This document shows positions 1 to 64,000 of a stretch of 64,000 bases of DNA, one piece after another. The stretch is from NCBI GenBank assembly GCA_951828515.1, contig OX639992.1, positions 3,698,217 through 3,762,216 on the forward strand, given 5' to 3'. Each line of letters opens with the position of its first letter. Positions within the stretch are counted from its first letter, which is position 1. A program made the position numbers and the translations under genes. This DNA is from an uncultured Poribacteria bacterium (lineage in GTDB: Bacteria; Poribacteria; WGA-4E; WGA-3G). The notes under the pieces were generated by a model. The model searched no databases. It was not told the origin of the DNA and saw only the letters and a program-made list of their open reading frames with translations.

Positions 1-2060
1 AACCAATCTGTCATCATTTCCGAGTTCAGAAGTTCAATTGGATTGGGTGGCACAGTGCCACTCGGCACAAGATGCAAATTAGGAATATCAGTTTGCTTGA
101 CCGTTGTTTGGAGGATATCGTCGCCATTTTCTGGGTTTAAATGGATAAGGGCTTCACTTAATCCGGGTTTACGAGCGTCAACACGTGCGATAGGAAATTC
201 AGCGTCAGATGTCCCCGTTGCGTCTTCCGCCTGAGACAGTTGTTCTCCCGGAAAAGTGTTGTGTTGAGAGGGACGGCGCATATCGGCATCAATTAATAAG
301 ACTTTACTTCCCCTTTGCGCAAGCGCGACAGCGAGATTCGAGGAGATTGTACTTTTCCCTTCGCCTCGAGTCGCACTTGTAACAAGAATGGTTCTCACGG
401 GTGCTCCTGGATTTAAAAACGGCAGTTTCGCTTGTAGGACGCGAAACGCCTCAGCAGACCGTGATTGCGGAGCATCGTGAACAATTAGCGGCAGTCGATA
501 CGCATTACGCTTTTTGATGGATGGAAGTACCCCAAGGAAACTTGGCGATTCGGGCAAGGCATCCAATTGACGCACCGCATCTTCTAAGCGGAGATATGTA
601 TCTTTGAAGTAACTTTTCGCTACAGCGAATGTAAAGCCCAGCAGCATACCTGCCATTGCTCCCAAAGCGAGATTCAGTTTTAAGCGAGGTTTCAACGGTT
701 CTTCGGGAGCACGCGCTTGATCTAACACTTTGATACTCTCTGTGCGTGCCTGTGCGAAAATCTCTGCCTCTCGCAACTTCGCTTCTAAAGCCAATGCTTG
801 TGCGGTATAGATTTCAACATCCCGCTTGAGTCGATAAAACTGCAATTGCGTCGGAGACCAGCTCCCCAACTTCTCAAGATGGGCAGCGATTTTGGCTGCG
901 GCCTCGTCTTTCTGTTTCTTAAGACTGATAATAGCCGCCTCCGCCTCATTCACCTTCTCTGTGAGTGCCTGATGAAGCGGATTGTAAGCAGAAGTTGTAC
1001 TTTTTATATCTTTTTCTTCTGTATCCAGTCGTGTTCTCGTCTCTCTAATTTTCTGATCAATCGCTGTAACTTCAGGATGTGTTTCATCATACTTGCCAAG
1101 GAGTTCCGCTCTTTCAATTTCATATTGGTGTAAGTTATCTTGTAACTTGGAATGCGAAGGGTTCCGCATAATTGTTTCTGAAACGAGGTTCTCTGATAAG
1201 TTCTCCAACTCTGCCTGATAGGTCCCGAGCCTAAATTCAGCGCTTACCAGGAGATCTATCAATTCATTTTCTTTCACTTGAAGTGCCAAAATGATTTGCG
1301 CTTGTGTGCCGCCTTCTGCGTTCAAGGTAATCTCCGGGTACTCTTGCTGAAATTTAAAGAACGCCTCCTCAGCTTTTGTGAGGTTATCCCTTGTCTGATC
1401 CAACATTGTCTGTGGGAGCGGCTTTTCCCACCACTCCATTTTTTCAGCCGTTTCCGCTTCGACTGCCGCCTGAAACACAGCCGCTATCCTATTGGCTATA
1501 TTCTCTGCCCGTTCCGATGTCCGCTGTGTCACAGCAACAGTAATTACGCTTCCGTCGGGTGTTTCTTCAACCTTTAACGCCTCGTCAATAAGCGTTTTAA
1601 CGAAAAAGTCTTCCCACTCAGTGAGGGTAAATTCACCCTGTTCCGTCGCATCCTGAGCAAGTGTAATATTTAACAAATCCGCAAGCCACACCATGACCCG
1701 TCCACGATGAACAGGCAAGGGATCCAGTAATCCCTCTTCTCTGAGTTGACGGATAGCTGGCGCAATCACGAGGTCTCTCGATTGTATTTGTGCGGCATAA
1801 GCACCCGAAGATGAACCCCCCAATAACCCAGATAGTGGCAATTGTGAAAGTAGCGAAGAGGTGGGTTGACCGTCTAAGACTCGAAGCGTTGTTTCAGATT
1901 GATAAACCGGCTGAGTGAGGTCGGTTATGAGAAAGGCCACAAAAACGGAAAGCAAGAAAATGAGAAGGACACTCCATTTATTCCGAAAGAGGATCCAAAA
2001 ATAGTCTGATAAACGAATTTCTCTGATTTCTTCGAAGTGCCTGTCGGTTGTCTCTGACAT
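1..2060 (-). CDS. Wzc/GumC-type chain-length regulator fused to CpsD-like tyrosine autokinase (3' end beyond window)
   Basis: Inner-membrane protein that controls chain length and export of capsule or exopolysaccharide. The open frame runs without a stop from ATG 2060 to the window edge (686 codons). Visible in order: a basic N-terminus, a first TM helix at about residues 31-46, a large periplasmic Wzz/GNVR-like region with long helices, a second TM helix at about 455-475, then a cytoplasmic P-loop domain. That domain has Walker A (ATRGEGKST, near 560-570) and Walker A' (LLIDADMRRP, near 588), typical of BY-kinases. The C-terminal tyrosine cluster is outside the window, so kinase activity cannot be judged. 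AGGAG lies 14 nt before the start. The SLBB export gene upstream on the same strand is its usual partner. Confidence 0.9.
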   Translation of the reverse strand, partial: MSETTDRHFEEIREIRLSDYFWILFRNKWSVLLIFLLSVFVAFLITDLTQPVYQSETTLRVLDGQPTSSLLSQLPLSGLLGGSSSGAYAAQIQSRDLVIAPAIRQLREEGLLDPLPVHRGRVMVWLADLLNITLAQDATEQGEFTLTEWEDFFVKTLIDEALKVEETPDGSVITVAVTQRTSERAENIANRIAAVFQAAVEAETAEKMEWWEKPLPQTMLDQTRDNLTKAEEAFFKFQQEYPEITLNAEGGTQAQIILALQVKENELIDLLVSAEFRLGTYQAELENLSENLVSETIMRNPSHSKLQDNLHQYEIERAELLGKYDETHPEVTAIDQKIRETRTRLDTEEKDIKSTTSAYNPLHQALTEKVNEAEAAIISLKKQKDEAAAKIAAHLEKLGSWSPTQLQFYRLKRDVEIYTAQALALEAKLREAEIFAQARTESIKVLDQARAPEEPLKPRLKLNLALGAMAGMLLGFTFAVAKSYFKDTYLRLEDAVRQLDALPESPSFLGVLPSIKKRNAYRLPLIVHDAPQSRSAEAFRVLQAKLPFLNPGAPVRTILVTSATRGEGKSTISSNLAVALAQRGSKVLLIDADMRRPSQHNTFPGEQLSQAEDATGTSDAEFPIARVDARKPGLSEALIHLNPENGDDILQTTVKQTDIPNLHLVPSGTVPPNPIELLNSEMMTDW

Positions 2061-2093
2061 TTTTTAATTGATTGCTCCTGGTCTGCGCTCCAC

Positions 2094-2127
2094 TGTGGGA
2101 GGGGTGTTTTGCTTGGGCGGTTCTTCA
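2094..2127 (+). repeat. Partial copy of dispersed repeat family A (TTTTGCTTGGG core)
   Basis: A short hairpin (CTCC...GGAG) is followed by GGTGTTTTGCTTGGGCGGTT. This core recurs at about 15.2, 18.6, 24.3, 29.7, 51.5 and 63.9 kb. Here it runs antisense to both neighbouring genes, so it is not their terminator. Confidence 0.6.
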
Positions 2128-2308
2128 ATGTCCCCGATTCGTTTCGCTCAGGTTTTCGGTTGATTCTTGAATAGTTATCGGTTCGGATTGCTACGCAACC
2201 CTTTCAGTTTTCGGTAGGGTTATAGTTGCGTTATATCTTCCGGTAACCCTCATTACCACTAAAGGGACCAATGGTTACTAAGACTCATCGCATACAGGAA
2301 ACCTCTTT

Positions 2309-2340
2309 AACTGACGACTGACAACCGATGACCGACAACC
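2309..2340. repeat. Heptamer short tandem repeat (consensus RACYGAY)
   Basis: Four and a half consecutive 7-mers (AACTGAC, GACTGAC, AACCGAT, GACCGAC, AACC) lie directly beside the stop codon of the SLBB gene. The same period-7 array recurs in other intergenic gaps of the window. The rest of 2061-2343 shows no gene. Confidence 0.75.
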
Positions 2341-2343
2341 ATC

Positions 2344-3600
2344 TTAATTGTATCTGAGCAGGACCGTGACAAGCAAGTTCACAAACGATGTTGCGAAGGT
2401 GATAACTCGCCAGTCTAAACGGGTCCGTTCACGGATTCTGAGCTGATCTTTCGGGTGCAAGTAAACCTCCGAGTGCATCTGATTGAAGTCCAGTTCTTCT
2501 TCTGCCCCATCTGCCCGCGTGAGTAGGCATTTTTTAGGATTCGCTCTCTCCTCGTTGAACCCACCCGCCATCGCAATGGCTTCGCCAAGCAGTACCGGTT
2601 CAGTAATCACGTATTGTCCTGGTTTTTCGACAGCCCCTGTAACACTAATCTTCGCTTCCGCCAACGGGACATATAAGGTATCTCCCGGTCCCACCATTGC
2701 CTCAACATTCTCTGCAGCGAGATCGACTAAAATGCGCTCTTTACTGGTGATAATTTCTGATTTGTGCAAGTCCGCGAAATCGGTTCTGGAACCTCCCGCG
2801 ATTTTCAACACTTGGCTTGCCGGCACCTGCGGTTCTGTTATGGGATAAACCCCCGGGGCTACCACCGCACCTATAACACGCACGGGGCGTTGCTGAAAGA
2901 CCGATGGAATGAAGATAGTATCATGGTCCTTCAACGGGACATCAGGACCACCTGCGCTGATGAGCTGAAGGTAATCAATTTTCTTATAGAGTTTCCCCTT
3001 CCGCCAGATAGAAATGTCCGTAAGGTCTGCCGCTTCATAATTGATACCAGCAGATGCGAGTGCTTGAAGGAGATACACTTGCCCAACTTCAAACACATGG
3101 AGGTTCCCACGTGCGCGAAGTTCGACCGCACCAAACACAAGAATCGTCCGTTTCGGCTTCATGAGCGTTACAAATACGCGTGCCGTCGGGAGATGCTTTG
3201 AAAAAGCGAACTGCATCTGCGCTTCCAGTTCAGAAACCGTGAGATTCGATGCCTTGATAAGCCCAATGAGCGGATAAGAGACATAGCCGTCTTGTTGAAC
3301 CGGCACAGGGACCCGCTCTTTGCTATATTCGGGGTAGCCGTCCACGGTGACAACAAAACTGTCACCAACTTGCAATTTATATGTAGATGATTCCGTGGGT
3401 TTTGGATCTTTCGGCGTAACCTCTGTGGCGATAGCCTGATTATCGGTGGGAGAATCCGCAGCGGAAATATATCCGGGAAGACTAAGTTGTAACACACTCA
3501 GCGAAAGTATTATAAATCTTTTAACGGAAAGTTTTGGGCTGCTAATACATTTGGCGTAAACTCCACCAAAAAACTGATTTCGTAAAGCAGATTTGTTCAT
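2344..3600 (-). CDS. Polysaccharide export protein with SLBB domains (Wza-like)
   Basis: Secreted outer-membrane or periplasmic component of a capsule/exopolysaccharide exporter, the partner of the Wzc-like protein downstream. A long basic N-terminus and a hydrophobic stretch (about residues 28-46, ending SAADS) look like a Sec signal without a lipobox cysteine. A polysaccharide export domain (YKLQVGDSFVVTV..., about 72-150) is followed by two or three SLBB-type units (VFGAV..., VIGAVVAPGVYPI, VTGAVEKPGQYVI). The C-terminal VITFATSFVNLLVTVLLRY resembles the amphipathic membrane helix at the end of Wza. Its 418 residues are normal for the family. Family assignment is firm; the polymer exported is unknown. 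Confidence 0.9.
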   Translation of the reverse strand: MNKSALRNQFFGGVYAKCISSPKLSVKRFIILSLSVLQLSLPGYISAADSPTDNQAIATEVTPKDPKPTESSTYKLQVGDSFVVTVDGYPEYSKERVPVPVQQDGYVSYPLIGLIKASNLTVSELEAQMQFAFSKHLPTARVFVTLMKPKRTILVFGAVELRARGNLHVFEVGQVYLLQALASAGINYEAADLTDISIWRKGKLYKKIDYLQLISAGGPDVPLKDHDTIFIPSVFQQRPVRVIGAVVAPGVYPITEPQVPASQVLKIAGGSRTDFADLHKSEIITSKERILVDLAAENVEAMVGPGDTLYVPLAEAKISVTGAVEKPGQYVITEPVLLGEAIAMAGGFNEERANPKKCLLTRADGAEEELDFNQMHSEVYLHPKDQLRIRERTRLDWRVITFATSFVNLLVTVLLRYN

Positions 3601-3688
3601 GGAATGTCACTATCAATCCTTTTTTGGAGATTTTGTCATTTGAATATTCTATCAGATGTCTGCTCAAAATGCAAAGGAAAACCACACG

Positions 3689-3718
3689 GGTATAAGCGTT
3701 TATAGCACATCTTTTCAA
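3689..3718 (-). promoter_or_regulatory. Candidate sigma70 promoter of the SLBB gene
   Basis: On the minus strand TTGAAA (3718-3713) is followed after 18 nt by TATACC (3694-3689), about 90 nt before the SLBB start. The match is moderate. Confidence 0.35.
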
Positions 3719-3720
3719 AC

Positions 3721-4281
3721 CTATAGGTTATTGGCAATGCGAATTTCTTCCTCGTTAAAGGATTCGTCATGCCATTCAGTTATACGCCACTCATTATTTC
3801 TCTTTTCAAAAATAAAGAGGCTGTCACCTTCAGCGTACACACCACTAAATCCACCCTCAAGCGAGTGTCCATCGGATATAAAGAGCTGGATTCTATAGTG
3901 ATTTCGTACTTCTGCCTGTGTGCCATCCTCGTTCATAGAGATCTCTGGTGGGACAGAGAGTTCTATCTCAATATCTTGAAACTTCTCAAAGACCCGAGTG
4001 GCAGCATCGCGTTCCTTTCGAATGTCATCAAACTCCAAGTCGTCGGTTTTGTCCCCGTCAGTCCCCATATCAGAAACATAGAGGAAACCGTCTTCCCAGA
4101 AGGTGTTGATATAAGAGTTAACATCTTCGGTCTCATAACCTTGCCGCCACTGGTCTAAGACTTTATTGATTTGAAGGAGTTCTTCAGGCGGAACCTGACC
4201 AACCTTATCAGCGTCCCCACATCCCATAAAACCTATGAGTAAGATGAGTACGCCGGTGCCTTTTGCAAAAGCCTTGAACAT
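3721..4281 (-). CDS. Lipoprotein with SnoaL/DUF4440-like (NTF2-fold) domain
   Basis: A 186-residue exported lipoprotein of unknown role. The N-terminus has a short basic region, a hydrophobic core and a lipobox ending LIGFMGC, so Cys21 is the likely lipidated residue. The mature part is acidic and looks like a cone-shaped NTF2/SnoaL fold: an initial helix (LLQINKVLDQWRQGYETEDV), a strand pattern (GFLYVSD), and the terminal strands DSLFIFEKRNNEWRITEWHDE typical of DUF4440/SnoaL_3 proteins. No catalytic residues can be assigned. It stands alone, about 120 bp upstream of the SLBB gene on the same strand. The fold call is inference from pattern only. Confidence 0.7.
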   Translation of the reverse strand: MFKAFAKGTGVLILLIGFMGCGDADKVGQVPPEELLQINKVLDQWRQGYETEDVNSYINTFWEDGFLYVSDMGTDGDKTDDLEFDDIRKERDAATRVFEKFQDIEIELSVPPEISMNEDGTQAEVRNHYRIQLFISDGHSLEGGFSGVYAEGDSLFIFEKRNNEWRITEWHDESFNEEEIRIANNL

Positions 4282-4364
4282 AATAATTAAGTATCCTTTT
4301 TATTTTTCGTAAAACCTACAAGTAAATAGACATCTCAATAGAAGCGAATACCTCCACCCCCGCT

Positions 4365-4385
4365 GGCGAGGTTTCTAACCTCGCC
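4365..4385. repeat. Perfect 9-bp hairpin GGCGAGGTT-TCT-AACCTCGCC
   Basis: A perfect inverted repeat with a 3-nt loop. A relative (GGTGCGGTT...AATCGCACC) lies inside the MITE at 15.35-15.43 kb, which suggests a shared element family. Confidence 0.7.
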
Positions 4386-4544
4386 TCTTTAGAGTGTCCA
4401 ATTAATTCTAAAATTTACCATAAACTGTATTTTGTACAATTTAGATGATATTCTCGTTGACTTCTACTGGCTTCATTTTCCGCTTTAGTTGCAAGCCGAC
4501 GAGATATCCTTCAAAAAATATAGTTCAGTATCTATGGAGGTTCC

Positions 4545-4600
4545 GTAGCGTAAACTTTTAGTTTGCGCCCTCGGAGGTACAATCTAACAGATTATGCTAC
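4545..4600. repeat. Head-to-head palindromic element (GTAGCRTAA ends)
   Basis: The outer arms GTAGCGTAA and TTATGCTAC are near-complementary. Each half is itself palindromic (AAACTTTTAGTTT and AATCTAACAGATT). A second copy lies in inverted orientation at 7483-7537 and a single half at 11244-11270. Confidence 0.75.
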
Positions 4601-4768
4601 AAAGATGGTAACTTAGTGCGTTGTCAAGTTTTGACTGATAGGTCTATCTGTTTAAGGGATGGTAGGATGAACAGAAAGGAATTTAGGATGGTATCGTCTA
4701 TATATTGTAATCCAAGATGCTACTAACAAATTTTTGGTGTTTTGGAGTTTCATCGTAATTCCTCTTTA

Positions 4769-4932
4769 AAATGTTCCAAAATGTTACGTTTTTATAACAT
4801 TTTTAAATTGGCATTTCTGTGCGAGTTTCGGTTGAGAATTCACTGGTAACGTGGGTTTCTTGGGTGTTTCTCTGTTGCAATTCTCTGTTGAAAAAAATAA
4901 TTTGGTGAAAGGTGTAACATTTTTCATTCGGA
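4769..4932. repeat. Left flanking repeat of the defence-like segment
   Basis: Contains AAAATGTTA (4778-4786) and TAACATTTT (4795-4803) as an inverted repeat. About 100 nt on comes a run of A with AATAATTT and then GTGTAACATTTTT. The same order and spacing occur at 11313-11447. Confidence 0.6.
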
Positions 4933-4988
4933 TTTTTAATTATCAAACTCACATTTTTCTAAGAGCACCTATAGGGGCAATCTTGTCC

Positions 4989-5834
4989 CTACTCCTCCTC
5001 AAATCCTTGTGTAGTAAACTGCAGCGTTCGACAATTCTCTGTCACTATATGAACAATATCGTCTGGGACTCCATCCGAAACTTTGGCTTGAATTTCCATC
5101 GTTACTTCAATATCTGCTCCCGATAAAGTGGTAAGGTGCTGCACGACTTCCGTTATCACCTGCTGCGCGTCGCGTCCTGCGCGTATTGGATTCAAGTTAA
5201 CAGTGCCGTAGAAGCGTTTCGGTTGTGCTGCTTGTGTTGGTGATAGATCGGTTCTCCCACTCCCTTCTGTGTGTCCATCAGAAGTGGAATAAGGCGATTC
5301 ACCTTCTGGCAGTTCGGAATCCAATTCTGGTGGTTGTGGGTGGCCGCTATCTGATTTCGCCGCCGCATCCGCTTCAATCTGTGCCGCTGCCACATCGGGT
5401 TTTACCAATACGCTTTCATCATCCAGATAGAGCGAACCGGCGGCACTTCCCAATTGCAACCCGTTATACTGTCCTGTATCGTCAACGCTATTTGCGTATC
5501 CGAACGCCTGTGTTTTAATCCCTTCCCGAACGGTATCAAGCAGGACATCGGAATCGCGTAAGCGCGACAAATACAAATAAGTTGCAAGGCACTCCCACAC
5601 CCTTTTGAGACTGATATGGTCTTTGTCTTTCCAGAGCCAATTGTCCAATTCCATCTTTAACAGGACAGGCGACCATTGCGTGATAAGCTGGGCGTCATCT
5701 CGGACTTTCGCAGCGGCTTTTGCAACAGCCGTTTCCTGTGAGCCGGGAATGCGTGTTTCTTCCCACACGATTGGGTCTGTTCCTTCTTGTGTTGGAACGA
5801 GGAGCCAAGAATACGCCTCATTGAGTCGTATCCC
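4989..5834 (-). pseudogene. C-terminal remnant of a DUF499-type ATP-binding protein
   Basis: Only the last quarter of a large (normally about 1000-residue) DUF499 protein is present. The first ATG is at 5768, but recognisable homology (AYSWLLVP..., then VWEETRIPG) continues upstream to about 5834 before the frame meets a stop in unrelated AT-rich DNA. The C-terminus (RFYGTVNLNPIRAGRDA..., ending FTTQGFEEE) is the typical family ending. The P-loop ATPase part is missing, so the fragment is probably non-functional. DUF499 proteins usually sit with DUF1156 methylases and DUF3883 helicases in anti-phage islands. A helicase of that kind lies at 7560-11204 here, but no DUF1156 gene is present. Confidence 0.7.
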
Positions 5835-5859
5835 GTTTGTTGATAAACATGGATCCTTA

Positions 5860-6123
5860 ATGGTTGTGACGGTTGATGATGATGCAGATTTTCACGTAGA
5901 TACAAAGGATGATAGAACGTGTTATATTGTTGCTTATAAATCACCACACACAAGTAAATCACGTACTCTATATAGAAAGGTATTAGCGGAATCGTTAGAT
6001 AAAATTACTGCTGATAAATGTATAGAACAGATATTTGAAGCCATTGTAGCAAAAGAAACCTCTTGCGATTTAGTTGATATTCAATTAGGAAAAACTGTTG
6101 AAGAAACACCAACAGATGAATAA
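5860..6123 (+). CDS. Small acidic hypothetical protein (possible fragment)
   Basis: An 87-residue product that I do not recognise. It starts VVTVDDDADFHVDTKDD and continues with plausible helical segments (RKVLAESLDKITADKCIEQIF). It lies in distinctly AT-rich DNA, unlike the flanking genes. The frame stays open further upstream across the DUF499 remnant on the opposite strand, so it may be the C-terminal end of a gene truncated at the same junction near 5835-5860. No clear ribosome-binding site precedes ATG 5860. Confidence 0.35.
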   Translation: MVVTVDDDADFHVDTKDDRTCYIVAYKSPHTSKSRTLYRKVLAESLDKITADKCIEQIFEAIVAKETSCDLVDIQLGKTVEETPTDE

Positions 6124-6356
6124 TTACAATGAGTGAATAGGCTTTTGATATAAAATAATTGGATGATTAAAAATAATAGACATTAGGCATTATGTCGGTT
6201 TAATTGTGTGTTCGTGTTCATCTATTTTTCGCTATCCCATAGTTATATTTTCGCTTGGAATGCGGAAAAAATGAGAATAAATTGGCAAATTACAATCGCT
6301 AAGGGATAATATTGTGAAATATAAGCCTACGCAAAGTTAATTAGCACAATGTATTC
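6124..6356. other. AT-rich spacer, no gene seen
   Basis: Markedly AT-rich sequence with no open frame of note. Together with 5860-6123 it forms a patch of foreign-looking composition between two apparently truncated genes. Confidence 0.5.
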
Positions 6357-6608
6357 TTAAATCATTATAATGTCTAATGTAGATGTATCAATATCCCTCA
6401 GCAAGGTGACAAGCGTATCACTGTCCATGTCAACTTCTGCCGGATCGGTAAGATCAACAAAGTTGGGTGCACTTTGCTTAACCGCCTCGATACACGACTC
6501 TTTAAAAAGATCCTCTGCTGTACTGTTGTTTAAATCTTTTAAAGCGTTAATTGTACGAACGATTGTGGCGATGGTGCCAATAGCTTTGAAAACGTCGAAT
6601 CCTGTCAT
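6357..6608 (-). CDS. Small hypothetical protein coupled to the MNT-HEPN gene
   Basis: An 83-residue protein whose ATG overlaps the TGA of the MNT-HEPN gene (ATGA at 6605-6608), so translation is probably coupled. It is helical and acidic (DVFKAIGTIATIVRTINALKDL..., then DLFKESCIEAVKQSAPNF). I recognise no family. It ends abruptly (DIIMI) at the edge of the AT-rich patch, so it may be the N-terminal part of a longer protein truncated there, for example an N-terminal module of a larger NTPase. Alternatively it is a complete accessory or antidote-like partner of the upstream toxin-antitoxin-type protein. Confidence 0.5.
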   Translation of the reverse strand: MTGFDVFKAIGTIATIVRTINALKDLNNSTAEDLFKESCIEAVKQSAPNFVDLTDPAEVDMDSDTLVTLLRDIDTSTLDIIMI

Positions 6609-7402
6609 AATGTTCTCTCCACAAGGAAACCGTGTTGTGCGAGTTCAGTCGATACAGATGTCCAAACGACGCGTGCGTGTTCAACAGCCGTGGATGCCTC
6701 TGTTTCCGTGGCTTCTTGACCGTCTTCAGGGTAGCGAGCTTGGACCGCCCATCTGTTTAGGTACCCCAGGTTTGGCAGCACGGTTTTGAGTTGCCAACGC
6801 TCAGACACCAGATCCCGTAAAATATTCAAGTCATGCGTTCTCGGAAAATCGATCTGCAAGAAGATTAATACTGCCTTCAATGCCTTTTCAGCGGCTTGTT
6901 GAGCGAACCAGTAGGATTGGCGAGGTGGGACACGTGAATGCCCTAAAAATGTTTCAGCTGTTGTTAAATCTTCCTCGGCATGGCGGAGCCAGCGAGCTGT
7001 GTCTGCGAGTCGATCCGTCGTTTGCATAGTGGACTTTACCTCGTTGTTGGAGCCACCGCAGCATTGATCCGATTTGTGTGCGGCTGCGTTCAAGTTCTTC
7101 CAAAGGATTTTACCCTCTTGTTGGGCATATCGCAGCACCGACCCGATCCGCAGGCGACTGTGTTCCAACTCTTCTGGTGTTGATACAAGGATGTCCTTGG
7201 CAACAGGCACGTCAGCAAGTGCACGCTCAATGTCAATGGCGGTTTTCCGTTTATCCGTGAGTTCCGCGAAAACCACAAGCAGATCTATGTCGCTATCCCG
7301 ATCTGCGTCACCTCGTGCCTGTGAACCGAAGAGGATAATCTGCAGTGGGTCAAATTCACGCGCGATGCGCTCTGTCATGATTGAGATGAATTCGTTATTC
7401 AT
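6605..7402 (-). CDS. Fused MNT nucleotidyltransferase and HEPN domain protein
   Basis: A single 265-residue product joins the two halves of what is normally a two-gene toxin-antitoxin pair. Residues 1-100 are a minimal nucleotidyltransferase (MNT) with GSQARG (26-31) and the metal-binding DID (38-40). Residues about 125-260 are a HEPN domain of the PF05168 type (QSYWFAQQAAEKALKAVLI, FPRTHDL, ARYPED). The linker (about 103-124, Cys/Asn-rich) looks like translated intergenic DNA. I chose ATG 7402 because GGGAGAGG lies just upstream; an in-frame ATG at 7441 lacks this. In known MntA-HepT pairs MNT AMPylates and silences the HEPN RNase. The RX4-6H RNase motif is not obvious here. Confidence 0.8.
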   Translation of the reverse strand: MNNEFISIMTERIAREFDPLQIILFGSQARGDADRDSDIDLLVVFAELTDKRKTAIDIERALADVPVAKDILVSTPEELEHSRLRIGSVLRYAQQEGKILWKNLNAAAHKSDQCCGGSNNEVKSTMQTTDRLADTARWLRHAEEDLTTAETFLGHSRVPPRQSYWFAQQAAEKALKAVLIFLQIDFPRTHDLNILRDLVSERWQLKTVLPNLGYLNRWAVQARYPEDGQEATETEASTAVEHARVVWTSVSTELAQHGFLVERTL

Positions 7403-7482
7403 TGCCCTCTCCCTTTGTCCATGTTTTTTTGAGAAACCCAAAAACGGACCATCCTGTTATTATAACACGAGTTGCCATCTTT

Positions 7483-7537
7483 GTAGCATAATCTGTTAGA
7501 TTGTGCCCCTAAGTCTGCAGACTAAAGTTTATGCTAC
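7483..7537. repeat. Second head-to-head GTAGCATAA palindromic element
   Basis: Inverted relative to the copy at 4545-4600 and sharing most of its sequence (arms TTGTAGCATAATCTGTTAGA and ACTAAAGTTTATGCTACAA). It lies in the gap between the helicase stop and the MNT-HEPN start. Confidence 0.75.
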
Positions 7538-7559
7538 AAGTGGTTTTCTCATTCACTGA

Positions 7560-10500
7560 TTAACCTGGTGGTTCTGCACGGGCAAGCAGTTTACTGAGGT
7601 TGTAGTTTACACTTGTCACGCCGAAGTCGGGTTCTTTTTTGAATGGCTTCCGAATGTAGCGGGGTTCTTTTGCAGTTTCGCTGTCTACTTCGACGATAGC
7701 GAGAATGAAGTTGTCTGGCTTATTGAATGCCGTAAAAATCTGGGTCTTGGAAACAGTGACAGTCGTTGCATCGGGAGATTTACCTTTCACCTCAATAAAT
7801 AGTAACTGATTGGTGTTTGGATCTTTCGACTCAATGTCGTAGCCGGGATTTTGATGGTGCATCTCTTTTGGATCCCGTCCGAGTTTTCGTTCTGCCTCCA
7901 TCACAGCAGCGACTGCGAGTTTATCAATCCGTTCTCTGTCGGTTTGTGAAAACACAATGGGCGCAGCGGGTTCAGGATCAGAGGCAGCATCTAATAAACT
8001 TTGGGGAATGATAAGCGCGCCGCCAATAACAACTGGTGACATTGGCGAGATGTGACGTTCTAATTCTAACTCCTCCATTCGCTTTTCGAGTCGTACCTGC
8101 AACTCATCGGCGCGTTGTCTTGCTTGTGCAGCACTACGTTTTGCTTGGGTCGCCTGGGATGCATAATCGTGAGCCTCTTGGTTTGCGTCTTCTGCTTGCT
8201 GTTTCGATTCCCCTTTCAATTCTGCTAGTAATGCAGAGGCTGCCGCTAGGTTTTTAAAGTTTTTCACGAGCTGCTCAGAATCGCGTGCCTTCTGTTCATG
8301 TTCGTATGCCCGCTTGTCCCAATGATAAATCTCTTTCGTGAGCCGTTCCTTGACTGCGCGCATTGTTTTCTCGACAAGCGTCTCTCTGTGTTCTTTCACT
8401 TCATCAAGATGTGCTGGAACGAGGTGTTCTACTGCATAATCCTTAATTTCTGATTCCAAATCCGTGCTTAGCCAATCCGCTTCCAATACGGGTTCAACTG
8501 CTGACCATTCATCCTCTTCTATCGGGCGATAATCGAGATACGGAGCGTATCCAGGTGTGCTAACCGTTTTGTTGCTGTTAATTTCCACGAATTGCATCTG
8601 TCGTGAAGCAACCTGTTGGCTTCCATCGCTATGCATCCGTCCGTCTTGAATCGTGTGTTCAAGGTAAAATAGGACGCGAACCTCGTCGCTCCGTTCATCC
8701 GGATCGATCAAAACAGTCCCCTGTTTGAGTAAGTTCCGATGACGTTCTAACGTTGCACTTAGTGCCGCCTCAAGCAGTGGGTGCCCGGGACAAACGAATT
8801 CGGCGAGGGGTTTTCCTTGAATGTTTACCTTATCCTTTTCAAACGTAATCCGATCATAGCGACGCAATATAGGTTTACTGATACCCAAACTGCGGTTATA
8901 GATGCCTCCGGGGACGTGACGAATTTCATAGCGTCCCGGTTCGCGTTCGGATAACCTTCCTTGGAACCGTGAAAATGCCTCACGGAAAAAGGACGCTATA
9001 AAGTGCGGTTGCAAACGTCGGGCTTCAGCACGTTCCATTTCTTCACGGATATTGCCAAGGCGAGTGGTGTCCATTATTCCATGCGTCAAAACATTTTCAT
9101 CAATCAGTGTTTGTAGGTAATCTCGGTTTATCATACCATCAATGACTTCCGTCAGGCGCGCTTTGACTTCAGGCTTGTCGCCTTCACGGATGGCTTCAAT
9201 GAGAAGATTTCGGAGTGATGTATCTGTGAAACATTTACCGAGCACATCAAAAACAGCCCCGCCCAAAGCATCGCGTTGCTGTCCAAGTTTATTAAGTAGT
9301 GTGTTGAATACTTCACCCTCACGAGTTTCTGCGGCGACAAGATTCCAGAGATTACACACTTCTGTCTGCCCGATTCGGTGAATACGCCCGAACCGTTGTT
9401 CAATGCGATTTGGATTCCAGGGGAGATCATAATTCACCATCAGGTGTGCGCGTTGCAGGTTGATACCTTCACCTGCGGCATCCGTTGCGACCAGAATCTG
9501 GACCTTGGGATCTTGCATGAACACCTCCTGTATTTTCCGCCGTTCTTCCCATCGTATATTTCCGTGAATTGTGACAATAGCCTCGGTGTCTCCAATCAAC
9601 GTTTGGATACGTTCTGTCAAATAACGGAGTGTGTCCCGATGCTCTGTGAAGATGATGAGTTTGCGGCGGTGTCCTTGTGCGTCAAACAGTTCTTGAGCAG
9701 CATCGGCATCGCTTTCACCCCGCAGAAGATTTGATAATTCCTCCCACTTTCGGTCCGTATTACTTTGCCGAACCTTTTGTGCGAGTGTTTCTAAACGTTG
9801 CAGCGTCTGAATCTCCGCTCGTAATTCAGTAATCGTTCCGGCAGCTGAAGCACGAGCAACGACTTCTTCCTCTTTCGCCTCTACTTCTTCAGCGGGGATT
9901 TCGTCATAGAACTCGTCTGCTTCCTCAGTGTTTGTCGGAATCTCGGTCAGTTCCTGTTGACTTTCCAAATCAACATTGCGGGTCTGTGCCATTTCCTGTA
10001 GTCGTTCCTCTAACCGCTCCCGGCGACGTTGAATTGAGCGGTAAATTGCTTCTGGCGAGGATGCAAGCCTTCGCTGTAAAATCGTGAGTGCGAAACCGAT
10101 TCTGTTGCCGCGTTGTCCCCTGATTAGGTCGGCGCGATTCATTTCTTTACGGACATACGCCGTTACTTCATCATATAGGGATTTTTCTAACTCAGAGAGC
10201 TCATAATTAATCGTATAGGCATATCGTTCCGGGAATAGCCGTGTCCCATTAAACTTTAACAAATCTTCTTTCACCATTCGGCGCATCAAATCAGAAGTAT
10301 CCACAGCATGAACACCGTCTCGGAAACGTCCCTCAAAGCGATCTTCGTCCAGCAATGCCATAAAGAGTTGGAAATCCGCCTCTTTTCCGTTATGGGGTGT
10401 TGCTGTTAACAATAGAAAGTGGCGTGTGAGTTTTCCAAGCAATTGTCCGAGCCTGTAGCGTGCTGTGGTGCTTATTTTGGTCCCAGTAGCTGAAGCGGAC

Positions 10501-11204
10501 ATCTTGTGTGCTTCATCACAGACGATTATATCCCAGTGAGTTTCTTTCAATTTCGCTTGATACGCGTCATCTCGGCTGAGTTGATCGAGCCGACAGATAA
10601 GGAAACCCTCTTCCAGAAAAAGGTTGCCAGTGCGAGCGGTATTGAATTTTTCGCGGGTGAAAATCTCAAATGGTAGATGAAAGCGTTGATAGAGTTCTGC
10701 CTGCCATTGCTCAACGAGGCTACCGGGGCATACAATCAGACATCGTTTCAGATCACCTCGTACAAGGAGTTCCTTGAGATACAATCCCGTCATAATCGTC
10801 TTACCGGCACCTGGATCGTCGGCGAGGAGATACCGCAACGGTTGACGTGGTAGCATATCTTCATAGACCGCGGTAATCTGGTGGGGTAACGGTTCAACCT
10901 GCGAAGCATGCACCGCAAGTAATGGATCAAATAGATGTGCCAATCGAATACGATGTGCCTCAGAGACAAGCCGAAATGTCTCACCATCTCCATCAAAACT
11001 CCATGGGAGCCCCGCAGTAACGATTTCAAGGTCGGGCTCCTTACTACGGTAAAGAAGTTGAGCGCCGGGATTGTCAGCCGAATCTATAAAAAAAAGGTCA
11101 ATTGCGGCATCACGTCGCCAATGCGCGGTGACGACTGTTACGTGTTGGTTGGGTAATACACCTTTAACAATAGTACCTGGTTGAAGTTCTTCTAAACGCA
11201 CCAA
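7560..11204 (-). CDS. SNF2-family helicase with C-terminal DUF3883 domain
   Basis: A 1214-residue superfamily 2 DNA translocase. Walker A is DPGAGKT (residues 130-136). DEAH follows in IIVCDEAHKM, then motif III (LLLTATPHN) and the second RecA domain with motif VI (RFGRIHRIGQ). A long coiled-coil segment follows, and at about 1090-1200 a DUF3883 (NO VEIN C-terminal) endonuclease-like fold (GYDIESKDPNTNQLLFIEVKGK, with D and ExK). The start is TTG 11204 or GTG 11201; AAGGAT at 11218-11212 serves either. Helicases with this layout occur in phage-defence islands beside DUF499 and DUF1156 proteins. Only a DUF499 remnant survives here, so this looks like the intact core of a decayed system. Confidence 0.88.
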   Translation of the reverse strand: MVRLEELQPGTIVKGVLPNQHVTVVTAHWRRDAAIDLFFIDSADNPGAQLLYRSKEPDLEIVTAGLPWSFDGDGETFRLVSEAHRIRLAHLFDPLLAVHASQVEPLPHQITAVYEDMLPRQPLRYLLADDPGAGKTIMTGLYLKELLVRGDLKRCLIVCPGSLVEQWQAELYQRFHLPFEIFTREKFNTARTGNLFLEEGFLICRLDQLSRDDAYQAKLKETHWDIIVCDEAHKMSASATGTKISTTARYRLGQLLGKLTRHFLLLTATPHNGKEADFQLFMALLDEDRFEGRFRDGVHAVDTSDLMRRMVKEDLLKFNGTRLFPERYAYTINYELSELEKSLYDEVTAYVRKEMNRADLIRGQRGNRIGFALTILQRRLASSPEAIYRSIQRRRERLEERLQEMAQTRNVDLESQQELTEIPTNTEEADEFYDEIPAEEVEAKEEEVVARASAAGTITELRAEIQTLQRLETLAQKVRQSNTDRKWEELSNLLRGESDADAAQELFDAQGHRRKLIIFTEHRDTLRYLTERIQTLIGDTEAIVTIHGNIRWEERRKIQEVFMQDPKVQILVATDAAGEGINLQRAHLMVNYDLPWNPNRIEQRFGRIHRIGQTEVCNLWNLVAAETREGEVFNTLLNKLGQQRDALGGAVFDVLGKCFTDTSLRNLLIEAIREGDKPEVKARLTEVIDGMINRDYLQTLIDENVLTHGIMDTTRLGNIREEMERAEARRLQPHFIASFFREAFSRFQGRLSEREPGRYEIRHVPGGIYNRSLGISKPILRRYDRITFEKDKVNIQGKPLAEFVCPGHPLLEAALSATLERHRNLLKQGTVLIDPDERSDEVRVLFYLEHTIQDGRMHSDGSQQVASRQMQFVEINSNKTVSTPGYAPYLDYRPIEEDEWSAVEPVLEADWLSTDLESEIKDYAVEHLVPAHLDEVKEHRETLVEKTMRAVKERLTKEIYHWDKRAYEHEQKARDSEQLVKNFKNLAAASALLAELKGESKQQAEDANQEAHDYASQATQAKRSAAQARQRADELQVRLEKRMEELELERHISPMSPVVIGGALIIPQSLLDAASDPEPAAPIVFSQTDRERIDKLAVAAVMEAERKLGRDPKEMHHQNPGYDIESKDPNTNQLLFIEVKGKSPDATTVTVSKTQIFTAFNKPDNFILAIVEVDSETAKEPRYIRKPFKKEPDFGVTSVNYNLSKLLARAEPPG

Positions 11205-11243
11205 ATTGATGTATCCTTATGTTTTAGGTTGATTTCGGATTTT

Positions 11244-11270
11244 CACAAACTAAAAGTTTATGCTACAAAG
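11244..11270 (-). repeat. Single half of the GTAGCATAA palindromic element
   Basis: Minus-strand TTTGTAGCATAAACTTTTAG matches one arm of the elements at 4545 and 7483. Confidence 0.65.
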
Positions 11271-11312
11271 AGGTCTACTTATTTATAGGTTTCACTATTG
11301 TTGATGCCTTAA

Positions 11313-11447
11313 AATGTTACACCAGTGTAACATTGCAAGGTCAGCAGTCAGTATCTCTAATCTTAGGTGCTGTCTACCTTCCGAAGCATTTTCAGGACTG
11401 ATGTTCTGCTGGAAAAAAATAATTTTAGTGGAAGTGTAACATTTTCT
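11313..11447. repeat. Right flanking repeat with perfect 10-bp palindrome
   Basis: AATGTTACAC (11313-11322), a 2-nt spacer and GTGTAACATT (11325-11334) form a perfect inverted repeat that could be an operator. The A-run, AATAATTTT and GTGTAACATTTT follow at 11410-11447. The whole arrangement mirrors 4769-4932 in the same orientation, so the defence-like genes lie between degenerate direct repeats. Confidence 0.6.
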
Positions 11448-11482
11448 TTTTTTCGATGTGTTTCCATCTTGATTCGGATTAC

Positions 11483-11506
11483 ATCATATATGATAACATA
11501 TATGAT
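11483..11506. promoter_or_regulatory. Inverted repeat ATCATATAT-N6-ATATATGAT
   Basis: Perfect 9-bp arms around GATAAC. It is operator-like, about 280 bp upstream of the helicase start. No regulator gene is adjacent. Confidence 0.4.
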
Positions 11507-11835
11507 TTAGGGATGCAAATTCATGCTTATTGTGAAATCTATAGTTACTTGGACATCGTGAGAAGGCGAGGTTGAAAATCTCACCTACCATGGTGAAGGG
11601 AAGCGGGGTTTGAGTGAGATATTTTGTTAAATATAATTTATCGTTTCGTATTTTTACGGAGGAAGGATATATTGCGTTTCACGAACCCGCGCACCGCTTG
11701 ACCTCAGAAAATCCTCCGTGAAGCCTCCGTGAATCATGTCTATCGGCAGCACACGGAAACCATCAAAACCTCCCTCTTATCCCATAAATCTTTTAATCCT
11801 GATTCTCACAATGATCGCTAACGAAAACCAGTCAA

Positions 11836-11990
11836 GTACCCCCGACTGAAGTCGGGGGCTTGCGAAAGAGCGTTTAGCTCCAGCAAGCCTGTTGCAACAA
11901 CGGGTTTCTCGTTTCAGTGAGGATGGTATCCCATACCTCTCCACGAAGGGCGCAAGCCGCCCTGTGTAAGATATTCAAAGCCGCGTTGTG
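11836..11990 (-). ncRNA. Candidate omegaRNA (TnpB guide scaffold) at the right end
   Basis: In TnpB elements a guide RNA starts inside the 3' part of tnpB and ends at the right-end hairpin, with the guide copied from flanking DNA. Here the CCCCCGACT hairpin lies just after the tnpB stop, followed by TACTTGAC. The 5' limit is a guess. Confidence 0.4.
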
Positions 11991-13100
11991 GTCGCGGTCG
12001 AGTTTCAAGCCACAGGATTTACAATGGAACACACGCTCGGACAACTTCAGTTTCACAGGCGATTTCTGACAGCATTCCGAACAGGTTTGACTCGTATGGT
12101 GGGGTGGCACTTGATGGAAATGTTTGCCATCGCGCTTTGCTACCCAACTGCACCACTCAAAGAACATACCCCAAGACGCGTCAGAAATAGACTTCGCAAG
12201 GTATCTGTTCTTGACCATATTGCTGGGCTTGAGTTTCTCGGCAACAACGGCATCGAAATCTTTGTGGTGAAAAAGTTTATACGCTGTTTTCGCGAGAAAG
12301 TCAAGACGTTGACACGCCACAATATCTGCCTGTTTCGCCAATGCGTCCTTCGCTTTATACCAGCGTTTACTTCGGTATTGCTTGCGCGAAAGGTCGCGAT
12401 GCAAGCGGATCAACTTCTGTTCAGCTTGGCGATAAAAGCGTGGGTTGCCCTCTTTTTTTCCTTCGGAGGTCGTCAGAAAATCGTGTGTCCCAACGTCTAC
12501 ACCACAAGCAGACTTTGGAACACATTTCAGTGTGTCCGGCACTTCACAAACGATAAAGCAATACCAGCCTCGCGCCGTCTTTTTCAACGTGACCTCTTTC
12601 GGGTCTCCGACGATTCGACGGTGCTGGCGGATCTTGATTTCACCGAGTTTCGGAACTTTCAATCGGTTATACCGTGTGCCTGTTTCACGGATAGGGGTCT
12701 GACGGACACGTTTAAATGTACCTGTCGCTTTATCCTTAACTTTGTGTTTGCGCAGACTCCACGTCAGAGAACGGACAGAACCTTTGAACTTCGGGTAACC
12801 TTTCTTTTTTGCTTTCGGGTCTTTGCATCTACCAAAGAAGTTATCAATAGACTTATCCACACGCTTTATTGTCTCAACCTGCATATCCTGCGGGTGATTC
12901 CTATAATGCGAGTTTTCACGCAGTTTGCGCAGATGTGCCTGCTGGTCATAACGCGACACCGAGATACTTCCATAGTCCCACATCTGCGAACGCATCTGGA
13001 GCATATAGTTCTGCAACTGCTTCTGATGGCGGAACTCCGAAAAAAGCCAACGTTCCTCTGTTTTCGTAGGCTTCGCACGGAACTTGAATGTCATTTTCAT
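11874..13100 (-). CDS. tnpB: TnpB RNA-guided endonuclease (IS605 family)
   Basis: A 408-residue RuvC-like nuclease that cuts DNA under guidance of an RNA made from the element's right end. Visible: the N-terminal helical region, the first catalytic Asp in GVDVGTHDF, the Glu in VVAEKLKPSNM, a zinc ribbon (CSEC ... CKSC) and the final catalytic Asp in DRDHNAALNIL. All catalytic positions are intact and the length is normal, so the protein is probably active. Residues CSECC and the C-terminal tail after the last motif are slightly unusual. It differs strongly in sequence from the second TnpB at 46925-48040, although their left ends are alike. Confidence 0.92.
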   Translation of the reverse strand: MKMTFKFRAKPTKTEERWLFSEFRHQKQLQNYMLQMRSQMWDYGSISVSRYDQQAHLRKLRENSHYRNHPQDMQVETIKRVDKSIDNFFGRCKDPKAKKKGYPKFKGSVRSLTWSLRKHKVKDKATGTFKRVRQTPIRETGTRYNRLKVPKLGEIKIRQHRRIVGDPKEVTLKKTARGWYCFIVCEVPDTLKCVPKSACGVDVGTHDFLTTSEGKKEGNPRFYRQAEQKLIRLHRDLSRKQYRSKRWYKAKDALAKQADIVACQRLDFLAKTAYKLFHHKDFDAVVAEKLKPSNMVKNRYLAKSISDASWGMFFEWCSWVAKRDGKHFHQVPPHHTSQTCSECCQKSPVKLKLSERVFHCKSCGLKLDRDHNAALNILHRAACALRGEVWDTILTETRNPLLQQACWS

Positions 13101-13110
13101 GATTTTTCAC

Positions 13111-13193
13111 GTATCACGCCTTTAACCCCTTATCAGTGGGTAGGCAGACACGTTACCAAGCGGTAACGCTGATAATGTCTGCCAACGTGATAC
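13111..13193. repeat. Left-end palindrome of TnpB element 1
   Basis: Nested inverted repeats: GTATCACG/CGTGATAC, TTATCAG/CTGATAA, GGCAGACA/TGTCTGCC and CGTTACC/GGTAACG. The inner part (GTGGGTAGGCAGACACGT) is shared with element 2 at about 48.08 kb. Confidence 0.75.
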
Positions 13194-13195
13194 AT

Positions 13196-13611
13196 CTATT
13201 AAACCACATTTTGCTGAGAGTGTCAAGTGTTTAAAAAAAACGCTGTGGCCTCACATACGTCCCTAAATCCTGATCCTTTTCTTTTTTATCAATATAAAAT
13301 TTCATAGCAAATTTCATAGCAGGTATGAAAAATATTTAGCGAAAAACCGATCAGAACCCAGTTGGGGCGTATGTTTAAAGCCTTTTCTGAAATTCGCACT
13401 TTTCTGACTTTGCTGTGAAAACTGTGAAACGCGCGATTCTTTTTCGGAATTATTCACAGGTAAGAGAGGCATGGCTATAGCCATTCGATTTCCTATCGAT
13501 ACTACCGAATAAATCGGGGTTCGGAGATCCCTTCTACAGGAAAATCCAATGACTCTGCTTTGCCAAGAATGTTTGTTGCTTTAACCTGTAGGTTTATGAT
13601 AGGATAATGTT
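13196..13611. other. Intergenic stretch before the heptose kinase
   Basis: No gene is seen in about 400 bp. It includes a repeat at 13508-13560. A weak -10-like TATGAT lies at 13595-13600, too close to the GTG start to be convincing. Confidence 0.5.
13508..13560 (+). repeat. Dispersed repeat family C (TCGGAGATCCCTTCTACAGG)
   Basis: Shares AATAA-TCGGG--TCGGAG-TCCCTTCTACAGGA and a downstream AATG-CTCTGC with 39195-39246. Both copies lie just upstream of plus-strand transcription units. Confidence 0.65.
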
Positions 13612-14634
13612 GTGAATTTAAAAGCCGTTTTTGAACAACTTCAAGGCAAGCGGGTAGTGATTATCGGCGATGTCATTCTGGACACATATATCTGGGGGGA
13701 TGTGAAGCGAATTTCGCCTGAAGCCCCTGTTCCAGTGTTTGAGACGACGACAGAGAAGACCGGATGTGGTGGTGCGGCGAATGTTGCCCAAAATGTTGCA
13801 AGCTTAGGTGGCGACGCAATCTTGGTCGGTGTCATCGGTCAGGACAGGGAAGGCGAAAAGTTAGTCCAGATGCTAACCGAGATGAATCTCGTTACGACCG
13901 GGGTCTATACCGACCCTCAGCGACCAACAAGCACAAAAACACGGGTCATTGCCCATGGTGCCACGACTTTGGCAGATCGGGAACCGGGTTCAGGGCATCA
14001 TTTGCTCCGCATCGACAGGGAATCCAAACAGGAGATCTCCCCCCAAATACAGGAACACCTACTGGACACTGTTGTTTCTCAATTGCCAACAAGCGACGCA
14101 GTTATCTTCGCTGATTACGATAAAGGGGTGATTACTGCTCAATTCATCAAGGGTGTTGTGAAACACGCCAAGTCTTACGGTATCCCAATTATCGTCGATC
14201 CGAAGCAAAACAACTTCTGGCACTATGAAGGTGTAACCGCCGTTACACCGAACCACAAGGAGGCAAGTGCCGCTGTCCATGAAGAGATCATGGATGCGTC
14301 CGATCTGGTTGCTGTTGGTGAAAAAATTCTGAACAGATTATCGCTTAAGGCATTGCTAATCACTCGCGACGCAGACGGGATGTCCCTGTTTCAACGGGTT
14401 GCAGACGGGACTGTAGAGGTAGAACACCTTCCACCGCATTCAAACATCGTGACAGATGTCACGGGCGCGGGGGACACGGTCGTTGCCGCTTTCACGCTTG
14501 CGCTCGCGGCGGACGCTGAATTTCGTAGTGCTGCGATGCTGTCTAACCTCGCAGGTGGGATTGCCGTCGGTAAAATGGGGTGTGCGACCGTCACATCAAA
14601 GGAACTGCTGCACGCTATCGAAAAGGTAAAATAA
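13612..14634 (+). CDS. D-glycero-beta-D-manno-heptose-7-phosphate kinase (HldA/HldE1-like)
   Basis: PfkB-family kinase that phosphorylates heptose 7-phosphate at C1 in the ADP-heptose pathway for LPS core or glycans. The 340 residues show the N-terminal GDVILDTYIWGDVKRISPEAPVPVFE, the GGAANVAQN substrate loop and the catalytic anion-hole motif DVTGAGDTVVAAF. It is a stand-alone kinase domain without the HldE nucleotidyltransferase half. The start is GTG 13612 with AGGA seven bases upstream; ATG 13607 is out of frame. The phosphatase for the next step follows after 5 bp, so the two form an operon. No adenylyltransferase is seen in the window. Confidence 0.88.
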   Translation: MNLKAVFEQLQGKRVVIIGDVILDTYIWGDVKRISPEAPVPVFETTTEKTGCGGAANVAQNVASLGGDAILVGVIGQDREGEKLVQMLTEMNLVTTGVYTDPQRPTSTKTRVIAHGATTLADREPGSGHHLLRIDRESKQEISPQIQEHLLDTVVSQLPTSDAVIFADYDKGVITAQFIKGVVKHAKSYGIPIIVDPKQNNFWHYEGVTAVTPNHKEASAAVHEEIMDASDLVAVGEKILNRLSLKALLITRDADGMSLFQRVADGTVEVEHLPPHSNIVTDVTGAGDTVVAAFTLALAADAEFRSAAMLSNLAGGIAVGKMGCATVTSKELLHAIEKVK

Positions 14635-14639
14635 AAAAG

Positions 14640-15209
14640 ATGAAGACTATCTTTCTCGATCGGGATGGTGTTATCAACCACAATCCCCCCAATAAAGGTT
14701 ACGTCCGAAAATGGTCGGAATTCACCTTCATTCCGAATGCCCGGAGAGCAATCCGAGAATTAACAGAAAGTGGCTATCGAATCATTGTGATAACCAACCA
14801 ATCAGGAATCGGGAGAGGTCTCTATTCAGAGGAAGATTTGATGGATATTCACTCGCGAATGGTCGCCGAAATCGGCAAAGCGGGTGGAACAATCGACGCT
14901 GTTTATTACTGTCCACACCATCCCGATGCAGGATGTGAGTGTCGAAAACCGAAGCCGGGGATGTTAATACGCGCAGCACGTGAACACAACATTGAACTGT
15001 CAAATGCCTATTTGATTGGTGATTGGACCACAGATATTGAAGCAGGGCAGCGTGTCGGTGCCACAACATTTCTCGTTTTAACAGGACTTGGGCAGGAGAG
15101 TTATTACCACTACATTAATGCGAAACCGTGTCGGCATGCGGATGAGAACGAATGCCGACCCGATAAAATCTTCGCAAATCTTTACACAGCAACGCGCTGG
15201 CTCAGGTAA
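14640..15209 (+). CDS. gmhB: D-glycero-beta-D-manno-heptose-1,7-bisphosphate 7-phosphatase
   Basis: A 189-residue HAD-family phosphatase that removes the 7-phosphate after the HldA step. The motifs are FLDRDGVIN (catalytic DxD), TNQSGIGRG, the zinc loop CPHHPDAGCECRKPKPGM characteristic of GmhB, and IGDWTTDIEAG (motif IV). I chose ATG 14640, where the conserved sequence KTIFLDRDGV begins; an in-frame upstream codon would overlap hldA. AAGG and the A-rich tract before the start are the last codons of hldA and match the repeat A tail. The family A hairpin 13 bp after the stop is a plausible terminator. Confidence 0.9.
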   Translation: MKTIFLDRDGVINHNPPNKGYVRKWSEFTFIPNARRAIRELTESGYRIIVITNQSGIGRGLYSEEDLMDIHSRMVAEIGKAGGTIDAVYYCPHHPDAGCECRKPKPGMLIRAAREHNIELSNAYLIGDWTTDIEAGQRVGATTFLVLTGLGQESYYHYINAKPCRHADENECRPDKIFANLYTATRWLR

Positions 15210-15345
15210 AATTAAACGGTAGCCTGCAACAACGATGCAGGGTGTTTTTGATAGGGTATTTCTACGTATTGCTCGGGTGTTTCTTCGAGATTTGAGAAAG
15301 GCACATCAAAGTTTCAAACCCCGTTATTCCTCTGCAAGGTAAAAT
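15203..15345 (+). repeat. Repeat family A copy, long form, with terminator-like hairpin
   Basis: Starts at the gmhB stop (AGGTAAAATTAAA). A hairpin follows, CCTGC (15223-15227)/GCAGG (15237-15241), then TGTTTTTG, which would serve as terminator for hldA-gmhB. The copy continues through GAGAAAGGCACATCAAA to CTGCAAGGTAAAAT, where it is interrupted by the MITE. Confidence 0.7.
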
Positions 15346-15433
15346 AGGACTTACGCATTTCCTCGGTAGGTGCGGTTCTAATCGCACCGAATGCGTCCGA
15401 ATAGATGAAATTTACTGATTTTGCGTAAGTCCT
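15346..15433. mobile_element. 88-bp MITE with 12-bp terminal inverted repeats and 7-bp TSD
   Basis: The termini AGGACTTACGCA (15346-15357) and TGCGTAAGTCCT (15422-15433) are perfect inverted repeats. GTAAAAT flanks both sides (15339-15345 and 15434-15440) as a target-site duplication. An internal hairpin GGTGCGGTT/AATCGCACC lies at 15369-15388. It has no coding capacity. Confidence 0.85.
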
Positions 15434-15550
15434 GTAAAATTAAGAAGTAGCCTGCAACAACGGCGCAGGCGGATTTGAGAAAGGCGCATGAAAAATAAAA
15501 CTCCCGTTGTTTCTCCGCAAGGTAAAATTAAAAATCCGCAAGATAAAATT
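15434..15550 (+). repeat. Repeat family A copy running into the UDP-sugar dehydrogenase start
   Basis: TAAGAAGTAGCCTGC...GCAGGC is a perfect 6-bp hairpin (15450-15455/15465-15470) with loop AACAACGGC. TTTGAGAAAGGCGCATGA and CTCCGCAAGGTAAAATTAAA follow; the last motif is repeated once more inside the coding sequence. Confidence 0.75.
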
Positions 15551-16849
15551 AAAAAGATAGAAACCCGAACAGCTCACGCCGGTGTTATCGGGCTTGGATA
15601 TGTCGGACTGCCGCTTGCGGTTGCGATCGCGGGTGCCGGATTCCGAGTTACAGGCATTGATATCTGTTCAGAAAAAATAGAGCGATTGAAACAGGGTGTC
15701 TCCGATGTCCCCGATGTCACCGACGCTGTGCTTACGCCCCTGATTACATCCGGGCAAATTCAGGTAACAACGGACTTTGATGTGCTCCGAGAATTGGACA
15801 CAGTAAATATTTGTGTGCCGACCCCTTTGCGTGAAAACCGAACTCCCGACATGCAGTTTATCATTGCTGCGGTTCAGCAAGTTGCGCAATACCTCCACTC
15901 CGAACAACTGATTATCCTCGAAAGCACCACCTACCCCGGCACCACTGAAGAAATCGTGCTGCCTAAACTCAACCTCCAGCCCAGTACTAAACAGGTAGGT
16001 CGCGATTTCTATCTTGCGTATTCACCGGAACGGATTGAGCCGGGAAATAGCACCTACTTCATGACAAACACCCCTAAAATTATTGGCGGTGTTACGCCGC
16101 AATGCACCCGCATCGCGAAAACCTTCTACGCACAGTTCATCAGTAAAACACACACAGTATCTTCACCCCGAACAGCGGAAATGGTGAAACTCTTAGAAAA
16201 CACGTTTCGGAGTGTCAATATCGGCTTAATTAATGAGGTCGCGCTTATTTGTGACCGAATGGATCTCGACGTGTGGGAAATCATTGATGCTGCTGCTACA
16301 AAACCGTTCGGATTTATGCCGTTCTACCCCGGGCCCGGGCTTGGTGGACACTGTATTCCAATTGACCCACATTATCTTTCTTGGAAGGCGCAGATGTATC
16401 AGTACCACGCTCGGTTTATTGAGCTGGCTACCGAAATTAACAGTGAGATGCCGAAATACGTGTTAGACAAAATTATCCATGCCCTGAACCTTCAACGGAA
16501 ACCGCTGAATGGAGCGAAATTATTAATGTTAGGGGTCGCTTATAAAAAGGACATCGGCGACATTCGCGAATCCCCCGCACTCGAGGTAATTCGTTTAATT
16601 CTTGACAAAAAAGCAGAATTCCTATATCATGACCCCTATATAAAAAACCTGTCTCTTGATGACAGAGAAACCTATCACTCAGAACCGCTAACAGTGGATA
16701 TGGTAAAAAGTGTTGATTGTGTTGTCATTCTAACCGACCACGGTGTTATAGACTACGACTGGCTTGTTGAGCACGCCCAATTGGTTGTTGACACACGCAA
16801 CGCAACGCGTAGTGTAAAGAAAGGACAAGAAAAAATTATCAAAATTTAA
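15488..16849 (+). CDS. UDP-N-acetylglucosamine/UDP-sugar 6-dehydrogenase (WbpA/WecC type)
   Basis: Oxidises the C6 hydroxyl of a UDP-HexNAc or UDP-glucose to the uronic acid for surface glycans. Visible: the Rossmann motif GVIGLGYVGLPLA (about residue 33), ESTTYPGTTEE, SPERIEPGN, the helix AEMVKLLENTFRSVNIGLINE and the catalytic-cysteine motif GPGLGGHCIPIDPHYLSW, followed by the C-terminal UDP-binding domain. The GGHCIP/DPHYLSW pattern favours UDP-GlcNAc/ManNAc-type enzymes over Ugd. The first 25 residues (two PQGKIK/PQDKIK units) are translated copies of the repeat A tail. AAAGG lies just before ATG 15488. No other good start precedes the Rossmann fold. Confidence 0.9.
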   Translation: MKNKTPVVSPQGKIKNPQDKIKKIETRTAHAGVIGLGYVGLPLAVAIAGAGFRVTGIDICSEKIERLKQGVSDVPDVTDAVLTPLITSGQIQVTTDFDVLRELDTVNICVPTPLRENRTPDMQFIIAAVQQVAQYLHSEQLIILESTTYPGTTEEIVLPKLNLQPSTKQVGRDFYLAYSPERIEPGNSTYFMTNTPKIIGGVTPQCTRIAKTFYAQFISKTHTVSSPRTAEMVKLLENTFRSVNIGLINEVALICDRMDLDVWEIIDAAATKPFGFMPFYPGPGLGGHCIPIDPHYLSWKAQMYQYHARFIELATEINSEMPKYVLDKIIHALNLQRKPLNGAKLLMLGVAYKKDIGDIRESPALEVIRLILDKKAEFLYHDPYIKNLSLDDRETYHSEPLTVDMVKSVDCVVILTDHGVIDYDWLVEHAQLVVDTRNATRSVKKGQEKIIKI

Positions 16850-16904
16850 CCGACCATTTTCAGCGCAGTTTTCAAAATTTGCTGTGAAAAACCGGAGTAT
16901 AATA

Positions 16905-18536
16905 ATGTCAAATCCAAATTTAAAGCATATACAGCGGGACCAACTCACATGGTTTCTCGACCTACTTTTAGATGAAAGAGAAATCTTCCAATTGAGTGCC
17001 TCTACCGGCATCGTACTCGATGTGGACCGACTGTCCGCCTTATCAAGACGAGAATTACTCGTAAATTTAGCCGATGTGTTTTTGGATGTTGTTGGCACAA
17101 CAAAACCTGAACTAAGAAATCTGGAAACTTCGTCAGAAACACACCCTCACGATGATCGTAATCCGGGGATTTCCGAAGTCAACACGTTAGTTAGCCAATT
17201 TCTTACTCAAAAGGCGCAGTCTGCGATCTCCCGAGTCGGGTATATGGAAATCTCCGAAATCGAAACGTTTTTCAAAACGTCTGATGTCCTCATAGAGGGC
17301 GGCGATTTTGGCGAAGTCGTCTGGGCTCTTCTCACCGACCAACGGACCGCAGTGGTTGAGCATGGCTACAAACTCCTTAATACAACCTATGAATCTATAG
17401 AAGTGGCATATACAAATGGAAGCGGAAACTTCCATAGTACGGATCAATTCGAAGGGATTGACCCTCAATACGCTTACGATACAGAAGACGAACCGCAACA
17501 GTCGGACCCACCTGGCCAAGGAATCGAGCATCTTGAACAACAACTGGCAGACTCTAAAGCAGACTATACCTCGCTTGAGCAAAAACACAGCCGATTAGAT
17601 CAACAACGCGCTTTTCTATTGGAGGAAAACAAGGGATTAAAAACGCAAGCGGAGGAAAATCATGGACACGAAAAACGATTGCAGGCTCTTGAACAGGAAA
17701 ATCACATACTTCGTGAACAGATAGCACAATATATTGAAGACACCACTGAACTACAACAACTTACCGCCGAACGTGAAAACCTCTTCGTTGAAAAAGAACG
17801 ACTGGCAGAACAACTGAAAGAATATGAACAGGTTAGGGCAGCCAAGGAGACCTTCACTACCGATCTGCAGTTGGTTGAAGAGGCGGTCTACAAAGGTCAT
17901 CAAGGACTCGAAGACTTTCAGACGATGCTTGACAGCCACTTCGATGTGCTGGAAAACTGCCATCAGGCTGCACGGGGCGCATTGAATCAGATTCGTCAGA
18001 CCCTCGCGTATCTGGATACGCAGGAAGTCACTGAAGGTCAGGGTCCCTACAATTTAACGACTGAACAACCTCGTGTCGGTGTGTTCGTTGATGTTCAAAA
18101 TATGTTTTACGCCGCCAAAGATCGTTTTGGACGTAGAGTCGACTATATCAAACTCCTCGATTTGATAGTTGGACCCCGGTATCTCATGGTAGCTTACGCC
18201 TATGTCGTCCAGATACCCGAAATCAATCAATCCAGTTTCCTGTCCCTTCTTGAACACAACGGTTATACGATTAAGAGTAAGGATTTGCGTTTGCGTGGCG
18301 ATGGGTCCGCAAAGGGGGATTGGGATGTCGGCATTGCAGTGGATGTCGTTTCAATGCTCAGTTCGTTGGATGTCGTCATTCTGGCGAGTGGTGATGGCGA
18401 TTTTTGTCCGCTTGCCGAACTCATCAAGCAACAAGATAAGCGTGTGGAGGTTGTCGCTTTTGAACATAATACCTCCATGGATCTACAACAAATCGCAGAT
18501 CAGTTCTTTCCAATCGGAGACGAGTTGCTCATCTGA
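16905..18536 (+). CDS. NYN-domain (PIN-like RNase) protein with helical N-terminus and coiled coil
   Basis: A 543-residue protein in three parts. An N-terminal helical module (about 1-75, QLTWFLDLLLDEREIFQL...) may be a protein-interaction domain. A charged coiled coil spans about 200-320. A C-terminal NYN/LabA-like domain has VGVFVDVQNMFYAAKD, KGDWDVGIAVDV and ILASGDGDFCPLAELI, with the acidic residues expected of a metal-dependent RNase. I chose ATG 16905 because GGAG at 16894-16897 is ideally spaced; an in-frame GTG at 16884 is less likely. It follows the dehydrogenase after 55 bp. Its target and role are unknown. Confidence 0.8.
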   Translation: MSNPNLKHIQRDQLTWFLDLLLDEREIFQLSASTGIVLDVDRLSALSRRELLVNLADVFLDVVGTTKPELRNLETSSETHPHDDRNPGISEVNTLVSQFLTQKAQSAISRVGYMEISEIETFFKTSDVLIEGGDFGEVVWALLTDQRTAVVEHGYKLLNTTYESIEVAYTNGSGNFHSTDQFEGIDPQYAYDTEDEPQQSDPPGQGIEHLEQQLADSKADYTSLEQKHSRLDQQRAFLLEENKGLKTQAEENHGHEKRLQALEQENHILREQIAQYIEDTTELQQLTAERENLFVEKERLAEQLKEYEQVRAAKETFTTDLQLVEEAVYKGHQGLEDFQTMLDSHFDVLENCHQAARGALNQIRQTLAYLDTQEVTEGQGPYNLTTEQPRVGVFVDVQNMFYAAKDRFGRRVDYIKLLDLIVGPRYLMVAYAYVVQIPEINQSSFLSLLEHNGYTIKSKDLRLRGDGSAKGDWDVGIAVDVVSMLSSLDVVILASGDGDFCPLAELIKQQDKRVEVVAFEHNTSMDLQQIADQFFPIGDELLI

Positions 18537-18604
18537 TTTTTTATCTCTTCTTGTGGATAAGTAACGCAATTTGGAGTTTCACGCTTTCCGTGTTCGAGTT
18601 GAAG

Positions 18605-18643
18605 AAACGCCCAAGCAAAAACCCTGCACCGGTGTTGCAGGCT
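18605..18643 (-). repeat. Repeat family A copy (hairpin plus TTTTTGCTTGGG), minus orientation
   Basis: On the minus strand GCCTGC, a loop and GCAGGG are followed by TTTTTGCTTGGGCGTTTC. It lies between two plus-strand genes and therefore does not terminate either of them in its U-rich orientation. Confidence 0.65.
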
Positions 18644-18740
18644 TAGGTTCTGATGCTATACCGAACAGATCCTTATTTCAGTTGCGATACCACCGGAAAC
18701 CTGCGCGTAATGAAATGCAGCGCAGTCCAGGAGTCCATAA

Positions 18741-20168
18741 ATTAAAATCCTTCTCACTATCCTTTCTGTGCTTGTTGTAATAGATACAGCATGCGCGGAG
18801 TGGTCCTCTTCAGCGACAGAAAATCTTCCATTATGCACAGCGCAGAACGAACAACACTTCCCTGCCCTTGTTACCGACGGGCAAGGTGGAGCTATCGTGG
18901 CATGGAGTGATGCCCGGCACGCGAATCGTGATATCTTCGCGCAGCGGATCAGTGCAACAGGGGATATTCATTGGCAAGTAAATGGTATCCCAATCTGTGA
19001 CCTCCCCTCCTCGCAAAGTTGGCCCCTAATTGTTAGTGATGGCGAGGGGGGTGCTATCCTCGTTTGGGGAGATACTCGCCACGGTAATCAGGATAGTTAT
19101 GCACAACGCATTGACGCAGATGGAAACAAAGTCTGGGACCCCGAAGGTATACCGGTCTGTACGCATCCGACGTTGCAAGACGATTTGAACGCTATTGCTG
19201 ACGGGAAAGGTGGCGTAATCGTTGTGTGGGAGGATTGGCGGAACGGGAATCAAGATATTTATGCCCAAAGAATCGACAGTACTGGAAAACCATTATGGGA
19301 AGCGAACGGGGTCCCTGCCTACACGGGCGACGGTGATCAGTATGACCCGGTGCTAATCACAGATGGGCGAGGCGGTGCTATTTTCGCATGGTGGGACATC
19401 AGCACCCCAGACTGGAATATTTTCGCACAACGGCTGTCAGCGGAAGGCAGTCAGATGTGGAAGTCGGTTGACAGCGTAGAAAACAGTCCGGTTTCCGTCT
19501 GTGTGGCAACCGGCAACCAAGGTGCCCCGTTTGCCGTTAGTGATGCAAATGGCGGTGTGTTCTTCGTCTGGTCGGACTACCGTAATGACCCGAATTTTTA
19601 TACAGCCGCGCAGTTATACGCGCAACGCATAACCGCTGAAGGACGTGCACTATGGGAAAAGGACGGTATTCCAATCTGTGATCTGCGTGTCAATCAACAA
19701 CAACCTTACTGTATTCCCGATGGGAGCGGGGGTTTCATCGTTGTGTGGTGGGACGAACGGAATATTTTTGCTGACATCTATGCCCAACGTATCAATGGGA
19801 ACGGTGAGATGTTGTGGAACGCCGAAGATGCTCAGTTTCAAGGGGGTGGTATGCCTGTCTGCACTGGCGCGGGGGTTCAACGTTTCCCCCAAATCGTGCC
19901 AACTGAAGAAACAGGGGAGGCTATCGTCTATTGGCTGGATTATCGCGAAGATTTCGGTGATTCGACAGAGGATGCCATCTATGCGCAAAGGCTTGATGTC
20001 GATGGGAAACCGCTTTGGGAAATCAACGGGATCCCTGTCTGTTATGCCCCGAAAGAACAAATTACACCGCAGGCGGTATTTACAGACGATGGTGCCGCGA
20101 TCGTCGTCTGGAGCGACGCGCGTGGACAAGATTACGACATCTATATCCAGCGTGTCCCTTATGAATGA
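18741..20168 (+). CDS. Secreted repetitive (beta-propeller-like) protein, probable ATT start
   Basis: About eight repeats of 45-50 residues with the pattern SDGxGGAIVVWxDxRxGNxDIYAQRIxxxGxxxWxxNGIPVC fill the protein, suggesting a beta-propeller-like exported protein of unknown ligand. The only canonical in-frame start (GTG 18768) would cut the signal peptide in half. Reading from ATT 18741 gives KILLTILSVLVVIDTACA, a complete Sec signal peptide ending in an A-x-A site. AGGAG at 18729-18733 sits seven bases before that ATT, and a stop (TAA 18738) precedes it. So either ATT is the start, or an ATG was mutated or misread. Confidence 0.75.
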   Translation: MKILLTILSVLVVIDTACAEWSSSATENLPLCTAQNEQHFPALVTDGQGGAIVAWSDARHANRDIFAQRISATGDIHWQVNGIPICDLPSSQSWPLIVSDGEGGAILVWGDTRHGNQDSYAQRIDADGNKVWDPEGIPVCTHPTLQDDLNAIADGKGGVIVVWEDWRNGNQDIYAQRIDSTGKPLWEANGVPAYTGDGDQYDPVLITDGRGGAIFAWWDISTPDWNIFAQRLSAEGSQMWKSVDSVENSPVSVCVATGNQGAPFAVSDANGGVFFVWSDYRNDPNFYTAAQLYAQRITAEGRALWEKDGIPICDLRVNQQQPYCIPDGSGGFIVVWWDERNIFADIYAQRINGNGEMLWNAEDAQFQGGGMPVCTGAGVQRFPQIVPTEETGEAIVYWLDYREDFGDSTEDAIYAQRLDVDGKPLWEINGIPVCYAPKEQITPQAVFTDDGAAIVVWSDARGQDYDIYIQRVPYE

Positions 20169-20198
20169 GGTTTTTAATATTCAAACCCACCTTACCCA

Positions 20199-20219
20199 AC
20201 CGCAAGGAAAAATTAAAAA
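20199..20219 (+). repeat. Repeat A tail supplying the Shine-Dalgarno of the next gene
   Basis: CCGCAAGGAAAAATTAAAAA ends at the ATG of the phosphodiesterase gene. AAGGA is 10-11 nt from the start. Confidence 0.6.
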
Positions 20220-22178
20220 ATGACAAAACGCATTCGAAGTGCTCCTGCAAAACGTGCGATCATTATCGGGATGGATGGCGCGAGCATGGAACTCGTTAAA
20301 AACATGATTGATTGGGGACACACCCCGAATATGGCAAAGTTAGTCCAAACAGGCGTTTACCGACCGATGATCGGGGTATTCCCAACGTTGACACCGCCAG
20401 GATGGACCGCACTCTCTACCGGCTCATGGCCCGGCACACATAAGGTTATGGATTTTAATATCCGTGCTTTGGGAGATCGCCTTGATAAAACCGTGTGGGG
20501 TATTAATACAGGGTTGTGTCAATCCGAATACCTTTGGAATCTCGTAGAACGCGTAGGTGGAAAACCGATTCTGGTGAAATGGGAAATGTCTTGGCCCCCC
20601 ACTGTCACAACAGGCATTCAGGTCGAAGGAACAGGACCAGGGGTCTCGAACCACCATCAGGTTGCCGGGTATCATCTCTTTGTCGCAGGAAAATGGGCGG
20701 CACGCCCTATCGGTGGACAGCGGGACCCTGAGACGCTTGATCCGAGTGCATTACAGGGGGTTCAGCACATTGATCCGGTCACTATTGAACCGGTTGAAAA
20801 TGGCGCGTGGGATGCCGTGCCTGATTCCGCAGAACCAGTGCGAGAGGTCGAACTTATCATTCAACCCTTAGCGCGTGGCAGAGAAGACGTGATGCCTTCC
20901 GCCTATTCTAAGGGTGAATCCTCTGACGCTTCTCAAAAAGTTGGGCGCGTCCCGAAACCGTTTTATGGATTGATTTACGCCTCTGGCGATAACGGTTATG
21001 ATCGGGTACGAATCTGTCGAAGTCGGTCTGGAGACGACACCGTTGCTGACTTGGGTGTCGGTGAATGGAGCGAGTGGTGGCTGGATACATTTGAAATTGA
21101 TGCGGCTAAGGTGGAAGGTTACGTCCGAATGAAACTTGTGACGCTCACCGAAACAGCGGATGCTTTTGAACTCTTTGTCCCACAGATTTGGCCGAGAGAA
21201 GGATACACGGTTCCAGAGACGATCGCTACTACGATCGACACTGAAATCGGCTCATTCCTTCAAAATCCGGCTCGCGATGCGCTTGGACAAATGGACGATG
21301 ATACCTATTTTGAAGTGCTTGACTATCACCATCAGCGTCTCGCGGATGTCGCAACGTATCTGGTTTCCGAGAATAATGACTGGGATGTTCTCATGGTGGA
21401 AAGTCATGCTCCAGACTACGCCAGCCATTTCTTCCTCAGTCAAGCAGATGAAATCAGTGGTGCCGCACCAGAGACAATTCACCGGTGTCGTGAGGGGTTA
21501 CGACGAACCTATGAATCTGTGGATCGGATGATTGGACGGCTGATGGAACAAGCGGATGAAGATACCGTAGTTCTCGTCTGTTCCGACCACGGCGGCACGC
21601 CTAACCAATTCCGTGCCGTAGACATCGAAGAGGTGCTTGAGGAAACAGGGTTCATCGTTAAAGATGGAAACGGGGCGATAGACTGGACAAAAACACGGGC
21701 AGTCAATGTTGGATTAGTGCATATTTTCATCAACTTAGCAGGACGTGAACCGAATGGAATTGTTGCTCCTGAAGACTATGAAGCAACGCAACGTGAACTT
21801 ATCGCCGCATTGCATACTTACAAGGACGCAGAAACCGGACGACATCCCTTTACGTTAGCCGTGACGCGGGCAGATGCAGAGATGTTTAACTTACATGGGG
21901 ATTTAGTCGGTGATGTTGTCTACGCGCTTCGACCAGAGTTCGATGGTGCACACGGCAAGCAGTTACCTTCGGTGAGTTTCGGTATCGGCGGGCAGCACTC
22001 TACATTTATTTTATCGGGTGCCGGGGTTCGGCAAGGGGTAGCATTGCAACGACAGGTCCGCGTTGTTGATGTCACGCCGACGCTCTGCTATCTATTGGGG
22101 CTTCCGATGCCTAACAACGTGGAGGGTGGTGTCGTTTACGAGGCGTTAGAGGATCCAAATTGGCATTTGAATTTATAG
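20220..22178 (+). CDS. Type I phosphodiesterase/nucleotide pyrophosphatase (AlkP superfamily)
   Basis: A 652-residue metal-dependent phospho- or sulfo-ester hydrolase of the PF01663 type. Metal site 1 begins with IIIGMDGASME. The nucleophile region is PTLTPPGWTALSTG. Later metal ligands are visible in VESHAPDYASHFF (Asp and His), VLVCSDHGG (Asp-His) and GIGGQHSTF (His). No signal peptide is evident, so a cytoplasmic or unusual location is likely. Such proteins are common in Planctomycete- and Poribacteria-like genomes with unknown substrates. The start abuts a repeat A tail that provides AAGGA. Confidence 0.85.
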   Translation: MTKRIRSAPAKRAIIIGMDGASMELVKNMIDWGHTPNMAKLVQTGVYRPMIGVFPTLTPPGWTALSTGSWPGTHKVMDFNIRALGDRLDKTVWGINTGLCQSEYLWNLVERVGGKPILVKWEMSWPPTVTTGIQVEGTGPGVSNHHQVAGYHLFVAGKWAARPIGGQRDPETLDPSALQGVQHIDPVTIEPVENGAWDAVPDSAEPVREVELIIQPLARGREDVMPSAYSKGESSDASQKVGRVPKPFYGLIYASGDNGYDRVRICRSRSGDDTVADLGVGEWSEWWLDTFEIDAAKVEGYVRMKLVTLTETADAFELFVPQIWPREGYTVPETIATTIDTEIGSFLQNPARDALGQMDDDTYFEVLDYHHQRLADVATYLVSENNDWDVLMVESHAPDYASHFFLSQADEISGAAPETIHRCREGLRRTYESVDRMIGRLMEQADEDTVVLVCSDHGGTPNQFRAVDIEEVLEETGFIVKDGNGAIDWTKTRAVNVGLVHIFINLAGREPNGIVAPEDYEATQRELIAALHTYKDAETGRHPFTLAVTRADAEMFNLHGDLVGDVVYALRPEFDGAHGKQLPSVSFGIGGQHSTFILSGAGVRQGVALQRQVRVVDVTPTLCYLLGLPMPNNVEGGVVYEALEDPNWHLNL

Positions 22179-22259
22179 TCGTCAGTCGTTAGTTAAGAGG
22201 TGGATCTGTTAAATCAAACCCCTCTTTAACTGATAACCGACAACTGTTAACTGTTAACC
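22177..22259. repeat. Heptamer repeat hairpin between convergent genes
   Basis: Reverse heptamers (GTCGTCAGTCGTTA) lead into GTTAAGAGG. After a loop come CCTCTTTAAC and forward heptamers AACTGAT, AACCGAC, AACTGTT, AACTGTT. The whole forms a large stem-loop between convergent genes and could act as a bidirectional terminator. Confidence 0.65.
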
Positions 22260-24221
22260 AATATTACATTTTTCGCGCAATTCTGCCAAGGTATATGTGT
22301 TGATGACTTCGTCTTTTGTCAACCACCCACGACGGGCAACATTCAACCCTGATTGACGGTGCGCGAGTTGCCCGATGCCGTGTGCATCAGTGTTGACTGC
22401 CAATAGCACACCCGCTTTTTTTGCCATACGCACAAATTTCGGGTCAAGGTCCAATCGATTCGGCGAGCCGTTAATTTCCAAAACCGTTTTATTCTCTGCG
22501 GCGGCTTCAATAATCTCCTCAAGATTCAGCGGATACATCGGTCTACGTCCGAGCATTCTCCCTGTCGGATGACCGATGATGTTGACAAACGGATTTTCGA
22601 TCGCACGGACGATGCGCTGCGTCATTTCTGCTTCGGTTAGTGTGAAATGGCTGTGAACACTTGCGACGACAATATCAAGTTGCTCTAAAACTTCATCAGG
22701 ATAATCTAACTCGCCATACCGCCGGATATCTACCTCAGAACCTGCGAGGATTGTGATATCCTCAACCTCTGCATCCAATTCACGAACGCGTGCCACCTGT
22801 TCCAGAAGTCGCTCTCGATCCAAGCCGTTTGCAACCGTAGAGGAAACAGAATGGTCGGTAATAGCGAAGTACTCAAGTCCTTCTGCTCTTGCCGCCGCTA
22901 CCATATCTTGGAGCGTATGTCGTCCGTCACTCGAATTGGTATGCGCGTGTAAGTCGCCTCGTAAATCGGCAAACTCAACGAGGGTTGGCAAAGTGTTCTC
23001 TTTCGCCGCGGCGACTGAGGTGCCGTCCTGTCGAAGTTCAGCCGGAATATAGGAAAGCCCAAGTTTTTCATAAATTCCGACTTCCGTCATATCACCGGCT
23101 TCATGCCAAAAACCCGTCGAGTTCAGAAAACTGTTATCAGGAAGTGCGTCAATGTGCGCGTCCGTCGCTGTTGTCAGAAAGAGGGTCGCTTCGTAGGTAG
23201 CGGCAGTGCACAGATAGACAGATACCGGAAAATCTCTGTCGATATAGAATTGGATCACGGATAGCGTGTCACGTAGGTCGTCTCTCTGTTCACGCTGGCT
23301 TTCTTCAAAATGGCTGTCGGCTATCAGTCGTCGGAAACCGTCGGTTAAGAAGTTTTCTGGTGAAGGAGCACCTTCTTGCTGATTGTGACGCAAGCCGCGT
23401 GCGGGCTTGCGGGACAATGCTGACTGCTGACCGCTATTTTTGCTGTCATATACGTACTGCGTGTGACTGTCCGTTTTGAAAACAATCGGGGTCTGCGAAA
23501 AGTGCTCAAGGAATGATTGTAGCGGGGCAGGCACACTGCCACTTTCAAACCGGAACGCTCCTTCGTCTGCGCATTCAACAATCAACTCTACGCTTTGACA
23601 CACCTCTTCATGCCGCCGTAAATCACCTGTAAATTGGTAGCGTTTTATCCAGTTGTCATTTACCAATGGCATCAGACGCTCGGCAATGTCTTGGGCAGTG
23701 GGTAAAATTCGCCATAGCGGACGTTTGTTCCTTTGTTCTACCTGAAATGCCAAACTCTCAGTTATCATCTGGAGCGTTTTCCGTCCGATGCCCTTCATGC
23801 GTCTCATCTGTCCGCTTTCAATCAATACTTGGAGATCCTCAAGATTTCTGACCCCGAGTTCCTGATAGAATCTTCCAACGGTTTTTACACCGACCCCTCG
23901 GAGATTAAGCAATTCAAGGATCTCTGTTCCCATTTCTGCGGTGAGTTCATCATAGAATTTGCAGCGTCCGGTTTCCAACATTTCAACCGTCTTGTCTTCA
24001 ATGGCTTTCCCAATACCGGGTGTGGCTCTCAGTCTTTTTACTGCCTCCGTGTTGTAACTCGAAGTACTTTGTTGGGGATCTTTGGAGACCAATTCATCGG
24101 GGAATTCTTCAATTATATCGGCTGCCCGTTCATAAATTCGCGCCCGAAAGGTATCATCTCCTCGGATTTGTAGGAGGGATCCGATAGCTTGGAATACAGC
24201 ACTGATCTCACGATTCGTCAT
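22254..24221 (-). CDS. PolX-like protein: HhH, degenerate polymerase palm, active-looking PHP domain
   Basis: A 655-residue homologue of bacterial family X polymerases. Helix-hairpin-helix motifs (TPGIGKAIEDK, LRGVGVKTVGRFY, MKGIGRKTLQ) occupy residues 60-160. The palm should read GSxRRxxExxxDxD, but here it is FTGDLRRHEEVCQSVELIV (about 197-214), so the paired catalytic aspartates are missing. The PHP domain (419-650) keeps its metal ligands: LHAHTN, TDHS, GSEVD, SVHSH, GHPTG and NTDAHG. Polymerase activity is therefore doubtful while phosphoesterase activity is likely. Residues about 262-308 come from an inserted heptamer-type repeat. A repeat A tail provides AAGG 12 nt before the start. 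Confidence 0.88.
   Translation of the reverse strand: MTNREISAVFQAIGSLLQIRGDDTFRARIYERAADIIEEFPDELVSKDPQQSTSSYNTEAVKRLRATPGIGKAIEDKTVEMLETGRCKFYDELTAEMGTEILELLNLRGVGVKTVGRFYQELGVRNLEDLQVLIESGQMRRMKGIGRKTLQMITESLAFQVEQRNKRPLWRILPTAQDIAERLMPLVNDNWIKRYQFTGDLRRHEEVCQSVELIVECADEGAFRFESGSVPAPLQSFLEHFSQTPIVFKTDSHTQYVYDSKNSGQQSALSRKPARGLRHNQQEGAPSPENFLTDGFRRLIADSHFEESQREQRDDLRDTLSVIQFYIDRDFPVSVYLCTAATYEATLFLTTATDAHIDALPDNSFLNSTGFWHEAGDMTEVGIYEKLGLSYIPAELRQDGTSVAAAKENTLPTLVEFADLRGDLHAHTNSSDGRHTLQDMVAAARAEGLEYFAITDHSVSSTVANGLDRERLLEQVARVRELDAEVEDITILAGSEVDIRRYGELDYPDEVLEQLDIVVASVHSHFTLTEAEMTQRIVRAIENPFVNIIGHPTGRMLGRRPMYPLNLEEIIEAAAENKTVLEINGSPNRLDLDPKFVRMAKKAGVLLAVNTDAHGIGQLAHRQSGLNVARRGWLTKDEVINTYTLAELREKCNIG
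23320..23440. repeat. Heptamer-type repeat inserted in frame within polX
   Basis: CTGTCGGCTATCAGTCGTCGG, a central hairpin with GCAAGCC/GGCTTGC, and TGCTGACTGCTGACCGC match the intergenic heptamer arrays. The insert encodes a low-complexity segment rich in Gln, Arg and Ser. Confidence 0.65.
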
Positions 24222-24332
24222 ATTCTAATTTTACCTTGTGGTTCTGTCAGGTGGGTTTGATGAATGGAGTGTCTCTCCGTAGACCTGCAGAAACACCCAA
24301 GCAAAAACCCTGCGCCGTTGTTGCAGGCTACC
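24222..24332 (-). repeat. Repeat family A, full-length copy (terminator plus leader)
   Basis: On the minus strand it begins GTAGCCTGC...GCAGGGTTTTTGCTTGGG (hairpin 24327-24309). It ends ACCACAAGGTAAAATTAGA directly before the polX start. It lies 87 bp after the ftsX stop, so it could terminate ftsX and lead polX. Confidence 0.75.
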
Positions 24333-24418
24333 GTCATGTATTCACTGAAAACCTGCTCATTTTATCGAATGGAGGGCAGGGGAACCGAAACTTAAGAGTT
24401 AAAAAACCTTGTGGGCTG

Positions 24419-25276
24419 CTACGCAAGTTTCCGTTGTGCGACGAAACCGGCGAAAAACCCAACTACCATTTCGCCGACAACGATCAGAATAGATTGATAA
24501 ATAGTAAGGAAATCGACCGCCCCTAATTGAGATTTAAATACATAAAACATTCCGTAAAAGCAGCCAAGTCCACACAATGCGCCGAGACTGCCAAGGAACA
24601 GTCCATGCGTAATAAAAGGAGCGAAGAGATAATGACGGGTCATGCCGAGGAGTTTCATGATGGCTATCTCCTCTGCACGGGCAATCGCTGTTTTGTTGAT
24701 AACAGAACCGATAATGGACCAGATAAGGACAACTGCTATTCCAATGGCGATGAGAGTCGTACGTTCTGAATCGCGTAAACGGTCCTTCAACTGACCCTGT
24801 CCTGTCAAGAGCACATCCTCAATTTCGCTGTGAGCTTTAATGTTCAATACGATCTGCTCTAACGTTTTACGCGTTATCAAGTCTTCATCTACATAAATTT
24901 TGAGGGATGCTGGGAATGGATTTACGCCTCTGGTTTCTGCGAATGCTTCCTTAATGAGGATACCCAAATCTTGGAACTGGGTTTCACCGCGGGTGAGGCT
25001 TTCTGCCTTTGAAGCATAGTTGACTGCGAGCACCTGTCCATTTTTCTCTATTTGGCTCGCCAAGGTGCGTCCGGCTGACGCATCGACAGTATCTTTTAGG
25101 AATGCTATAAGGGTAGGGGCATGGCTTTTAAACTCAGACTGCTGTAATATAAACGAATGGTTCAACAGCAAGGTCGCAAGTAGAGCAGTAATGAAACCGA
25201 TGCCGAAGAAACTCATCACACTTGCACTACCGGCACGGGCTATATGGGATATGGCATTCTTAAGATGATACCGCAT
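24419..25276 (-). CDS. ftsX: Cell-division ABC transporter permease FtsX
   Basis: A 285-residue inner-membrane protein of the FtsEX complex, which couples the divisome to periplasmic murein hydrolases. It has the FtsX layout: a cytoplasmic N-terminal helix, TM1 (about 20-42), an extracytoplasmic domain (45-175) containing KIYVDEDLITRKTLEQI, then three TM helices with the MacB/FtsX-like IGSVINKTAIARAEEIAIMKLLGMT loop. FtsE lies 209 bp upstream on the same strand instead of overlapping as usual; the gap is filled with heptamer repeats. Its partner ATPase appears catalytically altered, so the pair may work in a non-hydrolytic way. Confidence 0.88.
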   Translation of the reverse strand: MRYHLKNAISHIARAGSASVMSFFGIGFITALLATLLLNHSFILQQSEFKSHAPTLIAFLKDTVDASAGRTLASQIEKNGQVLAVNYASKAESLTRGETQFQDLGILIKEAFAETRGVNPFPASLKIYVDEDLITRKTLEQIVLNIKAHSEIEDVLLTGQGQLKDRLRDSERTTLIAIGIAVVLIWSIIGSVINKTAIARAEEIAIMKLLGMTRHYLFAPFITHGLFLGSLGALCGLGCFYGMFYVFKSQLGAVDFLTIYQSILIVVGEMVVGFFAGFVAQRKLA

Positions 25277-25339
25277 TTTTTATAGTTATCGGTTTTGACC
25301 GTCTACTCGTGTCTTTGGATATTGTATCGGGGACGAGTA

Positions 25340-25490
25340 GATGAGTAAAGTTGTCGGTTAAAGAGGATTTTGATCTAACAACTCCACCTCTTGTTTGGTT
25401 GTCAGTTAGTTGTTGGCTGTCGGTTGAAAGAGACTCTTGATGAAACAAAGTACCTCTTAACTGATAACCGCAGACCGATGACCATTCAAT
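25340..25490. repeat. Heptamer repeat hairpins between ftsE and ftsX
   Basis: Two units of the form GTCGGTT-AAAGAGG ... CCTCTT-AACTGATAACCG lie back to back and separate two genes that normally overlap. Confidence 0.6.
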
Positions 25491-26133
25491 GGATACCGCC
25501 ATCCCGTAGTTCGATAATTCGCTTATTACATTTTTCAGCGAGGGTTCGGTCGCTTGTGGAGATGAAGATCGTCATCCCCTGAAAGTTAAGCGCATCAAGA
25601 AGTGCCATCACCTCAAGCGAGAGGCGCAAATCTAAGCCTTCTGTTGGAGCATCCGCAAGGAGTAACAAAGGATTGTTGATAATTGCTCTCGCTATAGCAA
25701 GGCGGCGTCGCTCGTTGCCAGATATTTCTGATGGGAGCGCATTGTGATGGTGATATAACCCCATTTGATTCAGGAGTTTATCGGCATTTTCCTTAATCAA
25801 CTGTGTTGGGGTCCCTATCAGTCGCTGTGGTAGTGCCAAATTTTCTCGAACTGTCTTGTTTTCTAAGAACTTGAAATCTTGAAAGACGAGCCCTATCTTC
25901 TGTCGAAAGTAGGGGAGACTGACTTTATCCAACATCGCAAGTTGTTGTCCAACGACACTCATGTCACCCTCTACTGGGTCTAAATCAGCATATAACAATC
26001 GCTGGAGTGTTGTCTTACCGGAACCACTTGGACCAACGAGAAACACAAATTCGCCGCGCTCCACACGAAAACTCACCTTCTCGAGCACGCTAAGTTCGCC
26101 ATAACTGAAACTGACCTGGTGCAACTGTATCAT
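25486..26133 (-). CDS. ftsE: FtsE-like ABC ATPase lacking Walker B Glu and H-loop His
   Basis: A 215-residue nucleotide-binding subunit of FtsEX. Walker A GPSGSGKTT (residues 34-42) and the Q-loop VFQDF (Q85) are normal. The signature is ISGNERRR instead of LSGGEQQR. Walker B reads LLLADAPTEGLD, so the catalytic glutamate that follows D161 is Ala162. The switch region reads IFISTSDRTL, with Ser194 in place of the usual histidine of ATHD. Both changes are clear in the DNA (GAT GCT CCA; ACA AGC GAC). The protein should bind ATP but hydrolyse it poorly. The gene stands upstream of ftsX on the same strand. Confidence 0.88.
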   Translation of the reverse strand: MIQLHQVSFSYGELSVLEKVSFRVERGEFVFLVGPSGSGKTTLQRLLYADLDPVEGDMSVVGQQLAMLDKVSLPYFRQKIGLVFQDFKFLENKTVRENLALPQRLIGTPTQLIKENADKLLNQMGLYHHHNALPSEISGNERRRLAIARAIINNPLLLLADAPTEGLDLRLSLEVMALLDALNFQGMTIFISTSDRTLAEKCNKRIIELRDGGIH

Positions 26134-26297
26134 TTTTTTAATAGCTGTCGGCTCGAACCCGCAACTCGTGCTTTGCCGTCTTGTATCGGAGTCGAGTTGA
26201 GAGTTCGGGTTTTCGGTTTCCGTCAGTAAGAAGAGTTATTGGAAACCATCGGTTGTCGGCGTATGAGTTATCGGTTATTTCCGTCGACTGCCGATGA
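26134..26297. repeat. Heptamer-related repeats between topA and ftsE
   Basis: GCTGTCGGCT, CCATCGGTTGTCGGCG, GTTATCGGTTATTTCCGTCG and CTGCCGATGACT are degenerate heptamers of both orientations. Confidence 0.5.
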
Positions 26298-28583
26298 CTA
26301 TTTTGTATAGTCACACTCTGCTGTGCGACAGACGAGGCGCGTCGTTACGACTTCACTCCCTTTCGTCTTTTTCGTCTTCTCCACGAGGAATGGCGCGTCG
26401 CATTTCGGACACGGATTTGGCACAGGCTTATCCCACGTCGAGAATTCACATTTCGGATAGTTGCTGCAGCCATAAAAGACTTTACCACGTCGGCTACGGC
26501 GTTCACCCAGGTAGCCATCACAATCGGACTCCGGACAATCAATTCCCATTGGGATCGGCTTGGCGTTTTTGCATTTTGGGTACCCACTACACGACAAAAA
26601 TTTGGCACCGGCACGACTTACCCTGACAACCATGGGTTCACCACACTTGTCACATGGAGTATCAGTTGGTTCTGGTTCCGCTGTAGGAGCGTCATCCGCG
26701 GCTGTTAAACGCTTGATATTCTGACATTCTGGATAATTGGCACAGCCGAGAAACCGTCCATATCTGCCCCATTTGATGATCATATTGCCCCCACACTTTT
26801 CACACTTTTCGTCCGATTGCTCCTCCATCGCCTTTCGAGCTTCATACATCCTATCGGGGGCTTCCTTGAGTGCAGTTTGGAATGCAGGATAAAATTGCGC
26901 TAACGTTTCTACCCACTTAATTTTGCCATCAGCGATGACATCGAGCTGATCTTCCATTTTGGCTGTGAATTCAACGTCAACAATGTTGGGGAATCCATGT
27001 TTCAGGAGTTCGTTAACGAGTCTTCCAACATCTGTAGGCATGAGCCTGCCACGTTCTTTGGTGACATAACCTCTATCCTGAATTGTTGATAGAATAGAGG
27101 CGTAGGTACTGGGACGTCCGATCTCCTTCGCTTCCAACATTTTTACAAGCGTTGCTTCATTGTAACGAGGCGGTGGTTGCGTAAAATGCTGTTTCGGTTC
27201 TAATGTGCGTAGGTTGAGGGTGTCCCCTTCTTTAACGGCGGGTAAGTTGACCTCTTCTTCATCCGATTCACGCGCATCGGTAGCAGGATCGTCTTTACCT
27301 TCCATATAGACGCGCCTGAACCCTTGAAACTTCATCACTGAACCGGTGGCGCGGAAGAGATACGTACCTGCTTGGATGTCAATTGTTGTACCATCAAAAA
27401 TAGCCGGATTCATCTGGCTCGCTATAAACCGCATCCAGATGAGTCCATAAAGTCGAAACTGGTCATTACTCAAATATGGCTTCAAGTCTGCCGGAGTTCG
27501 TAACGGCAAGGTGGGACGGATCGCTTCATGAGCGTCTTGCGCGCCTCTTTTGCTTCGGTAATTAACAGCATGATGGGGTAGATATTCTTCACCAAATGCT
27601 GTTTTGATGTACGCTCGCGCCGCTTGGAGTGCTTCTTGGGCAACGCGCGTTGAATCGGTACGCATGTAGGTGATGAGCCCGATTGAACCCTCGCTGCCCA
27701 TCTCCAGTCCCTCGTAAAGTTGTTGAGCAATCAGCATTGTCCTCTTGGCAACAAAACGGAGTTTCCGAGACGCTTCCTGTTGTAAAGTACTCGTGATAAA
27801 CGGCGGTACAGGTCTCTGTTTCCGCTCTCGTTTTTGAACTTTTTCAACAAGATATGTCTGGGTCTTTGCGTCCGCAGCGAGTTCTTTGGCACGCCCTTCG
27901 TCTATACGGAACCCGTAGTTATTAATTTCGCCCTTCTTTTTCCCAATTTTATGTAGCTTTGCGGGAAAGAGATGCTCAACCTCGGTCGGTGTCAGTGTTG
28001 CTGTGAGCGTCCAATATTCTTCGGGTTTAAACGCCTCAATTTCTGTCTCTCGCTCACAAATAAGTCGTACTGCGACGGATTGAACTCTCCCAGCACTGAG
28101 ACCGGGTTTGACACTACGCCACAAAATAGGGCTAATCTGGTATCCAACGAGTCGGTCCAAAACGCGACGCGCCTGTTGCGCATCGACGAGCGCCATATCA
28201 ATATCGCCAGGTTTTTGGATCGCTTCTAAAATTGCGTTTTTGGTGACTTCGTTGTAGGTGATCCGATAAATTGGCTTTTTCGCCTTTTTGAGCTCCTCAA
28301 AAAGATGCCAACAGATGGCTTCACCTTCGCGATCTGGATCCGCTGCAAGATAAATATTATCAACCTTACGCGCTTCGCTCTGGAGGGATTTCACAACCTT
28401 CCCTTTTCCCCGAATCAAGACATATTTCGGAGCAAAGGCATTCTCAATATCGACACCGAGTTCCTTCGGCGGAAGGTCACGGATATGTCCAACGGAGGAT
28501 TCAACGACGTAATCCCTACCTAAAATCTTTTTGATGGTCTTCGCTTTCGCTGGCGATTCAACAACGACGAGTGACTTTGGCAT
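26298..28583 (-). CDS. topA: DNA topoisomerase I
   Basis: A 761-residue type IA topoisomerase that relaxes negative supercoils. The Toprim domain starts SLVVVESPAKAKTI and contains ADPDREGEAI (81-90). The catalytic tyrosine is Tyr306 in GLITYMRTDSTR. The C-terminus holds four cysteine zinc ribbons (CEKCGG...CANYPEC, CDKCGE...CSGYPKC, CPESDC...CSNYPKC, CPKCDA...CRTAEC), within the usual number for bacterial TopA. GGAATG precedes the ATG. The gene is a housekeeping gene, complete and with no unusual residues. Confidence 0.95.
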   Translation of the reverse strand: MPKSLVVVESPAKAKTIKKILGRDYVVESSVGHIRDLPPKELGVDIENAFAPKYVLIRGKGKVVKSLQSEARKVDNIYLAADPDREGEAICWHLFEELKKAKKPIYRITYNEVTKNAILEAIQKPGDIDMALVDAQQARRVLDRLVGYQISPILWRSVKPGLSAGRVQSVAVRLICERETEIEAFKPEEYWTLTATLTPTEVEHLFPAKLHKIGKKKGEINNYGFRIDEGRAKELAADAKTQTYLVEKVQKRERKQRPVPPFITSTLQQEASRKLRFVAKRTMLIAQQLYEGLEMGSEGSIGLITYMRTDSTRVAQEALQAARAYIKTAFGEEYLPHHAVNYRSKRGAQDAHEAIRPTLPLRTPADLKPYLSNDQFRLYGLIWMRFIASQMNPAIFDGTTIDIQAGTYLFRATGSVMKFQGFRRVYMEGKDDPATDARESDEEEVNLPAVKEGDTLNLRTLEPKQHFTQPPPRYNEATLVKMLEAKEIGRPSTYASILSTIQDRGYVTKERGRLMPTDVGRLVNELLKHGFPNIVDVEFTAKMEDQLDVIADGKIKWVETLAQFYPAFQTALKEAPDRMYEARKAMEEQSDEKCEKCGGNMIIKWGRYGRFLGCANYPECQNIKRLTAADDAPTAEPEPTDTPCDKCGEPMVVRVSRAGAKFLSCSGYPKCKNAKPIPMGIDCPESDCDGYLGERRSRRGKVFYGCSNYPKCEFSTWDKPVPNPCPKCDAPFLVEKTKKTKGSEVVTTRLVCRTAECDYTK

Positions 28584-28872
28584 GTTTCATTCCTATGTGT
28601 ATGTATATTTAAATTGCTAAGTGCACCGATATGGTATACTCGGTTTTCAATGCAGTATTAGCGTTCTCGTCAAAGGCGAAATGTGTAAGACGTAAGATGC
28701 AGCACACTGGAGCGGATTTTTTCTATACCACGCACTGAAGTCACAATTACACATCTCTGTTAACGTCCATAGTTATGAACGGTTTCATGTCCCGTTATTT
28801 CGTCCATTTGTGGTATATGACACAAATTCTACTTTTTGGATGGGGAAAGAAGAGAAAAGACAGTTAGATACA
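28584..28872. other. Intergenic spacer between topA and accD
   Basis: About 290 bp without a recognisable gene or repeat. Confidence 0.4.
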
Positions 28873-29646
28873 TTAGGCGGCGAAGGCAATCAAATCTATA
28901 AGCATCTGACGCATATCCGCCCGGTGAACGATCGAGTCAATGAATCCATGATCCAACAACGACTCTGCTTTCTGAAAGTTTTCCGGGAGTTCCTCACGGA
29001 GGCTGGCAACGGCTAATGGACCCGCGAAGCCGATTCGTGCGCCCGGTTCAGCAACGATCACATCACCCAGTGAAGTATAACTGGCAGTCGCCCCGCCAAA
29101 CGTCGGATCGGTGACAACGGAGATATAAAAGACCCCCGATTTGGCATATTCCGCACAAGCGGCAGCGGTTTTTGCCATCTGCATCAAGGCAAGCGTGCCT
29201 TCTTGCATCCGCATCCCACCACTTACGGAGACAATCACTAACGGCAACTGATTTTCAAGGGCACGTTCAATACATCGGGTAACCTTTTCACCGATAACAG
29301 AGCCACACGTGCCACCTATAAATCCGACATCACCAATCGCAAGAGCAGTTGGATAGCCACCGATATTCGCTATGCCAGAGAGCATCTCCGATCTGAGTCC
29401 CGTTTTTGCAACATCTCTTTCGAGTTTTTGCGGGTATTCTGGGAACCCCAGCGAATCAATAGAGTAAAGATTGGCATCGTATTCTTCAAAACTATCCGCA
29501 TCTATAATGAGGTTGAGTCGCTCGTGAGCACTCATATAGTAATGGTGATCGCAGTGTGGACAGACCTTGAGATTGTTAGTGAATGTTTCTGCCGCGATCT
29601 GGGCATTGCAATTTCTACATGGAATTGTTTTTAAAGTTTCGGGCAT
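28873..29646 (-). CDS. accD: Acetyl-CoA carboxylase carboxyltransferase subunit beta
   Basis: A 257-residue beta subunit of the carboxyltransferase that moves CO2 from carboxybiotin to acetyl-CoA, the committed step of fatty acid synthesis. The N-terminal zinc ribbon has CRNC (residues 10-13) and CPHC. The crotonase-fold core shows GFIGGTCGSVIGEKVTR, VSVSGGMRMQEGTLALMQM, DPTFGGATASYTSLGD and AEPGARIGFAGP, the oxyanion-hole region. It is slightly shorter than E. coli AccD but complete. No other acc gene is near. Confidence 0.95.
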   Translation of the reverse strand: MPETLKTIPCRNCNAQIAAETFTNNLKVCPHCDHHYYMSAHERLNLIIDADSFEEYDANLYSIDSLGFPEYPQKLERDVAKTGLRSEMLSGIANIGGYPTALAIGDVGFIGGTCGSVIGEKVTRCIERALENQLPLVIVSVSGGMRMQEGTLALMQMAKTAAACAEYAKSGVFYISVVTDPTFGGATASYTSLGDVIVAEPGARIGFAGPLAVASLREELPENFQKAESLLDHGFIDSIVHRADMRQMLIDLIAFAA

Positions 29647-29699
29647 TTTTTAAATTGACAGGGCAGTCTTACAAATCCCCTATCGGAAAAATGGAAATA

Positions 29700-29743
29700 G
29701 GCGAGGTGTTTTTGCTTGGGGGTTATTCCCAGGAAACCTCGCC
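29700..29743. repeat. Family A core inside an 8-bp inverted repeat (possible terminator)
   Basis: GGCGAGGT (29700-29707) and ACCTCGCC (29736-29743) enclose TTTTTGCTTGGG and a small inner hairpin. It lies just after the stop of the first LamG gene (minus strand) and before accD. Confidence 0.6.
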
Positions 29744-29772
29744 CAATGAAAAATGAGTTGCGAATTTCGGCG

Positions 29773-30549
29773 TTAACGTCCCGCTTTCAGGCGCCCCCAG
29801 GTTGTAGAGAGTTTCCCAGTCGCTTCAACCGCGAGTGCATCCACACCCTGTTCCATGAACGTATTGATCTCATCCTCACTCAGTGCGCGATTCCAGAGAC
29901 GGACCTCGTCAATAATACCAGCAAAGACGTAGTTAAGACGTTCACAATCCTGTCCAATCCGCCACGGATCATCGTTGGCTGCGAGTTTACCAGGGACATC
30001 CCCTTCAGCTTCTTCCTTGCCATCAATGTAAATTTTCCCCTTCTTGGTATCGTTGGTGAAAGCAATATGGATAAATTTCTCGGTGTCAGGTAGATCGGTC
30101 GAAATATCGTTGCGACCTGCTTCGGTTTCAAAGCGGAGTTTGAAGGTACCACCCTCACTAAACAATCCGTATTGAACCCTACCGCCGCAACCGCCATGAA
30201 CCGATTTACCGACAATCTGGCGTGTACCGTTCCAATGCTCGGCGTTAACCCACGCCATAAACGTCATTTCATCCACATTCAGTTTGGCTGTACTTTCAAC
30301 AGTGACAAATACATCGCTGCCTTCACCGCCAAATTCCAACGCCTTCCCGAATTTGCCATCAACCCACGCCGGATTGTCAATCACACCGTGATGTTCGTTT
30401 CCGCTCAGATCTTCCGCTTCGTCACCCTTGCCTTCATCATAAGCATGGTACACCACCAAGCCGTCCAGAAACTCTGCTGGACCGATGGACATAGCCAAGG
30501 GGGCTACCATCAAAAGCAGTGTGATAGATAAACAAATAGTCAATTTCAT
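29773..30549 (-). CDS. Secreted LamG/concanavalin-like lectin protein, paralogue 1
   Basis: A 258-residue exported protein. The signal peptide is MKLTICLSITLLLMVAPLAMS. A single LamG-like jelly-roll domain begins GLVVYHAYDEGKGDEAEDLSG and includes TFMAWVNAEHWNGTRQIVGK and GIIDEVRLWNRALSEDEI, the typical end of LamG_3. The C-terminus carries KLSTTWGRLK, matching the tail KLATTWGNIK of the paralogue at 32835-33623; this may be an anchoring or sorting tail. A near-consensus sigma70 promoter and GGGAGG precede the start. The ligand is unknown, probably a glycan or matrix component. Confidence 0.88.
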   Translation of the reverse strand: MKLTICLSITLLLMVAPLAMSIGPAEFLDGLVVYHAYDEGKGDEAEDLSGNEHHGVIDNPAWVDGKFGKALEFGGEGSDVFVTVESTAKLNVDEMTFMAWVNAEHWNGTRQIVGKSVHGGCGGRVQYGLFSEGGTFKLRFETEAGRNDISTDLPDTEKFIHIAFTNDTKKGKIYIDGKEEAEGDVPGKLAANDDPWRIGQDCERLNYVFAGIIDEVRLWNRALSEDEINTFMEQGVDALAVEATGKLSTTWGRLKAGR

Positions 30550-30581
30550 CAGAAGTTCCTCCCTATAGGTAAAGATAAGGT

Positions 30582-30610
30582 ATTATAACAAACGGGAAAA
30601 CGTCTGTCAA
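30582..30610 (-). promoter_or_regulatory. Consensus sigma70 promoter of LamG gene 1
   Basis: Minus strand TTGACA (30610-30605), a 17-nt spacer and TATAAT (30587-30582). This is a perfect match to both hexamers. Confidence 0.85.
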
Positions 30611-30826
30611 GAAAACTTTTTAATCTTCCTTGCGGTTCGGTGAGGAGAGTTGGAGTTGCCAAGTCCCTCTCCGTTGAGCCGTCCCGGCGCGTTGCTTGGG
30701 ACTACGAACTTTGACCAAAGGTGGAAGATTGGAAGCGTGGAAGGAGAGCGGCCTTCCCACCTTTCTTCCTTTCCTTCCTTTCGTCCCACTATTCATTTCG
30801 TAGGTAAATCCTGTTACTGTTAGGTG

Positions 30827-32734
30827 TCAAGCGTTCAGGCCGAGTTGACTGCTCAGTTCCATCAAACGTTTATTAATTCCCGTTTTATCAATCCGATTGC
30901 CATCTACAAATTCTTGGTATGGCGGCAAGAGTCCGTCTGGAATCATGATCCGAGAATTCGCCTCCCGTAACGCTAACAATCCCATAAAAATCTGCATTTC
31001 CGGCGAGTAGTCGGGTATGAAATCATCCAGTGCCTGGTGGAGGTCGGTGTCTGTGAGGGTTTCACGTTGATCGCGTCTCGCGATATTGTTAGCACGTTGA
31101 ACAATCATAAACAGGTCCCGTGAAGTCAACCCATCCGTTGCTGAATCTCCGACAAGTCCCTGGAAGTTGAGTTGATCAGTGGCTTGTCCTTGACAGAATA
31201 TCTTTAAAATTTCTATTCTACCTTCAGCAATTGGCGGTAGCATGATTAATTTGGTGTCGAAAATGCCGTATCGTCGAAAAATCTGCGGCATTAAGTCTGG
31301 ACGGCTTGAGGCTCCTACCCATATCACTCTCCCGTGCAGAGATGGATCGCTGATAGCGTTCACAAGGCTCTGTGAGAACGTCTGCTGTTCTTCTGGATGT
31401 ATTGCTGTCCGTGGCGATGCCTGCTCAATTTCATCCATAAAAACAACCGTTGGCGAAATACCACGGATGAAATTGACAGCGGCGTTTAGATTCCGCTCAT
31501 AGGTGTTCCCATTCTCATTGATATTTACTGTTATCTCGCCGATCTGACTGGCGTATCGAAGTTGGACAAACGTCATGTTCGCCTCGCCTGCGAGCAACTT
31601 CGCAGCGTAGACCTTACCAGTGCCCGGTGGACCCAAGAAGAGCATACCTCGCGGTACGCGCCGTAGATCCCGGTGTCTCATCCCTTCTGCAATATCCTTA
31701 AGCGTCCACATCACATACCAACCCTCCGCAGAGGCATTCGTGTAGGTTTCGCCGAGTTCAAGGACGCCGTGGCTGAAAGTCTTAATGCTCTCGCGTCGGT
31801 ACCGCACAAGCGGCTCACCGCCTGTCTTCTGTCGTGCAGACTTTGCCTGTTTCACAACATCGTGAATGCCGAACAGGTTCAATCCTATGGTCTCGCGCGC
31901 AAGGGACTCTCTGTCATTCTCGTTTCCAAGGCTTGCCCGCATTTGCGATAGGGGATCCGAGATGGTATGGAGATATTCAATAAAATGGAGACGTTGGGTG
32001 TAGTCTGGAAATGGAACTTCTATCAGCGGCATCTCCGGATTTACAGTGAGATTTGGATGGATATCAAACGTGTTATGCGTGAGGAGCAGAATGATGTGTT
32101 TCCGCTTTCGGATCTCTAAGTCGGATGCCCAATTCTGAATCTGATTGAAAAGGCGTTGCAGGTCATCGTTAGAGGCACTACTCAACGAAGGATCGTTTGG
32201 TGCAAGTTGCTCAAGGAAGTTGATAACCAAGCCGACCCTTGCTCTGTCTTGCCGCAAGAGATGGTTCAATCTCTCTTGCAACTCCTCCGAGGGGGCAGGA
32301 TCTATATGCATGAACGGGTCTTCATGTGGTTTATCGAATGCCAAGGTGGCATTAATTCTTCTGCGTGCGACCTGTGGATCTACCTCATGTTCAATGAGGT
32401 TTACGTCTTCTGCTTCCTGAAACCGCCGAAGCGTTTGAAGCCATGTCGCTATGCTCTGGAAATGGAAGGAACCGATTTTTTCGTGTGTCGGGACAACTTC
32501 CAGCATCTTTTGGGTCGCTCGCCACTGCCCAATATTCGGCAAATGAATGCCTTGTGATGTATTATATCCGAGGACGAGTTCACAGCCCAATACATTGAGC
32601 TGCTCCATGAGATATTCCGTAGTCGGCAAGTAGCCGTAAACGTCATCGTGTAACAGGTCTTGGACATTAAAATGGAGGAGAAATTGGTGTGCCGACCCGG
32701 CATCGTAGTGTCTTTTTATTTCTTGCCAGAACAT
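30827..32734 (-). CDS. Tandem AAA+ ATPase (Ycf46-like layout), degenerate first half
   Basis: A 635-residue protein. The first half (1-300) resembles a degenerate AAA module: HIILLLTHNTFDI sits where a Walker B would be, and no P-loop is seen. The second half is a clear AAA+ domain: Walker A GPPGTGKV (368-375), Walker B VVFMDEIEQA (430-439), the sensor-1-like GASSRP, and the arginine-finger region QIFRRYGIFD. Position 375 is Val instead of Thr/Ser, which should weaken Mg2+ coordination. The layout is like Ycf46 and related remodelling ATPases. It lies between the two LamG paralogues on the same strand. Its substrate is unknown. Confidence 0.78.
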   Translation of the reverse strand: MFWQEIKRHYDAGSAHQFLLHFNVQDLLHDDVYGYLPTTEYLMEQLNVLGCELVLGYNTSQGIHLPNIGQWRATQKMLEVVPTHEKIGSFHFQSIATWLQTLRRFQEAEDVNLIEHEVDPQVARRRINATLAFDKPHEDPFMHIDPAPSEELQERLNHLLRQDRARVGLVINFLEQLAPNDPSLSSASNDDLQRLFNQIQNWASDLEIRKRKHIILLLTHNTFDIHPNLTVNPEMPLIEVPFPDYTQRLHFIEYLHTISDPLSQMRASLGNENDRESLARETIGLNLFGIHDVVKQAKSARQKTGGEPLVRYRRESIKTFSHGVLELGETYTNASAEGWYVMWTLKDIAEGMRHRDLRRVPRGMLFLGPPGTGKVYAAKLLAGEANMTFVQLRYASQIGEITVNINENGNTYERNLNAAVNFIRGISPTVVFMDEIEQASPRTAIHPEEQQTFSQSLVNAISDPSLHGRVIWVGASSRPDLMPQIFRRYGIFDTKLIMLPPIAEGRIEILKIFCQGQATDQLNFQGLVGDSATDGLTSRDLFMIVQRANNIARRDQRETLTDTDLHQALDDFIPDYSPEMQIFMGLLALREANSRIMIPDGLLPPYQEFVDGNRIDKTGINKRLMELSSQLGLNA

Positions 32735-32834
32735 TTTTTTCTCCGATGTCTGTTGTATCTTTTGGTGAGCAGGTGTGATCTCAGGCAGGAAAAAGAAAAA
32801 GGGAGGCGCGCTTGGGAAGCACGCCTACAATATT

Positions 32835-33623
32835 TTAATGAGCAATTTTAATGTTGCCCCAAGTCGTGGCTAATTTCGCGCGAGGATCAACAGACACGCC
32901 TAAGTCTTGTGCACCCGTAATTTCGTCAGCACCCAAAGCGCGATTCCAGAGAGAAACCTCGTCTATCAGACCCGCGAAAACATAGTTAAGACGTTCACAA
33001 TCCTGCCCGATCCGCCACGGATCGTCGTTGGCTTTCAGTTCACCTGGCACTTCGCCTTCCGCAACCGCTTCAGCGTTGACATAGATTGTTGCGGTTTCAC
33101 CATCGTTGGTAAAAGCAATGTGAATCCACTCACCTATTGGCGGAAGATCGGTTGTAATGTCGGCTCTACCGCCTTCGGTCTCAAAGCGGAGTTTGAAAAC
33201 ACCACCTTCACTGAACAGACCGTATTGCGTTCTACCCGCACACCCACCGTGAACGGATTTACCAACAATCTGACGCGTGCCGTTCCAATGATCAGCGTTA
33301 ATCCATGCCGCAAACGTACATTCGTCCACGTTCAAGACATCCGTGCTTTCAACGGTGACGAACGCGTCGCTACCTTCGCCGCCAAAGCGAAGGGCACCGC
33401 CGATTCTCCCTGAATCCCAGTTAGGATTGGAAATTTCACCATCGTGTCCGTTACCACTCGCGTCTGTAGCGACTGTGCCTTCCCCCTCATCGTAAGAATG
33501 ATGTAGGACAAGACCGTCTGTGAGTGCCGCTGAGACGAACGGTGTGAATAACATCGACAATGCTACCGAGAAACACACAATCCCAAAGTATGAGAACTTG
33601 CAAGTCGATATTGCGTTTTTCAT
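32835..33623 (-). CDS. Secreted LamG/concanavalin-like lectin protein, paralogue 2
   Basis: A 262-residue close paralogue of the protein at 29773-30549. A longer signal peptide ends TPFVSAALTDG. The domain shows the same landmarks: HSYDEGEGTVATDASGNGHDG, WINADHWNGTRQIVGKSVHG, DPWRIGQDCERLNYVFAG and IDEVSLWNRALGADE. The tail KLATTWGNIK is conserved. The AAA+ gene lies between the two paralogues, and both have near-identical promoter architecture, so a local duplication is likely. AGGAGG-type sequence (CAGGAGGC) precedes the ATG. Confidence 0.88.
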   Translation of the reverse strand: MKNAISTCKFSYFGIVCFSVALSMLFTPFVSAALTDGLVLHHSYDEGEGTVATDASGNGHDGEISNPNWDSGRIGGALRFGGEGSDAFVTVESTDVLNVDECTFAAWINADHWNGTRQIVGKSVHGGCAGRTQYGLFSEGGVFKLRFETEGGRADITTDLPPIGEWIHIAFTNDGETATIYVNAEAVAEGEVPGELKANDDPWRIGQDCERLNYVFAGLIDEVSLWNRALGADEITGAQDLGVSVDPRAKLATTWGNIKIAH

Positions 33624-33652
33624 GTTTTTGCCTCCTGTGAAAAATATAAGAC

Positions 33653-33681
33653 ATTATAACAGGTTACAGTGATTCTGTCAA
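33653..33681 (-). promoter_or_regulatory. Consensus sigma70 promoter of LamG gene 2
   Basis: Minus strand TTGACA (33681-33676), a 17-nt spacer and TATAAT (33658-33653), the same design as for LamG gene 1. Confidence 0.85.
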
Positions 33682-33843
33682 AGAAAAACAACTCCAAACC
33701 AGAAACATTCTGTTTTCGACGCTGTTGGAAGGTTTGAACGTTAAAAATATAGCGAGGTTACGAATCTTATCAGCAGAGGATCGGCACACAAACTCCAAAT
33801 CGAGCTTACAAGGGTTCCCTCCTAAAAAGTATCTGTTTTTGTC

Positions 33844-33872
33844 TTGACAACCATACGGAATGCTGCTATAGT
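33844..33872 (+). promoter_or_regulatory. Sigma70 promoter of the MATE gene
   Basis: TTGACA (33844-33849), 17 nt, TATAGT (33867-33872), about 110 bp upstream of the MATE start. Confidence 0.75.
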
Positions 33873-33982
33873 GAAGCCCAGATGCATCACACCACAAGGG
33901 GCTATCAAACTTCAATTCGGTAAGGAAATCAAGGCGGAAAGGAATTGGAACAGCATCACCGAAGAGCCGAAACATCAAAAAT

Positions 33983-35356
33983 ATGAGAAAAACACGGGGC
34001 GATTTAACCCGAGGGAGTCTCCTAAGACACCTGCTACGGCTGTCAGGACCCATAATACTCAGCTACATGCTTCAAGAGGCGTTCAACATCGTCGACATGA
34101 TCTTCGTTGGAAGGCTGGGGGCTGGCGCGATAGCGGCTGTCGGAGTGAGCGGAAACTTAATCCGGTTAATCGGGGTTTTCTCGCTTGGTGTTTCAACAGG
34201 AACAGGGATTATGGTGGCACAGTATCTTGGAGCGAGGAACCTCGCACAAGCCGAGCACATCGCCATGCAGTCAATCCTGTTAGCTGTTTTTTTTTCCATT
34301 GGCGTAACCCTCGTTGGTTATCCCTTAGCTGAACAGGGTTTACTCGCCGTTAGGATGGTAGATCCCGAAGTACTGAAGCTCGGCACCGCTTATATGCATA
34401 TAATTCTCGCCGGTATTAGTACAATGTTTGTGTCAATGACTCTCGGCTCTATCTTTCGTGCGGGTGGGGACACAATTACCCCAATGGTAGTCCTGATTTT
34501 CGCAACACTGATTAACGTTGTGCTTGATCCGTTGCTAATTTTCGGTTTGTGGGGATTTCCAAAACTCGGAGTCGCAGGTTCGGCGTATGCAACGCTTATC
34601 GGGCGCGGGGCGAGCGTAATTATCCTACTTTATCTCTGTTGGAGTGGACGTGCCCCTGTTTCATTTCGGAGCGTTCGATATCAGGTAGATCTGGTGGAAA
34701 TGCTTGATATTTTAAGGCTTGGCGTTTACAGTTCTATGCAAGGGTTTTGGCGGCATATTTCGAGACTCGGTTTCCTGTGGGTCATCGGACCCTATGGTAA
34801 GACGGCTGTAGCGGCATATACGATCTGCATGCGACTTCGGATTCTCGTAATGAATCCCGGTTTCGGCATTGCAAACGCAGTTGTGCCGTTGGTCGGACAG
34901 AATTTGGGCGCGAATCAGATAGAACGTGCTGAAAGATCAACGCGAGTCGCGAATCTTTTAGGTGCCGCGATCATGGCAGTCATCGGTGCAGTTTTCTTCC
35001 TTTTTCCACAGACATTCATCCGGATTTTCACATCGGAAACGGATCTGACCGAAATCGGTGTCGTTTATCTACGGTTTCTGTCTCCAACGTTCGGATTCAT
35101 CGCCTTTTCGCTTATCTTAGGAAGAGCACTCAACGGTGCCGGAGATACCTTCTCTCCGATGGTGATCACACTTGCCGCACAGGTAGGCATTGGTTTGGGA
35201 CTCGTGATTCTACTTTCGCACTTCATGGGACTCAATGGCGTTTGGTCGGGGATCGCTCTTTCAAACGTTGTACAAGGCATCGCTATGTGGCTTTGGTACA
35301 GTACTGGAAGGTGGAAGTCAATAAAAATTGTTAAAAAGAAACCAAAGGTAGCGTAG
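33983..35356 (+). CDS. MATE-family multidrug/toxin efflux transporter
   Basis: A 457-residue, 12-TM Na+ or H+ antiporter. The two MatE repeats are visible: LSGPIILSYMLQEAFNIVDMIFVGRLG at the start of the first, and FRSVRYQVDLVEMLDILRLGVYSSMQGFWRHIS at the start of the second. Family landmarks include AVGVSGNLIRL, GTGIMVAQYLGARN, VPLVGQNLGANQ and LGRALNGAGDT. The substrate cannot be told from sequence. A good promoter lies upstream and the rhodanese gene follows after about 50 bp, so the two may be co-transcribed. Confidence 0.92.
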   Translation: MRKTRGDLTRGSLLRHLLRLSGPIILSYMLQEAFNIVDMIFVGRLGAGAIAAVGVSGNLIRLIGVFSLGVSTGTGIMVAQYLGARNLAQAEHIAMQSILLAVFFSIGVTLVGYPLAEQGLLAVRMVDPEVLKLGTAYMHIILAGISTMFVSMTLGSIFRAGGDTITPMVVLIFATLINVVLDPLLIFGLWGFPKLGVAGSAYATLIGRGASVIILLYLCWSGRAPVSFRSVRYQVDLVEMLDILRLGVYSSMQGFWRHISRLGFLWVIGPYGKTAVAAYTICMRLRILVMNPGFGIANAVVPLVGQNLGANQIERAERSTRVANLLGAAIMAVIGAVFFLFPQTFIRIFTSETDLTEIGVVYLRFLSPTFGFIAFSLILGRALNGAGDTFSPMVITLAAQVGIGLGLVILLSHFMGLNGVWSGIALSNVVQGIAMWLWYSTGRWKSIKIVKKKPKVA

Positions 35357-35407
35357 GACACAACACAGCGAATGTATCCTACAAAAAATTCAGAAGGAGT
35401 TGACAGA

Positions 35408-36247
35408 ATGATGGAAACCTACAAAGGGTACGAAAATCCACAACTGGTTATCTCTGCTGAGGAATTGAAAGGCACACTCGACGATCAGACGTTCTGCATC
35501 GTTGATACGCGACCGACGTATGAATATATCCGCGGACATATTCCCGGCGCACTTCATTTAGATTTGTTCGGTTTAAGCCTCATTGATACTCGGAAAGAGA
35601 CGTTTGATGCCTTTATGTGGATGATAGCATACCTATTTCAGCAACGCGGTCTCGATCCGAGTAAACCGATTGTATGGTATGAAGATATATCGGGAACGCG
35701 CGCTTCCCGCGGGTTTTGGTTTTGTGAGTATTTAGGACATCCCGAAACCCGTCTATTGGATGGTGGTTTCAAGGCGTGGCTATCGGCAAATGGACCTGTT
35801 AGTACTGCAGGTGCTGAGCCACCGGAGGTTCCACCTTTTCCGATAAATGCCCAACACGATATACACATGGATGCTGATGTGATTCGGGTCCTGTTAAACC
35901 GAAGCGACTTTGTTCCTCTTGATACACGCACCGACGATGAACATTACGGCAGGATTGCTCGCGCAGAACGGGCAGGTGCCATTCCGGGCTCTATCCACAT
36001 TGAATGGCTCAATAATCTTGACGAAGCAGGGGCATTCAAACCTGCTAACGAACTCAGAGAGATGTATGAAGCCGTCGGTATTACACCGGACAAACAGGTA
36101 ATGTGCTACTGACAGGGCGGATACCGCTCTTCCCAAGCCTATTTGGCGTTGCGGCTCTTGGGTTATCCAAAGGTCAGCAACTACATAGGCTCGTGGAAAG
36201 AGTGGGGAGACCGGCTGGATCTGCCGGTTGAGATTCCACACGCTTAG
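35408..36247 (+). CDS. Two-domain rhodanese with in-frame TGA at the catalytic cysteine (candidate selenoprotein)
   Basis: Thiosulfate/3-mercaptopyruvate sulfurtransferase of 279 residues if TGA 36110-36112 is read through. The N-terminal rhodanese domain (IVDTRPTYEYIRGHIPGALHLD) is the inactive one. The C-terminal domain (PLDTRTDDEHYG...GAIPGSIHIEWLN) reaches VMCY, then TGA, then QGGYRSSQAYLALRLLGYPKV and ends PVEIPHA-TAG. Family members have YCQGGxRS here, so TGA replaces exactly the persulfide-forming cysteine (residue 235). A hairpin suited to a bacterial SECIS follows. TGA is used as a normal stop elsewhere in the window. The start is ATG 35408 with AAGGAG eight bases upstream. The alternative is a nonsense mutation. 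Confidence 0.8.
36113..36162 (+). promoter_or_regulatory. Candidate bacterial SECIS element
   Basis: Directly after the TGA, CCAA (36133-36136), loop GCCTAT and TTGG (36143-36146) form an apical hairpin whose loop begins with G, about 24 nt from the UGA. CCGC (36124-36127)/GCGG (36151-36154) can extend the stem. An alternative outer stem is CCCAAG/CTTGGG (36132-36137/36157-36162). Confidence 0.5.
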
Positions 36248-36250
36248 TGG

Positions 36251-36973
36251 TTACGGCACACGAAGTGTGTCTACTACTTTAGCGACTTCAGCAGGGCATT
36301 CATGCGGGAGGTAATGTCCGGCGTTGGGTATCCATACCCACTGAATATTCGGGTTGGGCGGAATGCGCAACTTTTGCTCAGTTAAATCATTCCGTCCCAT
36401 ACCACCAAAGACTTCACAGATAGGGATGCATGCCTGCTCAAGGTAGGCGTAGGCATCGAAATTTTTTACAGACTCCCAGAAATCGTGCCAAATTTCGGAT
36501 TCAAAGCGGTTTCTCGTCTCTTTTGCTTTCTGCTGAATCTGCGCAATAGCAACTTCGGGGAGTGAACCGTAGAACCGTCCAGTGTCGAAAGCACTGCCCG
36601 CAGATGAAAGACTCGTCCATCCCTCCAGCAGCACAAGTCCAACAACACGCGATGAACGTCTGGCGACTTCCATCGCTACCATACCCCCCAGACTATGACC
36701 AACAATCACCAAGTTTTCTACGCGCAAATTGTCTGAGAGGTATAACACATCATCAGCAAGGCTACCTAACGTAAATGGTTTTGTGGGAACAGTACTCCGT
36801 CCATGTCCACGAAAATCGAGAGCGATACAACGTTGTTCGTACGGTAATTTTTTAATCGTCCGTGTCCAATCCGATGCGTCACATCCAGTGCCGTGTAAGA
36901 AAAGCAGCGACTGTCCCAATCCTCCTGAATCAAAGTAAGCCATCTCTCCCCAACAGGTTGCGATTGTTGCCAT
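36251..36973 (-). CDS. Alpha/beta-hydrolase
   Basis: A 240-residue serine hydrolase fold. The oxyanion motif is LFLHGTGCDASDW, the DFRGHGRS loop follows, and the nucleophile elbow is VGHSLGGMVA. The catalytic histidine is in NAGHYLPHECP near the C-terminus. The acid is probably the Asp in GMGRND. There is no signal peptide. It converges on the rhodanese gene with only 3 bp between stop codons. The substrate is unknown. Confidence 0.88.
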   Translation of the reverse strand: MATIATCWGEMAYFDSGGLGQSLLFLHGTGCDASDWTRTIKKLPYEQRCIALDFRGHGRSTVPTKPFTLGSLADDVLYLSDNLRVENLVIVGHSLGGMVAMEVARRSSRVVGLVLLEGWTSLSSAGSAFDTGRFYGSLPEVAIAQIQQKAKETRNRFESEIWHDFWESVKNFDAYAYLEQACIPICEVFGGMGRNDLTEQKLRIPPNPNIQWVWIPNAGHYLPHECPAEVAKVVDTLRVP

Positions 36974-37009
36974 AGCAGTGTGTCCTGACGAAGGATGGTA
37001 CTTACTGTT

Positions 37010-37855
37010 CTACGTCGTTAAATTCCAAATCCGCGCAGCTGTTCCGCCGAGAATCTCATCTTTATTATCATCTGTCAGGAACGGAAGCCCTTCGCGAATG
37101 AGTTGGAGTTCCTGCGCTAAAGAGGGCCAGTTGTGTTTTTGTCTGTGATGACCGGGATAGCCTGTCCCCCACATCGTCCGCTCTGCACCGAAAACCGATA
37201 GCAACTTCTCAATAAACGGATGCACGTCTGCATAAGGAAACGCTTGCTGCGAACGTCCAGCGACATCCGATAGTTTCAAGTGGACGTTGTCGTAACGTGC
37301 CAGTTCCACGATGGGTTGAAATGCCGCTGCCTCGGCATCTATCTGTGGGTACCCCAGATGATCGAGAATAAGTCTCAGATGGGGATACCGTTCGGCGATA
37401 ACTGCCACCTGATCCGCAAACGCAGCGCGTAGGTGAAATTGGATGATGGCATCCAATGCCGCGATCTCTTCCCACATCGGTCCGTTCTGTCGGGTTAGCA
37501 AAATCTTCTCATCGGGGTAATACATCGGATGGAAACGAAAACCTACCAAACCCCGCTCTTTTATCCAGTAGCGAACTTGTTCGGCATTGTTCGGGTCTTG
37601 AGGGTCGATTAAACCGTGTCCGATAAACCGATCAGGAAAACGCTCTACCGAGTCCGCAATGTAACCGTTATCCCAAGTGGACCAACTCGTCTGCACAAGG
37701 ACTGTCCAATCTACGTCATGCGCGTCCATCTCTGCTAAGAGTTCATCGGCAGTACCGGGTTCATCTGGATAAGAATTCCAAGTCGGCGCAGTGGGCCCGA
37801 CAGGATACTTCGGTGGATCGATTTCCCAGACATGGACATGGGTATCTACAATCAT
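37010..37855 (-). CDS. Amidohydrolase-2 family metal-dependent hydrolase
   Basis: A 281-residue TIM-barrel hydrolase of the PF04909 family. The metal-binding HxH is at the N-terminus (IVDTHVHVWE). Further landmarks are GLIDPQDP, GFRFHPMYY, the strand-end histidine in IQFHLRA, LILDHLGYP and the late-barrel MWGTGYPGHH. It resembles lactonases (L-fuconolactonase-like) and decarboxylases; the substrate is unknown. The alpha/beta-hydrolase lies 36 bp downstream and MoeA 24 bp upstream on the same strand, so the three minus-strand genes probably form an operon. Confidence 0.85.
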   Translation of the reverse strand: MIVDTHVHVWEIDPPKYPVGPTAPTWNSYPDEPGTADELLAEMDAHDVDWTVLVQTSWSTWDNGYIADSVERFPDRFIGHGLIDPQDPNNAEQVRYWIKERGLVGFRFHPMYYPDEKILLTRQNGPMWEEIAALDAIIQFHLRAAFADQVAVIAERYPHLRLILDHLGYPQIDAEAAAFQPIVELARYDNVHLKLSDVAGRSQQAFPYADVHPFIEKLLSVFGAERTMWGTGYPGHHRQKHNWPSLAQELQLIREGLPFLTDDNKDEILGGTAARIWNLTT

Positions 37856-37879
37856 GGGAGACTCCTTAACGCACTCCGT

Positions 37880-39082
37880 TTAGAATAGAAACTGAGCATC
37901 TACTGTTTCTCCAGCACCTAACGTTACTCCGGCTGGAATCGTGATTAAGCCATTTGCCAAAACGAGCGAATGCAGAATACCTGAACCTTGTGGTCCTGTC
38001 GTTTCGGCAGTATAATCCCCATTAGATTCTTTAAGAATTGCGCGCATATAATTAACGCGTCCGTCCCTGTTGGTAATGGGTTCGGTTAAAGTGGCTTTGA
38101 AGGTCGGACGTAACAGTTCTGTATGTCCCGCCATTTTCAGAAGTGCTGGTCGCACAAAAAGTTCAAACACAACGAGCGAAGATACCGGATTGCCGGGCAA
38201 TCCAAAAATAGGTTTCCCGTCCGAAATGCCGTAAGCCTGTGGTTTTCCGGGCTTCATCGCGACGCGCCAAAAGTTAACTTCACCTAATCTCTCCAATACA
38301 CTTTTCACAAAGTCATGCTCCCCTACCGAAACACCACCACTTGTAATCAAAGCATCCGACTTCGCGAGTGCCGCCCGAAAGATACGCTCTATTTCTGCTT
38401 CATCGTCAGGAGCAATACCCATATCAATCGGTATGCCTCCCGCTTCCTCGACCTGTGCATAGAGACCGTAACGGTTGCTTTCTCGAATTTTTCCCGGTTC
38501 AAGGGGTTCGCCGAGTAGCAGGAGTTCATCACCTGTTGAAACAATCGCAACAGTGGGCTTACGATAGACTGTAGCCTCTGGGCGATTAAGAGAGGCGAGC
38601 ATTGAAACTTCCGGCGGACGTAGGTATTTCCCTTTTCCCATGACCTGCTGTCCGTCCGCAACACTCTCACCCGTGAAACGGACGTTTCCAGTTTTGTCAA
38701 TACCCTCAAAAATCTTGACTGTATCCCCCTCTCGCTGGGTCACCTCTTGCATCACAACGGCATCGGCACCCTCAGGCATCATAGCACCGGTCATGATACG
38801 GGACGCTTGCCCGGTTTCAACCTGTTTTGTTGGCGCATATCCCGCCGCAATTGTCTCAACGATTGTGAGAACCGCAGGCTTCGTTTCCGAAGCGTTTTGA
38901 ACATCTGCCGCGCGAACTGCATACCCATCCATTGCTGAATTGTCGAACGGAGGAATGTTTTCTTCGGCATGCAGTGCCTCTGCGAGAACGTAGCCCGAGG
39001 AACTTAGAATTTCCCGCTTTTCCGTCGGTAAAACCGGAATGGTATTTAACATCTGTTGGCGGGCTTCTTCAACACTTAGCAT
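37880..39082 (-). CDS. moeA: Molybdopterin molybdenumtransferase
   Basis: A 400-residue MoeA/GEPH protein that inserts molybdate into adenylylated molybdopterin. Visible: DNSAMDGYAVRAAD near the N-terminus, TGAMMPEGADAVVMQE, STGDELLLLGEPLEPGKIRESN, SGGVSVGEHDFVK, AMKPGKPQAYG and GLPGNPVSSLVVFELF. The C-terminal beta domain IV is complete. With MobA at 54.6 kb it shows that the organism makes Mo-bis-MGD or a related cofactor. It heads a likely three-gene operon with the amidohydrolase and the alpha/beta-hydrolase. Confidence 0.95.
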   Translation of the reverse strand: MLSVEEARQQMLNTIPVLPTEKREILSSSGYVLAEALHAEENIPPFDNSAMDGYAVRAADVQNASETKPAVLTIVETIAAGYAPTKQVETGQASRIMTGAMMPEGADAVVMQEVTQREGDTVKIFEGIDKTGNVRFTGESVADGQQVMGKGKYLRPPEVSMLASLNRPEATVYRKPTVAIVSTGDELLLLGEPLEPGKIRESNRYGLYAQVEEAGGIPIDMGIAPDDEAEIERIFRAALAKSDALITSGGVSVGEHDFVKSVLERLGEVNFWRVAMKPGKPQAYGISDGKPIFGLPGNPVSSLVVFELFVRPALLKMAGHTELLRPTFKATLTEPITNRDGRVNYMRAILKESNGDYTAETTGPQGSGILHSLVLANGLITIPAGVTLGAGETVDAQFLF

Positions 39083-39194
39083 TTAATTTCGTCTCCTTTG
39101 CATAATCTCATATCCAATATCATAAAGCATCGCGCCGATAAGTGCAAGCCCATCTTTTCATGAGCATTGGTTTTCGATTTGGGACGGTTGTATA

Positions 39195-39246
39195 GAATAA
39201 GTCGGGAATCGGAGTTCCCTTCTACAGGAGAAATGAATGCCTCTGC
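39195..39246 (+). repeat. Dispersed repeat family C copy
   Basis: ATCGGAGTTCCCTTCTACAGG with the same flanks as 13508-13560; it lies directly upstream of the metal-cluster promoter. Confidence 0.65.
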
Positions 39247-39264
39247 CCTCTTTTTCAAGTTTAT

Positions 39265-39293
39265 TTGACATTGACAGAATCGTATGATATAAT
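39265..39293 (+). promoter_or_regulatory. Consensus sigma70 promoter of the metal-acquisition cluster
   Basis: TTGACA (39265-39270), 17 nt, TATAAT (39288-39293). A second TTGACA follows immediately at 39271. The -10 lies inside a weak palindrome GATATAATTTATC, but no clear Zur or Fur box is seen. Confidence 0.8.
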
Positions 39294-39358
39294 TTATCGC
39301 AAGTTTATTGGCAATTTTATATTCGATAACAACACGGGCATCGGTTATGAGGAACGGC

Positions 39359-39700
39359 ATGGCTTTTCCCAATACACTAATATTTGGACGTAGTTTGAAG
39401 ACCTGCATTTTAATAAGTTTATGTTGCTATGTCGCGCTGTTAGGTGTCATCGCACTCACGCACGATCATACCGAGCACGATCATTCAGCAGAAACCTGTA
39501 CAGCCTGTTTCTACATCAGTCAACACGTTGGAGAGGAAATCGAGTTCTTTCCACTCATCTCTCCGTTCTTTCCGTGTACGACACTTCCGCTTTATGAAAC
39601 CGTTTTTCTTCCCTTAAGACTTACCACAAACACGCGCAGTCGTGCCCCACCTGTATTCTCGATTGGTTTTCAGTTTTCAGTAGTTAAGGTTTTCGTTTAA
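39359..39700 (+). CDS. Small His-rich membrane protein heading the metal cluster
   Basis: A 113-residue protein with one N-terminal TM helix (CILISLCCYVALLGVIAL), then a His/Cys segment THDHTEHDHSAETCTACF and a hydrophobic C-terminal half ending RSRAPPVFS. This layout recalls small DUF2946-type metal-related proteins. It probably binds metal on the outer face of the membrane. ATG 39359 was chosen because GAGGA lies five bases upstream; earlier in-frame codons sit almost on the transcription start. The last residues (GFQFSVVKVFV) come from a heptamer repeat that has run into the gene. Confidence 0.6.
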   Translation: MAFPNTLIFGRSLKTCILISLCCYVALLGVIALTHDHTEHDHSAETCTACFYISQHVGEEIEFFPLISPFFPCTTLPLYETVFLPLRLTTNTRSRAPPVFSIGFQFSVVKVFV

Positions 39701-39747
39701 CAAAACCCCCTTGTAACCGACAGCCGATAACTGACAACGGATAACTA
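39664..39747. repeat. Heptamer repeat hairpin at the end of the His-rich gene
   Basis: GGTTTTCAGTTTTCAGTAGTTAAGG, a loop, then CTTGTAACCGACAGCCGATAACTGACAACGG. The first half encodes the C-terminus of the upstream protein. Confidence 0.6.
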
Positions 39748-39767
39748 ATTTATATTCCTATCTTGTC

Positions 39768-39806
39768 CAAAGGGTGTGGGAGGACCTACACTCGTCTTCC
39801 CTTTGC
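39768..39806 (+). promoter_or_regulatory. Stem-loop in the leader of the lipoprotein gene
   Basis: CAAAGGG (39768-39774) pairs with CCCTTTG (39800-39806), with GTGT/ACAC inside. Confidence 0.4.
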
Positions 39807-39897
39807 ACGCTCCTGCTTTGCAAAAATGGCTCTGTATGAACGGTATCTCTTTCGGGAACCTATGGGATCCCTATTGCCTAAAAATACATGAGCTACC

Positions 39898-39941
39898 ATG
39901 GCATGCTAACGCGTGTTTGACACCGTTCGCGTGCATGCCAT
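39898..39941 (+). promoter_or_regulatory. Long inverted repeat ATGGCATGC/GCATGCCAT in the same leader
   Basis: ATGGCATGC-TA-ACGCG (39898-39913), a 14-nt loop, CGCGT-GCATGCCAT (39928-39941): 14 pairs with a TA bulge. It lies about 100 nt before the lipoprotein start. It is a strong RNA hairpin or operator candidate in a 340-bp gene-free stretch. Confidence 0.55.
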
Positions 39942-40042
39942 CTGTTAAGAGCAATTTACTTTACAAAGTAATACGGGCTTTAAAGAGTCCGCGCGCGGCT
40001 TTTTCTGCCGTGTGCTATCCTACAAATAAATTGGAGAATACA

Positions 40043-40636
40043 ATGTTTACGTATGTTTTTGGATACGACTTTTCGGTCGTTATTTCTCGATTAATGTTAC
40101 TGAGTTTTGTTGCTACCCTTCCTTTTATGGGCGGGTGTGGTGAAGATGACAACCCGATTGTTGATGATCACGATCATGAAGAAGAAGAGGCGCAGCTTCA
40201 TGCCGATGCCGACGGCTTCGCTTTAGAAGTCGATGGGGCAGAGGTCTATCGTCAGTTTCAAGGCACCGATAGCGGCGGTCTCACCGTTGGCGTTGGTGCA
40301 GAGATTGAGGTCCATGTCGTATTTCTTGATGCCACCGGTGCCGAATTCCATGTCGGTGAGGAAGAGGAAGAGGAAGACGAACATGGTCATGATGAAGAGG
40401 AAGCCTTCAGCTTAGGCTTGTCGGATTACGATTCCTCCATTATTGAGATCCATCTGGAAGAGGAAGAAGATGAGCACGCTGAAGATGAACACGGAGACGA
40501 AGAACACGCCGAAGAAGAGTTAGGGTTTGGACTCGTTGGTCTGAAAGCGGGAACAACGAGAATCAAACTCCAACTGCTTCACGGGGGTCATCCAGATTTC
40601 ACGGGAGCACTTCTGATACCGGTGACCGTTGAATAA
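40043..40636 (+). CDS. His/Glu-rich metal-binding lipoprotein
   Basis: A 197-residue lipoprotein. The signal ends LPFMGGC (lipobox). Mature protein begins GEDDNPIVDDHDHEEEE and contains two long acidic/His tracts (EEEEEEDEHGHDEEE and EEEDEHAEDEHGDEEHAEEE), likely low-affinity zinc or other divalent-metal sinks. Between them are beta strands (GGLTVGVGAEIEVHVVFLDATG). The C-terminus LKAGTTRIKLQLLHGGHPDF looks like a small beta-sandwich. ATG 40043 follows GGAG by six bases; a longer upstream frame overlaps the structured leader and is rejected. The TonB receptor starts 12 bp downstream, so it probably passes metal to it. Confidence 0.8.
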   Translation: MFTYVFGYDFSVVISRLMLLSFVATLPFMGGCGEDDNPIVDDHDHEEEEAQLHADADGFALEVDGAEVYRQFQGTDSGGLTVGVGAEIEVHVVFLDATGAEFHVGEEEEEEDEHGHDEEEAFSLGLSDYDSSIIEIHLEEEEDEHAEDEHGDEEHAEEELGFGLVGLKAGTTRIKLQLLHGGHPDFTGALLIPVTVE

Positions 40637-40648
40637 AAGGAAAGATCT

Positions 40649-42913
40649 ATGTTAGGCACTTATGGCTGTTTGCCGAGGTCTTATCGGATAGGTGTGCTTT
40701 TGAAGTGCACCTATCTATGCGTATTAGTGTTTGGAGCAGTGAGTCTCTCCTACTGTTATGGAGAGGTCCAAAGTGCTCAGACCCCAACGCGATCCGTGGA
40801 AGGCGAAGTTGCCGAAGAACGGAGTCATGCCCGACTCGGCGGGGTTACAGTCCATATTAAGGGACTTGAGGAAAGCGTTCGGACCGATGCAAACGGTCGG
40901 TTTAAGTTTGATGCGGTACCGGAAGGACAGCAGACGCTTCAGTTCCTGAAAGTCGGTTATCAGCGGTTTGAACAGGTAGTTGATGTTAGTGCCTCCACGC
41001 CTTATCTCAAGGTTGAACTGGAGGCGTTGCCGTTTCAACTGAAAACCATCAGCGTCTACGGTTCAAATCGTTCCCTTTCACAGTTTGAGGAAACAACCGA
41101 CTTAGCATTGGATGAGCAGGAACTCCAAAGACGGTTAGGTATGACCTTAGCGAACACATTGGCAAATGAGACCGGCATTTCACAACGAACCATGGGACGG
41201 GCAATCGCCCGTCCCGTTATTCGTGGGTTGGGCGGTGACAGGCTACTCATTCTTGAAAACGGCGGGCGGACAGGCGATAAATCCGCCTCCAGTGCCGATC
41301 ATGCTGTATCGATTGATCCGACGACCGCTGAAGGTGTTGAAATTACGCGGGGTCCTGCATCGCTCATTTACGGCTCAAGTACGTTGGGCGGTGTTATTAA
41401 CGTCAAAAACAATAATATACCGCAAGTATTACCGAGACGGCTTGATATGCACCTAACGTTCCAAGGGGAATCTGTAAACTCAGGTTTGACCGGAACAACA
41501 GGTTTTACGTTCCCAATAGGTGATTTTGCGGGAAATATAGAGTGGAATCGGCGCCTTGCATCTGACATACAAACGCCGGTGGGTGTCCTCAAAAACACTT
41601 CCCTTTCAAACGTCAGTTTTTCAGGCGGCACCTCGCTGATTAAACCGTGGGGTTACATTGGTGCCTCTGGAAGCAGGTATCGTTCAGATTACGGCGTTCC
41701 CGGTTCTCCAGAAGGACATATCACTGGGGTTAACATCGCACTCGACAAGCAACGGTATGAAGGGCAGATGGAGTACCGCTTCAATACAACACTGCTTGAA
41801 AAGGTAAAGCTCCAGACTGTCTATACGCGTTATCAGCATCAAGAGTTGGAGTCAAATGGGCTGCTTGGTGTCGAATTCGGTCTGTTAACTTATAACGCCT
41901 CAGCGATGGCGCACGTGTTAGACAACGCCATCGCGGGCGTTTGGGCGGAATACCGAGACCACGCCACAGGCGGGTTTTATTGGACACCACACACCCGTGA
42001 GTTCGCGTTGGCGGGATTTTATCTGAACCAGCGTAACTTCGACAAACTCACCTTACAAGGTGCTATCCGCTACGACATTAGGCGTTCCGAACCGTTTCGA
42101 TCTGGTACAGTTATCCGAGCCGGAACCGTCCAACGCCGCGATTTCAACGGTTTTTCCGGGGCTACGTCCGGAATTTATCATTGGACGGATAGGTTAAGCA
42201 CCGGGGCGACCCTGATGAAAACATTTCGCGCACCGGGGATTGAGGAACTTTTCAGCGATGGACCCCACCTTGCTGTCTATTCCTATGAGGTTGGCAATGC
42301 AGAACTGGAACCTGAAAACGGATATGGCACTGAACTCTTCGTCAAATACGCAGAAGACACGTTCAGACTCAATCTCACGCTTTTCAGGAATCAGATACAG
42401 AACTACCTCATTCCGACGAACAGCGGCGAAAAGGAGTGGGGCAGCGGAGCCGCGGGATGGTTGTGGATTTATCAATACATGGGACACGATGTTGTGATGG
42501 ATGGGGCTGAAATCCAGATAGGGGGTGAGGTCTTCTCACGGGTCCATCTTCAGCTGAATATGAGTTACGTCAACGGAACGATTCAAACTGATGGACGACC
42601 GCTGGAACGTATCCCACCCCTCAACGGTAAATTCGTCATCAGTTACACACCTACCCCGTTGCAGTTGCATATCACGACTCGCTTTTCAGGCAGCCAAACC
42701 CGACTCGGTGAATTTGAGGAACCGACAGATGGCTATCTCGTCTATGATATCGGCGGTTATCTCAATTTTTCGTGGTGGCAACTTGAGAACATGGTGGTTT
42801 TTGAAATTGAAAACCTCCTTGATACAGCGTACCGCGAACATTTGTCCCGTATCAAAGCGGTAATGCCGGAACCCGGACGGAACGTGAAGTTTTTGTATAA
42901 GCTTAATTTTTGA
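40649..42913 (+). CDS. TonB-dependent outer-membrane receptor (ZnuD-like)
   Basis: A 754-residue metal or chelate importer. The signal peptide covers about residues 1-43. A carboxypeptidase-D-like regulatory domain (about 50-125, GGVTVHIKGLEESVRTDANGRF) precedes the plug (GMTLANTLANETGIS, RPVIRGLGGDRLLILENGGR, VEITRGPASLIYGSSTLGGVINVKNN). The 22-strand barrel ends LYKLNF with a terminal aromatic. The context of a His-rich lipoprotein, TroA/ZnuA and CobW points to zinc. SD AAGGAAAG precedes the ATG. It is co-transcribed with the upstream lipoprotein. Confidence 0.92.
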   Translation: MLGTYGCLPRSYRIGVLLKCTYLCVLVFGAVSLSYCYGEVQSAQTPTRSVEGEVAEERSHARLGGVTVHIKGLEESVRTDANGRFKFDAVPEGQQTLQFLKVGYQRFEQVVDVSASTPYLKVELEALPFQLKTISVYGSNRSLSQFEETTDLALDEQELQRRLGMTLANTLANETGISQRTMGRAIARPVIRGLGGDRLLILENGGRTGDKSASSADHAVSIDPTTAEGVEITRGPASLIYGSSTLGGVINVKNNNIPQVLPRRLDMHLTFQGESVNSGLTGTTGFTFPIGDFAGNIEWNRRLASDIQTPVGVLKNTSLSNVSFSGGTSLIKPWGYIGASGSRYRSDYGVPGSPEGHITGVNIALDKQRYEGQMEYRFNTTLLEKVKLQTVYTRYQHQELESNGLLGVEFGLLTYNASAMAHVLDNAIAGVWAEYRDHATGGFYWTPHTREFALAGFYLNQRNFDKLTLQGAIRYDIRRSEPFRSGTVIRAGTVQRRDFNGFSGATSGIYHWTDRLSTGATLMKTFRAPGIEELFSDGPHLAVYSYEVGNAELEPENGYGTELFVKYAEDTFRLNLTLFRNQIQNYLIPTNSGEKEWGSGAAGWLWIYQYMGHDVVMDGAEIQIGGEVFSRVHLQLNMSYVNGTIQTDGRPLERIPPLNGKFVISYTPTPLQLHITTRFSGSQTRLGEFEEPTDGYLVYDIGGYLNFSWWQLENMVVFEIENLLDTAYREHLSRIKAVMPEPGRNVKFLYKLNF

Positions 42914-42920
42914 AACTGTA

Positions 42921-42957
42921 GGACGGGGATGATAATTTCTATCATCCCGCCCTGTCC
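42921..42957 (+). terminator. Strong hairpin after the TonB receptor gene
   Basis: GGAC-G-GGGATGATA / TATCATCCC-gcc-GTCC makes a stable stem 8 bp after the stop codon. The downstream U-run is short (TTTT), so it may be an attenuator or mRNA-stabilising hairpin rather than a full terminator. Confidence 0.55.
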
Positions 42958-42979
42958 TCGATTTTCTAAGGAGATAAAA

Positions 42980-43105
42980 CTGAAAAGACATTTTAACCAA
43001 GAATTGGTGGATACGACTGGCGCGGGTCTCTCTGTCGCATGCGCACACCTCGTAAATCGGCACCTATGTAAGACCTGTCCAGCCTGCGAGCCGGAAGGTG
43101 TATAA
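42980..43105 (+). CDS. 41-residue Cys/His micro-protein with probable CTG start
   Basis: AAGGAG (42968-42973) is followed after six bases by CTG and an open frame of 41 codons ending four bases before the ATG of the metal-binding protein gene. The product reads KRHFNQELVDTTGAG, then SVACAHLVNRHLCKTCPACE. It thus has four cysteines (one in CAH, three in CKTCPAC) and three histidines, a compact metal-binding pattern. The ideal SD, the tight spacing to the next gene and the location within the metal cluster support it. The non-ATG start is the weak point. In-frame TTG 43007 and GTG 43010 have no SD. I recognise no family. Confidence 0.5.
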   Translation: MKRHFNQELVDTTGAGLSVACAHLVNRHLCKTCPACEPEGV

Positions 43106-43109
43106 AATT

Positions 43110-44051
43110 ATGCAGAGAATATACATTTCAGTGTGTTTCATAGGTATACTGGTATGGTCTGGCTGTGATCCGAAGGGACAACCGGATGCTGCCACAGGCG
43201 ATAAGCTTCGCGTTGTTGCGACAATCGGTATGATTACTGATATTGTTAAAAATGTCGGCGGTCCGCGCGTTGAGGTGACCGGGATAGTGGAACCTGGCGT
43301 AGACCCACACTTTTACAATCCGACGCCTAAAGATGTTCAAAAGCTCGGTTCAGCACACATCATCTTCTATAACGGGTTGCACCTTGAAGCAAAAATGGTG
43401 GACATCCTTGCGAAGATGTCGGTGGACACGCTGACGGTCGCCGTAACAGACGCTGTAGATCGGAGTCTACTGCTAAAACCCCGAGAATACGAGGGACTCT
43501 ACGATCCGCACTTATGGTTTGATGTGAAGCTTTGGATGCAAGCGGTGGGAAAGGTTCGCGATGCCCTGAGTGAATTCGATGCCGATAATACTGTCCTGTA
43601 CCGAAGCAATGCCGAACGCTACCTCACGAAACTCATGGAACTCGATGAATACGTAAAGTCGCGAGTGGAACGCGTGCCATCTCAGCAACGCGTTCTTGTG
43701 ACGGCGCACGACTGTTTTAACTACTTCGGAAAGGCGTACGGGTTTGAGGTGCGCGGATTACAAGGTGTTAGCACCGCGACAGAAGTCGGTATCGCTGATG
43801 TGCGGGAATTGGCAACGTTTATTGCGGAGCGGGGTATCTCTGCTATTTTTGTAGAGTCATCCGTCTCTTCACGGAGTCTCGAGGCGGTGAAAGCCGCTGT
43901 GAAGTCAAAAGGATTTGATCTGAAGATTGGTGGTGTGCTCTTCACAGATGCTATGGGAAACGAGGGAACCCCTGAAGGTACCTACATCGGGATGATCCGA
44001 CATAATATTGATACGATTGTCCATGCTTTGATTGGAGAATCGGAGTTATAA
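43110..44051 (+). CDS. Metal ABC transporter substrate-binding lipoprotein (TroA/ZnuA/MntA family)
   Basis: A 313-residue cluster A-I binding protein for Zn2+ or Mn2+. The lipobox is VWSGC. Metal ligands are visible as His in VDPHFYNPTP, His in YDPHLWFDV, His in TAHDCFNYF and the acidic ligand near FTDAMGNEGTPEGTYIGM. The last motif and DPHLWFD favour the TroA/MntA branch. There is no His-rich loop as in ZnuA. I chose ATG 43110, four bases after the micro-ORF stop; GGAAGG lies upstream. No permease or ATPase partner gene is in the window, which is unusual for this family. Confidence 0.9.
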   Translation: MQRIYISVCFIGILVWSGCDPKGQPDAATGDKLRVVATIGMITDIVKNVGGPRVEVTGIVEPGVDPHFYNPTPKDVQKLGSAHIIFYNGLHLEAKMVDILAKMSVDTLTVAVTDAVDRSLLLKPREYEGLYDPHLWFDVKLWMQAVGKVRDALSEFDADNTVLYRSNAERYLTKLMELDEYVKSRVERVPSQQRVLVTAHDCFNYFGKAYGFEVRGLQGVSTATEVGIADVRELATFIAERGISAIFVESSVSSRSLEAVKAAVKSKGFDLKIGGVLFTDAMGNEGTPEGTYIGMIRHNIDTIVHALIGESEL

Positions 44052-44121
44052 ACCGTTGGATTCCAGCCAGCGGGTTTCTATCAAGGCACGGCACGTGCTG
44101 CCTAAAGGAGACCATACAATA

Positions 44122-44382
44122 GTGTTGAAATTTTTCAATTCGCAAAAGCAGAGCGACCCACAGCAACTCATCCAAGTCAAATCGTGGGTCTCTCAAGCCT
44201 TTGACCTATCAGAAGACATCTCCGTGATGATTACTCAGTTGCAGTGCACCGAAGAAGGCTGCCCGCCTATTGAAACGGTCATTGCAATCATGGAGACACC
44301 GGGAAAGCCCCGGCAATACAAGATTCACAAACCACTGGCAGAGGTGAAGCAGACGGACATTGTTAGCTTGACCACTGACTAA
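44122..44382 (+). CDS. Conserved small protein of CobW-type metal clusters
   Basis: An 86-residue soluble protein. Key segments are LIQVKSWVSQAFDL, SVMITQLQCTEEGCPPIETVIAI and PRQYKIHKPLAEVKQTDI. I have seen this kind of sequence beside CobW genes, mostly in cyanobacteria-like contexts, but cannot name a function. The paired cysteines (QCTEEGCPP) may bind metal. The start is GTG 44122, with AAAGGAG at 44104-44110; the longer upstream frame overlaps the preceding gene. CobW begins 20 bp downstream behind AAGGAG. Confidence 0.65.
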   Translation: MLKFFNSQKQSDPQQLIQVKSWVSQAFDLSEDISVMITQLQCTEEGCPPIETVIAIMETPGKPRQYKIHKPLAEVKQTDIVSLTTD

Positions 44383-44401
44383 ATTCAACAAGGAGAGAAA
44401 G

Positions 44402-45754
44402 ATGAACACAGCTATGCTAAACAATCAAGTACCCGTCACCGTGTTAACGGGCTTTTTGGGGTCTGGTAAAACCACGCTTCTCAACCGCATTCTCACCGAA
44501 AACCATGGCAAACGTATCGCCGTCATCGAAAACGAGTTTGGCGAGATCGGTGTCGATAATGATTTGGTCATCGGTGCCGAAGAAGAGATTTTCGAGATGA
44601 ACAATGGTTGCATCTGCTGCACGGTGCGCGGTGATCTCATCCGTATTTTGGGGAATCTGATGAAGCGTCGTGATAAGTTCGACTACATCATGGTCGAAAC
44701 CACAGGGCTTGCGGACCCCGGGCCAGTTGCTCAGACGTTCTTCATGGACACCGAAATGCAGGAGAAACTGCAACTGGATTCCGTCACGACAGTGGTGGAT
44801 GCCAAACACATCTGGCAGCACATCGATGACAGCGACGAGGCGCGTGAACAAATTGCCTTCGCCGATGTCATTTTGTTGAACAAGATTGACCTTGTAACCG
44901 AGGAAGAGTTAAATCAACTGGAAGCCAGAATTCGCAGCATGAACGGGGCAGCGAAGATTTATCGAACGAAAAACACCGTGGTTGAAATGGACAAGATTCT
45001 CAATGTCGGCGGATTCGATCTGGACCGGGCGATGGAGGTTGATCCCCAGTTTATGGAACCGGAGTATCCCTTTGAATGGGCTGGTGTTTATAACCTTTCG
45101 GCAGGCACGCATGAACTGGTTCTTCAAGAAGGTCCTGACCCGACGATGAAAGTCGCGTTGGTGCCCGTAAATGAGTCAACCGATGAAGCTTTGAAGACCG
45201 CTGTTGAGCCAGTCGTTATGGTTTTCTCCGATGATGAGCATGAACTTTCGGCGGGTGGCACCCTTCAACCAGGTGGACAACTCATTGCGTTGAATCTCAC
45301 AGCGGACGAATTACGCTTTGACGTACAGATCGGCCGCTCCGGTGCTTACGCACTGTTTACGGAGCATCACCCCGACGAATTTCAAGCACAACTCTTTGGC
45401 AGTGGTGCCCTTGTCAAGCCAGTTGTTGAACGCGAATTTAAGCCAGACCACGAACATGATGACGAAGTTACATCGGTCGGCATCACAACCCCTGGCGACC
45501 TCGACCCCGACCGACTGAACGATTGGATTAGCGATCTGCTTCGCACGAAAGGTATCGACATCTTCCGCATGAAAGGTATTTTGAGCATCAAAGGGCAGCC
45601 AAACCGATTCGTCTTCCAAGGTGTTCACATGCTCTTCGACGGTCGCCCCGCCCGCCCGTGGGATGGTGAACCACGCTACAATAGCCTCATCTTCATCGGG
45701 CGCAACCTCGACCGGACCGAATTGACGGAAGGATTTGAAGCATGTCTCGCTTGA
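44402..45754 (+). CDS. CobW/COG0523 GTPase (zinc metallochaperone type)
   Basis: A 450-residue G3E-family GTPase proposed to load zinc into client proteins. Motifs: Walker A GFLGSGKTT (about 17-25), IENEFGEIGVD, the metal site GCICC (CxCC), Walker B VETTGLADP and NKID. The C-terminal CobW_C domain (GIDIFRMKGILSI...FQGVHMLFDG) is split from the GTPase by an extra beta-rich insert (about 225-345) that ends in a DHEHDDE metal-binding loop. It overlaps the next gene by 13 bp and is translationally coupled to it. The context supports zinc homeostasis. Confidence 0.92.
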   Translation: MNTAMLNNQVPVTVLTGFLGSGKTTLLNRILTENHGKRIAVIENEFGEIGVDNDLVIGAEEEIFEMNNGCICCTVRGDLIRILGNLMKRRDKFDYIMVETTGLADPGPVAQTFFMDTEMQEKLQLDSVTTVVDAKHIWQHIDDSDEAREQIAFADVILLNKIDLVTEEELNQLEARIRSMNGAAKIYRTKNTVVEMDKILNVGGFDLDRAMEVDPQFMEPEYPFEWAGVYNLSAGTHELVLQEGPDPTMKVALVPVNESTDEALKTAVEPVVMVFSDDEHELSAGGTLQPGGQLIALNLTADELRFDVQIGRSGAYALFTEHHPDEFQAQLFGSGALVKPVVEREFKPDHEHDDEVTSVGITTPGDLDPDRLNDWISDLLRTKGIDIFRMKGILSIKGQPNRFVFQGVHMLFDGRPARPWDGEPRYNSLIFIGRNLDRTELTEGFEACLA

Positions 45755-46809
45755 ACAACCTGAGCAACCGCTTTGTCCAGCCCTCTCAACTGCGCGAAAA
45801 TTGGACCGCAACCATCAACGACCACGTCATTGATCTGGCGTGGTCCCCTGATGGGAAATACATCGCTGCCGCGTCGGTTCTCGGTCCGGTGACAATTTTT
45901 GAAGGTCGTCGTCGAGTGGTTATCCATGCCTTTGAAGGGCATGAATTCGGCACAATGTCAATCGCGTGGCGTCCAGACAGCAAGGTGCTTGCAAGCGCAG
46001 GACAAGATGGGGAAATTCGGTTGTGGGATATGAAAAGTGGCGAAGCGACCCATTCGCTTGACGGCGGCGCAGCATGGGTTGAGCACCTGGCTTGGAGTGG
46101 CGGCAAAAAACCGATACTCGCCTCTGCTGCTGGTCGTAAACTGAAACTCTGGAACGCTGTCGGCGATCTTGTTCGCGAATATCCTGACCATCAGAGCACG
46201 ATTTCTGGTATTCAATGGAAACCACATGTAAGGCAACTTGCCTCGATTACCTACGGCGGTGCCACGCTGTGGGACCCGCAACAGTCGGAAGCCCTCCACC
46301 GATTGGAATGGCAAGGCTCATCACTGGTGATTGCATGGAGCCCTGACGGCAAACACATCGCCACCGGAGATCAAGATTCGACCGTACATTTCTGGATTAT
46401 GTCTACCGGGAACGACTTGCAAATGTCTGGCTATCCGACGAAAGTGCGAGAACTCTCGTGGGATGCCACGAGTCGATACTTGGCTACGGGAGGCGGTCAG
46501 GAAGTTACAGTATGGGATTGTTCCGGGCGCGGACCGGCCGGTACCAAACCCATTACGCTTTCCGGGCATCAGGATTTTCTCAGCGTTGTGCGTTTTCAAC
46601 ATCGCGGAAAACTGCTGGCCTCAGGCGGTGCCGACGGTCTGGTCTACGTCTGGCAATTGCGAGGCAACCTCGGTTCTCGGGCGGTTCATGAAGCCGCTCT
46701 GACAGTGGGGGTCACAAGCCTCGTTTGGTCACCGAATGACCAGTATATTGCTGTTGGCGACGAGTCGGGTGGGGTGAGCGTTTTTTCGGTGATAGCACCC
46801 ACTACCTAA
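45742..46809 (+). CDS. WD40-repeat protein coupled to CobW, C-terminus altered by IS right end
   Basis: A 355-residue cytoplasmic beta-propeller with about seven WD40 units, among them AWSPDGKYIAAAS, AWRPDSKVLASAGQDGEIRLWD, RFQHRGKLLASGGADGLVYVWQ and VWSPNDQYIAVGDESGGVSVFS. It probably scaffolds or regulates CobW. The start overlaps cobW by 13 bp. The last codons (CCC ACT ACC TAA) belong to the right-end hairpin of the adjacent TnpB element, so the original C-terminus was probably replaced or trimmed by the insertion. The seven-blade fold appears complete. Confidence 0.88.
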   Translation: MSRLNNLSNRFVQPSQLRENWTATINDHVIDLAWSPDGKYIAAASVLGPVTIFEGRRRVVIHAFEGHEFGTMSIAWRPDSKVLASAGQDGEIRLWDMKSGEATHSLDGGAAWVEHLAWSGGKKPILASAAGRKLKLWNAVGDLVREYPDHQSTISGIQWKPHVRQLASITYGGATLWDPQQSEALHRLEWQGSSLVIAWSPDGKHIATGDQDSTVHFWIMSTGNDLQMSGYPTKVRELSWDATSRYLATGGGQEVTVWDCSGRGPAGTKPITLSGHQDFLSVVRFQHRGKLLASGGADGLVYVWQLRGNLGSRAVHEAALTVGVTSLVWSPNDQYIAVGDESGGVSVFSVIAPTT

Positions 46810-46980
46810 AGGCAGGGGCTTCGGCTTCGTCGCGACTGCGGTTTTCTCTAAGAGATGACCGTCTTATTTTCGCTCCACCCGCGGGCGTTTCCCTGAAACT
46901 CTGAAGCGAGTCTCAGGCACATCACTAAATAGTGGCTATCCCTGCCCGCAAAATGTTTATCGCAGCGTTGATGTCCCTGT
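46798..46980 (-). ncRNA. Candidate omegaRNA of TnpB element 2
   Basis: By analogy with other TnpB elements the scaffold would run from the tnpB 3' end through GAAACGCCCGCGGGTGGAGC to the terminal AAGCCCCTGCC-TTTA-GGTAGTGGG hairpin. The guide would then derive from the WD40 gene's 3' sequence. The 5' limit is uncertain. Confidence 0.35.
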
Positions 46981-48040
46981 CGTGGTGTGAACCACATGCC
47001 GGACATGTCCACTGCCTATCAGAGAGCGTAAGGGTTTCGTTGTGAAAACCACACTCACTACACGGTTTTGTCGTCGCAGTCCACTGACCAACTTCAAGGA
47101 ACTGACGCTTATGTTTTTGACACTTATACTTCAATATCTCAACAAACTGGTAAAACGCAAGGTCGGAGACTTTGCGTCCCCACAAGCGTTTCATACCGTC
47201 AAGGTTCAACGTTTCAAGGACTATCGTATCAAAACGTTTACAGAGTTTACTTGCGAGGTGCCAGTGAAAGTCTTTACGTTGGTTGCTGATTTTCCGATAC
47301 AGACGCGCGATTGTTCTTACACACCGCCACCAGCCGTTAGAACCTTTAACTTTACGAGAAAGTGCTTTGTTGAGAGACCGAAGTTTCTTCAAGGAGTGTT
47401 TCAAAGGTTGTGGGTGTTGTATTTTCTCACCCGTGCTCAACGTCAAATATGCGTCTTTCATGCCGAAGTCTGCCCCAACTCTCTGACCTGTTGCTGACAG
47501 TTCTTTGGTATCTGTATGATCTGTCACTATACAAATCCAATAGCCACCGCAATTATCACGTTTGAGGGTGATACGTGCGATAGTTCCGTGGAACTCACGG
47601 TGTTTATGAAATGTGAACGGAATACGCCTAAAAGACCAAATCTGTTTTCTGGCATTCCACTCACGAAAGGTTATCGTAATACGATTATCGTTTAACGCAT
47701 AACCCGCTTGTGTAAAGGTAATAGACTTGAACTTACGTCTCGGCTTATGTCTCGGTTTACCGCCTAACTTCTTGAAAAAGCGGACGTAGGCTTCATCAAT
47801 ACGTTTCAACTCTTGTTGGATCGCTTGGCTCGGCAACGCATTCCAATGCGGGTGTGTCGTTTTCTTGAGTTCTTTGACGTGTGCGGACATAGCATGATAG
47901 TTCGCATAGGGCAACCCGTCTTTGTATCTTTGGTCTTGCCACCTATGGAAGTAATCATGCACCTGCCACATATCGTCAAGCAAGTTGCCAATGCGGATCG
48001 TATTCGATTGTTTGCCAAGCGGGTATTTATAGGTTTTCAT
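46925..48040 (-). CDS. tnpB: TnpB RNA-guided endonuclease (second, divergent)
   Basis: A 371-residue RuvC-like nuclease. Catalytic Asp is in GADFGMKDAYLT, Glu in IVLETLNLDGM, zinc ribbon CSEC ... CPAC, and the final Asp in DRDINAAINIL. All key residues are present. It shares little sequence with the TnpB at 11874-13100 outside these motifs, yet the two elements have a common left-end structure. It lies downstream of the metal cluster on the opposite strand. Confidence 0.92.
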   Translation of the reverse strand: MKTYKYPLGKQSNTIRIGNLLDDMWQVHDYFHRWQDQRYKDGLPYANYHAMSAHVKELKKTTHPHWNALPSQAIQQELKRIDEAYVRFFKKLGGKPRHKPRRKFKSITFTQAGYALNDNRITITFREWNARKQIWSFRRIPFTFHKHREFHGTIARITLKRDNCGGYWICIVTDHTDTKELSATGQRVGADFGMKDAYLTLSTGEKIQHPQPLKHSLKKLRSLNKALSRKVKGSNGWWRCVRTIARLYRKISNQRKDFHWHLASKLCKRFDTIVLETLNLDGMKRLWGRKVSDLAFYQFVEILKYKCQKHKRQFLEVGQWTATTKPCSECGFHNETLTLSDRQWTCPACGSHHDRDINAAINILRAGIATI

Positions 48041-48137
48041 GAGTTATCAGTTATCAGTTCGTTCAACCCCTATTCAGTGGGTAGGCAGACACGTAACCTT
48101 GCGATTACGCTGAATATGTCTGCCAAACTGATACTCT
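48041..48137. repeat. Left-end palindrome of TnpB element 2
   Basis: Contains GTTATCAGTTATCAGTT, then CAGTGGGTAGGCAGACACGT, and closes with TGTCTGCC and AACTGATAC. The inner part matches element 1; the outer arms resemble the heptamer repeats. Confidence 0.7.
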
Positions 48138-48184
48138 AATTATACTATATTTTTGCCGGAATGTCAAATCTTTTGTCAATGAAA

Positions 48185-48240
48185 AAACGATACGCCGTCT
48201 ACATCCCGCAAGCTAAAGCATGGGGATTTGACGGGGAGTG
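48185..48240 (-). mobile_element. Solitary TnpB-type right end (remnant)
   Basis: On the minus strand CCCCATGC-TTTA-GCTTGCGGG followed by ATGTAGACGGCG resembles an omegaRNA terminal hairpin, but no tnpB lies upstream of it. It is probably a relic of a third element. Confidence 0.35.
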
Positions 48241-48287
48241 TTAAAATTCAGTTATAAAGAGGGGCGTTTTCAGCGGAAAGGTTTAAA

Positions 48288-48380
48288 ATGAAAATCCAGA
48301 TTACAGAGGATATAGAAGACATCAAGACCTCAAAGTGCGGAAGTCTTGGTGTTTGGGCAAGAAAGATTCACCTGTTCTAA
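48288..48380 (+). CDS. 30-residue ORF, doubtful
   Basis: ATG 48288 with AAAGG upstream opens MKIQITEDIEDIKTSKCGSL... and ends at 48380, overlapping the last codon of the permease on the other strand. It could be a fragment of a gene cut by the neighbouring insertions. No family is recognised. Confidence 0.2.
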   Translation: MKIQITEDIEDIKTSKCGSLGVWARKIHLF

Positions 48381-49801
48381 ATCTCAACGCGAACAAAGGC
48401 GAGATATGCTCCAGATAAAAGGATTATGACAAACAGGAGTAGCAACAACAGATCGACTGCCGCTGTGTTGAAGTCCTTACTGAAACTCAAGGTGTCTTCA
48501 AATTTCGGGATTGCCTCTAACCGGACAGGCTTCTGCGACATCCCTTCACGAACCCCAAAGATATGGAGGCTCTCCGGATCAGCTTGATCGGTGTCAACGA
48601 TGAAAACCTGATATTGTTGGGCGTAAGATTTAACGTTCTCTAAAAATTGCAAATGCCGCTCAAATCCCGTTCCGGCAAAGGCCTCAAGGAGGTGCTGGAA
48701 AATGGTAACAGGTGAAATTTGGGTGATCGCACGTGCCCGACGGACCTGAAAGATTCGCTGTTTTAAGCGTTCTTCATGCAGGCGTTCCTGCTGTGCTGCA
48801 TCTTTAGTGACGTACTCACCCGCCGTTTGTAATATTTGGATTCGGGTCAAACTCTTATCCGGATTATACCGAAGTGCATAGTATTCGTTCCCAAGTTCCT
48901 CCTCAAATCGGGCACTACGTTCAGAGAATCCGAGAGCAGACTTTGGAGGTGTAGAACGTCCGGCAATCGAAACGAGCGTACTGGGCATGAAAACGACAAG
49001 GGTGACCCAAACCAAGAGAAGTATCACGAGGCTCACCGCGCTCCGCTGCACACGTGCCGATACAAGCAGTCCCAATGCGAGAAACAGACTTATGTATAGG
49101 AGCGTAATAAAGAAAATGAGACCTAAACGTCCCCAAGCCTCCGCACCGAGGTTTACATCGCTTGACGTGGAAATTACTAAGAGGTTCACCAAGACGGCGA
49201 GTGTGAAAGGAATGTTTATACTGATTAATGCCCCTAAAAATTTACCAATCAGGACGGTGTGCCGCGGAATCGAATTCGCAAACATCAATCGCAGTGTGCC
49301 TTGCTCACGCTCGTGGGAAATCGAATCGAAAGTGAATAGGAGCGCGATGAGGCTTAAGACGTAACCGATAATAAAACCCCAATCCACTTTGGTGACATTT
49401 GGACGAACGTTACGCAAATCCGGGGTAACTGGGTGATATGCCAGTATCCAGAAACTTTCTAAGCGCGGTTCACCGCCCTTCCCCCAACGGCTGTAACCCG
49501 CTTCCACGTTCCCTGGCAAAAAGGTCTCGCCGCCTTCCGCACAGAAACGGAGATCGGAGGGCTGCTTGTAAAGATATCCGGGTCCCTTCTCCGCGAGTTT
49601 ATACAAACTGTCCTCCGCGTGAGATGCTAAGCGATTCTGATATCTGGCGACAGCATTGTGGTAGTTCTGGACGCGTTTTGGGTGTTCCCGGAGATGCACA
49701 ATCGCGTTGGTCAGCATCAAGCCGAGCAGTAACACCGTTGCCAGGGCAAATCGGAGGCTATTGAGATTATCATAGAGTTCGCGTTTTGTGATATGCCACA
49801 T
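48377..49801 (-). CDS. ABC-2-type transporter permease (DUF3526-like), second of a pair
   Basis: A 474-residue membrane protein. TM1 is at the N-terminus (FALATVLLLGLMLTNAIV), followed by a large extracytoplasmic loop. TM helices then follow with the ABC-2 landmark HEREQGTLRLMFANSIPRHTVLIGKFLGALI, a second periplasmic region (about 285-430), and a final TM ending LLLFVIILLSGAYLAFVRVEI. It is a paralogue of the permease encoded just upstream on the same strand; together they would form a heterodimeric pore. No ATP-binding gene lies next to them, and a TnpB element follows. The substrate is unknown. Confidence 0.82.
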   Translation of the reverse strand: MWHITKRELYDNLNSLRFALATVLLLGLMLTNAIVHLREHPKRVQNYHNAVARYQNRLASHAEDSLYKLAEKGPGYLYKQPSDLRFCAEGGETFLPGNVEAGYSRWGKGGEPRLESFWILAYHPVTPDLRNVRPNVTKVDWGFIIGYVLSLIALLFTFDSISHEREQGTLRLMFANSIPRHTVLIGKFLGALISINIPFTLAVLVNLLVISTSSDVNLGAEAWGRLGLIFFITLLYISLFLALGLLVSARVQRSAVSLVILLLVWVTLVVFMPSTLVSIAGRSTPPKSALGFSERSARFEEELGNEYYALRYNPDKSLTRIQILQTAGEYVTKDAAQQERLHEERLKQRIFQVRRARAITQISPVTIFQHLLEAFAGTGFERHLQFLENVKSYAQQYQVFIVDTDQADPESLHIFGVREGMSQKPVRLEAIPKFEDTLSFSKDFNTAAVDLLLLLLFVIILLSGAYLAFVRVEI

Positions 49802-49802
49802 T

Positions 49803-49890
49803 GGTTTTCGGTTACTCGTTTGTGGTATATTGGAATGTTTTCCATCCCAAAAACCTCTTTAACTGATTGCTGACTGCTGACCGCTGACTG
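49803..49890. repeat. Heptamer repeat hairpin between the permease genes
   Basis: GGTTTTCGGTTACTCG, a loop, then CCTCTTTAACTGATTGCTGACTGCTGACCGCTGACTGCC (five period-7 units). Confidence 0.65.
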
Positions 49891-49895
49891 CCACC

Positions 49896-51407
49896 CTACA
49901 CTTCACTTTTGACGAAAATTAGAAATATCACGATGAAAAGCGCGACATTCATCATGAACAAAAGGCATACATCCGGCAAAGCCCGCTTAGCATTCGTATT
50001 CACATCAACCCTTTGGAAAGAGAACTGTGGTAGATTACTCCAATCAGCAGCACCTTTGTCCGAAGAAAACCACTGTCGAGATTTGAAAATTTCTTCATCA
50101 TAGAAATACTCAATCACGTGCTGTCTGTAGCGTCTCGCAGCGTCGAAAAAATCTCTGACACCGAGCAGATCGGTGCCAGCCCACGCTTGTGTTGCAGCAT
50201 CATACAGCCCCACGGGTGAGAGTTTCAACCAGCGTCGCTCCACATGTGCGGGTTGAATGAAGATGTCTTCCAGTGCGGGTTTTCGGATGGACCACGTTCG
50301 GTCGGCTGTTCCAGTAACCTGTGCCCCGAGGAAACCGAAATAATTCTGAGCGTGCGGAATCCTTGATTCAGCTTTCTCGTTGAGCGTATCAACTTCCATC
50401 TTGCTTTCGTAGGTGTACGATAGGCGATCAATGTTACCCCTAAGATATGCGCCGTACCACCCACTGCCTGTAATCTTAAAATGCCAATCTTCCCCTGGCA
50501 GAGCATCAGTGGCGAGGAAGTGTTTCCGATCTCTATCGAATTCTTCCCATATCTGTTCGATTTGATTGAAAGCGGATGCCGCGCGGGTCTGGGGTGCCTC
50601 CGGTTGCGGGACCACAGCAAGAATCATATTCGGATAGACGAGGACTAAAAAACCCCACACGAACATGGAGAGCATCAATGCGGTGCGTGTTCGACGGGTT
50701 GCCGCCGAAATCAGCAGTCCGATGAGATAGAAGACGGAAAGATACACAACGGTCGTTAAAATAATCCCGCCGATCCGTAAAAAATCATCGGTATTCAGAG
50801 AAATGAAAGGGGTCGTCGTCAGCAAGATGACTGCGAGGAGCAGACTCATTAGCAATGGCACGAGTAAGCAGAGCATCGCAGAGATGTATTTCGCAAGCAG
50901 GATATGTCCGCGACGGACGTGCGACGTTAAGACCAGCCGTAAGGTGCCGCGCTCATGTTCTCCCGCGAGGGTGTCGTAGGCGAAAATCAGTGCCAATAAG
51001 CTCAGGATCACCTCAAAGATAAAAACAATATCGATGGAGGCGAACATATCCATGAACGGATTCTCCGACCCATGCATTCCGGCATCCCACAGCGATGGAA
51101 CAAACGTATGTGATACCCCTACCTCGTTACCGAGTTGTTTATCGAACCCGACATTGAAAATGCTTAACGGATTCGGGGTCCGGTCGACAAATAATTTCTC
51201 TGTCCCTGCGGAATACGTTTTTTTTTCCTGAAGCTGCAGCTGATGCATTTTGACAGCAGCGTTATGGCTTGCCAAGCGTTGCTCGTGGTCCCCAATAAGC
51301 ACTACCGTATTCGCGACGACAAGCGATAGCATAATAAAGACGGCTGCCGCAAATCGGAACGTCATTAAATTGTCGAGAAGTTCTCGACGGATGAGTGTTG
51401 TGAGCAT
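49896..51407 (-). CDS. ABC-2-type transporter permease (DUF3526-like), first of a pair
   Basis: A 503-residue membrane protein. TM1 is FAAAVFIMLSLVVANTVVLIG; the central TM block contains EHERGTLRLVLTSHVRRGHILLAKYISAMLCLLVPLL, the ABC-2 coupling-helix region. A large soluble domain (about 290-470) precedes the last TM helix (VCLLFMMNVALFIVIFLIFVKSEV). It shares layout and motif order with the permease downstream. The ECF sigma-WD40 gene lies 132 bp upstream on the same strand, so the three may be transcribed together, the sigma protein sensing a condition and the permeases acting on it. Confidence 0.82.
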   Translation of the reverse strand: MLTTLIRRELLDNLMTFRFAAAVFIMLSLVVANTVVLIGDHEQRLASHNAAVKMHQLQLQEKKTYSAGTEKLFVDRTPNPLSIFNVGFDKQLGNEVGVSHTFVPSLWDAGMHGSENPFMDMFASIDIVFIFEVILSLLALIFAYDTLAGEHERGTLRLVLTSHVRRGHILLAKYISAMLCLLVPLLMSLLLAVILLTTTPFISLNTDDFLRIGGIILTTVVYLSVFYLIGLLISAATRRTRTALMLSMFVWGFLVLVYPNMILAVVPQPEAPQTRAASAFNQIEQIWEEFDRDRKHFLATDALPGEDWHFKITGSGWYGAYLRGNIDRLSYTYESKMEVDTLNEKAESRIPHAQNYFGFLGAQVTGTADRTWSIRKPALEDIFIQPAHVERRWLKLSPVGLYDAATQAWAGTDLLGVRDFFDAARRYRQHVIEYFYDEEIFKSRQWFSSDKGAADWSNLPQFSFQRVDVNTNAKRALPDVCLLFMMNVALFIVIFLIFVKSEV

Positions 51408-51483
51408 TAATCATACCTCTATAGACATCTCGTTCTCCATCATCTTAGATAACGTGAGCTTGATAAAAGATTTTGAATCTTGT

Positions 51484-51512
51484 AGGTGTTTTTGCTTGGG
51501 TGTTTCTGCGGA
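51484..51512 (+). repeat. Partial family A repeat (TTTTTGCTTGGGTGTTTC)
   Basis: The core TTTTTGCTTGGGTGTTTCTG matches the other copies. The hairpin half is absent. Confidence 0.6.
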
Positions 51513-51539
51513 TTTCCCCCAGGTCGATCTGTTTTAACA

Positions 51540-54440
51540 TTATTCGCTTTTGGATGAATCCGTGAGAACTTCATTCCAATCCCACAAGAGAATTGTGCCA
51601 TCTGCCCCGGTGCTAACGAGCGTCTTATTATCAGATGAAAATGCCAACGTCTCTACCTTTTGTGTATGCCCATCAAGAACAGTGATCCTATTTCCTGTTG
51701 TAACTTCCCACAATTGGATTGCCCCGCCGACAAGTCCGCTAACAAGAATTGCACCATCTGGTGAAAATACCAACAATTCGGGATGGATTCTGTACGTCCA
51801 TGTATTACCTTCGTTACCCTCATCAGGGTTGACTGATAGAAGTGTATTACCCGTATTTACATCCCATATACGGATCAGTTCATACGAACTGGCAGCAAGC
51901 AAGGTGCCATCAGATGAAAAACGCAGTGCTAAAATATGCTCACGGTTCCCTCGGTCTATCGGTTTCGCAAAGGCTGCTACTGCTTTTCCGGTTGCAACGT
52001 TCCACGTCTGAATTCCGCCTTGATTGGTCCCACTGGCAAGCATCGCGCCATCCGGTGAAAACGCCAAAGCGGTAACGTGTGGCATATTGTGAATATCGGC
52101 TTCCCGATCAACGAGAGGGATATTCAATTCATCACCAGTTTCTATATTCCACAAATGAATTTTTTTCCCTTCAGAATCGAAGGCTACCGTTTTCCCATCA
52201 GGCGAAAAGGTCAGACGTGAGGGGGTTTTAATATCTGTAAGGGTCGCCAATTCGATCCCCGTGCTGACATCAGTCAAACGAATCGAAGAACCTGCACTCC
52301 AAAGCGCGTGGTTGAAACCTGGCCTGAAGATTACGCTGCCCCAGGCACGAACACTGGCGAGTTTCGTTCCATCAGGCGAAAATGCTAAAGTTGCTAACCA
52401 ATCTTGATGTCCTGCCGTATGAACGGTGGATTTTTGTGGTGTTTTCAGATGCCAAAATGTAATTTCACCATTAAAGGCTACACTGACAAGCGTGGAACTC
52501 TCTTCAAAGAAAGCCGCTGCTCTTACCGACTCCGTATGTCCTGTGATGTGGGGTGGCAGCGGTGCCCCAGTTCTTGTCTGCCAGAATCGGATGGCACCGT
52601 CGGCACTGGCACTTGCAAGCGTGGTGCCGTCAGCGGAAAACGCTAACGCAGTAATACCGTTGACATGCCCAGTGAGTGTCGCGAGTCGCTCACCCGTGGT
52701 AGTATCCCACAACTGCACTGTTTTATCAACACTCCCACTGGCAAGCATTTTACCATTCGGTGAAAATGCTAACACATTTGTCCATCCGGTATGTTTTTGA
52801 AGGGGCATCGATTCGTGGTTATTAATATCCCATAATCGGACGGTTGTATCCTTGCTTCCACTGGCGAGGCGAGCCCCATCGGGTGAAAACGCCAATGCTA
52901 AGACTTGGGGGACCCATATATCCGCTGACCTTGCATGTCCCTTGACGAGCGTCGATAGTGCTTTACCAGTTTTTGGATCCCATAACTGTATTTTCCCATC
53001 AGCCCATCCAATCGCAATTTTATCCTCTGTGAGCGCGAAGACCTTAGAATAAGGGGTCCCTAAACTAAATTGTGCTTCAGTCTTCTTCACATATCCGTGT
53101 CCAGTCTCAACATCTAACCAACTGATTGTGTCGCCCCCGTTACCTAAACTGACAAGTGTTTTGCTATCTTCAGAAAACTGCAATACGGATCCGACAAAAG
53201 GTCCACCAGTGAGCGGTACCTTACGATCCGCAGCCATCTCCCACAACTGGAGTTCCTGTCCGCGAAACTTGCCCCCGCCATTCGCAAGGAAGCGGCCATC
53301 CGGTGAAAAAGCAAGGGATTGGCACATTCCCGCAAATAGAAACTTCTCTTCACCGGTTTCCATATCGTACAGCCACACACCGATATCTGTTCCGATAGCG
53401 AGTTGTATTCCATCCGGCGAAAACTGAATCGCATTGATGCCGCCCTTTCCGAAACGTGCTTTTGCCATTTTAGGCAGTTCCGATTGAGAAAAGTCTTTAT
53501 CCGTTTCCTCTGATTCTGCCTCTGCAACCAATGCTGAAACCTCATTAGGCTGTCGATGAATGGCATTGCTCTTGTTTGATGTATTGACGTTCCCGATCTG
53601 CGTCCGAACATCAGGTTTGGATTCAAGGTTTAGCACGATAGGTGCCTCAATGAGTTCAACTGTCATTTCAGATGCCGCATCGAAACTGTAAGGTTTCTGG
53701 AAACGCGACAGGTATTGACTGCCAACACCTAACATCAAAAGGAGAACTACCAATGTGGAAACGCCTATTGCCGACGGCACCAACGGTTTACCACCAGACG
53801 GTGCAATCGGTTTCAGACGCGAGATTTCGCGTATGATATTCTCTGTGAGATTCGGCGTAATTTGGAAGTTGCCTAAAGCCTCTCTTATCATCGGTTCCTC
53901 CTTCTTTAACCGCTGTCTCGCTCGATGGAGTCGACTCTTAATCGCGCTAACCGATACACCCAGAAACTCGCTGATCTGCTCATAATTCATTCCCCCAAGG
54001 TAGTAAAGCGTGACAACTGTGCGGTCGCTCTCTTGTAACTTCGCAAGCAACTTTTTGACGATCTCGCGCTGTGCTTCTGCTGTTGTCCGCTCGTTTTCCT
54101 CAATAACATATCCAGAATACGTCGCTTTTTCTAATTGCGCGCTGCTTGTGTTTTCCAACGACTGCGTTGATAAACGTTTCTGACGCAGCCACATTTTGCA
54201 GTAGTTCGCCGCTATCACATAGAGCCAACTCGCGAAACGCTGCGGTTTTTTCAGTGTTGAGAGTTTCTGATACGCCTGCAGGAACGTATCCTGTGTAATA
54301 TCCTCGGCGATATGGAAATCCCCGATCTTCCGCCACGCGAGTGCGTGAACGGATTTCTGATATTTTCTCACAAGCACGGGAAACGCAGTATCATCGCCTG
54401 AAAGCACGCGTTGGATGAGTTGAGCATCGTTGTTTTTCAT
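51540..54440 (-). CDS. ECF sigma factor fused through a TM helix to two WD40 propellers
   Basis: A 966-residue one-protein transcription sensor. Sigma-2 spans about 15-90 (DITQDTFLQAYQKL, FASWLYVIAANYCKMWLR). Sigma-4 spans about 125-180 (YLGGMNYEQISEFLGVSVSAIKSRLHRARQRL). A single TM helix lies at 223-244 (IGVSTLVVLLLMLGVG). A linker precedes fourteen WD40-type units (about 325-960), enough for two seven-bladed propellers. With the sigma part inside, the propellers should be extracytoplasmic. No separate anti-sigma gene is present, so the fused part may hold the sigma domain at the membrane. An ECF-like promoter precedes it, suggesting autoregulation. Confidence 0.9.
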   Translation of the reverse strand: MKNNDAQLIQRVLSGDDTAFPVLVRKYQKSVHALAWRKIGDFHIAEDITQDTFLQAYQKLSTLKKPQRFASWLYVIAANYCKMWLRQKRLSTQSLENTSSAQLEKATYSGYVIEENERTTAEAQREIVKKLLAKLQESDRTVVTLYYLGGMNYEQISEFLGVSVSAIKSRLHRARQRLKKEEPMIREALGNFQITPNLTENIIREISRLKPIAPSGGKPLVPSAIGVSTLVVLLLMLGVGSQYLSRFQKPYSFDAASEMTVELIEAPIVLNLESKPDVRTQIGNVNTSNKSNAIHRQPNEVSALVAEAESEETDKDFSQSELPKMAKARFGKGGINAIQFSPDGIQLAIGTDIGVWLYDMETGEEKFLFAGMCQSLAFSPDGRFLANGGGKFRGQELQLWEMAADRKVPLTGGPFVGSVLQFSEDSKTLVSLGNGGDTISWLDVETGHGYVKKTEAQFSLGTPYSKVFALTEDKIAIGWADGKIQLWDPKTGKALSTLVKGHARSADIWVPQVLALAFSPDGARLASGSKDTTVRLWDINNHESMPLQKHTGWTNVLAFSPNGKMLASGSVDKTVQLWDTTTGERLATLTGHVNGITALAFSADGTTLASASADGAIRFWQTRTGAPLPPHITGHTESVRAAAFFEESSTLVSVAFNGEITFWHLKTPQKSTVHTAGHQDWLATLAFSPDGTKLASVRAWGSVIFRPGFNHALWSAGSSIRLTDVSTGIELATLTDIKTPSRLTFSPDGKTVAFDSEGKKIHLWNIETGDELNIPLVDREADIHNMPHVTALAFSPDGAMLASGTNQGGIQTWNVATGKAVAAFAKPIDRGNREHILALRFSSDGTLLAASSYELIRIWDVNTGNTLLSVNPDEGNEGNTWTYRIHPELLVFSPDGAILVSGLVGGAIQLWEVTTGNRITVLDGHTQKVETLAFSSDNKTLVSTGADGTILLWDWNEVLTDSSKSE

Positions 54441-54485
54441 CGGACACCTCTGAGAAGAGTATATTCATCAATTCGTATCAACATT

Positions 54486-54515
54486 TAAGATGCTATTTGA
54501 AATAAAAAGGTTTCA
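54486..54515 (-). promoter_or_regulatory. ECF-type promoter upstream of the sigma-WD40 gene
   Basis: Minus strand TGAAACC (54515-54509), 16-nt spacer, CATCTTA (54492-54486), about 45 nt before the start. The -35 AAC motif and C-rich -10 fit ECF sigma promoters, as expected for autoregulation. Confidence 0.55.
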
Positions 54516-54633
54516 CAATTCTGCAAATTTTTATCTTCCAAGCTTCGCAAGAGGATCCAAGTTGATGAAAGGAGGTTTGAGATTCCGTTCTGGCGATAAC
54601 GAATAGTATGACTATAGGTAATGGGGAAGTGGG

Positions 54634-55341
54634 TTAATACGTAGCTTGGGATCTCATATAGGCATCCGCGCGCTCAAAGTCTTCAGGTGTGTTGATGTTG
54701 AAAAAGGACATGCCCTCTGGGTCAAACTCCTGCCAGACTTCAGGCGAAACGCGCTTAATACGTGCCCGTTCCTGCAGGGCATGAACGCGCAACTCCGATT
54801 CCCGTAGCATCAACGCTATGATAGGCAGACATCCTTTAGAATAGGCAGCGCACAATGTTTGGAGGGTTATCTGTGTGTCGGCACCGTAGGAGGGGTTTGT
54901 AACTCCGATGTCCTTGTTACGGCAGAACGGAGTCTGCCTACTACTATAAGTCTCAGGCATCACTGCGTCGTATTTACCCAAAACGGAAACGAGATAGGTG
55001 AGTAGTTTCGGCTCTAAAAACGGACTATCGCAGGCGACACAGAGGACAGTATCGTACGAAGCGTGCGTCAAACCAGTATAGATGCCTCCCAACGCACCAG
55101 TGCTTGGAAGAATATCGCCGTGCATAGACACACCGAGGTGTGCGTATTCAGTAGGGCTGTTGGTGACAAGCAGGAGTTCGTCCGTAACAAGGCGCATACA
55201 GCGGATAACATGCCCGATGAGTGAATTGTCGCCAAGCCGCATCATCGCCTTATTCTCTCCCATCCGGCGACTCTTACCACCAGCGAGGATAACCCCTGTG
55301 ACTGGAAGTGGATTTTTATGCACGTTCAACGACATCGACAA
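54634..55341 (-). CDS. mobA: Molybdenum cofactor guanylyltransferase, with repeat-derived insert
   Basis: A 235-residue nucleotidyltransferase that adds GMP to molybdopterin. Landmarks: GVILAGGKSRRMGENKAM (GTP-binding loop), DILPSTGALGGIYTGL, VLCVACDSPFLEP, YDAVMPE, the LCAAYSKGCLP segment and the terminal FFNINTPEDFERA. Residues about 132-156, between VMPE and the AYSKGC segment, are extra compared with the family and are encoded by a dispersed-repeat insertion (54874-54948). The start region overlaps the end of the M28 peptidase gene by 26 bp; ATG 55335 is an equally possible start. It pairs functionally with MoeA at 37.9 kb. Confidence 0.9.
   Translation of the reverse strand: MSMSLNVHKNPLPVTGVILAGGKSRRMGENKAMMRLGDNSLIGHVIRCMRLVTDELLLVTNSPTEYAHLGVSMHGDILPSTGALGGIYTGLTHASYDTVLCVACDSPFLEPKLLTYLVSVLGKYDAVMPETYSSRQTPFCRNKDIGVTNPSYGADTQITLQTLCAAYSKGCLPIIALMLRESELRVHALQERARIKRVSPEVWQEFDPEGMSFFNINTPEDFERADAYMRSQATY
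54874..54948. repeat. Family C-related repeat inserted in frame into mobA
   Basis: It includes the hairpin GGCAGA-ACGGAG-TCTGCC (54921-54938) and, on the minus strand, ACATCGGAGTTACAAACCCCTCCTACGG. The ATCGGAGTT and CCTCCTAC parts resemble the repeats at 13508 and 39195. Confidence 0.55.
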
Positions 55342-56512
55342 TTAACTCACCTACCTGTTGTAGACTTTTCACGTCAAGCAAATCACATCTATCCCGCTTT
55401 GAATGGACTTTGAGCGCGACACGTCCCACATTTCCCGCTGTCAATGTAACCGTTTCAAATCCATGGCTTGCAATCGGAATACTGTCTAACCCGACACCAA
55501 TCGGTAAATACCGCTCGAAAATCTGTATACCGAGTGCTTTGCCCGAGGTTTGGAACATCTCAGCTAACATATCTGTAGTCCGAACCGCCGGGATTCCATA
55601 GCGTGTAACGACGTTAACGCCGTTACCAACGCCGAGTCCGTCTAAATTGATTACATAGGTATTTTCTTGATCATATTTATCAGCATGTTTTTGGACATAG
55701 CGTAATGCACCGCACATACCGTACTCTTCCGCACCAGCAGCGAGGAACGTGATAGATTTTTTTTCACCACGCGCTACCACCACACGTGCCACTTCAAGCA
55801 TAACGCCAACACCGGAGGCATTATCAAACCCACCAGGAGAGCGGTTCTGTGTCAAATTGATTTGTAAAAGTAGCAAACAGAAAGTGGTAACGCCAGCGAC
55901 ACTCCAGACAATGACAATGGAATTGGGCAACCAGAGAAGGGTGATGTAATCGGGGAACAAGGCGACGGTAGCGACCTCTATCACCATTACAGTTGTCAAT
56001 GCCATAAGCCCAACAATCGCGATACCATAAGCCACAGCCCGCACTGCAATCGGCAACACCTGTGACTTGGAGTCATAATGTGCTACGAACAGCAACGCCG
56101 GGGTTTTGTTGTTTGGTTTCTTACTGTTCGTTGCGACAATGTTCTCCGAACGATGCCTTCTACCGACATCATACAACCCTTCAAACCGTTTCTGCCACTG
56201 GGTACAGAGCAATGCTACAGAGAGGCTGAGTAGACAGATAAGACACACAGGTATCGGAAACCGGGCACCGAGCCACGGCACGGAAAGCACTACAGGAACG
56301 AAGGTGCCACAGAGAAGACGGGGAAATACCTCCGCCGGAAACTTCGTAAAAGCAAAAGATTCGCGTGAAACCTCCAATCCTAACGCTGCAAATTGCTGGA
56401 CGATGTAGTCTTGTGCCTTTGCTTCACCGGTGCTGCCCACCAGTCTCGGAAAAGCAAGTTGTGTGATGTGGTGGTATGCACGCTTTGCGTCATAGGTATG
56501 GCTTGTAGGCAT
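55316..56512 (-). CDS. M28-family metallopeptidase with internal TM helices
   Basis: A 398-residue membrane-bound aminopeptidase. Zinc ligands: His and Asp in VAHYDSKSQ, Asp in GFDNASGVGVMLE, the Glu pair in GAEEYGMCGAL, Asp in INLDGLGVGN, and a late His in IASHGFETVTL. Membrane helices sit at about 62-105 (FVPVVLSVPWLGARF, VCLICLLSLSVALLC) and 155-230, between the first and second metal ligands, as in some bacterial M28 membrane proteases. There is no classical signal peptide. The gene overlaps mobA. The active site appears complete. Confidence 0.88.
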   Translation of the reverse strand: MPTSHTYDAKRAYHHITQLAFPRLVGSTGEAKAQDYIVQQFAALGLEVSRESFAFTKFPAEVFPRLLCGTFVPVVLSVPWLGARFPIPVCLICLLSLSVALLCTQWQKRFEGLYDVGRRHRSENIVATNSKKPNNKTPALLFVAHYDSKSQVLPIAVRAVAYGIAIVGLMALTTVMVIEVATVALFPDYITLLWLPNSIVIVWSVAGVTTFCLLLLQINLTQNRSPGGFDNASGVGVMLEVARVVVARGEKKSITFLAAGAEEYGMCGALRYVQKHADKYDQENTYVINLDGLGVGNGVNVVTRYGIPAVRTTDMLAEMFQTSGKALGIQIFERYLPIGVGLDSIPIASHGFETVTLTAGNVGRVALKVHSKRDRCDLLDVKSLQQVGELIVDVVERA

Positions 56513-56599
56513 AAGAGAACTTCTTCTGATTCTTAGTTTCCTCGGAAACCTAAGCCCGTAATGTGATAAGGGGCGGGTTTAAGGAACGCACTCAAGAGT

Positions 56600-56634
56600 C
56601 CAAAGGCACGCAATTTCTCCGCAAGGTGAATTTA
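56600..56634 (+). repeat. Repeat A tail overlapping the sulfatase stop codon
   Basis: GGCACGCAATTTCTCCGCAAGGTGAATTTAAAG resembles the tail of the family A unit. The minus-strand TAA of the sulfatase lies inside it. Confidence 0.5.
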
Positions 56635-58002
56635 AAGTTCCGTCCGGAACCGGCTTGCCAAACGACCACTGAGTCTCCGAGCGATTTGACGTTCCGATTC
56701 GGCAATGTTATAGAGTTCGCACGGATCGTTCTCTAAATCATATAACTCTGTCACATCGCTATAGTTTTCGATGAGTTTATGCGTTGCTGTCCGAATACAT
56801 CTGAAGTTTCGGAGGGCACTCACCGTCTCAGTGCGATGGGTTTCAGTTTCACCGCGAAGGACCGACGCAATGGACTTGGCATCAATGCGCGGTAACACAG
56901 GCACACCCGCTAACTCGCATATCGTCGGATTCAGATCAATCAACTCGACCAAACTCTCCGAAATCTGGTTTCCTGCAATACCGGGTCCAGCGACGATGAG
57001 GGGCACCCTGAGCGAGGCTTCATACGCGACACTCTTCGTGTAAAGCCCATGGTCACCGAGCATTTCACCGTGGTCACTTGAATAAATAACATAGGTGTTG
57101 TCGAGCATCCCACGTTGTTCGAGCGCGCGGAGCATTTCTCCGATTTGGTCATCAATTAGTTCCGTCGCGGCGCAGTATTGCTGTCGCGTTAGGGTAATCT
57201 CCTCATGACTAATGTCAACGGTCCGTCGTTTCACCCATTCAGGCTTCCCTTCCATAGCGTCAATGATCGGTGGAGGCATCTCTGCATTCCGATATTTGTC
57301 CCCATACTCTGTAGGCGGATCGAAGGGGTCATGCGGTCCAACGAAACTGACGAACATGTGCCATGGGAAATCATCAGGGATCGTTTCAATAAATTCGGTT
57401 GCACGCCTGCCGATATAGGTATCGGCGAAATCCTCAGTTGAGAGAACAGAATCGTGAGAGCCGTTTTTTATCCAGCCATTGCTACTGCGTTTCTGATAAT
57501 CTTCGTGGAATGCCTTGAGCATCCCTTTCTCTTGGAGGTAATGTGTATAAGGACCGATAGGCGTTGGTGAACTTCCAGCGTGCATTTTGCCTTCACACTC
57601 TTCAGGATGTGTGAACCCCCAACTATAGGTGCGTGGACGATCACCGTAGCGTCCGTTGTAGCCATCGGGCTTGGCAAGATCGAGTTTGCCGACACACCCA
57701 ACTCGATAGCCATGATCGCGGAGTTGCTGATAGTAGGTCGGCACGGTGGCAGGCAGGAAACTCCCGTTATCTACTGCTCCGACTCGTGATGGTTGCAATC
57801 CCGATGCGAGTGCAATACGGGACGGTGCACAGACTGGCGCATTCACTGTGCAGTTTGGAAAACTCACACCCGATTCCGCCAAGCGTCGTAGATTTGGCGT
57901 ATTGAGTGCGGTAGGCGCATTCTCGACAGTCTCCAGATAATCGTATCGATGCTGGTCTGACATGATAAAGAGAACGTTTGGTCTATCGGTTTTTCGATTC
58001 AT
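56632..58002 (-). CDS. Sulfatase (Cys-type, formylglycine)
   Basis: A 456-residue arylsulfatase-family enzyme for sulfate esters, probably of marine or host polysaccharides. The metal site begins NVLFIMSDQHRYD. The modification motif is NAPVCAPSRIALASG, a C-x-P-S-R in which Cys becomes formylglycine. Later ligands are in FVGPHDPFDPP and YSSDHGEMLGDHG (Asp-His). No signal peptide is seen (it starts MNRKTDRPNVLFIM), so it is cytoplasmic or exported another way. The formylglycine-generating enzyme is not in the window. Confidence 0.93.
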   Translation of the reverse strand: MNRKTDRPNVLFIMSDQHRYDYLETVENAPTALNTPNLRRLAESGVSFPNCTVNAPVCAPSRIALASGLQPSRVGAVDNGSFLPATVPTYYQQLRDHGYRVGCVGKLDLAKPDGYNGRYGDRPRTYSWGFTHPEECEGKMHAGSSPTPIGPYTHYLQEKGMLKAFHEDYQKRSSNGWIKNGSHDSVLSTEDFADTYIGRRATEFIETIPDDFPWHMFVSFVGPHDPFDPPTEYGDKYRNAEMPPPIIDAMEGKPEWVKRRTVDISHEEITLTRQQYCAATELIDDQIGEMLRALEQRGMLDNTYVIYSSDHGEMLGDHGLYTKSVAYEASLRVPLIVAGPGIAGNQISESLVELIDLNPTICELAGVPVLPRIDAKSIASVLRGETETHRTETVSALRNFRCIRTATHKLIENYSDVTELYDLENDPCELYNIAESERQIARRLSGRLASRFRTEL

Positions 58003-58131
58003 TTATGAGTACCCTATAGGAATGTTTTGGTAGTATGCTGGATGGAATTTCTTGCCTTTAATTTAGCATTATTATAAACGGCAATGTCCTAATTTTCAAT
58101 TAAAAACCCGCCCGAAAACGTTCCCAATTTC

Positions 58132-58160
58132 TTGCCAAAATTTGTGATGTATGCTATTAT
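58132..58160 (+). promoter_or_regulatory. Sigma70 promoter of the VOC gene
   Basis: TTGCCA (58132-58137), 17 nt, TATTAT (58155-58160), 30 bp before ATG 58191. Confidence 0.65.
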
Positions 58161-58190
58161 GTGTCCATAATTCTCAAAAAGGAGACTCGT

Positions 58191-58610
58191 ATGGCAGTTT
58201 TTTTACATACACGGGTTCGCGTCAGCGATCTTGACGGTTCCATCAATTGGTATTGTGATCACATGGGCTTCAAAGTCCTGAGTCGGAGCGATAAATCTCC
58301 AGCAGGCAACCAGATCGTGCATCTTGAACTCCCAGGCAATGCACACACGTTAGAGTTAACCTATTCACCGGATTTTGAGCTTCAGGTTCAAGAGGATCTG
58401 ATGCACTTTGCTATCGGTGTTCCAGATATTGTTGAATTTTGCGACGGTTTAGAGAAAGCAGGGCTCGAAATTTGGCCCGATGAATGGCGCGATCAATTCA
58501 CATCGGGTGGAATGAAAATGGCATTCGTCACCGATCCAGACGGCTACGAGGTCGAAATCTTAGAACGAGCAGATGCCTCTGGGGATCCGCTTGATGTTCT
58601 TGACGAGTAA
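58191..58610 (+). CDS. VOC-family (glyoxalase-like) protein
   Basis: A 139-residue vicinal-oxygen-chelate protein with two beta-alpha-beta-beta-beta modules. FLHTRVRVSDLDGSINWYCDHMGFKVLSR opens the first; HFAIGVPDIVEFCDGLEKAGLEI opens the second, and AFVTDPDGYEVEILE ends it. Likely metal ligands are His7, Glu in IVHLELPG, His in LMHFAIGV and Glu in YEVEILE, which fits a glyoxalase I-like metal site. ATG 58191 follows AAGGAG by six bases; an earlier in-frame GTG overlaps the promoter -10. The substrate is unassigned. Confidence 0.9.
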   Translation: MAVFLHTRVRVSDLDGSINWYCDHMGFKVLSRSDKSPAGNQIVHLELPGNAHTLELTYSPDFELQVQEDLMHFAIGVPDIVEFCDGLEKAGLEIWPDEWRDQFTSGGMKMAFVTDPDGYEVEILERADASGDPLDVLDE

Positions 58611-59426
58611 CTATACGTAGTGCCAGAACTGATTCCACGCTGTCAGCCAATCTTTCGCTCGGCTTTCAACGGTGACGGGACCCGTTATTTCAACGCCTGC
58701 TCGTCCTTTGAACTCCGCGAGTTTATCGACACTTGAGAGTTCAATTTTGATTGTCGTTGGCGAATCAGGGACATAAGGCTTTACTCGGGTTAAGTCTGTG
58801 AGAGCATCTCTTGCCGCGTCCTCAATCAATTGTCGGGCACGTACCGGTGGAAGTTGTCGCGCACTATATCGGCTGAGTCCCCGTTTAACAGCGACTGTGA
58901 GCAGGTCATCGCCGAGGAGTTCTTTCGCTTCTCGGCAGACTGCCACGTCGCCTGTAACCAGGGCAACTGGCACACCATAGGCACCATTAAGCGCGGCGTT
59001 CACTCCAGTCTCGCCAACAAGGTCGTCGTTGAACCAGAGGTTCCGATACTGCACACTGGAAATCGTATGGCATAGTACGCCATCAGGTGTGCCATTGCGG
59101 GCATGCATACCGACGAGCAAGCACGCATCACAACCCTCCTTCCACATGTCTTCGTAGCGTCCCCATCCGTGATGTGCTACCCACTCACAGTCTGGGTGAA
59201 TTTTATCTGGGATAAGCGAATTAAAAGTCCAACCTTGCCCTGCCCCGTGGCAATCTACAACGACAACCTCTGTCGCGCCTGCGGCTTTCGCACCGCGCAC
59301 GGCGGCGTTGATCTCCTCTGTGTAGAGATGCCTCCCTTCCTCAAACATCGCCGCACCCCCGTTCACCTGCTCCCATACGACAATACCGCTGACACCTTCC
59401 ATATCCGACATGATAAGTACTCGCAT
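58611..59426 (-). CDS. M55-family D-aminopeptidase (DppA-like)
   Basis: A 271-residue zinc peptidase of the DppA type, which in Bacillus cleaves D-Ala-D-Ala peptides. Metal ligands are visible in SDMEGVSG (Asp and Glu), VVDCHGAG (His), VAHHGWG (His) and VGMHARNG (His); the nucleophile/general-base region is GETGVNAAL. The length is normal. GGAAGTGG precedes the ATG. It is convergent with the VOC gene, with abutting stop codons. Peptidoglycan or D-peptide recycling is the likely role. Confidence 0.92.
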   Translation of the reverse strand: MRVLIMSDMEGVSGIVVWEQVNGGAAMFEEGRHLYTEEINAAVRGAKAAGATEVVVVDCHGAGQGWTFNSLIPDKIHPDCEWVAHHGWGRYEDMWKEGCDACLLVGMHARNGTPDGVLCHTISSVQYRNLWFNDDLVGETGVNAALNGAYGVPVALVTGDVAVCREAKELLGDDLLTVAVKRGLSRYSARQLPPVRARQLIEDAARDALTDLTRVKPYVPDSPTTIKIELSSVDKLAEFKGRAGVEITGPVTVESRAKDWLTAWNQFWHYV

Positions 59427-59608
59427 TGTTCCACTTCCTTTCTACTGAATTCGGAGCAATTCCTTCTTCAGTATAAATCCTCTGCTCTTAAAAGGCAAGT
59501 GGCAAGTTCTCCTCGGTAGGTTGAATTTCCGCGCTACTGTGAAGTGGTACGAAGACCATTTATTTTTCGGAGTCACCATAAATGATCCCAACGCCTCCAA
59601 AGGAATGT

Positions 59609-59637
59609 TTGACATACACTTTCTGTTATGATATAAT
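59609..59637 (+). promoter_or_regulatory. Consensus sigma70 promoter of argS
   Basis: TTGACA (59609-59614), 17 nt, TATAAT (59632-59637), about 70 bp before the start. The region 59427-59608 holds nothing else recognisable. Confidence 0.85.
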
Positions 59638-59706
59638 TCTGTTGTTACAAAAAATGCTCAACCTCACAAGAAATATCAACAGACACACAATCTTAATTAC
59701 ACTTAT

Positions 59707-61416
59707 ATGGACACAATTAAAGCAGAAATCTACGATATTATAGAAAGTGCGATCCAAGCAGCCGTTGCCGCTGCGGAACTCACTATATCCGAAATGCCAA
59801 AGATCCCGTTCTCACCGACCAAAACACCTGAACACGGGGATATTGCTACACCCATTGCCCTCGGACTCGCAAAACAGGCACGCATGGCACCCCGCAAAAT
59901 CGCCGAGATAATTGTCACACACATCAATCTCGATGCCCATCCAACCATCCGCCAAATTGACATCGCCGGTGCAGGCTTCATCAATATCCACCTTTCCGAC
60001 AACTATCTTTACGACACACTCCAGATAATCGCGACGATGCAGGAAGCCTACGGAACCTGCGACAAAGGAGAAGCAAAACAACTTCAGATTGAGTTCGTTA
60101 GTGCCAATCCTACGGGACCGATCAACATCGTTAGCGGGCGCGCTGCAGCCGTCGGAGATACCCTCGTCAACCTCCTAAACGCTATAGGCTACAACGCCAT
60201 GCGGGAGTACTACGTCAACGATGCTGGTGGACAGGTCGACCGCCTCGGTGAGTCGATAGATGTCCGTTACCGACAAGCACTCGGTGAAGAGGGCTTGGAA
60301 ATTCCAGAAGGCGGGTATCAAGGAGAATACCTCCGGGAATTCGGCAAAACTATCGCTGATACGGATGGTGATGTCTATCTGCAACTTGAGACGAAAGAAC
60401 GGGTGGCGGCTTTCCGGGACAAAGCCATTGCTCACATCTTGGCGCAACAAAAAAGCTCTTTAGAACGTTTCGGTGTTGAGTTCGATGTCTGGTCGAGTGA
60501 AAAAGCGATCCGAGAGAGTGGCAAACCGGAGGAAATTATTGAACTGTTCCGTGATAAGTCATATCTTTACGAAGCGGAAGGTGCGACATGGTTTCGGATG
60601 ACAGATTTTGGCGATGATAAGGACTGTGTGGTCATACGGAGTAACGGAGAATATACCTATTTTGTGCCTGATGCCGCTTATCATCGCGATAAATTCGACA
60701 GAGGATTTACGACGGTTATCGATCTGCTCGGACCGGATCACCAAGGGCATATCAGTCGTCTCAAAAACTTTGTAAAAGCACTCGGTTTACCTGACGACTG
60801 GCTCGAAATCTTTATCATTCAATGGGTGAACCTCGTCGATGCAGAGGGCAAGCGATCAGATATGTCAAAACGACGCGGACAGTTTCGGACCCTTGATGAT
60901 CTCATTGATGAACTCGCAGAGGCTGTCGGCGAACAGTTTGCCGTGGATGTTGCTCGCTATTTCTTTCTCATGCGTGCCAACAATACGCATCTCGATTTCA
61001 ATATGGAATTGGCAGTTACACACGCCAGCGAGAATCCCGTCTTCTACATCCAGTATGCCCACGCACGGTGCTGTAGCATCTTCGAGCAGGGAGATGAGCA
61101 AGGAATTACCCCTAAACCTATTGAGGCAGTCTCTCTCAACCAGCTCACAGAGCCGATGGAACATGAATTGATCAGAAAATTAGCCGAATTCCCATCAACT
61201 GTGCTTTTGAGCGCAGAGACACGGGAAGCGCATCGTGTTGTGCATTACCTACACGAACTCGCAGGAATTTTTCATCCGTACTACAACCAACACCGGGTAC
61301 TTGATCCTGCAGACATGAAAAAAACGGACGCACGGCTCATTCTGATACAGAGCGTGCAAAGAGTGTTGAAAAACGGGCTAACGCTTTTAGGCATCTCTGC
61401 CCCGACATCTATGTAG
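59707..61416 (+). CDS. argS: Arginine--tRNA ligase
   Basis: A 569-residue class I synthetase. An N-terminal additional domain (TPEHGDIATPIALGLAK) precedes the catalytic fold (FVSANPTGPINIVSGRAAAVGD, then YYVNDAGGQVDRLG). The HIGH position reads NIVS, so neither histidine is present. KMSKS reads DMSKRRG. The anticodon-binding DALR domain ends the protein (HYLHELAGIFHPYYNQHRVL...). Divergent HIGH sequences are known among bacterial ArgRS, so activity is still expected. It is the only candidate argS in the window. No clear SD precedes ATG 59707. Confidence 0.93.
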   Translation: MDTIKAEIYDIIESAIQAAVAAAELTISEMPKIPFSPTKTPEHGDIATPIALGLAKQARMAPRKIAEIIVTHINLDAHPTIRQIDIAGAGFINIHLSDNYLYDTLQIIATMQEAYGTCDKGEAKQLQIEFVSANPTGPINIVSGRAAAVGDTLVNLLNAIGYNAMREYYVNDAGGQVDRLGESIDVRYRQALGEEGLEIPEGGYQGEYLREFGKTIADTDGDVYLQLETKERVAAFRDKAIAHILAQQKSSLERFGVEFDVWSSEKAIRESGKPEEIIELFRDKSYLYEAEGATWFRMTDFGDDKDCVVIRSNGEYTYFVPDAAYHRDKFDRGFTTVIDLLGPDHQGHISRLKNFVKALGLPDDWLEIFIIQWVNLVDAEGKRSDMSKRRGQFRTLDDLIDELAEAVGEQFAVDVARYFFLMRANNTHLDFNMELAVTHASENPVFYIQYAHARCCSIFEQGDEQGITPKPIEAVSLNQLTEPMEHELIRKLAEFPSTVLLSAETREAHRVVHYLHELAGIFHPYYNQHRVLDPADMKKTDARLILIQSVQRVLKNGLTLLGISAPTSM

Positions 61417-61605
61417 TTAGCTGTCGGCAGTCAGCAATCAGCGAAGAGGTGTTTTTGAAAAAATTACTGAAACTTGGAGTATCATAGCATCCGTAGAACG
61501 TCTGGCAGTCGTAAGCGTTTTGTCTGTCACAACGGCGGAAGTAAACGATTGCGATCATCGTGATCGTTTACTTCTGAGGGACCCTGATGGTTGATAGTCG
61601 ACAGC
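61417..61605. repeat. Degenerate heptamer repeats between argS and the aminotransferase gene
   Basis: GCTGTCGGCAGTCAGCAATCAGCGAAGAGG (61420-61450) and GGTTGATAGTCGACAGCC (61580-61600) bracket a spacer that also holds a GATCGTTTACTTC/GAAGTAAACGATC inverted repeat around 61537-61575. Confidence 0.55.
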
Positions 61606-61625
61606 CAATGACAATAGGAAAAAAT

Positions 61626-62987
61626 ATGAGTATAGATTATAGAAAAACCGATAAGGCGCATGTGTGGCACCCTCTGTTTCAGCATCAACGCCTTGAAGAA
61701 ACATCGTTAGCCGTTTTTGAATCGGCACACGGGACAACGCTTGTAGATGCAGAAGGTCGTGAGTACTTAGATGCATACTCGGCACTCTGGAACGTCAATG
61801 TCGGTTATGGTAGACAGGAGATTGCAGATGCCGTCTATGCACAGATACAACAGTTGCCTTACTATCCACACTCACAGATTAACGTCCCTGCCACGGTATT
61901 AGCGGAGCAACTCGCCGCATGTCTTCCGGGTGATTTGAACCATGTCTATTTTTGCAATAGCGGTTCGGAGGCAAATGAAACCGCCATCAAAATAGCACGC
62001 CAGTATGGCAGACAAACCTATCCGGGTGAGAATCGCTATAAGATTATCAGCCGGTATCGTGGGTATCACGGGTTTACGTACGGTGCGATGTCAGCAACAG
62101 GACAGGCACGCAGACGGAAGGCGTTTGAACCGCTCGTTCCAGGTTTTCCGCATGCACATCCACCCTACTGCTACCGGTGTCCTCTTGGCTTAGACGTTTC
62201 TTCTTGCGGTATCGCATGCGCTGATGAAATTGAACGGATAATTCAGTCGGAGGGACCCGAAACCGTGATTGGTGTCATCGCTGAGCCTATCATCGGTGGT
62301 GGCGGCGTGATTGTCCCGCCAGATGAATATTTCCCGAAGTTGAGACAAATCTGTGACGATTACGGACTGCTTCTCATCCTTGATGAGGTAATCACCGGTT
62401 TTGGACGCACTGGAAAGATGTTTGCCTGTGAGCATTGGGACGTACAGCCTGATCTTATTACGCTGGCAAAGGGGCTGACGAGTGGTTATCTACCGCTCGG
62501 TGCATGTGTCGCCTCAACAGCGGTCTTTAACACATTCCTTGGCGAATCCGATGAAAACAAAGAATTCGCCCAAGTTTGCACCTACGGCGGACACCCAGTG
62601 GCATGTGCCGCTGGGATTGCGAACCTCGAAATTCTTCAAAAGGAACGCCTCTGGGAGAATTCGGAGAAGGTCGGTGCGCATCTGCTCTCGAAATTAGAAA
62701 CCTTGCGTGACTTACCCATTGTCGGTGATGTGCGTGGCAAAGGGTTGATGATAGCTGTGGAATTTGTCCAAGCCGATGGCACGCATCTGGAAACGGCAAC
62801 GACCAACCAAATTGTGGGTCAGTTGCGAGACTTTGATACAGGGGGAATCATCGTCGGAAAAATCGGACACGCTGTTGATGAACCGGAAAACATCATTTAC
62901 ATCGCGCCACCCCTGATTCTCACAGAAGCAGAGGCGGACAGAATTTTTGAAACGTTACGTCAAGTATTTATCCAACAAGAGTTTTAA
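61626..62987 (+). CDS. Class III PLP-dependent aminotransferase
   Basis: A 453-residue omega-transaminase-like enzyme. Landmarks: HVWHPLFQH at the start (omega-aminotransferase type), YLDAYSALWNVNVGYG, the cofactor loop NSGSEANETAIKIAR, RYRGYHGFTYGAMSATG, VIAEPIIGGGGVIVPP, LILDEVITGFGRTG (Asp for the pyridine N) and the PLP lysine in TLAKGLTSGYLPLGA. A short Cys cluster (YCYRCPLGLDVSSCG) matches many members. ATG 61626 has AGGA upstream. The 3' end overlaps that of the convergent MTA phosphorylase by 33 bp. The amine substrate (beta-alanine, taurine, polyamine) is not resolved. Confidence 0.92.
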   Translation: MSIDYRKTDKAHVWHPLFQHQRLEETSLAVFESAHGTTLVDAEGREYLDAYSALWNVNVGYGRQEIADAVYAQIQQLPYYPHSQINVPATVLAEQLAACLPGDLNHVYFCNSGSEANETAIKIARQYGRQTYPGENRYKIISRYRGYHGFTYGAMSATGQARRRKAFEPLVPGFPHAHPPYCYRCPLGLDVSSCGIACADEIERIIQSEGPETVIGVIAEPIIGGGGVIVPPDEYFPKLRQICDDYGLLLILDEVITGFGRTGKMFACEHWDVQPDLITLAKGLTSGYLPLGACVASTAVFNTFLGESDENKEFAQVCTYGGHPVACAAGIANLEILQKERLWENSEKVGAHLLSKLETLRDLPIVGDVRGKGLMIAVEFVQADGTHLETATTNQIVGQLRDFDTGGIIVGKIGHAVDEPENIIYIAPPLILTEAEADRIFETLRQVFIQQEF

Positions 62988-63812
62988 TTCGTGCCGCTTG
63001 GCCGTTGGTATCTTGTCTGGTTGTGTAGCGAGTGCATATTGAAGGGCAGTTGAACAGGCACAGTTCCGTTCTCCCTCTGGGATTTTCGCAACAGCACTTC
63101 GGATGATCTTTTTGGAAGCCTCCACATTGGCACGGACATTGTCGAGAATCATCTCGGTAGTAACGTGATCATGTTCCGGATGCCAGCAATCATAATCCGT
63201 AGAGCATGCGAGGACGGCGTAACAGATTTCTGCCTCGCGTGCTAATTTGGCTTCTTGTGCGGCTGTCATTCCAATAATATCGAAACCGAGAGTCCGATAT
63301 ACGTTCGATTCTGCTTGTGTTGAAAACGCTGGTCCCTCCATACAGATATAAGTGCCGCCGTTATGTGCGGTTGCACCGACATCGGTTGTTGCAGCGTATA
63401 AAGAGTCACTCAGGATTGAACAGAAGGGGTGTGCAAGACTAATATGTGCGGCAATGCCGTCACCGAAAAAAGTTGATTCTCGGTACTTGGTGTGGTCGTA
63501 GAGCTGATCTGGTACAACGAAATGGCGGGGTTCAATTTCTTGTTTTAGGCTCCCGACAGCACTGACAGCAATGAGCCATTCTACGCCCAACGATTTTAAG
63601 GCATAAATATTCGCGCGGACGTTAATCTCAGAAGGAAGGATCCGGTGACCAACGCCGTGCCGTGGTAGAAAAACAACGGGTTTCCCATCAAGGTTTCCCA
63701 GAATAAGAGCATCGCTCGGTTTGCCGAACGGGGTTTCCACGGTAGTTTCTTCGATGTCTGTTAAGCCTTCCATCTGATAAAAACCGCTGCCGCCAATAAT
63801 TCCGATACGCAT
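62955..63812 (-). CDS. mtnP: S-methyl-5'-thioadenosine phosphorylase
   Basis: A 285-residue trimeric-type purine nucleoside phosphorylase that splits MTA into adenine and methylthioribose 1-phosphate in methionine salvage. Landmarks: IGIIGGSGFY, FLPRHGVGH (phosphate loop), INVRANIYALKSLGV, AVSAVGSL, YICMEGPAFSTQAESN, IGMTAAQEAKLAREAEICY and TDYDCWH. The base-specific region differs slightly from the common GMTNLPEA, but the DYDCWH segment supports MTAP rather than a general PNP. The start abuts a repeat A tail providing AAGGA. Confidence 0.92.
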   Translation of the reverse strand: MRIGIIGGSGFYQMEGLTDIEETTVETPFGKPSDALILGNLDGKPVVFLPRHGVGHRILPSEINVRANIYALKSLGVEWLIAVSAVGSLKQEIEPRHFVVPDQLYDHTKYRESTFFGDGIAAHISLAHPFCSILSDSLYAATTDVGATAHNGGTYICMEGPAFSTQAESNVYRTLGFDIIGMTAAQEAKLAREAEICYAVLACSTDYDCWHPEHDHVTTEMILDNVRANVEASKKIIRSAVAKIPEGERNCACSTALQYALATQPDKIPTAKRHELKLLLDKYLT

Positions 63813-63813
63813 T

Positions 63814-63922
63814 TTTAATTGTTCCTTGCGGAGTTATCAAGTAGGTTTCGTACTTGATGTGCCTTTCTATAGAGTTAGGGGAAATGCCCAAGCAAAAACC
63901 CCTCCACTTTGTTTCGGGCTAC
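63814..63922 (-). repeat. Repeat family A, full-length copy upstream of mtnP
   Basis: Minus strand: GTAGCCCGAAAC...GGGGTTTTTGCTTGGGC, then GAAAGGCACATCAAG, and at the end CTCCGCAAGGAACAATTAAA just before the mtnP ATG. The remaining bases to 64000 show no gene. Confidence 0.7.
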
Positions 63923-64000
63923 GGGTTTTGTATTATACCAAGAACCTGCGCATAATGAAATTATGCCTGTTTTAGACCTACCGGCATCATTTGTCTTTAC

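Follow-up and report, generated by a model that had tools for sequence, protein, structure and literature searches.

A Catalytically Degenerate FtsE Shared by a Family of Candidatus Poribacteria

Results

Organization of the ftsEX Locus

The window (the whole 64,000-nucleotide stretch of DNA analyzed) contains the ftsE gene on the minus strand at 25486..26133, with an ATG at 26133 and an open reading frame that runs from 26133 to 25486 and encodes 215 amino acids; the plus-strand frame over the same interval is riddled with stop codons. The partner gene ftsX (24419..25276, minus strand) lies downstream and encodes a full-length protein of 285 amino acids with an extracellular domain. This protein scores 95.9 bits with the FtsX_Gneg model (TIGR00439) and exceeds the cut-off of FtsX_ECD (PF18075), and its AlphaFold2 model matches FtsX of the solved FtsEX complexes in a Foldseek comparison. 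The two genes are separated by 209 bases (25277-25485), a non-coding stretch in which short repeated phrases (such as gtcggtt and ctgataacc) can be seen by eye, with similar phrases visible upstream of ftsE at about 26180-26300. The conserved upstream neighbor is topA (26298..28583, minus strand), which encodes DNA topoisomerase I and is assigned from its open reading frame, synteny, and a TopA tree. The downstream neighbor, named by sequence inspection, encodes a PolX-like PHP-domain DNA polymerase X (22254..24221, minus strand) and is conserved in the window's own family, termed f1. All of the closest named relatives of the window are metagenome-assembled genomes of Candidatus Poribacteria, the sponge-associated group to which f1 belongs (f1-f10 for families and g1-g21 for genera are labels only).

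Changes in the FtsE Active Site

The AlphaFold2 model of the window FtsE is a confident ABC fold (pLDDT 93.4) with S. pneumoniae FtsE (6z63) as its top structural match (TM 0.94). Walker A (residues 34-42, GPSGSGKTT; 26008..26034, minus strand) and the Q-loop (Gln-85 in VFQDFKF; 25879..25881, minus strand) are kept, as a sequence-only reading of this DNA had reported. The same reading held that the Walker B glutamate and the H-loop histidine are replaced and that the signature is altered (SGNERRR), and both statements are borne out by translation and alignment of the minus-strand gene. The Walker B and D-loop region (residues 161-168, DAPTEGLD; 25630..25653, minus strand), in a stretch reading LLLLADAPTEGLD, keeps Asp-161 and Asp-168, and the position of the catalytic glutamate is taken by Ala-162 (25648-25650, minus strand). 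A new acid, Glu-165 (25639-25641, minus strand), sits where the D-loop begins, three residues past the lost glutamate. Position 194 of the H-loop (25552..25554, minus strand) has a serine for the histidine in the sequence TIFISTSDR. The signature motif (residues 137-141; 25711..25725, minus strand) is ISGNE in the context EISGNERRR, where the canonical form is LSGGE, so that Asn-140 (25714-25716, minus strand) stands in place of the second signature glycine. In the alignment Ala-162, Asn-140, and Ser-194 correspond to Glu-163, Gly-141, and His-195 of E. coli FtsE.

Distribution of the Substitutions

The phylum sample comprises 84 genomes. Orthologues were obtained from 53 of its 58 f1 members and from 17 genomes of other families, a count that leaves out one further orthologue outside f1 (G011). 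The 77 comparison FtsE sequences are these 17 from other poribacterial families and 60 from other phyla, the latter being the best tblastn relatives of the window protein and not an unbiased sample. Alignment of FtsE from related genomes, which the sequence-only reading had proposed as a check, finds Glu-162, His-194, and Gly-140 all absent in 53/53 f1 orthologues from three genera and all present in the 77 non-f1 sequences, none of which lacks the three together. As counted in this alignment, the split (53/53 versus 0/77) is far beyond chance. Position 162 is alanine in 36 f1 sequences, glycine in one, and glutamine in 16 (Ala in g1 with one Gly, Ala in g2, Gln in g3), compared with glutamate in 77/77 canonical sequences. 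Position 194 is serine in 28, threonine in 12, and alanine in 13 compared with histidine in 77/77, and position 140 is asparagine in 53/53 (codons AAC in 31 and AAT in 22) compared with glycine in 77/77. The acid at position 165 is glutamate in 35/35 g1 sequences and glutamate or aspartate in 16/16 of g3; g2 has glycine or alanine, and canonical FtsE has glycine in 77/77.

Because the substitutions are common to the f1 relatives and canonical residues are confined to other families, the catalytic loss is placed by this comparison on the stem of f1, and the possibility that the window carries a local decayed copy falls away. A true loss of ftsEX in the five f1 genomes that gave no orthologue is unsupported; topA is also unmatched in them, which makes a gap in these assemblies at the locus the most likely cause.

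Orthology of the Window FtsE

The gene order accD-topA-ftsE-ftsX of f1 recurs in the f3 genome G015, there with a canonical FtsE, and topA-ftsE with a canonical FtsE is found in f3 genus g8 and in f4. Within f1, ftsX adjoins ftsE in 51/53 loci, and the remaining two have FtsE at a contig end. The f1 FtsE proteins form one clade (support 100/100), whose long stem measures 0.6 changes per column and which is nested within poribacterial FtsE (100/99). The best model for the window protein is TIGR02673 (NCBIfam FtsE) at 230 bits, which falls short of the equivalog cut-off of 264.85 bits, and the next is LolD at 155 bits. LolD-like paralogues themselves reach 213 bits on TIGR02673, so the assignment as FtsE rests on the tree and synteny and not on the score. 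An exporter ATPase of the LolD or MacB type was considered and rejected, given that the tree places FtsE apart, the best model is FtsE, and the partner is FtsX.

The window's genome is a single contig of 5.85 Mb with an estimated completeness of 95%, and a search of it for a second FtsE or FtsX found none. The next-best FtsE matches in this genome are 38% identical, fall outside FtsE in the tree, and carry the canonical glutamate and histidine, and there is one FtsX extracellular domain. By both position and phylogeny the window gene is orthologous to canonical FtsE, and it belongs to the sole FtsEX of the genome. The suggestion that this is not the housekeeping FtsEX is unsupported, in view of the missing second copy, the topA-ftsE-ftsX order, and the nesting within poribacterial FtsE. 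Descent, synteny, and partner identify the protein as an FtsE, and it lacks the catalytic features defining FtsE as an ATPase. The neighborhood differs in some relatives: in both genomes of family f2 the PolX-like gene comes immediately after topA, in the f3 genome G016 topA is followed by another gene, and ftsE and ftsX were not found in either case. It seems that ftsEX was lost at the same locus in these relatives within the order. The TopA tree does not resolve the branching order of f1, f2, and f3.

Selection on ftsE and Its ATP Site

Pairwise dN/dS values (NG86; rough, with dS medians near 1) for ftsE are 0.066 in g1 and 0.085 in g3 compared with 0.030 in one canonical genus, and the value for ftsX in g1 is 0.115. 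No internal stops occur in ftsE of the 53 f1 species. The gene is under purifying selection in f1 (dN/dS about 0.07), and neutral decay is excluded. Its dN/dS is two to three times that of canonical ftsE, and the role of f1 FtsE may on this account have shrunk or shifted. In canonical pairs the conservation of FtsE exceeds that of TopA (94% versus 86% and 79% versus 47%), whereas in the comparison of f1 with f3 it falls below that of TopA (51% versus 68%), which locates the rate change on the f1 side. The f1 FtsX proteins score about 73-121 bits compared with 133-184 bits for full-length FtsX outside f1.

Tyr-11, Gly-34, Gly-37, Gly-39, Lys-40, Thr-42, Gln-85, Ser-138, Asp-161, and Asp-168 are each present in 53/53 f1 sequences with mixed synonymous codons, a set that spans the A-loop tyrosine, Walker A, the Q-loop, the signature serine, the Walker B aspartate, and the D-loop aspartate. 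The serine at position 194 is drawn from both codon families, and position 139, the first signature glycine, is glycine in the window protein and unconstrained across f1. Since the invariant residues are encoded by varied synonymous codons, selection appears to act on ATP binding in f1 FtsE, with a switch position (194) that need only be small and a signature asparagine that is fixed.

Division Machinery in f1

Genes for Amidase_3, FtsZ, and FtsW-type proteins are kept across f1, and the window's genome has three Amidase_3 and three M23 matches, FtsZ, one FtsW-type protein, and FtsA in its dcw cluster, so that a peptidoglycan divisome is available for FtsEX. The FtsZ C-terminal peptide (DWEIPAFLR) is canonical-looking; in E. 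coli this peptide is the docking site of FtsE (PMC7343993). Two of the M23 peptidase genes are near identical (G000:C1:2925674-2925973 and 5216491-5216790) and are possible candidates for FtsX partners. The full-length M23 gene (L174) encodes an N-terminal membrane anchor and a coiled-coil-like stretch, and the other copy lies near a sigma-FtsZ-DnaE fusion gene on the opposite strand.

This fusion is a 1366-amino acid open reading frame outside the window (G000:C1:2919966-2924066, plus strand; locus L167:1467-5567) and represents an extra FtsZ copy. It combines ECF sigma-70 regions with a complete FtsZ domain (312 bits, which exceeds the cut-off) and a DnaE (DNA polymerase III α) part extending to about residue 800 of DnaE. 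Open frames joining FtsZ and DnaE (1349-1758 amino acids) recur in many genomes across g1 and g3 and are confined to f1; FtsZ is also present there in normal form, as is DnaE (about 1185 amino acids). An additional FtsZ-like gene, encoding about 400-430 amino acids, occurs in many f1 genomes and matches only positions ~9-205 of the FtsZ model (for example G081:C1:602129-602734 and G083:C1:1233663-1234265). Most f1 genomes have two to four FtsZ matches, with one each in G059 and G077, and nearly all genomes outside f1 have one, with two each in G018 and G024.

Discussion

FtsEX belongs to the type VII ABC superfamily. The sequence-only reading left two options for the window proteins, an FtsEX that works as an ATP-binding switch without turnover or one that is not the housekeeping FtsEX. 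The second is unsupported, and the first is the best-supported reading, as the ATP-binding residues are invariant and the catalytic ones are gone. It is probable that f1 FtsE is an ATP-binding and catalytically crippled protein that, together with FtsX, serves as a scaffold or a slowly acting switch. We infer that turnover has been lost and that ATP binding and a role in septal peptidoglycan hydrolysis have been retained. Mg-ATP would be bound at the FtsE dimer interface with very slow or no hydrolysis, and FtsEX would act at the division site without cycling, either as a scaffold that works through binding alone or as a slow switch, recruiting or holding a periplasmic peptidoglycan hydrolase or activator at the septum.

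In E. coli FtsE hydrogen bonds to ATP are made by Gly-40 to Thr-43, Gln-86, Ser-139, Gly-141, and His-195 (PMC11491553), and in f1 the counterparts of Gly-141 and His-195 are replaced and the rest are kept. As Asn-140 takes the place of an ATP-bonding glycine, ATP-driven dimer closure may be altered besides hydrolysis. The E163Q substitution holds E. coli FtsE in the ATP-bound state and impairs division (PMC11491553), and genus g3 naturally bears this laboratory ATP-trapping change. In E. coli, FtsE(D162N)X acts through FtsA to block septal synthesis, but this mutant complex still aids cell separation via EnvC, in the presence of NlpD, once its contact with FtsA is lost (PMC7343993). Because the hydrolysis-dead complex of E. 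coli blocks through FtsA, the f1 lineage has by analogy probably changed its FtsEX-FtsA coupling too, and the FtsA brake on FtsEX would be changed or lost. A wider proposal, which we advance tentatively, is that f1 exchanged the ATP-driven FtsEX cycle for a non-hydrolyzing, ATP-locked or ATP-gated FtsEX within a broader rebuilding of the division machinery, of which the extra FtsZ proteins including the ECF sigma-FtsZ-DnaE fusion would be part.

It is unlikely that f1 FtsE and FtsX have left division altogether to form, with some other partner, a membrane complex that senses ATP or has a structural role. The long stem branch of FtsE, its drop below TopA in conservation between f1 and its sister, the lower FtsX scores, and the missing ftsEX at the locus in a related family are consistent with such a change, but the FtsX extracellular domain and fold are kept, the FtsZ C-terminal peptide looks canonical, and the division and amidase genes are intact. 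Hydrolysis by other chemistry, with Glu-165 or Asn-140 supporting the attacking water or the γ-phosphate, is quite unlikely. Glu-165, fixed in g1 and replaced at most by aspartate in g3, might partly substitute as a base, and the invariance of Asn-140 points the same way; however, g2 with glycine or alanine at 165 still lacks Glu-162 and His-194, and both catalytic residues were lost together with position 194 drifting among serine, threonine, and alanine. Slow decay of an ftsEX that is dispensable in the order, with its catalytic residues eroding, would accord with the replacement of ftsEX by other genes after topA in f2 and one f3 genome. It is strongly disfavored and very improbable given the dN/dS far below 1, the open frames in 53 species, the invariant ATP site, and the fixed Asn-140. 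A sequencing or assembly error is refuted by 53 separate agreeing genomes and a mistaken paralogue by the canonical residues of the LolD-like paralogues in the same genome, which fall far outside FtsE in the tree, leaving the two together a negligible chance.

The f1 FtsE can be compared with several known systems. The window FtsE resembles the E. coli, S. pneumoniae, and M. tuberculosis proteins in the ftsE-ftsX order, the ATP-binding residues, and an FtsX with an extracellular domain, and shares the fold of S. pneumoniae FtsE; it differs from them in lacking the Walker B glutamate, the H-loop histidine, and the second signature glycine and in scoring below the NCBIfam FtsE cut-off. A parallel also exists with the engineered ATPase mutants FtsE(E163Q)X and FtsE(D162N)X, as g3 has the same glutamate-to-glutamine change with the ATP site kept and would be expected to hold ATP. 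In contrast to these mutants the f1 change is natural, fixed across the family, and joined by loss of the histidine and the signature glycine, and the lineage lives with its change where the E. coli mutants impair or block division. In heterodimeric or asymmetric ABC exporters (for example TAP, CFTR, BSEP, and TM287/288), the degenerate sites have similarly lost the catalytic glutamate and kept ATP binding, but they are paired with a live site, whereas FtsE is a homodimer and both sites would be dead. In the open-access papers searched we found no natural FtsE pseudoenzyme without catalytic residues, a result that does not extend to papers outside that set. Why FtsEX must hydrolyze and not just bind ATP is described as not clear in E. 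coli (PMC7343993). A clade of more than 50 species that keeps FtsEX under selection without the catalytic residues amounts to evolution's own experiment on this question, in which binding alone could suffice when another part of the divisome changes, and comparison with the canonical sister families should point to that part. The comparison suggests that f1 Poribacteria use a division switch, one that normally consumes ATP, as a component that only binds it.

Follow-up and report, generated by a model that had tools for sequence, protein, structure and literature searches.

A probable selenocysteine-containing rhodanese of Poribacteria with a candidate distal SECIS hairpin bridged by a long-range RNA helix

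The TGA at positions 36110–36112 (forward strand) is almost certainly a selenocysteine (Sec) codon and marks the catalytic residue of a two-domain rhodanese, as judged from comparative sequence analysis. The RNA that follows this codon is predicted to fold into a long-range helix (P1) and a distal hairpin (P3), and is a candidate SECIS element of unusual spacing. All positions refer to the window, the 64-kb stretch of DNA that was analysed (3698217–3762216 of a 5.85-Mb single-contig genome). The closest named relatives of the source genome are all Candidatus Poribacteria metagenome-assembled genomes, which we take to be mostly sponge-derived.

The rhodanese gene and its in-frame TGA

The rhodanese gene (35408–36247, forward strand) encodes 279 amino acids including Sec235 when TGA is translated as Sec, and ends with a TAG stop codon at 36245–36247. 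The open reading frame opens at 35372; ATG 35408 is the probable start, the orthologues align from this codon, and a Shine-Dalgarno-like sequence, AGAAGGAG (35392–35399, forward strand), is located 8 nt before it. A profile search detected PF00581 in two stretches (E=1.1e-36, 125.7 bits), with the catalytic residue in the second, as in two-domain rhodaneses of COG2897. The closest solved structures by sequence are Azotobacter vinelandii RhdA (1e0c, E 3.6e-39) and the rhodanese of Thermus thermophilus (1uar), and the TGA aligns with the catalytic Cys of both. It is preceded by Tyr and followed by QGGYRSS, a stretch that corresponds to the catalytic-Cys region CQTHHRS of RhdA, so that the persulfide position proposed for the TGA in the original prediction is borne out. 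The AlphaFold model (mean pLDDT 88) displays a two-domain TST fold, and its top Foldseek matches are TST/MST-type rhodaneses. The protein scored below the curated cut-off of the 3-mercaptopyruvate sulfurtransferase equivalog NF008557 (95.9 bits, cut-off 250) and below those of two NCBIfam rhodanese selenoprotein models, NF041203 (LYCAU; 35.1 bits, cut-off 115) and NF045694 (TsoB; 24 bits, cut-off 805). The same genome also encodes a distant Cys paralogue, with 28% identity and the loop CRIGERSS. A CxU redox motif, with Cys at −2, was considered and rejected: one genus from this order has Ser there but retains Sec, and the Cys orthologues carry Cys at −2 as well, so that this residue is not a Sec-linked resolving Cys.

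Among 85 Poribacteria genomes, 70 contain a close full-length orthologue. The codon at the catalytic position is TGA in 67 of these, a recurrence well beyond chance, and TGC, TGC and TGT in the other three. Thus, an in-frame TGA stands opposite a catalytic Cys in homologues and is kept in relatives, which is the pattern used to recognize bacterial selenoproteins. Translation confirms that the frame continues beyond the TGA for 44 conserved residues, as predicted from the single sequence, before reaching the TAG. For the codon and RNA comparisons, 66 distinct Sec genes and the three Cys orthologues were used. Mean amino-acid identity in the Sec genes is 93% after the TGA versus 77% before it, and the nucleotide variation after the TGA is concentrated at third codon positions; these alignments indicate that the downstream residues are under protein-level constraint. 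Seen in one sequence only, a TGA would normally stop translation, and the gene might then be read as a pseudogene that arose by nonsense mutation or sequencing error. The same TGA recurs, however, in 67 of 70 species genomes that were assembled separately and come from several families, and the Sec machinery is in place (see below). Because both the TGA and the downstream frame are conserved, this explanation, which the original prediction had tied to a TGA confined to a single strain, can be discarded with near certainty. A second TGA in the genes of genomes G036 and G039 proved to be a stop codon upstream of the start. Viral contigs contained no relatives, and plasmids only homologues of less than 60% identity.

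The three sense-codon orthologues (L103, L104 and L105, in genomes G040, G037 and G042) all belong to one family, f3, of the same order. SelB scored over the cut-off in two of these genomes (G037 and G040) and all three contain a TGA-containing SelD; therefore, the f3 genomes are Sec users with Cys in the rhodanese. The gene tree gives no direction for the exchange between Sec and Cys (loss in f3 versus gain elsewhere), because the outgroups are too distant.

A search for selA, selB, selD and tRNA-Sec, which had been suggested as a check, found all four over their cut-offs in the source genome, which accordingly has a complete Sec decoding machinery. The tRNA-Sec (78 bits, cut-off 47) has the anticodon UCA and lies directly after selB; SelA, SelB and SelD scored 594, 347 and 359 bits respectively. 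The SelD gene (L164, G000:C1:4977731-4978654) has its own in-frame TGA and encodes a selenoprotein; the same holds for nearly every poribacterial genome searched. Insertion of another amino acid at the UGA (Cys, Trp or other) is highly improbable in view of the dedicated tRNA-Sec, SelA, SelB and SelD, the Cys that every Cys orthologue and the aligned proteins of known structure have at this position, and an RNA fold that is confined to the TGA genes.

Conserved RNA structure downstream of the UGA

Synonymous diversity relative to expectation is 0.43 in codons +1 to +16 and 0.38 in codons +29 to +41, compared with 0.79 upstream of the TGA. The second dip coincides with hairpin P3, and the near-invariant codons TAC(+4), TCT(+6), AAA(+29), CGG(+34), CTG(+35), GAT(+36) and CCG(+38) are all located inside P1, P3 or the P3 loop. 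An antisense open reading frame was rejected as the cause of the codon constraint, as it also spans unconstrained codons just upstream of the TGA. The codons that flank the UGA, TAC (36107–36109) and CAG (36113–36115), each occur in 97% or more of the distinct Sec genes and lie outside P1 and P3; their constancy possibly reflects the UGA context or an alternative hairpin at +2 to +18.

The whole alignment was scanned for helices with a minimum length of 5 bp in which every pair is canonical in at least 97% of sequences. Downstream of the UGA, the scan returned P1 (8 bp), P3 (7 bp) and one 5-bp match, such that P1 and P3 alone reach 6 bp. At the same threshold, it gave no helix of this minimum length across the 720 nt that precede the TGA. 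This upstream region of the same alignment served as the control, the strict null with one codon per column being non-discriminating for helix length. The 5′ strand of P1, CCGCUCUU (36124–36131, forward strand; +12 to +19 after the UGA), pairs with the 3′ strand, AAGAGUGG (36198–36205, forward strand; +86 to +93), with the consensus CCGYUCUU and AAGARUGG, respectively. All eight pairs are canonical in every one of the 66 distinct Sec genes. The 66 nt of coding sequence between the two P1 strands (36132–36197, forward strand) are predicted from the mean base-pair probabilities of the 66 sequences to form a less conserved rod, with 88% of cells paired. P3 (36209–36229, forward strand; +97 to +117) starts 3 nt beyond the 3′ strand of P1 and has the sequence GACCGGC-UGGAUCU-GCCGGUU, with the loop at 36216–36222; 99.6% of its cells are paired. 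The consensus, GAYCGGC-UGGAUYU-GCCGRUY, consists of a 7-bp stem and a near-invariant 7-nt loop (UGGAUYU), with a consensus energy of about −14 kcal/mol.

Both helices contain compensatory changes. The P1 pair +15/+90 is CG in 49 sequences, UA in 13 and UG in 4, and the P3 pair +99/+115 is CG in 57 and UA in 9, a double change from C-G to U-A. Cells changed on both sides of a pair number 22, compared with 4.7 in shuffles, although most P1 and P3 pairs are invariant and each double change may stand for few independent events. The pairing of P1 is partly forced by conserved amino acids; the Cys orthologues, too, can form up to 6 of its 8 pairs.

Alignment-free folding placed P3 in the predicted minimum free energy (MFE) structures of all 66 Sec genes and P1 in 53 of 66; P1 is also found in all 66 once the first 8–11 nt, which a ribosome halted at the UGA would cover, are masked. 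The pairing probability of P3 is 0.97 in the Sec genes versus 0–0.19 in the three Cys orthologues, for which that of P1 is 0.0. Compared with synonymous recodings, the MFE of the region +10 to +126 has a mean z of −4.7 over the 66 Sec genes (−0.9 in one weak case, L149) and an upstream control window has −0.15; the Cys orthologues have z values of +0.5, +0.8 and −0.3 for +9 to +126. Since the Cys orthologues show ordinary stability and lose P1 and P3, the RNA fold appears to go with the TGA, in a comparison with three Cys orthologues of one family.

P3 has no further copy in the genome in a genome-wide search; it is thus not a genomic repeat, and no second selenoprotein gene backs it. It was also rejected as an intrinsic terminator, as it has no U-run and no terminator signature. 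P3 lies just before the junction at which the rhodanese gene and a convergent alpha/beta hydrolase gene end about 3 bases apart (36247–36251).

Identity of the SECIS element and proposed decoding

The published bacterial SECIS (bSECIS) model specifies a G-containing small loop, with 16–37 nt from the UGA to the apical loop (PMC13188914). The conservation pattern described above favors, on balance, the P1/P3 fold as the SECIS of the rhodanese gene, with distal P3 as the candidate for SelB binding. When a UGA occupies the A site, the mRNA enters the ribosome at about 12 nt after it. The base of P1 would sit at this entry point while Sec is inserted at UGA 36110 by SelB and Sec-tRNA, and P1 would loop out the 66-nt segment, setting P3 beside the decoding ribosome. 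Along the sequence, the P3 loop (start +104) is 103 nt from the UGA; with the middle segment removed by P1, and only if P1 forms, the effective spacing would shrink to 11+3+7 = 21 nt, which falls within the canonical range. Recognition of P3 by SelB is suggested by its near-invariant loop, with G at position 2 and another G after it, and by the strong stem. The prospects are about even that the element represents a new bacterial SECIS architecture, in which the SelB hairpin is located ~100 nt downstream of the UGA, within the coding sequence near its 3′ end, and a conserved long-range helix brings it to the ribosome by looping out the codons in between.

Alternatively, the Sec rhodanese may use a conventional UGA-proximal SECIS within ~45 nt, with P3 serving a different purpose, for instance in mRNA stability or regulation; we regard this as possible, if rather less than an even prospect. 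SelD of the same genomes speaks for it: its Sec codon was located by alignment, and its SECIS in Poribacteria is an ordinary proximal hairpin that fits the published model (e.g. GCUC-CGGGU-GAGC, loop at ~17 nt), which means that the local SelB needs no distant SECIS. Synonymous constraint is also strong in codons −1 to +16, and loops with G as the first base occur at 24 or 35 nt in some sequences. Across the rhodanese genes, however, there is no conserved G-loop hairpin at 16–37 nt, and P3 has no terminator signature that would supply such a purpose. The hairpin originally predicted as the SECIS, CCAA-GCCUAU-UUGG with a G-first loop ~24 nt after the UGA, is present in the source sequence but is not conserved: 82% of its cells pair, a level that the null reaches in ~21% of trials, and G is the first loop base in only 24 of 62 distinct sequences. 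A further proximal hairpin, AGGGCGG-NUA-CCGYUCU (+2 to +18), is 98% paired versus 60–61% expected, yet it has a mean probability of 0.07 and is found in 9 of 66 MFE structures, its loop (+9 to +11) mostly lacks G, and the hairpin would sit inside the ribosome. As P1 gives a better account of its 3′ strand, this hairpin was dropped as the SECIS, and the P1/P3 fold remains the preferred reading.

Function and comparison with known systems

The gene product is most likely, by analogy, an RhdA/TST-like sulfurtransferase in which the catalytic Cys is replaced by Sec, shuttling sulfane sulfur via a Sec-bound persulfide-type intermediate. In catalysis, Sec235 would take up a sulfane sulfur atom (or selenium), forming a persulfide-type (or diselenide-type) intermediate, and then transfer it to an acceptor. 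A role in selenium handling is possible, because RhdA/TST proteins can bind and carry selenium as perselenide, according to PMC9369223 (citing Melino 2003). The genome neighborhood offers no clear functional clue: upstream is a putative MATE-like transporter that is kept in many relatives, and downstream are a putative alpha/beta hydrolase, an amidohydrolase and a MoeA-like gene, all named from reading their sequences.

RhdA and 1uar share 31–32% identity with the poribacterial protein and match its model with a TM score of ~0.8, and the RhdA loop C-Q-x-x-x-R corresponds to U-Q-G-G-Y-R. In contrast to RhdA, the poribacterial enzyme has Sec for Cys (UQGGYR versus CQTHHR) and would give Se-S/Se-Se chemistry. 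A phylum-wide Sec sulfurtransferase, together with close Cys orthologues in Sec-using relatives, would be a natural pair for studying the role of selenium in persulfide chemistry.

Sec-containing rhodaneses, called rare in the original prediction, have precedents. The first cited here, a COG2897 (SseA) Sec-rhodanese of the Sargasso Sea, was published in 2005 (PMC1088965) and was found again in the GOS data (PMC2398784); the family is listed in 2022 and 2026 reviews (PMC9312934, PMC13188914), the latter with five rhodanese-domain selenoprotein forms, including ‘form 4, UxxG’ (representative MCY3690685.1). The poribacterial protein is likewise an SseA-group rhodanese with Sec, and its U-Q-G-G fits the listed UxxG. 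With this Sec-rhodanese family on record since 2005, the protein adds a new lineage to an already described group of selenoproteins; it differs from the earlier reports in that the gene was traced across a whole phylum together with its RNA signal. Literature searches turned up no report of selenoproteins in Poribacteria. Nor did any of the titles and abstracts searched, largely those of open-access papers, describe a distant or long-range SECIS in bacteria.

The 2026 review notes that some genes fail the bSECIS model and may form distinct classes (PMC13188914). SECIS-based finders of bacterial selenoproteins scan 16–37 nt after the UGA and would miss a SECIS bridged over 100 nt. P3 resembles the canonical bSECIS (E. 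coli fdhF type) in its 7-bp stem, its 7-nt loop in which positions 2 and 3 are both G, and its strong stability. It differs in that its loop lies 103 nt after the UGA instead of 16–37 nt, outside the published spacing, such that the long-range helix is needed; the distal bridged element thus departs from the published spacing rule. If the proposed architecture is correct, bacterial SelB is able to use an RNA signal whose parts are brought together from separate segments, and the distinction from the SECIS elements of archaea and eukaryotes, which are often distant (3′ UTR), would become less sharp.

Follow-up and report, generated by a model that had tools for sequence, protein, structure and literature searches.

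A probable membrane-anchored ECF sigma factor with a double WD40 propeller in Poribacteria and a candidate portable sigma-receptor module

The window analysed here, a stretch of 64,000 nucleotides (contig OX639992.1, positions 3,698,217 to 3,762,216), belongs to the 5.85 Mb single-contig genome of a member of the Poribacteria, which are abundant uncultured symbionts of sponges. The gene under study and its surroundings are listed in Table 1. A first-pass annotation made from the sequence alone had described sigma-2, sigma-4, one transmembrane (TM) helix and fourteen WD40 units in one chain, and this architecture, which is far above chance, was recovered by TIGR02937, Pfam, hydropathy and AlphaFold2. 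The ECF sigma-70 superfamily model TIGR02937 matched residues 22–181 with 100.6 bits (cut-off 42.9 bits). Fold and alignments to SigW and RpoE revealed sigma2 and sigma4 without sigma3, as in ECF sigma factors, and the recognition helix aligned with the sigma4 end of both proteins. WD40 repeats were found by Pfam across residues ~397–955. The structure prediction proposed earlier for the blade count gave 14 blades (2 × 7) over residues 326–954, mostly with pLDDT 80–95, the number being counted by hand from the AlphaFold2 strand list. Foldseek matches to the ectodomain were tandem seven-blade proteins, namely Aip1 (1nr0), Pwp2 and axonemal double propellers.

Table 1. Features of the sigma-TM-WD40 gene and adjacent DNA (window positions; residues of the encoded protein)
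Feature	Position	Strand	Remarks
Sigma-TM-WD40 gene	51540..54440	-	One uninterrupted ORF, 966 aa
Sigma region 2, residues 5–90	54171..54428	-	
Sigma region 4, residues 125–180	53901..54068	-	Recognition helix VSAIKSRLHRARQRLKK
Cytoplasmic juxtamembrane segment, residues 181–211	53808..53900	-	Conserved; candidate built-in inhibitor
Putative transmembrane segment, about residues 222–243	53712..53777	-	N-in by charge; hydropathy, charge, conservation
Conserved stalk, residues 244–283, predicted extracytoplasmic	53592..53711	-	Common to nearly all ectodomain types
Ectodomain, two seven-bladed WD40 propellers, residues about 326–957	51570..53465	-	Pfam, AlphaFold2, Foldseek
ECF-type promoter-like motif GTGAAACCTT-N13-GCATCTTAAATG	54482..54516	-	About 42 nt 5' of start codon
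Portable module (promoter + sigma + juxtamembrane + TM + stalk)	53540..54542	-	91% DNA identity to L181:8494-9495
ABC-2 type permease 1 (PF12679/DUF3526)	49896..51407	-	133 nt 3' of sigma gene
ABC-2 type permease 2	48377..49801	-	

The two permeases likely share an operon with the sigma gene. A crude test with a simple motif, which missed at least one ATPase-like frame, found no ABC ATPase in this permease locus or in most others, so the pair does not form a complete ABC transporter as encoded at the locus; an ATPase-like frame lies at window 25486-26133, far from the permeases. Directly 3' of the permeases, a putative TnpB-like transposon protein is encoded at 46925-48040 (-). Further on, 43098-46809 (+) holds in a row a predicted ZnuA-like metal-binding protein, a predicted CobW-like GTPase and a standalone WD40 protein (45742-46809) with no clear signal peptide; the three genes are possibly a zinc cluster.

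Between the sigma domain and the propellers, one strong hydrophobic segment could be detected, with a mean Kyte-Doolittle value of 2.29 over 19 residues at residue 221. Hydropathy near or above 2 occurred at the same place in 30 of 38 close paralogues in the same genome, and 159 of the 165 distinct ORFs of the family that were collected from loci of relatives had a TM segment there; many of these loci come from overlapping assemblies, so that the counts are of distinct sequences and not of independent events. The family ORFs were richer in K/R N-terminally of the segment and in D/E C-terminally, a positive-inside pattern, and standalone neighbours homologous to the ectodomains often carried a signal peptide. 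By these three kinds of evidence, the propeller would lie outside the inner membrane, and the membrane tethering with an outside ectodomain put forward in the first-pass annotation gained support from them. The feature of at least one TM helix after sigma, described for ECF48/52/53, was likewise recovered by hydropathy and charge, with AlphaFold2 silent. In neither of two AlphaFold2 models was the segment built as a helix (pLDDT mostly below 50), and the TM call therefore rests on hydropathy, positive-inside charge and conservation.

The segment was missing in 8 of the 38 paralogues; a DnaN clamp, an M61-like peptidase and a redoxin are among the domains joined to sigma in this group. With roughly one own paralogue in five devoid of the TM, the sigma factor can also work as a soluble protein. 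Homologues without a TM had been named beforehand as evidence against tethering; they exist in this number, but no WD40-type member without a TM was found among the family members examined. The eight paralogues also bear on another reading, in which the hydrophobic segment is not an export anchor and the protein is cytoplasmic or peripherally membrane-bound, its WD40 domain binding cytoplasmic partners as proposed for planctomycete ECF57. This would agree with the usual cytoplasmic location of WD40 propellers, with the lack of a clear signal peptide in the standalone WD40 protein of the window and with the helix that AlphaFold2 did not build. However, the strong hydropathy at one fixed place in most own and other members, the charge asymmetry around it and the signal peptides on standalone homologues of sister ectodomains (lectin, LRR, Kelch, PD40) encoded next door argue against it, and we consider a cytoplasmic protein quite unlikely.

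The WD40 propeller was present on the window gene as first described, but it is one of many interchangeable ectodomains, a point that the first-pass annotation missed. Behind the TM, the 30 own paralogues carried WD40 (n = 2), BNR/sortilin-type propellers (n ~ 16), LRR with or without a glycosidase-like part (n = 3), Kelch, PD40, C-type lectin with CarboxypepD_reg, redoxin, an M16-like domain and unassigned domains. The idea of WD40 as the defining partner of the sigma factor was dropped in view of these other C-terminal types. All 74 named loci among the closest relatives of the window sigma belonged to Candidatus Poribacteria. Genomes of the same genus held 19 to 77 sigma copies each, often in tandem with one gene about every 3.3 kb. 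The juxtamembrane-TM-stalk segment occurred in every searched genome of the window's family, with 1–3 copies in most genomes of two neighbouring families and none in a third family or in the other orders and classes sampled. The few neighbouring-family copies that were read, with domains assigned by eye, mostly bore a BNR-type propeller and in one case carboxypeptidase-regulatory-like repeats; on these sequences the WD40 ectodomain therefore looks secondary in the family.

Several arrangements were seen among these paralogues and relatives. In the arrays L184-L186, L187, L188-L189 and L190-L191, WD40, BNR-type and other ectodomains alternate in tandem sigma-TM-X genes. A sigma-BNR-type propeller without TM is encoded at L181:2202-5045, L180:637-3447 and L179:546-3278, loci that also hold ABC-2 permeases, and it is a possible soluble partner or competitor. 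A close sigma paralogue at L042:3595-5310 (-), genome 1589095-1590810, is fused to a complete DnaN sliding clamp with three Pfam clamp domains; the genome has two more DnaN copies, and a relative at L128:10986-12359 matched the same fusion. A 406-aa frame at genome 1584464-1585684 (-) (L041/L042) joins ECF sigma regions to a following FtsZ GTPase domain, and a separate 426-aa frame at genome 1649525 gave a tubulin/FtsZ GTPase match. At L051:7967-12067 (+), genome 2919966-2924066, a 1366-aa frame combines ECF sigma regions with FtsZ (GTPase, C-terminal) and DNA polymerase III alpha (PHP, NTPase, finger), which may be a genuine fusion or an error of assembly.

Comparison of the cassettes at the DNA level revealed a block with sharp ends. 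The cassette closest to that of the window lies in another genome, at L181, and was 93% identical over 283 residues. DNA homology between the two ran from ~100 nt 5' of the start codon, promoter included, to residue ~301, and the directly adjoining DNA was without homology on both sides. The L181 ectodomain is a BNR-type propeller, and BLAST showed no similarity between it and the WD40 ectodomain of the window protein. A second pair, L187/L192, shared a similar block of 1,012 nt at 92%, and cassette pairs more than 90% identical were found with ectodomains lacking a BLAST match to each other. A unit of ~283 residues, up to 96% identical, thus bears unrelated ectodomains in different genes. Across 99 sequences, the mean top-residue frequency was 0.72 in the juxtamembrane segment and the stalk and 0.78 in sigma2/sigma4, and it fell to 0.22 past residue 283. 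The PD40 member lacks the stalk.

Ectodomain types were scattered over the tree of the 38 own sigma genes, and a non-sigma homologue of the ectodomain stood among the neighbours in 10 of 36 loci (permuted mean 0.86, maximum 5). These neighbouring secreted homologues suggest that the module was put in front of local secreted-protein domains. A split sigma/anti-sigma ancestor was searched for as separate TM-stalk proteins, and none was obtained except one orphan 99-aa frame without sigma (genome 3888907-3889152, -), which is probably a decayed copy; in every other case the TM-stalk was fused to sigma.

The module includes an ECF-type promoter-like motif. The window motif scored 12.0 with a matrix trained on other genomes only, the best score in the whole window (next best 9.6). 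The family motif, ATGCAACttT-N13/14-GCGTCAcTAtat, is of the ECF -35/-10 type and was first spotted by eye. Expectation-maximisation placed it 5' of 111 of 145 non-redundant copies, compared to 2% of shuffles and 3 of 145 reverse strands. The held-out matrix from other genomes found it 5' of 18 of the 38 own copies and 0 times on the reverse strand, with 41 matches in 592 kb against 4 in reversed sequence, and the strict consensus had 19 whole-genome matches against 3 for a control pattern. The controls were mononucleotide shuffles, reverse strands and reversed sequence, and the held-out test guards against over-fitting. In orthologues of the window gene, the spacing between motif and start is unchanged. 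A promoter-like motif 5' of the factor's own gene, a feature of ECF sigma factors, was present in most family upstreams and in the window copy, the latter with a weaker -10 element (GCATCT; family consensus GCGTCA). In the matrix scan, half of the own paralogues had no motif directly 5', and some of these may be transcribed from further upstream. It had been asked earlier whether the sigma-4 residues might be unable to bind a -35 element; their recognition helix is intact, and the genes of the family are preceded by an ECF-type motif.

The first-pass annotation had proposed the two downstream permeases as response genes. Other motif matches preceded ABC-2 permeases, ABC exporters and secreted proteins beside sigma genes, and the motif stands before three permease ORFs. 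Twelve of the 20 ABC-2 permease groups in the genome lay within 3 kb of a family sigma gene on the same strand (expected 0.62), a number reached in 0 of 10,000 circular shifts, near-zero shifts being excluded. Given the motif and this linkage, the two permeases are good candidates for response genes. At the family level the proposal was upheld, but the order of the window gene and its permeases, which was to be followed across genomes, is conserved only in part: it was intact in genome G012, present as fragments in G006, displaced in G007 and reversed in G009. At L182:1093-2643, orthologues of both permeases occur only as fragments with internal gaps.

Degenerate copies of this kind, together with the tandem arrays of near-identical cassettes, the sharp homology block and the orphan TM-stalk fragment, would also agree with an expansion that is mainly a by-product of recombination, in which tandem copies with a homogenised 5' end are maintained by gene conversion and many of them, perhaps including the window gene, are redundant or unexpressed. 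Against this, orthologues from several genomes keep frames of ~1000 codons open, with sigma, TM, stalk and promoter all intact, and in the orthologues of the window gene the motif stands at a constant distance from the start. We consider such a by-product very unlikely as the main explanation.

The segment between sigma4 and the membrane may hold the inhibitory part of the chain. In the second AlphaFold2 model, built on 99 relatives, two helices were predicted here (residues 182–191 and 198–209), and the sigma domain had pLDDT mostly of 86–97. The sigma model aligned over its full length to the anti-sigma-bound forms SigW/RsiW (Z 15.0) and CnrH/CnrY (Z 14.2), with modest quality (rmsd 3.4–4.7 over ~150 residues), and to most RNA-polymerase-bound sigma forms by one domain only. 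CnrY, the class II anti-sigma of CnrH, inhibits by two short helices, of which the first sits on one of the domains sigma4 and sigma2 and the second on the other (PMC7406223, PMC4598750). The window protein resembles this system in its short two-helix cytoplasmic segment beside the TM and in a sigma model similar to closed CnrH; CnrY, in contrast, is a separate protein, and no sequence similarity between it and the juxtamembrane segment was found. Pfam and PDB sequence searches gave no relative of the juxtamembrane-TM-stalk region, so the comparison with CnrY is one of layout and of the closed pose of the sigma domain only. Because two conserved helices are laid out as in CnrY, a built-in inhibitor is plausible.

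Taken together, we favour the reading, at a probability of about 0.6, that the window protein is a single-protein transmembrane receptor with an ECF sigma factor as its cytoplasmic output, which is self-inhibited and, once active, transcribes its own gene together with the ABC-2 permeases next to it. The propeller outside the inner membrane would bind a ligand or a partner protein. At rest, the sigma domain would be kept in a closed form at the membrane, and the simplest means would be the juxtamembrane helices of the same chain, in the role of a small CnrY-type anti-sigma. A separate anti-sigma, which the first-pass annotation had thought dispensable, might then not be needed. Ligand binding would change the stalk and the TM, and the sigma factor would then be cut free, as a first choice by site-1 cleavage in the stalk followed by a housekeeping site-2 protease, or alternatively be uncovered while still tethered. 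The active sigma factor would then drive its own gene and the permeases. The activation step would accordingly be either proteolytic release or loss of self-inhibition. Most bacteria encode a site-2 protease. Of the proteases whose search had been suggested earlier, one strong site-2-protease candidate was found in the genome, but no protease is encoded in the locus of the window gene.

Action without cleavage deserves separate consideration. As in one-component regulators of the ToxR/CadC type, a ligand-driven change or dimerisation of the ectodomain could uncover sigma2/sigma4 at the membrane. The conserved stalk and TM could transmit such a conformational change, the locus holds no dedicated protease, and with so many ectodomain folds, coupling by conformation would be simpler than coupling by way of a specific site-1 protease. 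However, a tether would hinder the sigma factor in joining RNA polymerase, as it must, and for the membrane-anchored ECF fusions studied so far, IutY and SCO4117, proteolytic release is either shown or assumed (PMC8999054, PMC5826349). Activity of the tethered form is thus rather unlikely in our view, and proteolytic release of the self-inhibited receptor is preferred.

The window protein was compared with known systems by their described features, and membership of ECF57 or ECF52 is not claimed. The ECF57 sigma factors of Planctomycetes (WP_015250107.1, Singulisphaera acidiphila) carry C-terminal WD40-like repeats, and some planctomycete WD40 sigma factors (Tuwongella/Gemmata) were recovered in Triton/SDS fractions (PMC8999054, PMC8567305). 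Like these, the present family combines an ECF sigma factor with C-terminal WD40-like repeats, found here by Pfam and AlphaFold2, and has many young paralogues. In ECF57, a cysteine of sigma2 and another of sigma4, both conserved, are said to link the two domains (PMC8999054). This pair is absent here, where C81 is conserved in 96 of 99 sequences, whereas position 153 is Cys in 18 of 99 and not in the window protein. Also unlike ECF57, a single conserved TM-stalk cassette here carries many ectodomains, WD40 being one of them, and the phylum is different. ECF52 (SCO4117, Streptomyces coelicolor), exclusive to Actinobacteria, consists of sigma, a zinc-finger anti-sigma domain, a TM, a proline-rich stretch and a carbohydrate-binding module, with autoregulation and proteolytic release proposed (PMC5826349). 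It shares with the window protein the order of sigma, TM and extracytoplasmic domain in one chain, but the zinc-finger HxxxCxxC of ECF48/52/53 between sigma and TM occurred in 0 of 99 sequences and had no Pfam match. IutY (ECF243), a sigma factor fused to a membrane-bound anti-sigma and activated by Prc/RseP proteolysis (PMC8999054), is likewise a single chain with a membrane anchor. Residues 181–300 here had no Pfam match, a FecR-like anti-sigma was not among the best 25 families for the whole protein, and no cell-surface-signalling receptor was seen in the locus. A 2014 study of Poribacteria reported many WD40 and LRR genes, in a text without mention of sigma (PMC3909097), and the open literature searched contained no paper naming poribacterial sigma fusions or dealing with sigma-factor regulation in Poribacteria. 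The window protein works most like a TM-fused ECF sigma factor; what sets it apart is that the ectodomain on the common TM-stalk module can be exchanged, and how far the family has expanded. With ECF57 (WD40) and ECF52 (TM) as precedents, what looks new is the portable module and its swapping between ectodomains.

Signals from outside normally reach ECF sigma factors by way of a separate membrane anti-sigma. In the present proteins, a single chain unites output, membrane anchor and sensor, and the sensor is exchangeable. We give an even chance to the wider reading that, in one family of Poribacteria, a portable ~1-kb promoter-sigma-TM-stalk module recombines in front of unrelated secreted sensors and so yields, in combinatorial fashion, dozens of one-protein transcription receptors per genome, whose sigma factors are closely similar and whose promoter motifs are related, with a constant output and a variable ectodomain, possibly for recognising the sponge host or its chemistry. 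This raises the question of what separates the responses of dozens of sigma factors whose DNA-reading parts are so closely similar. If true, the family would be a natural set of chimeric receptors, which would tell which part of the chain (juxtamembrane segment, TM or stalk) carries the signal and would offer a way to make a secreted binding domain into a transcription switch.
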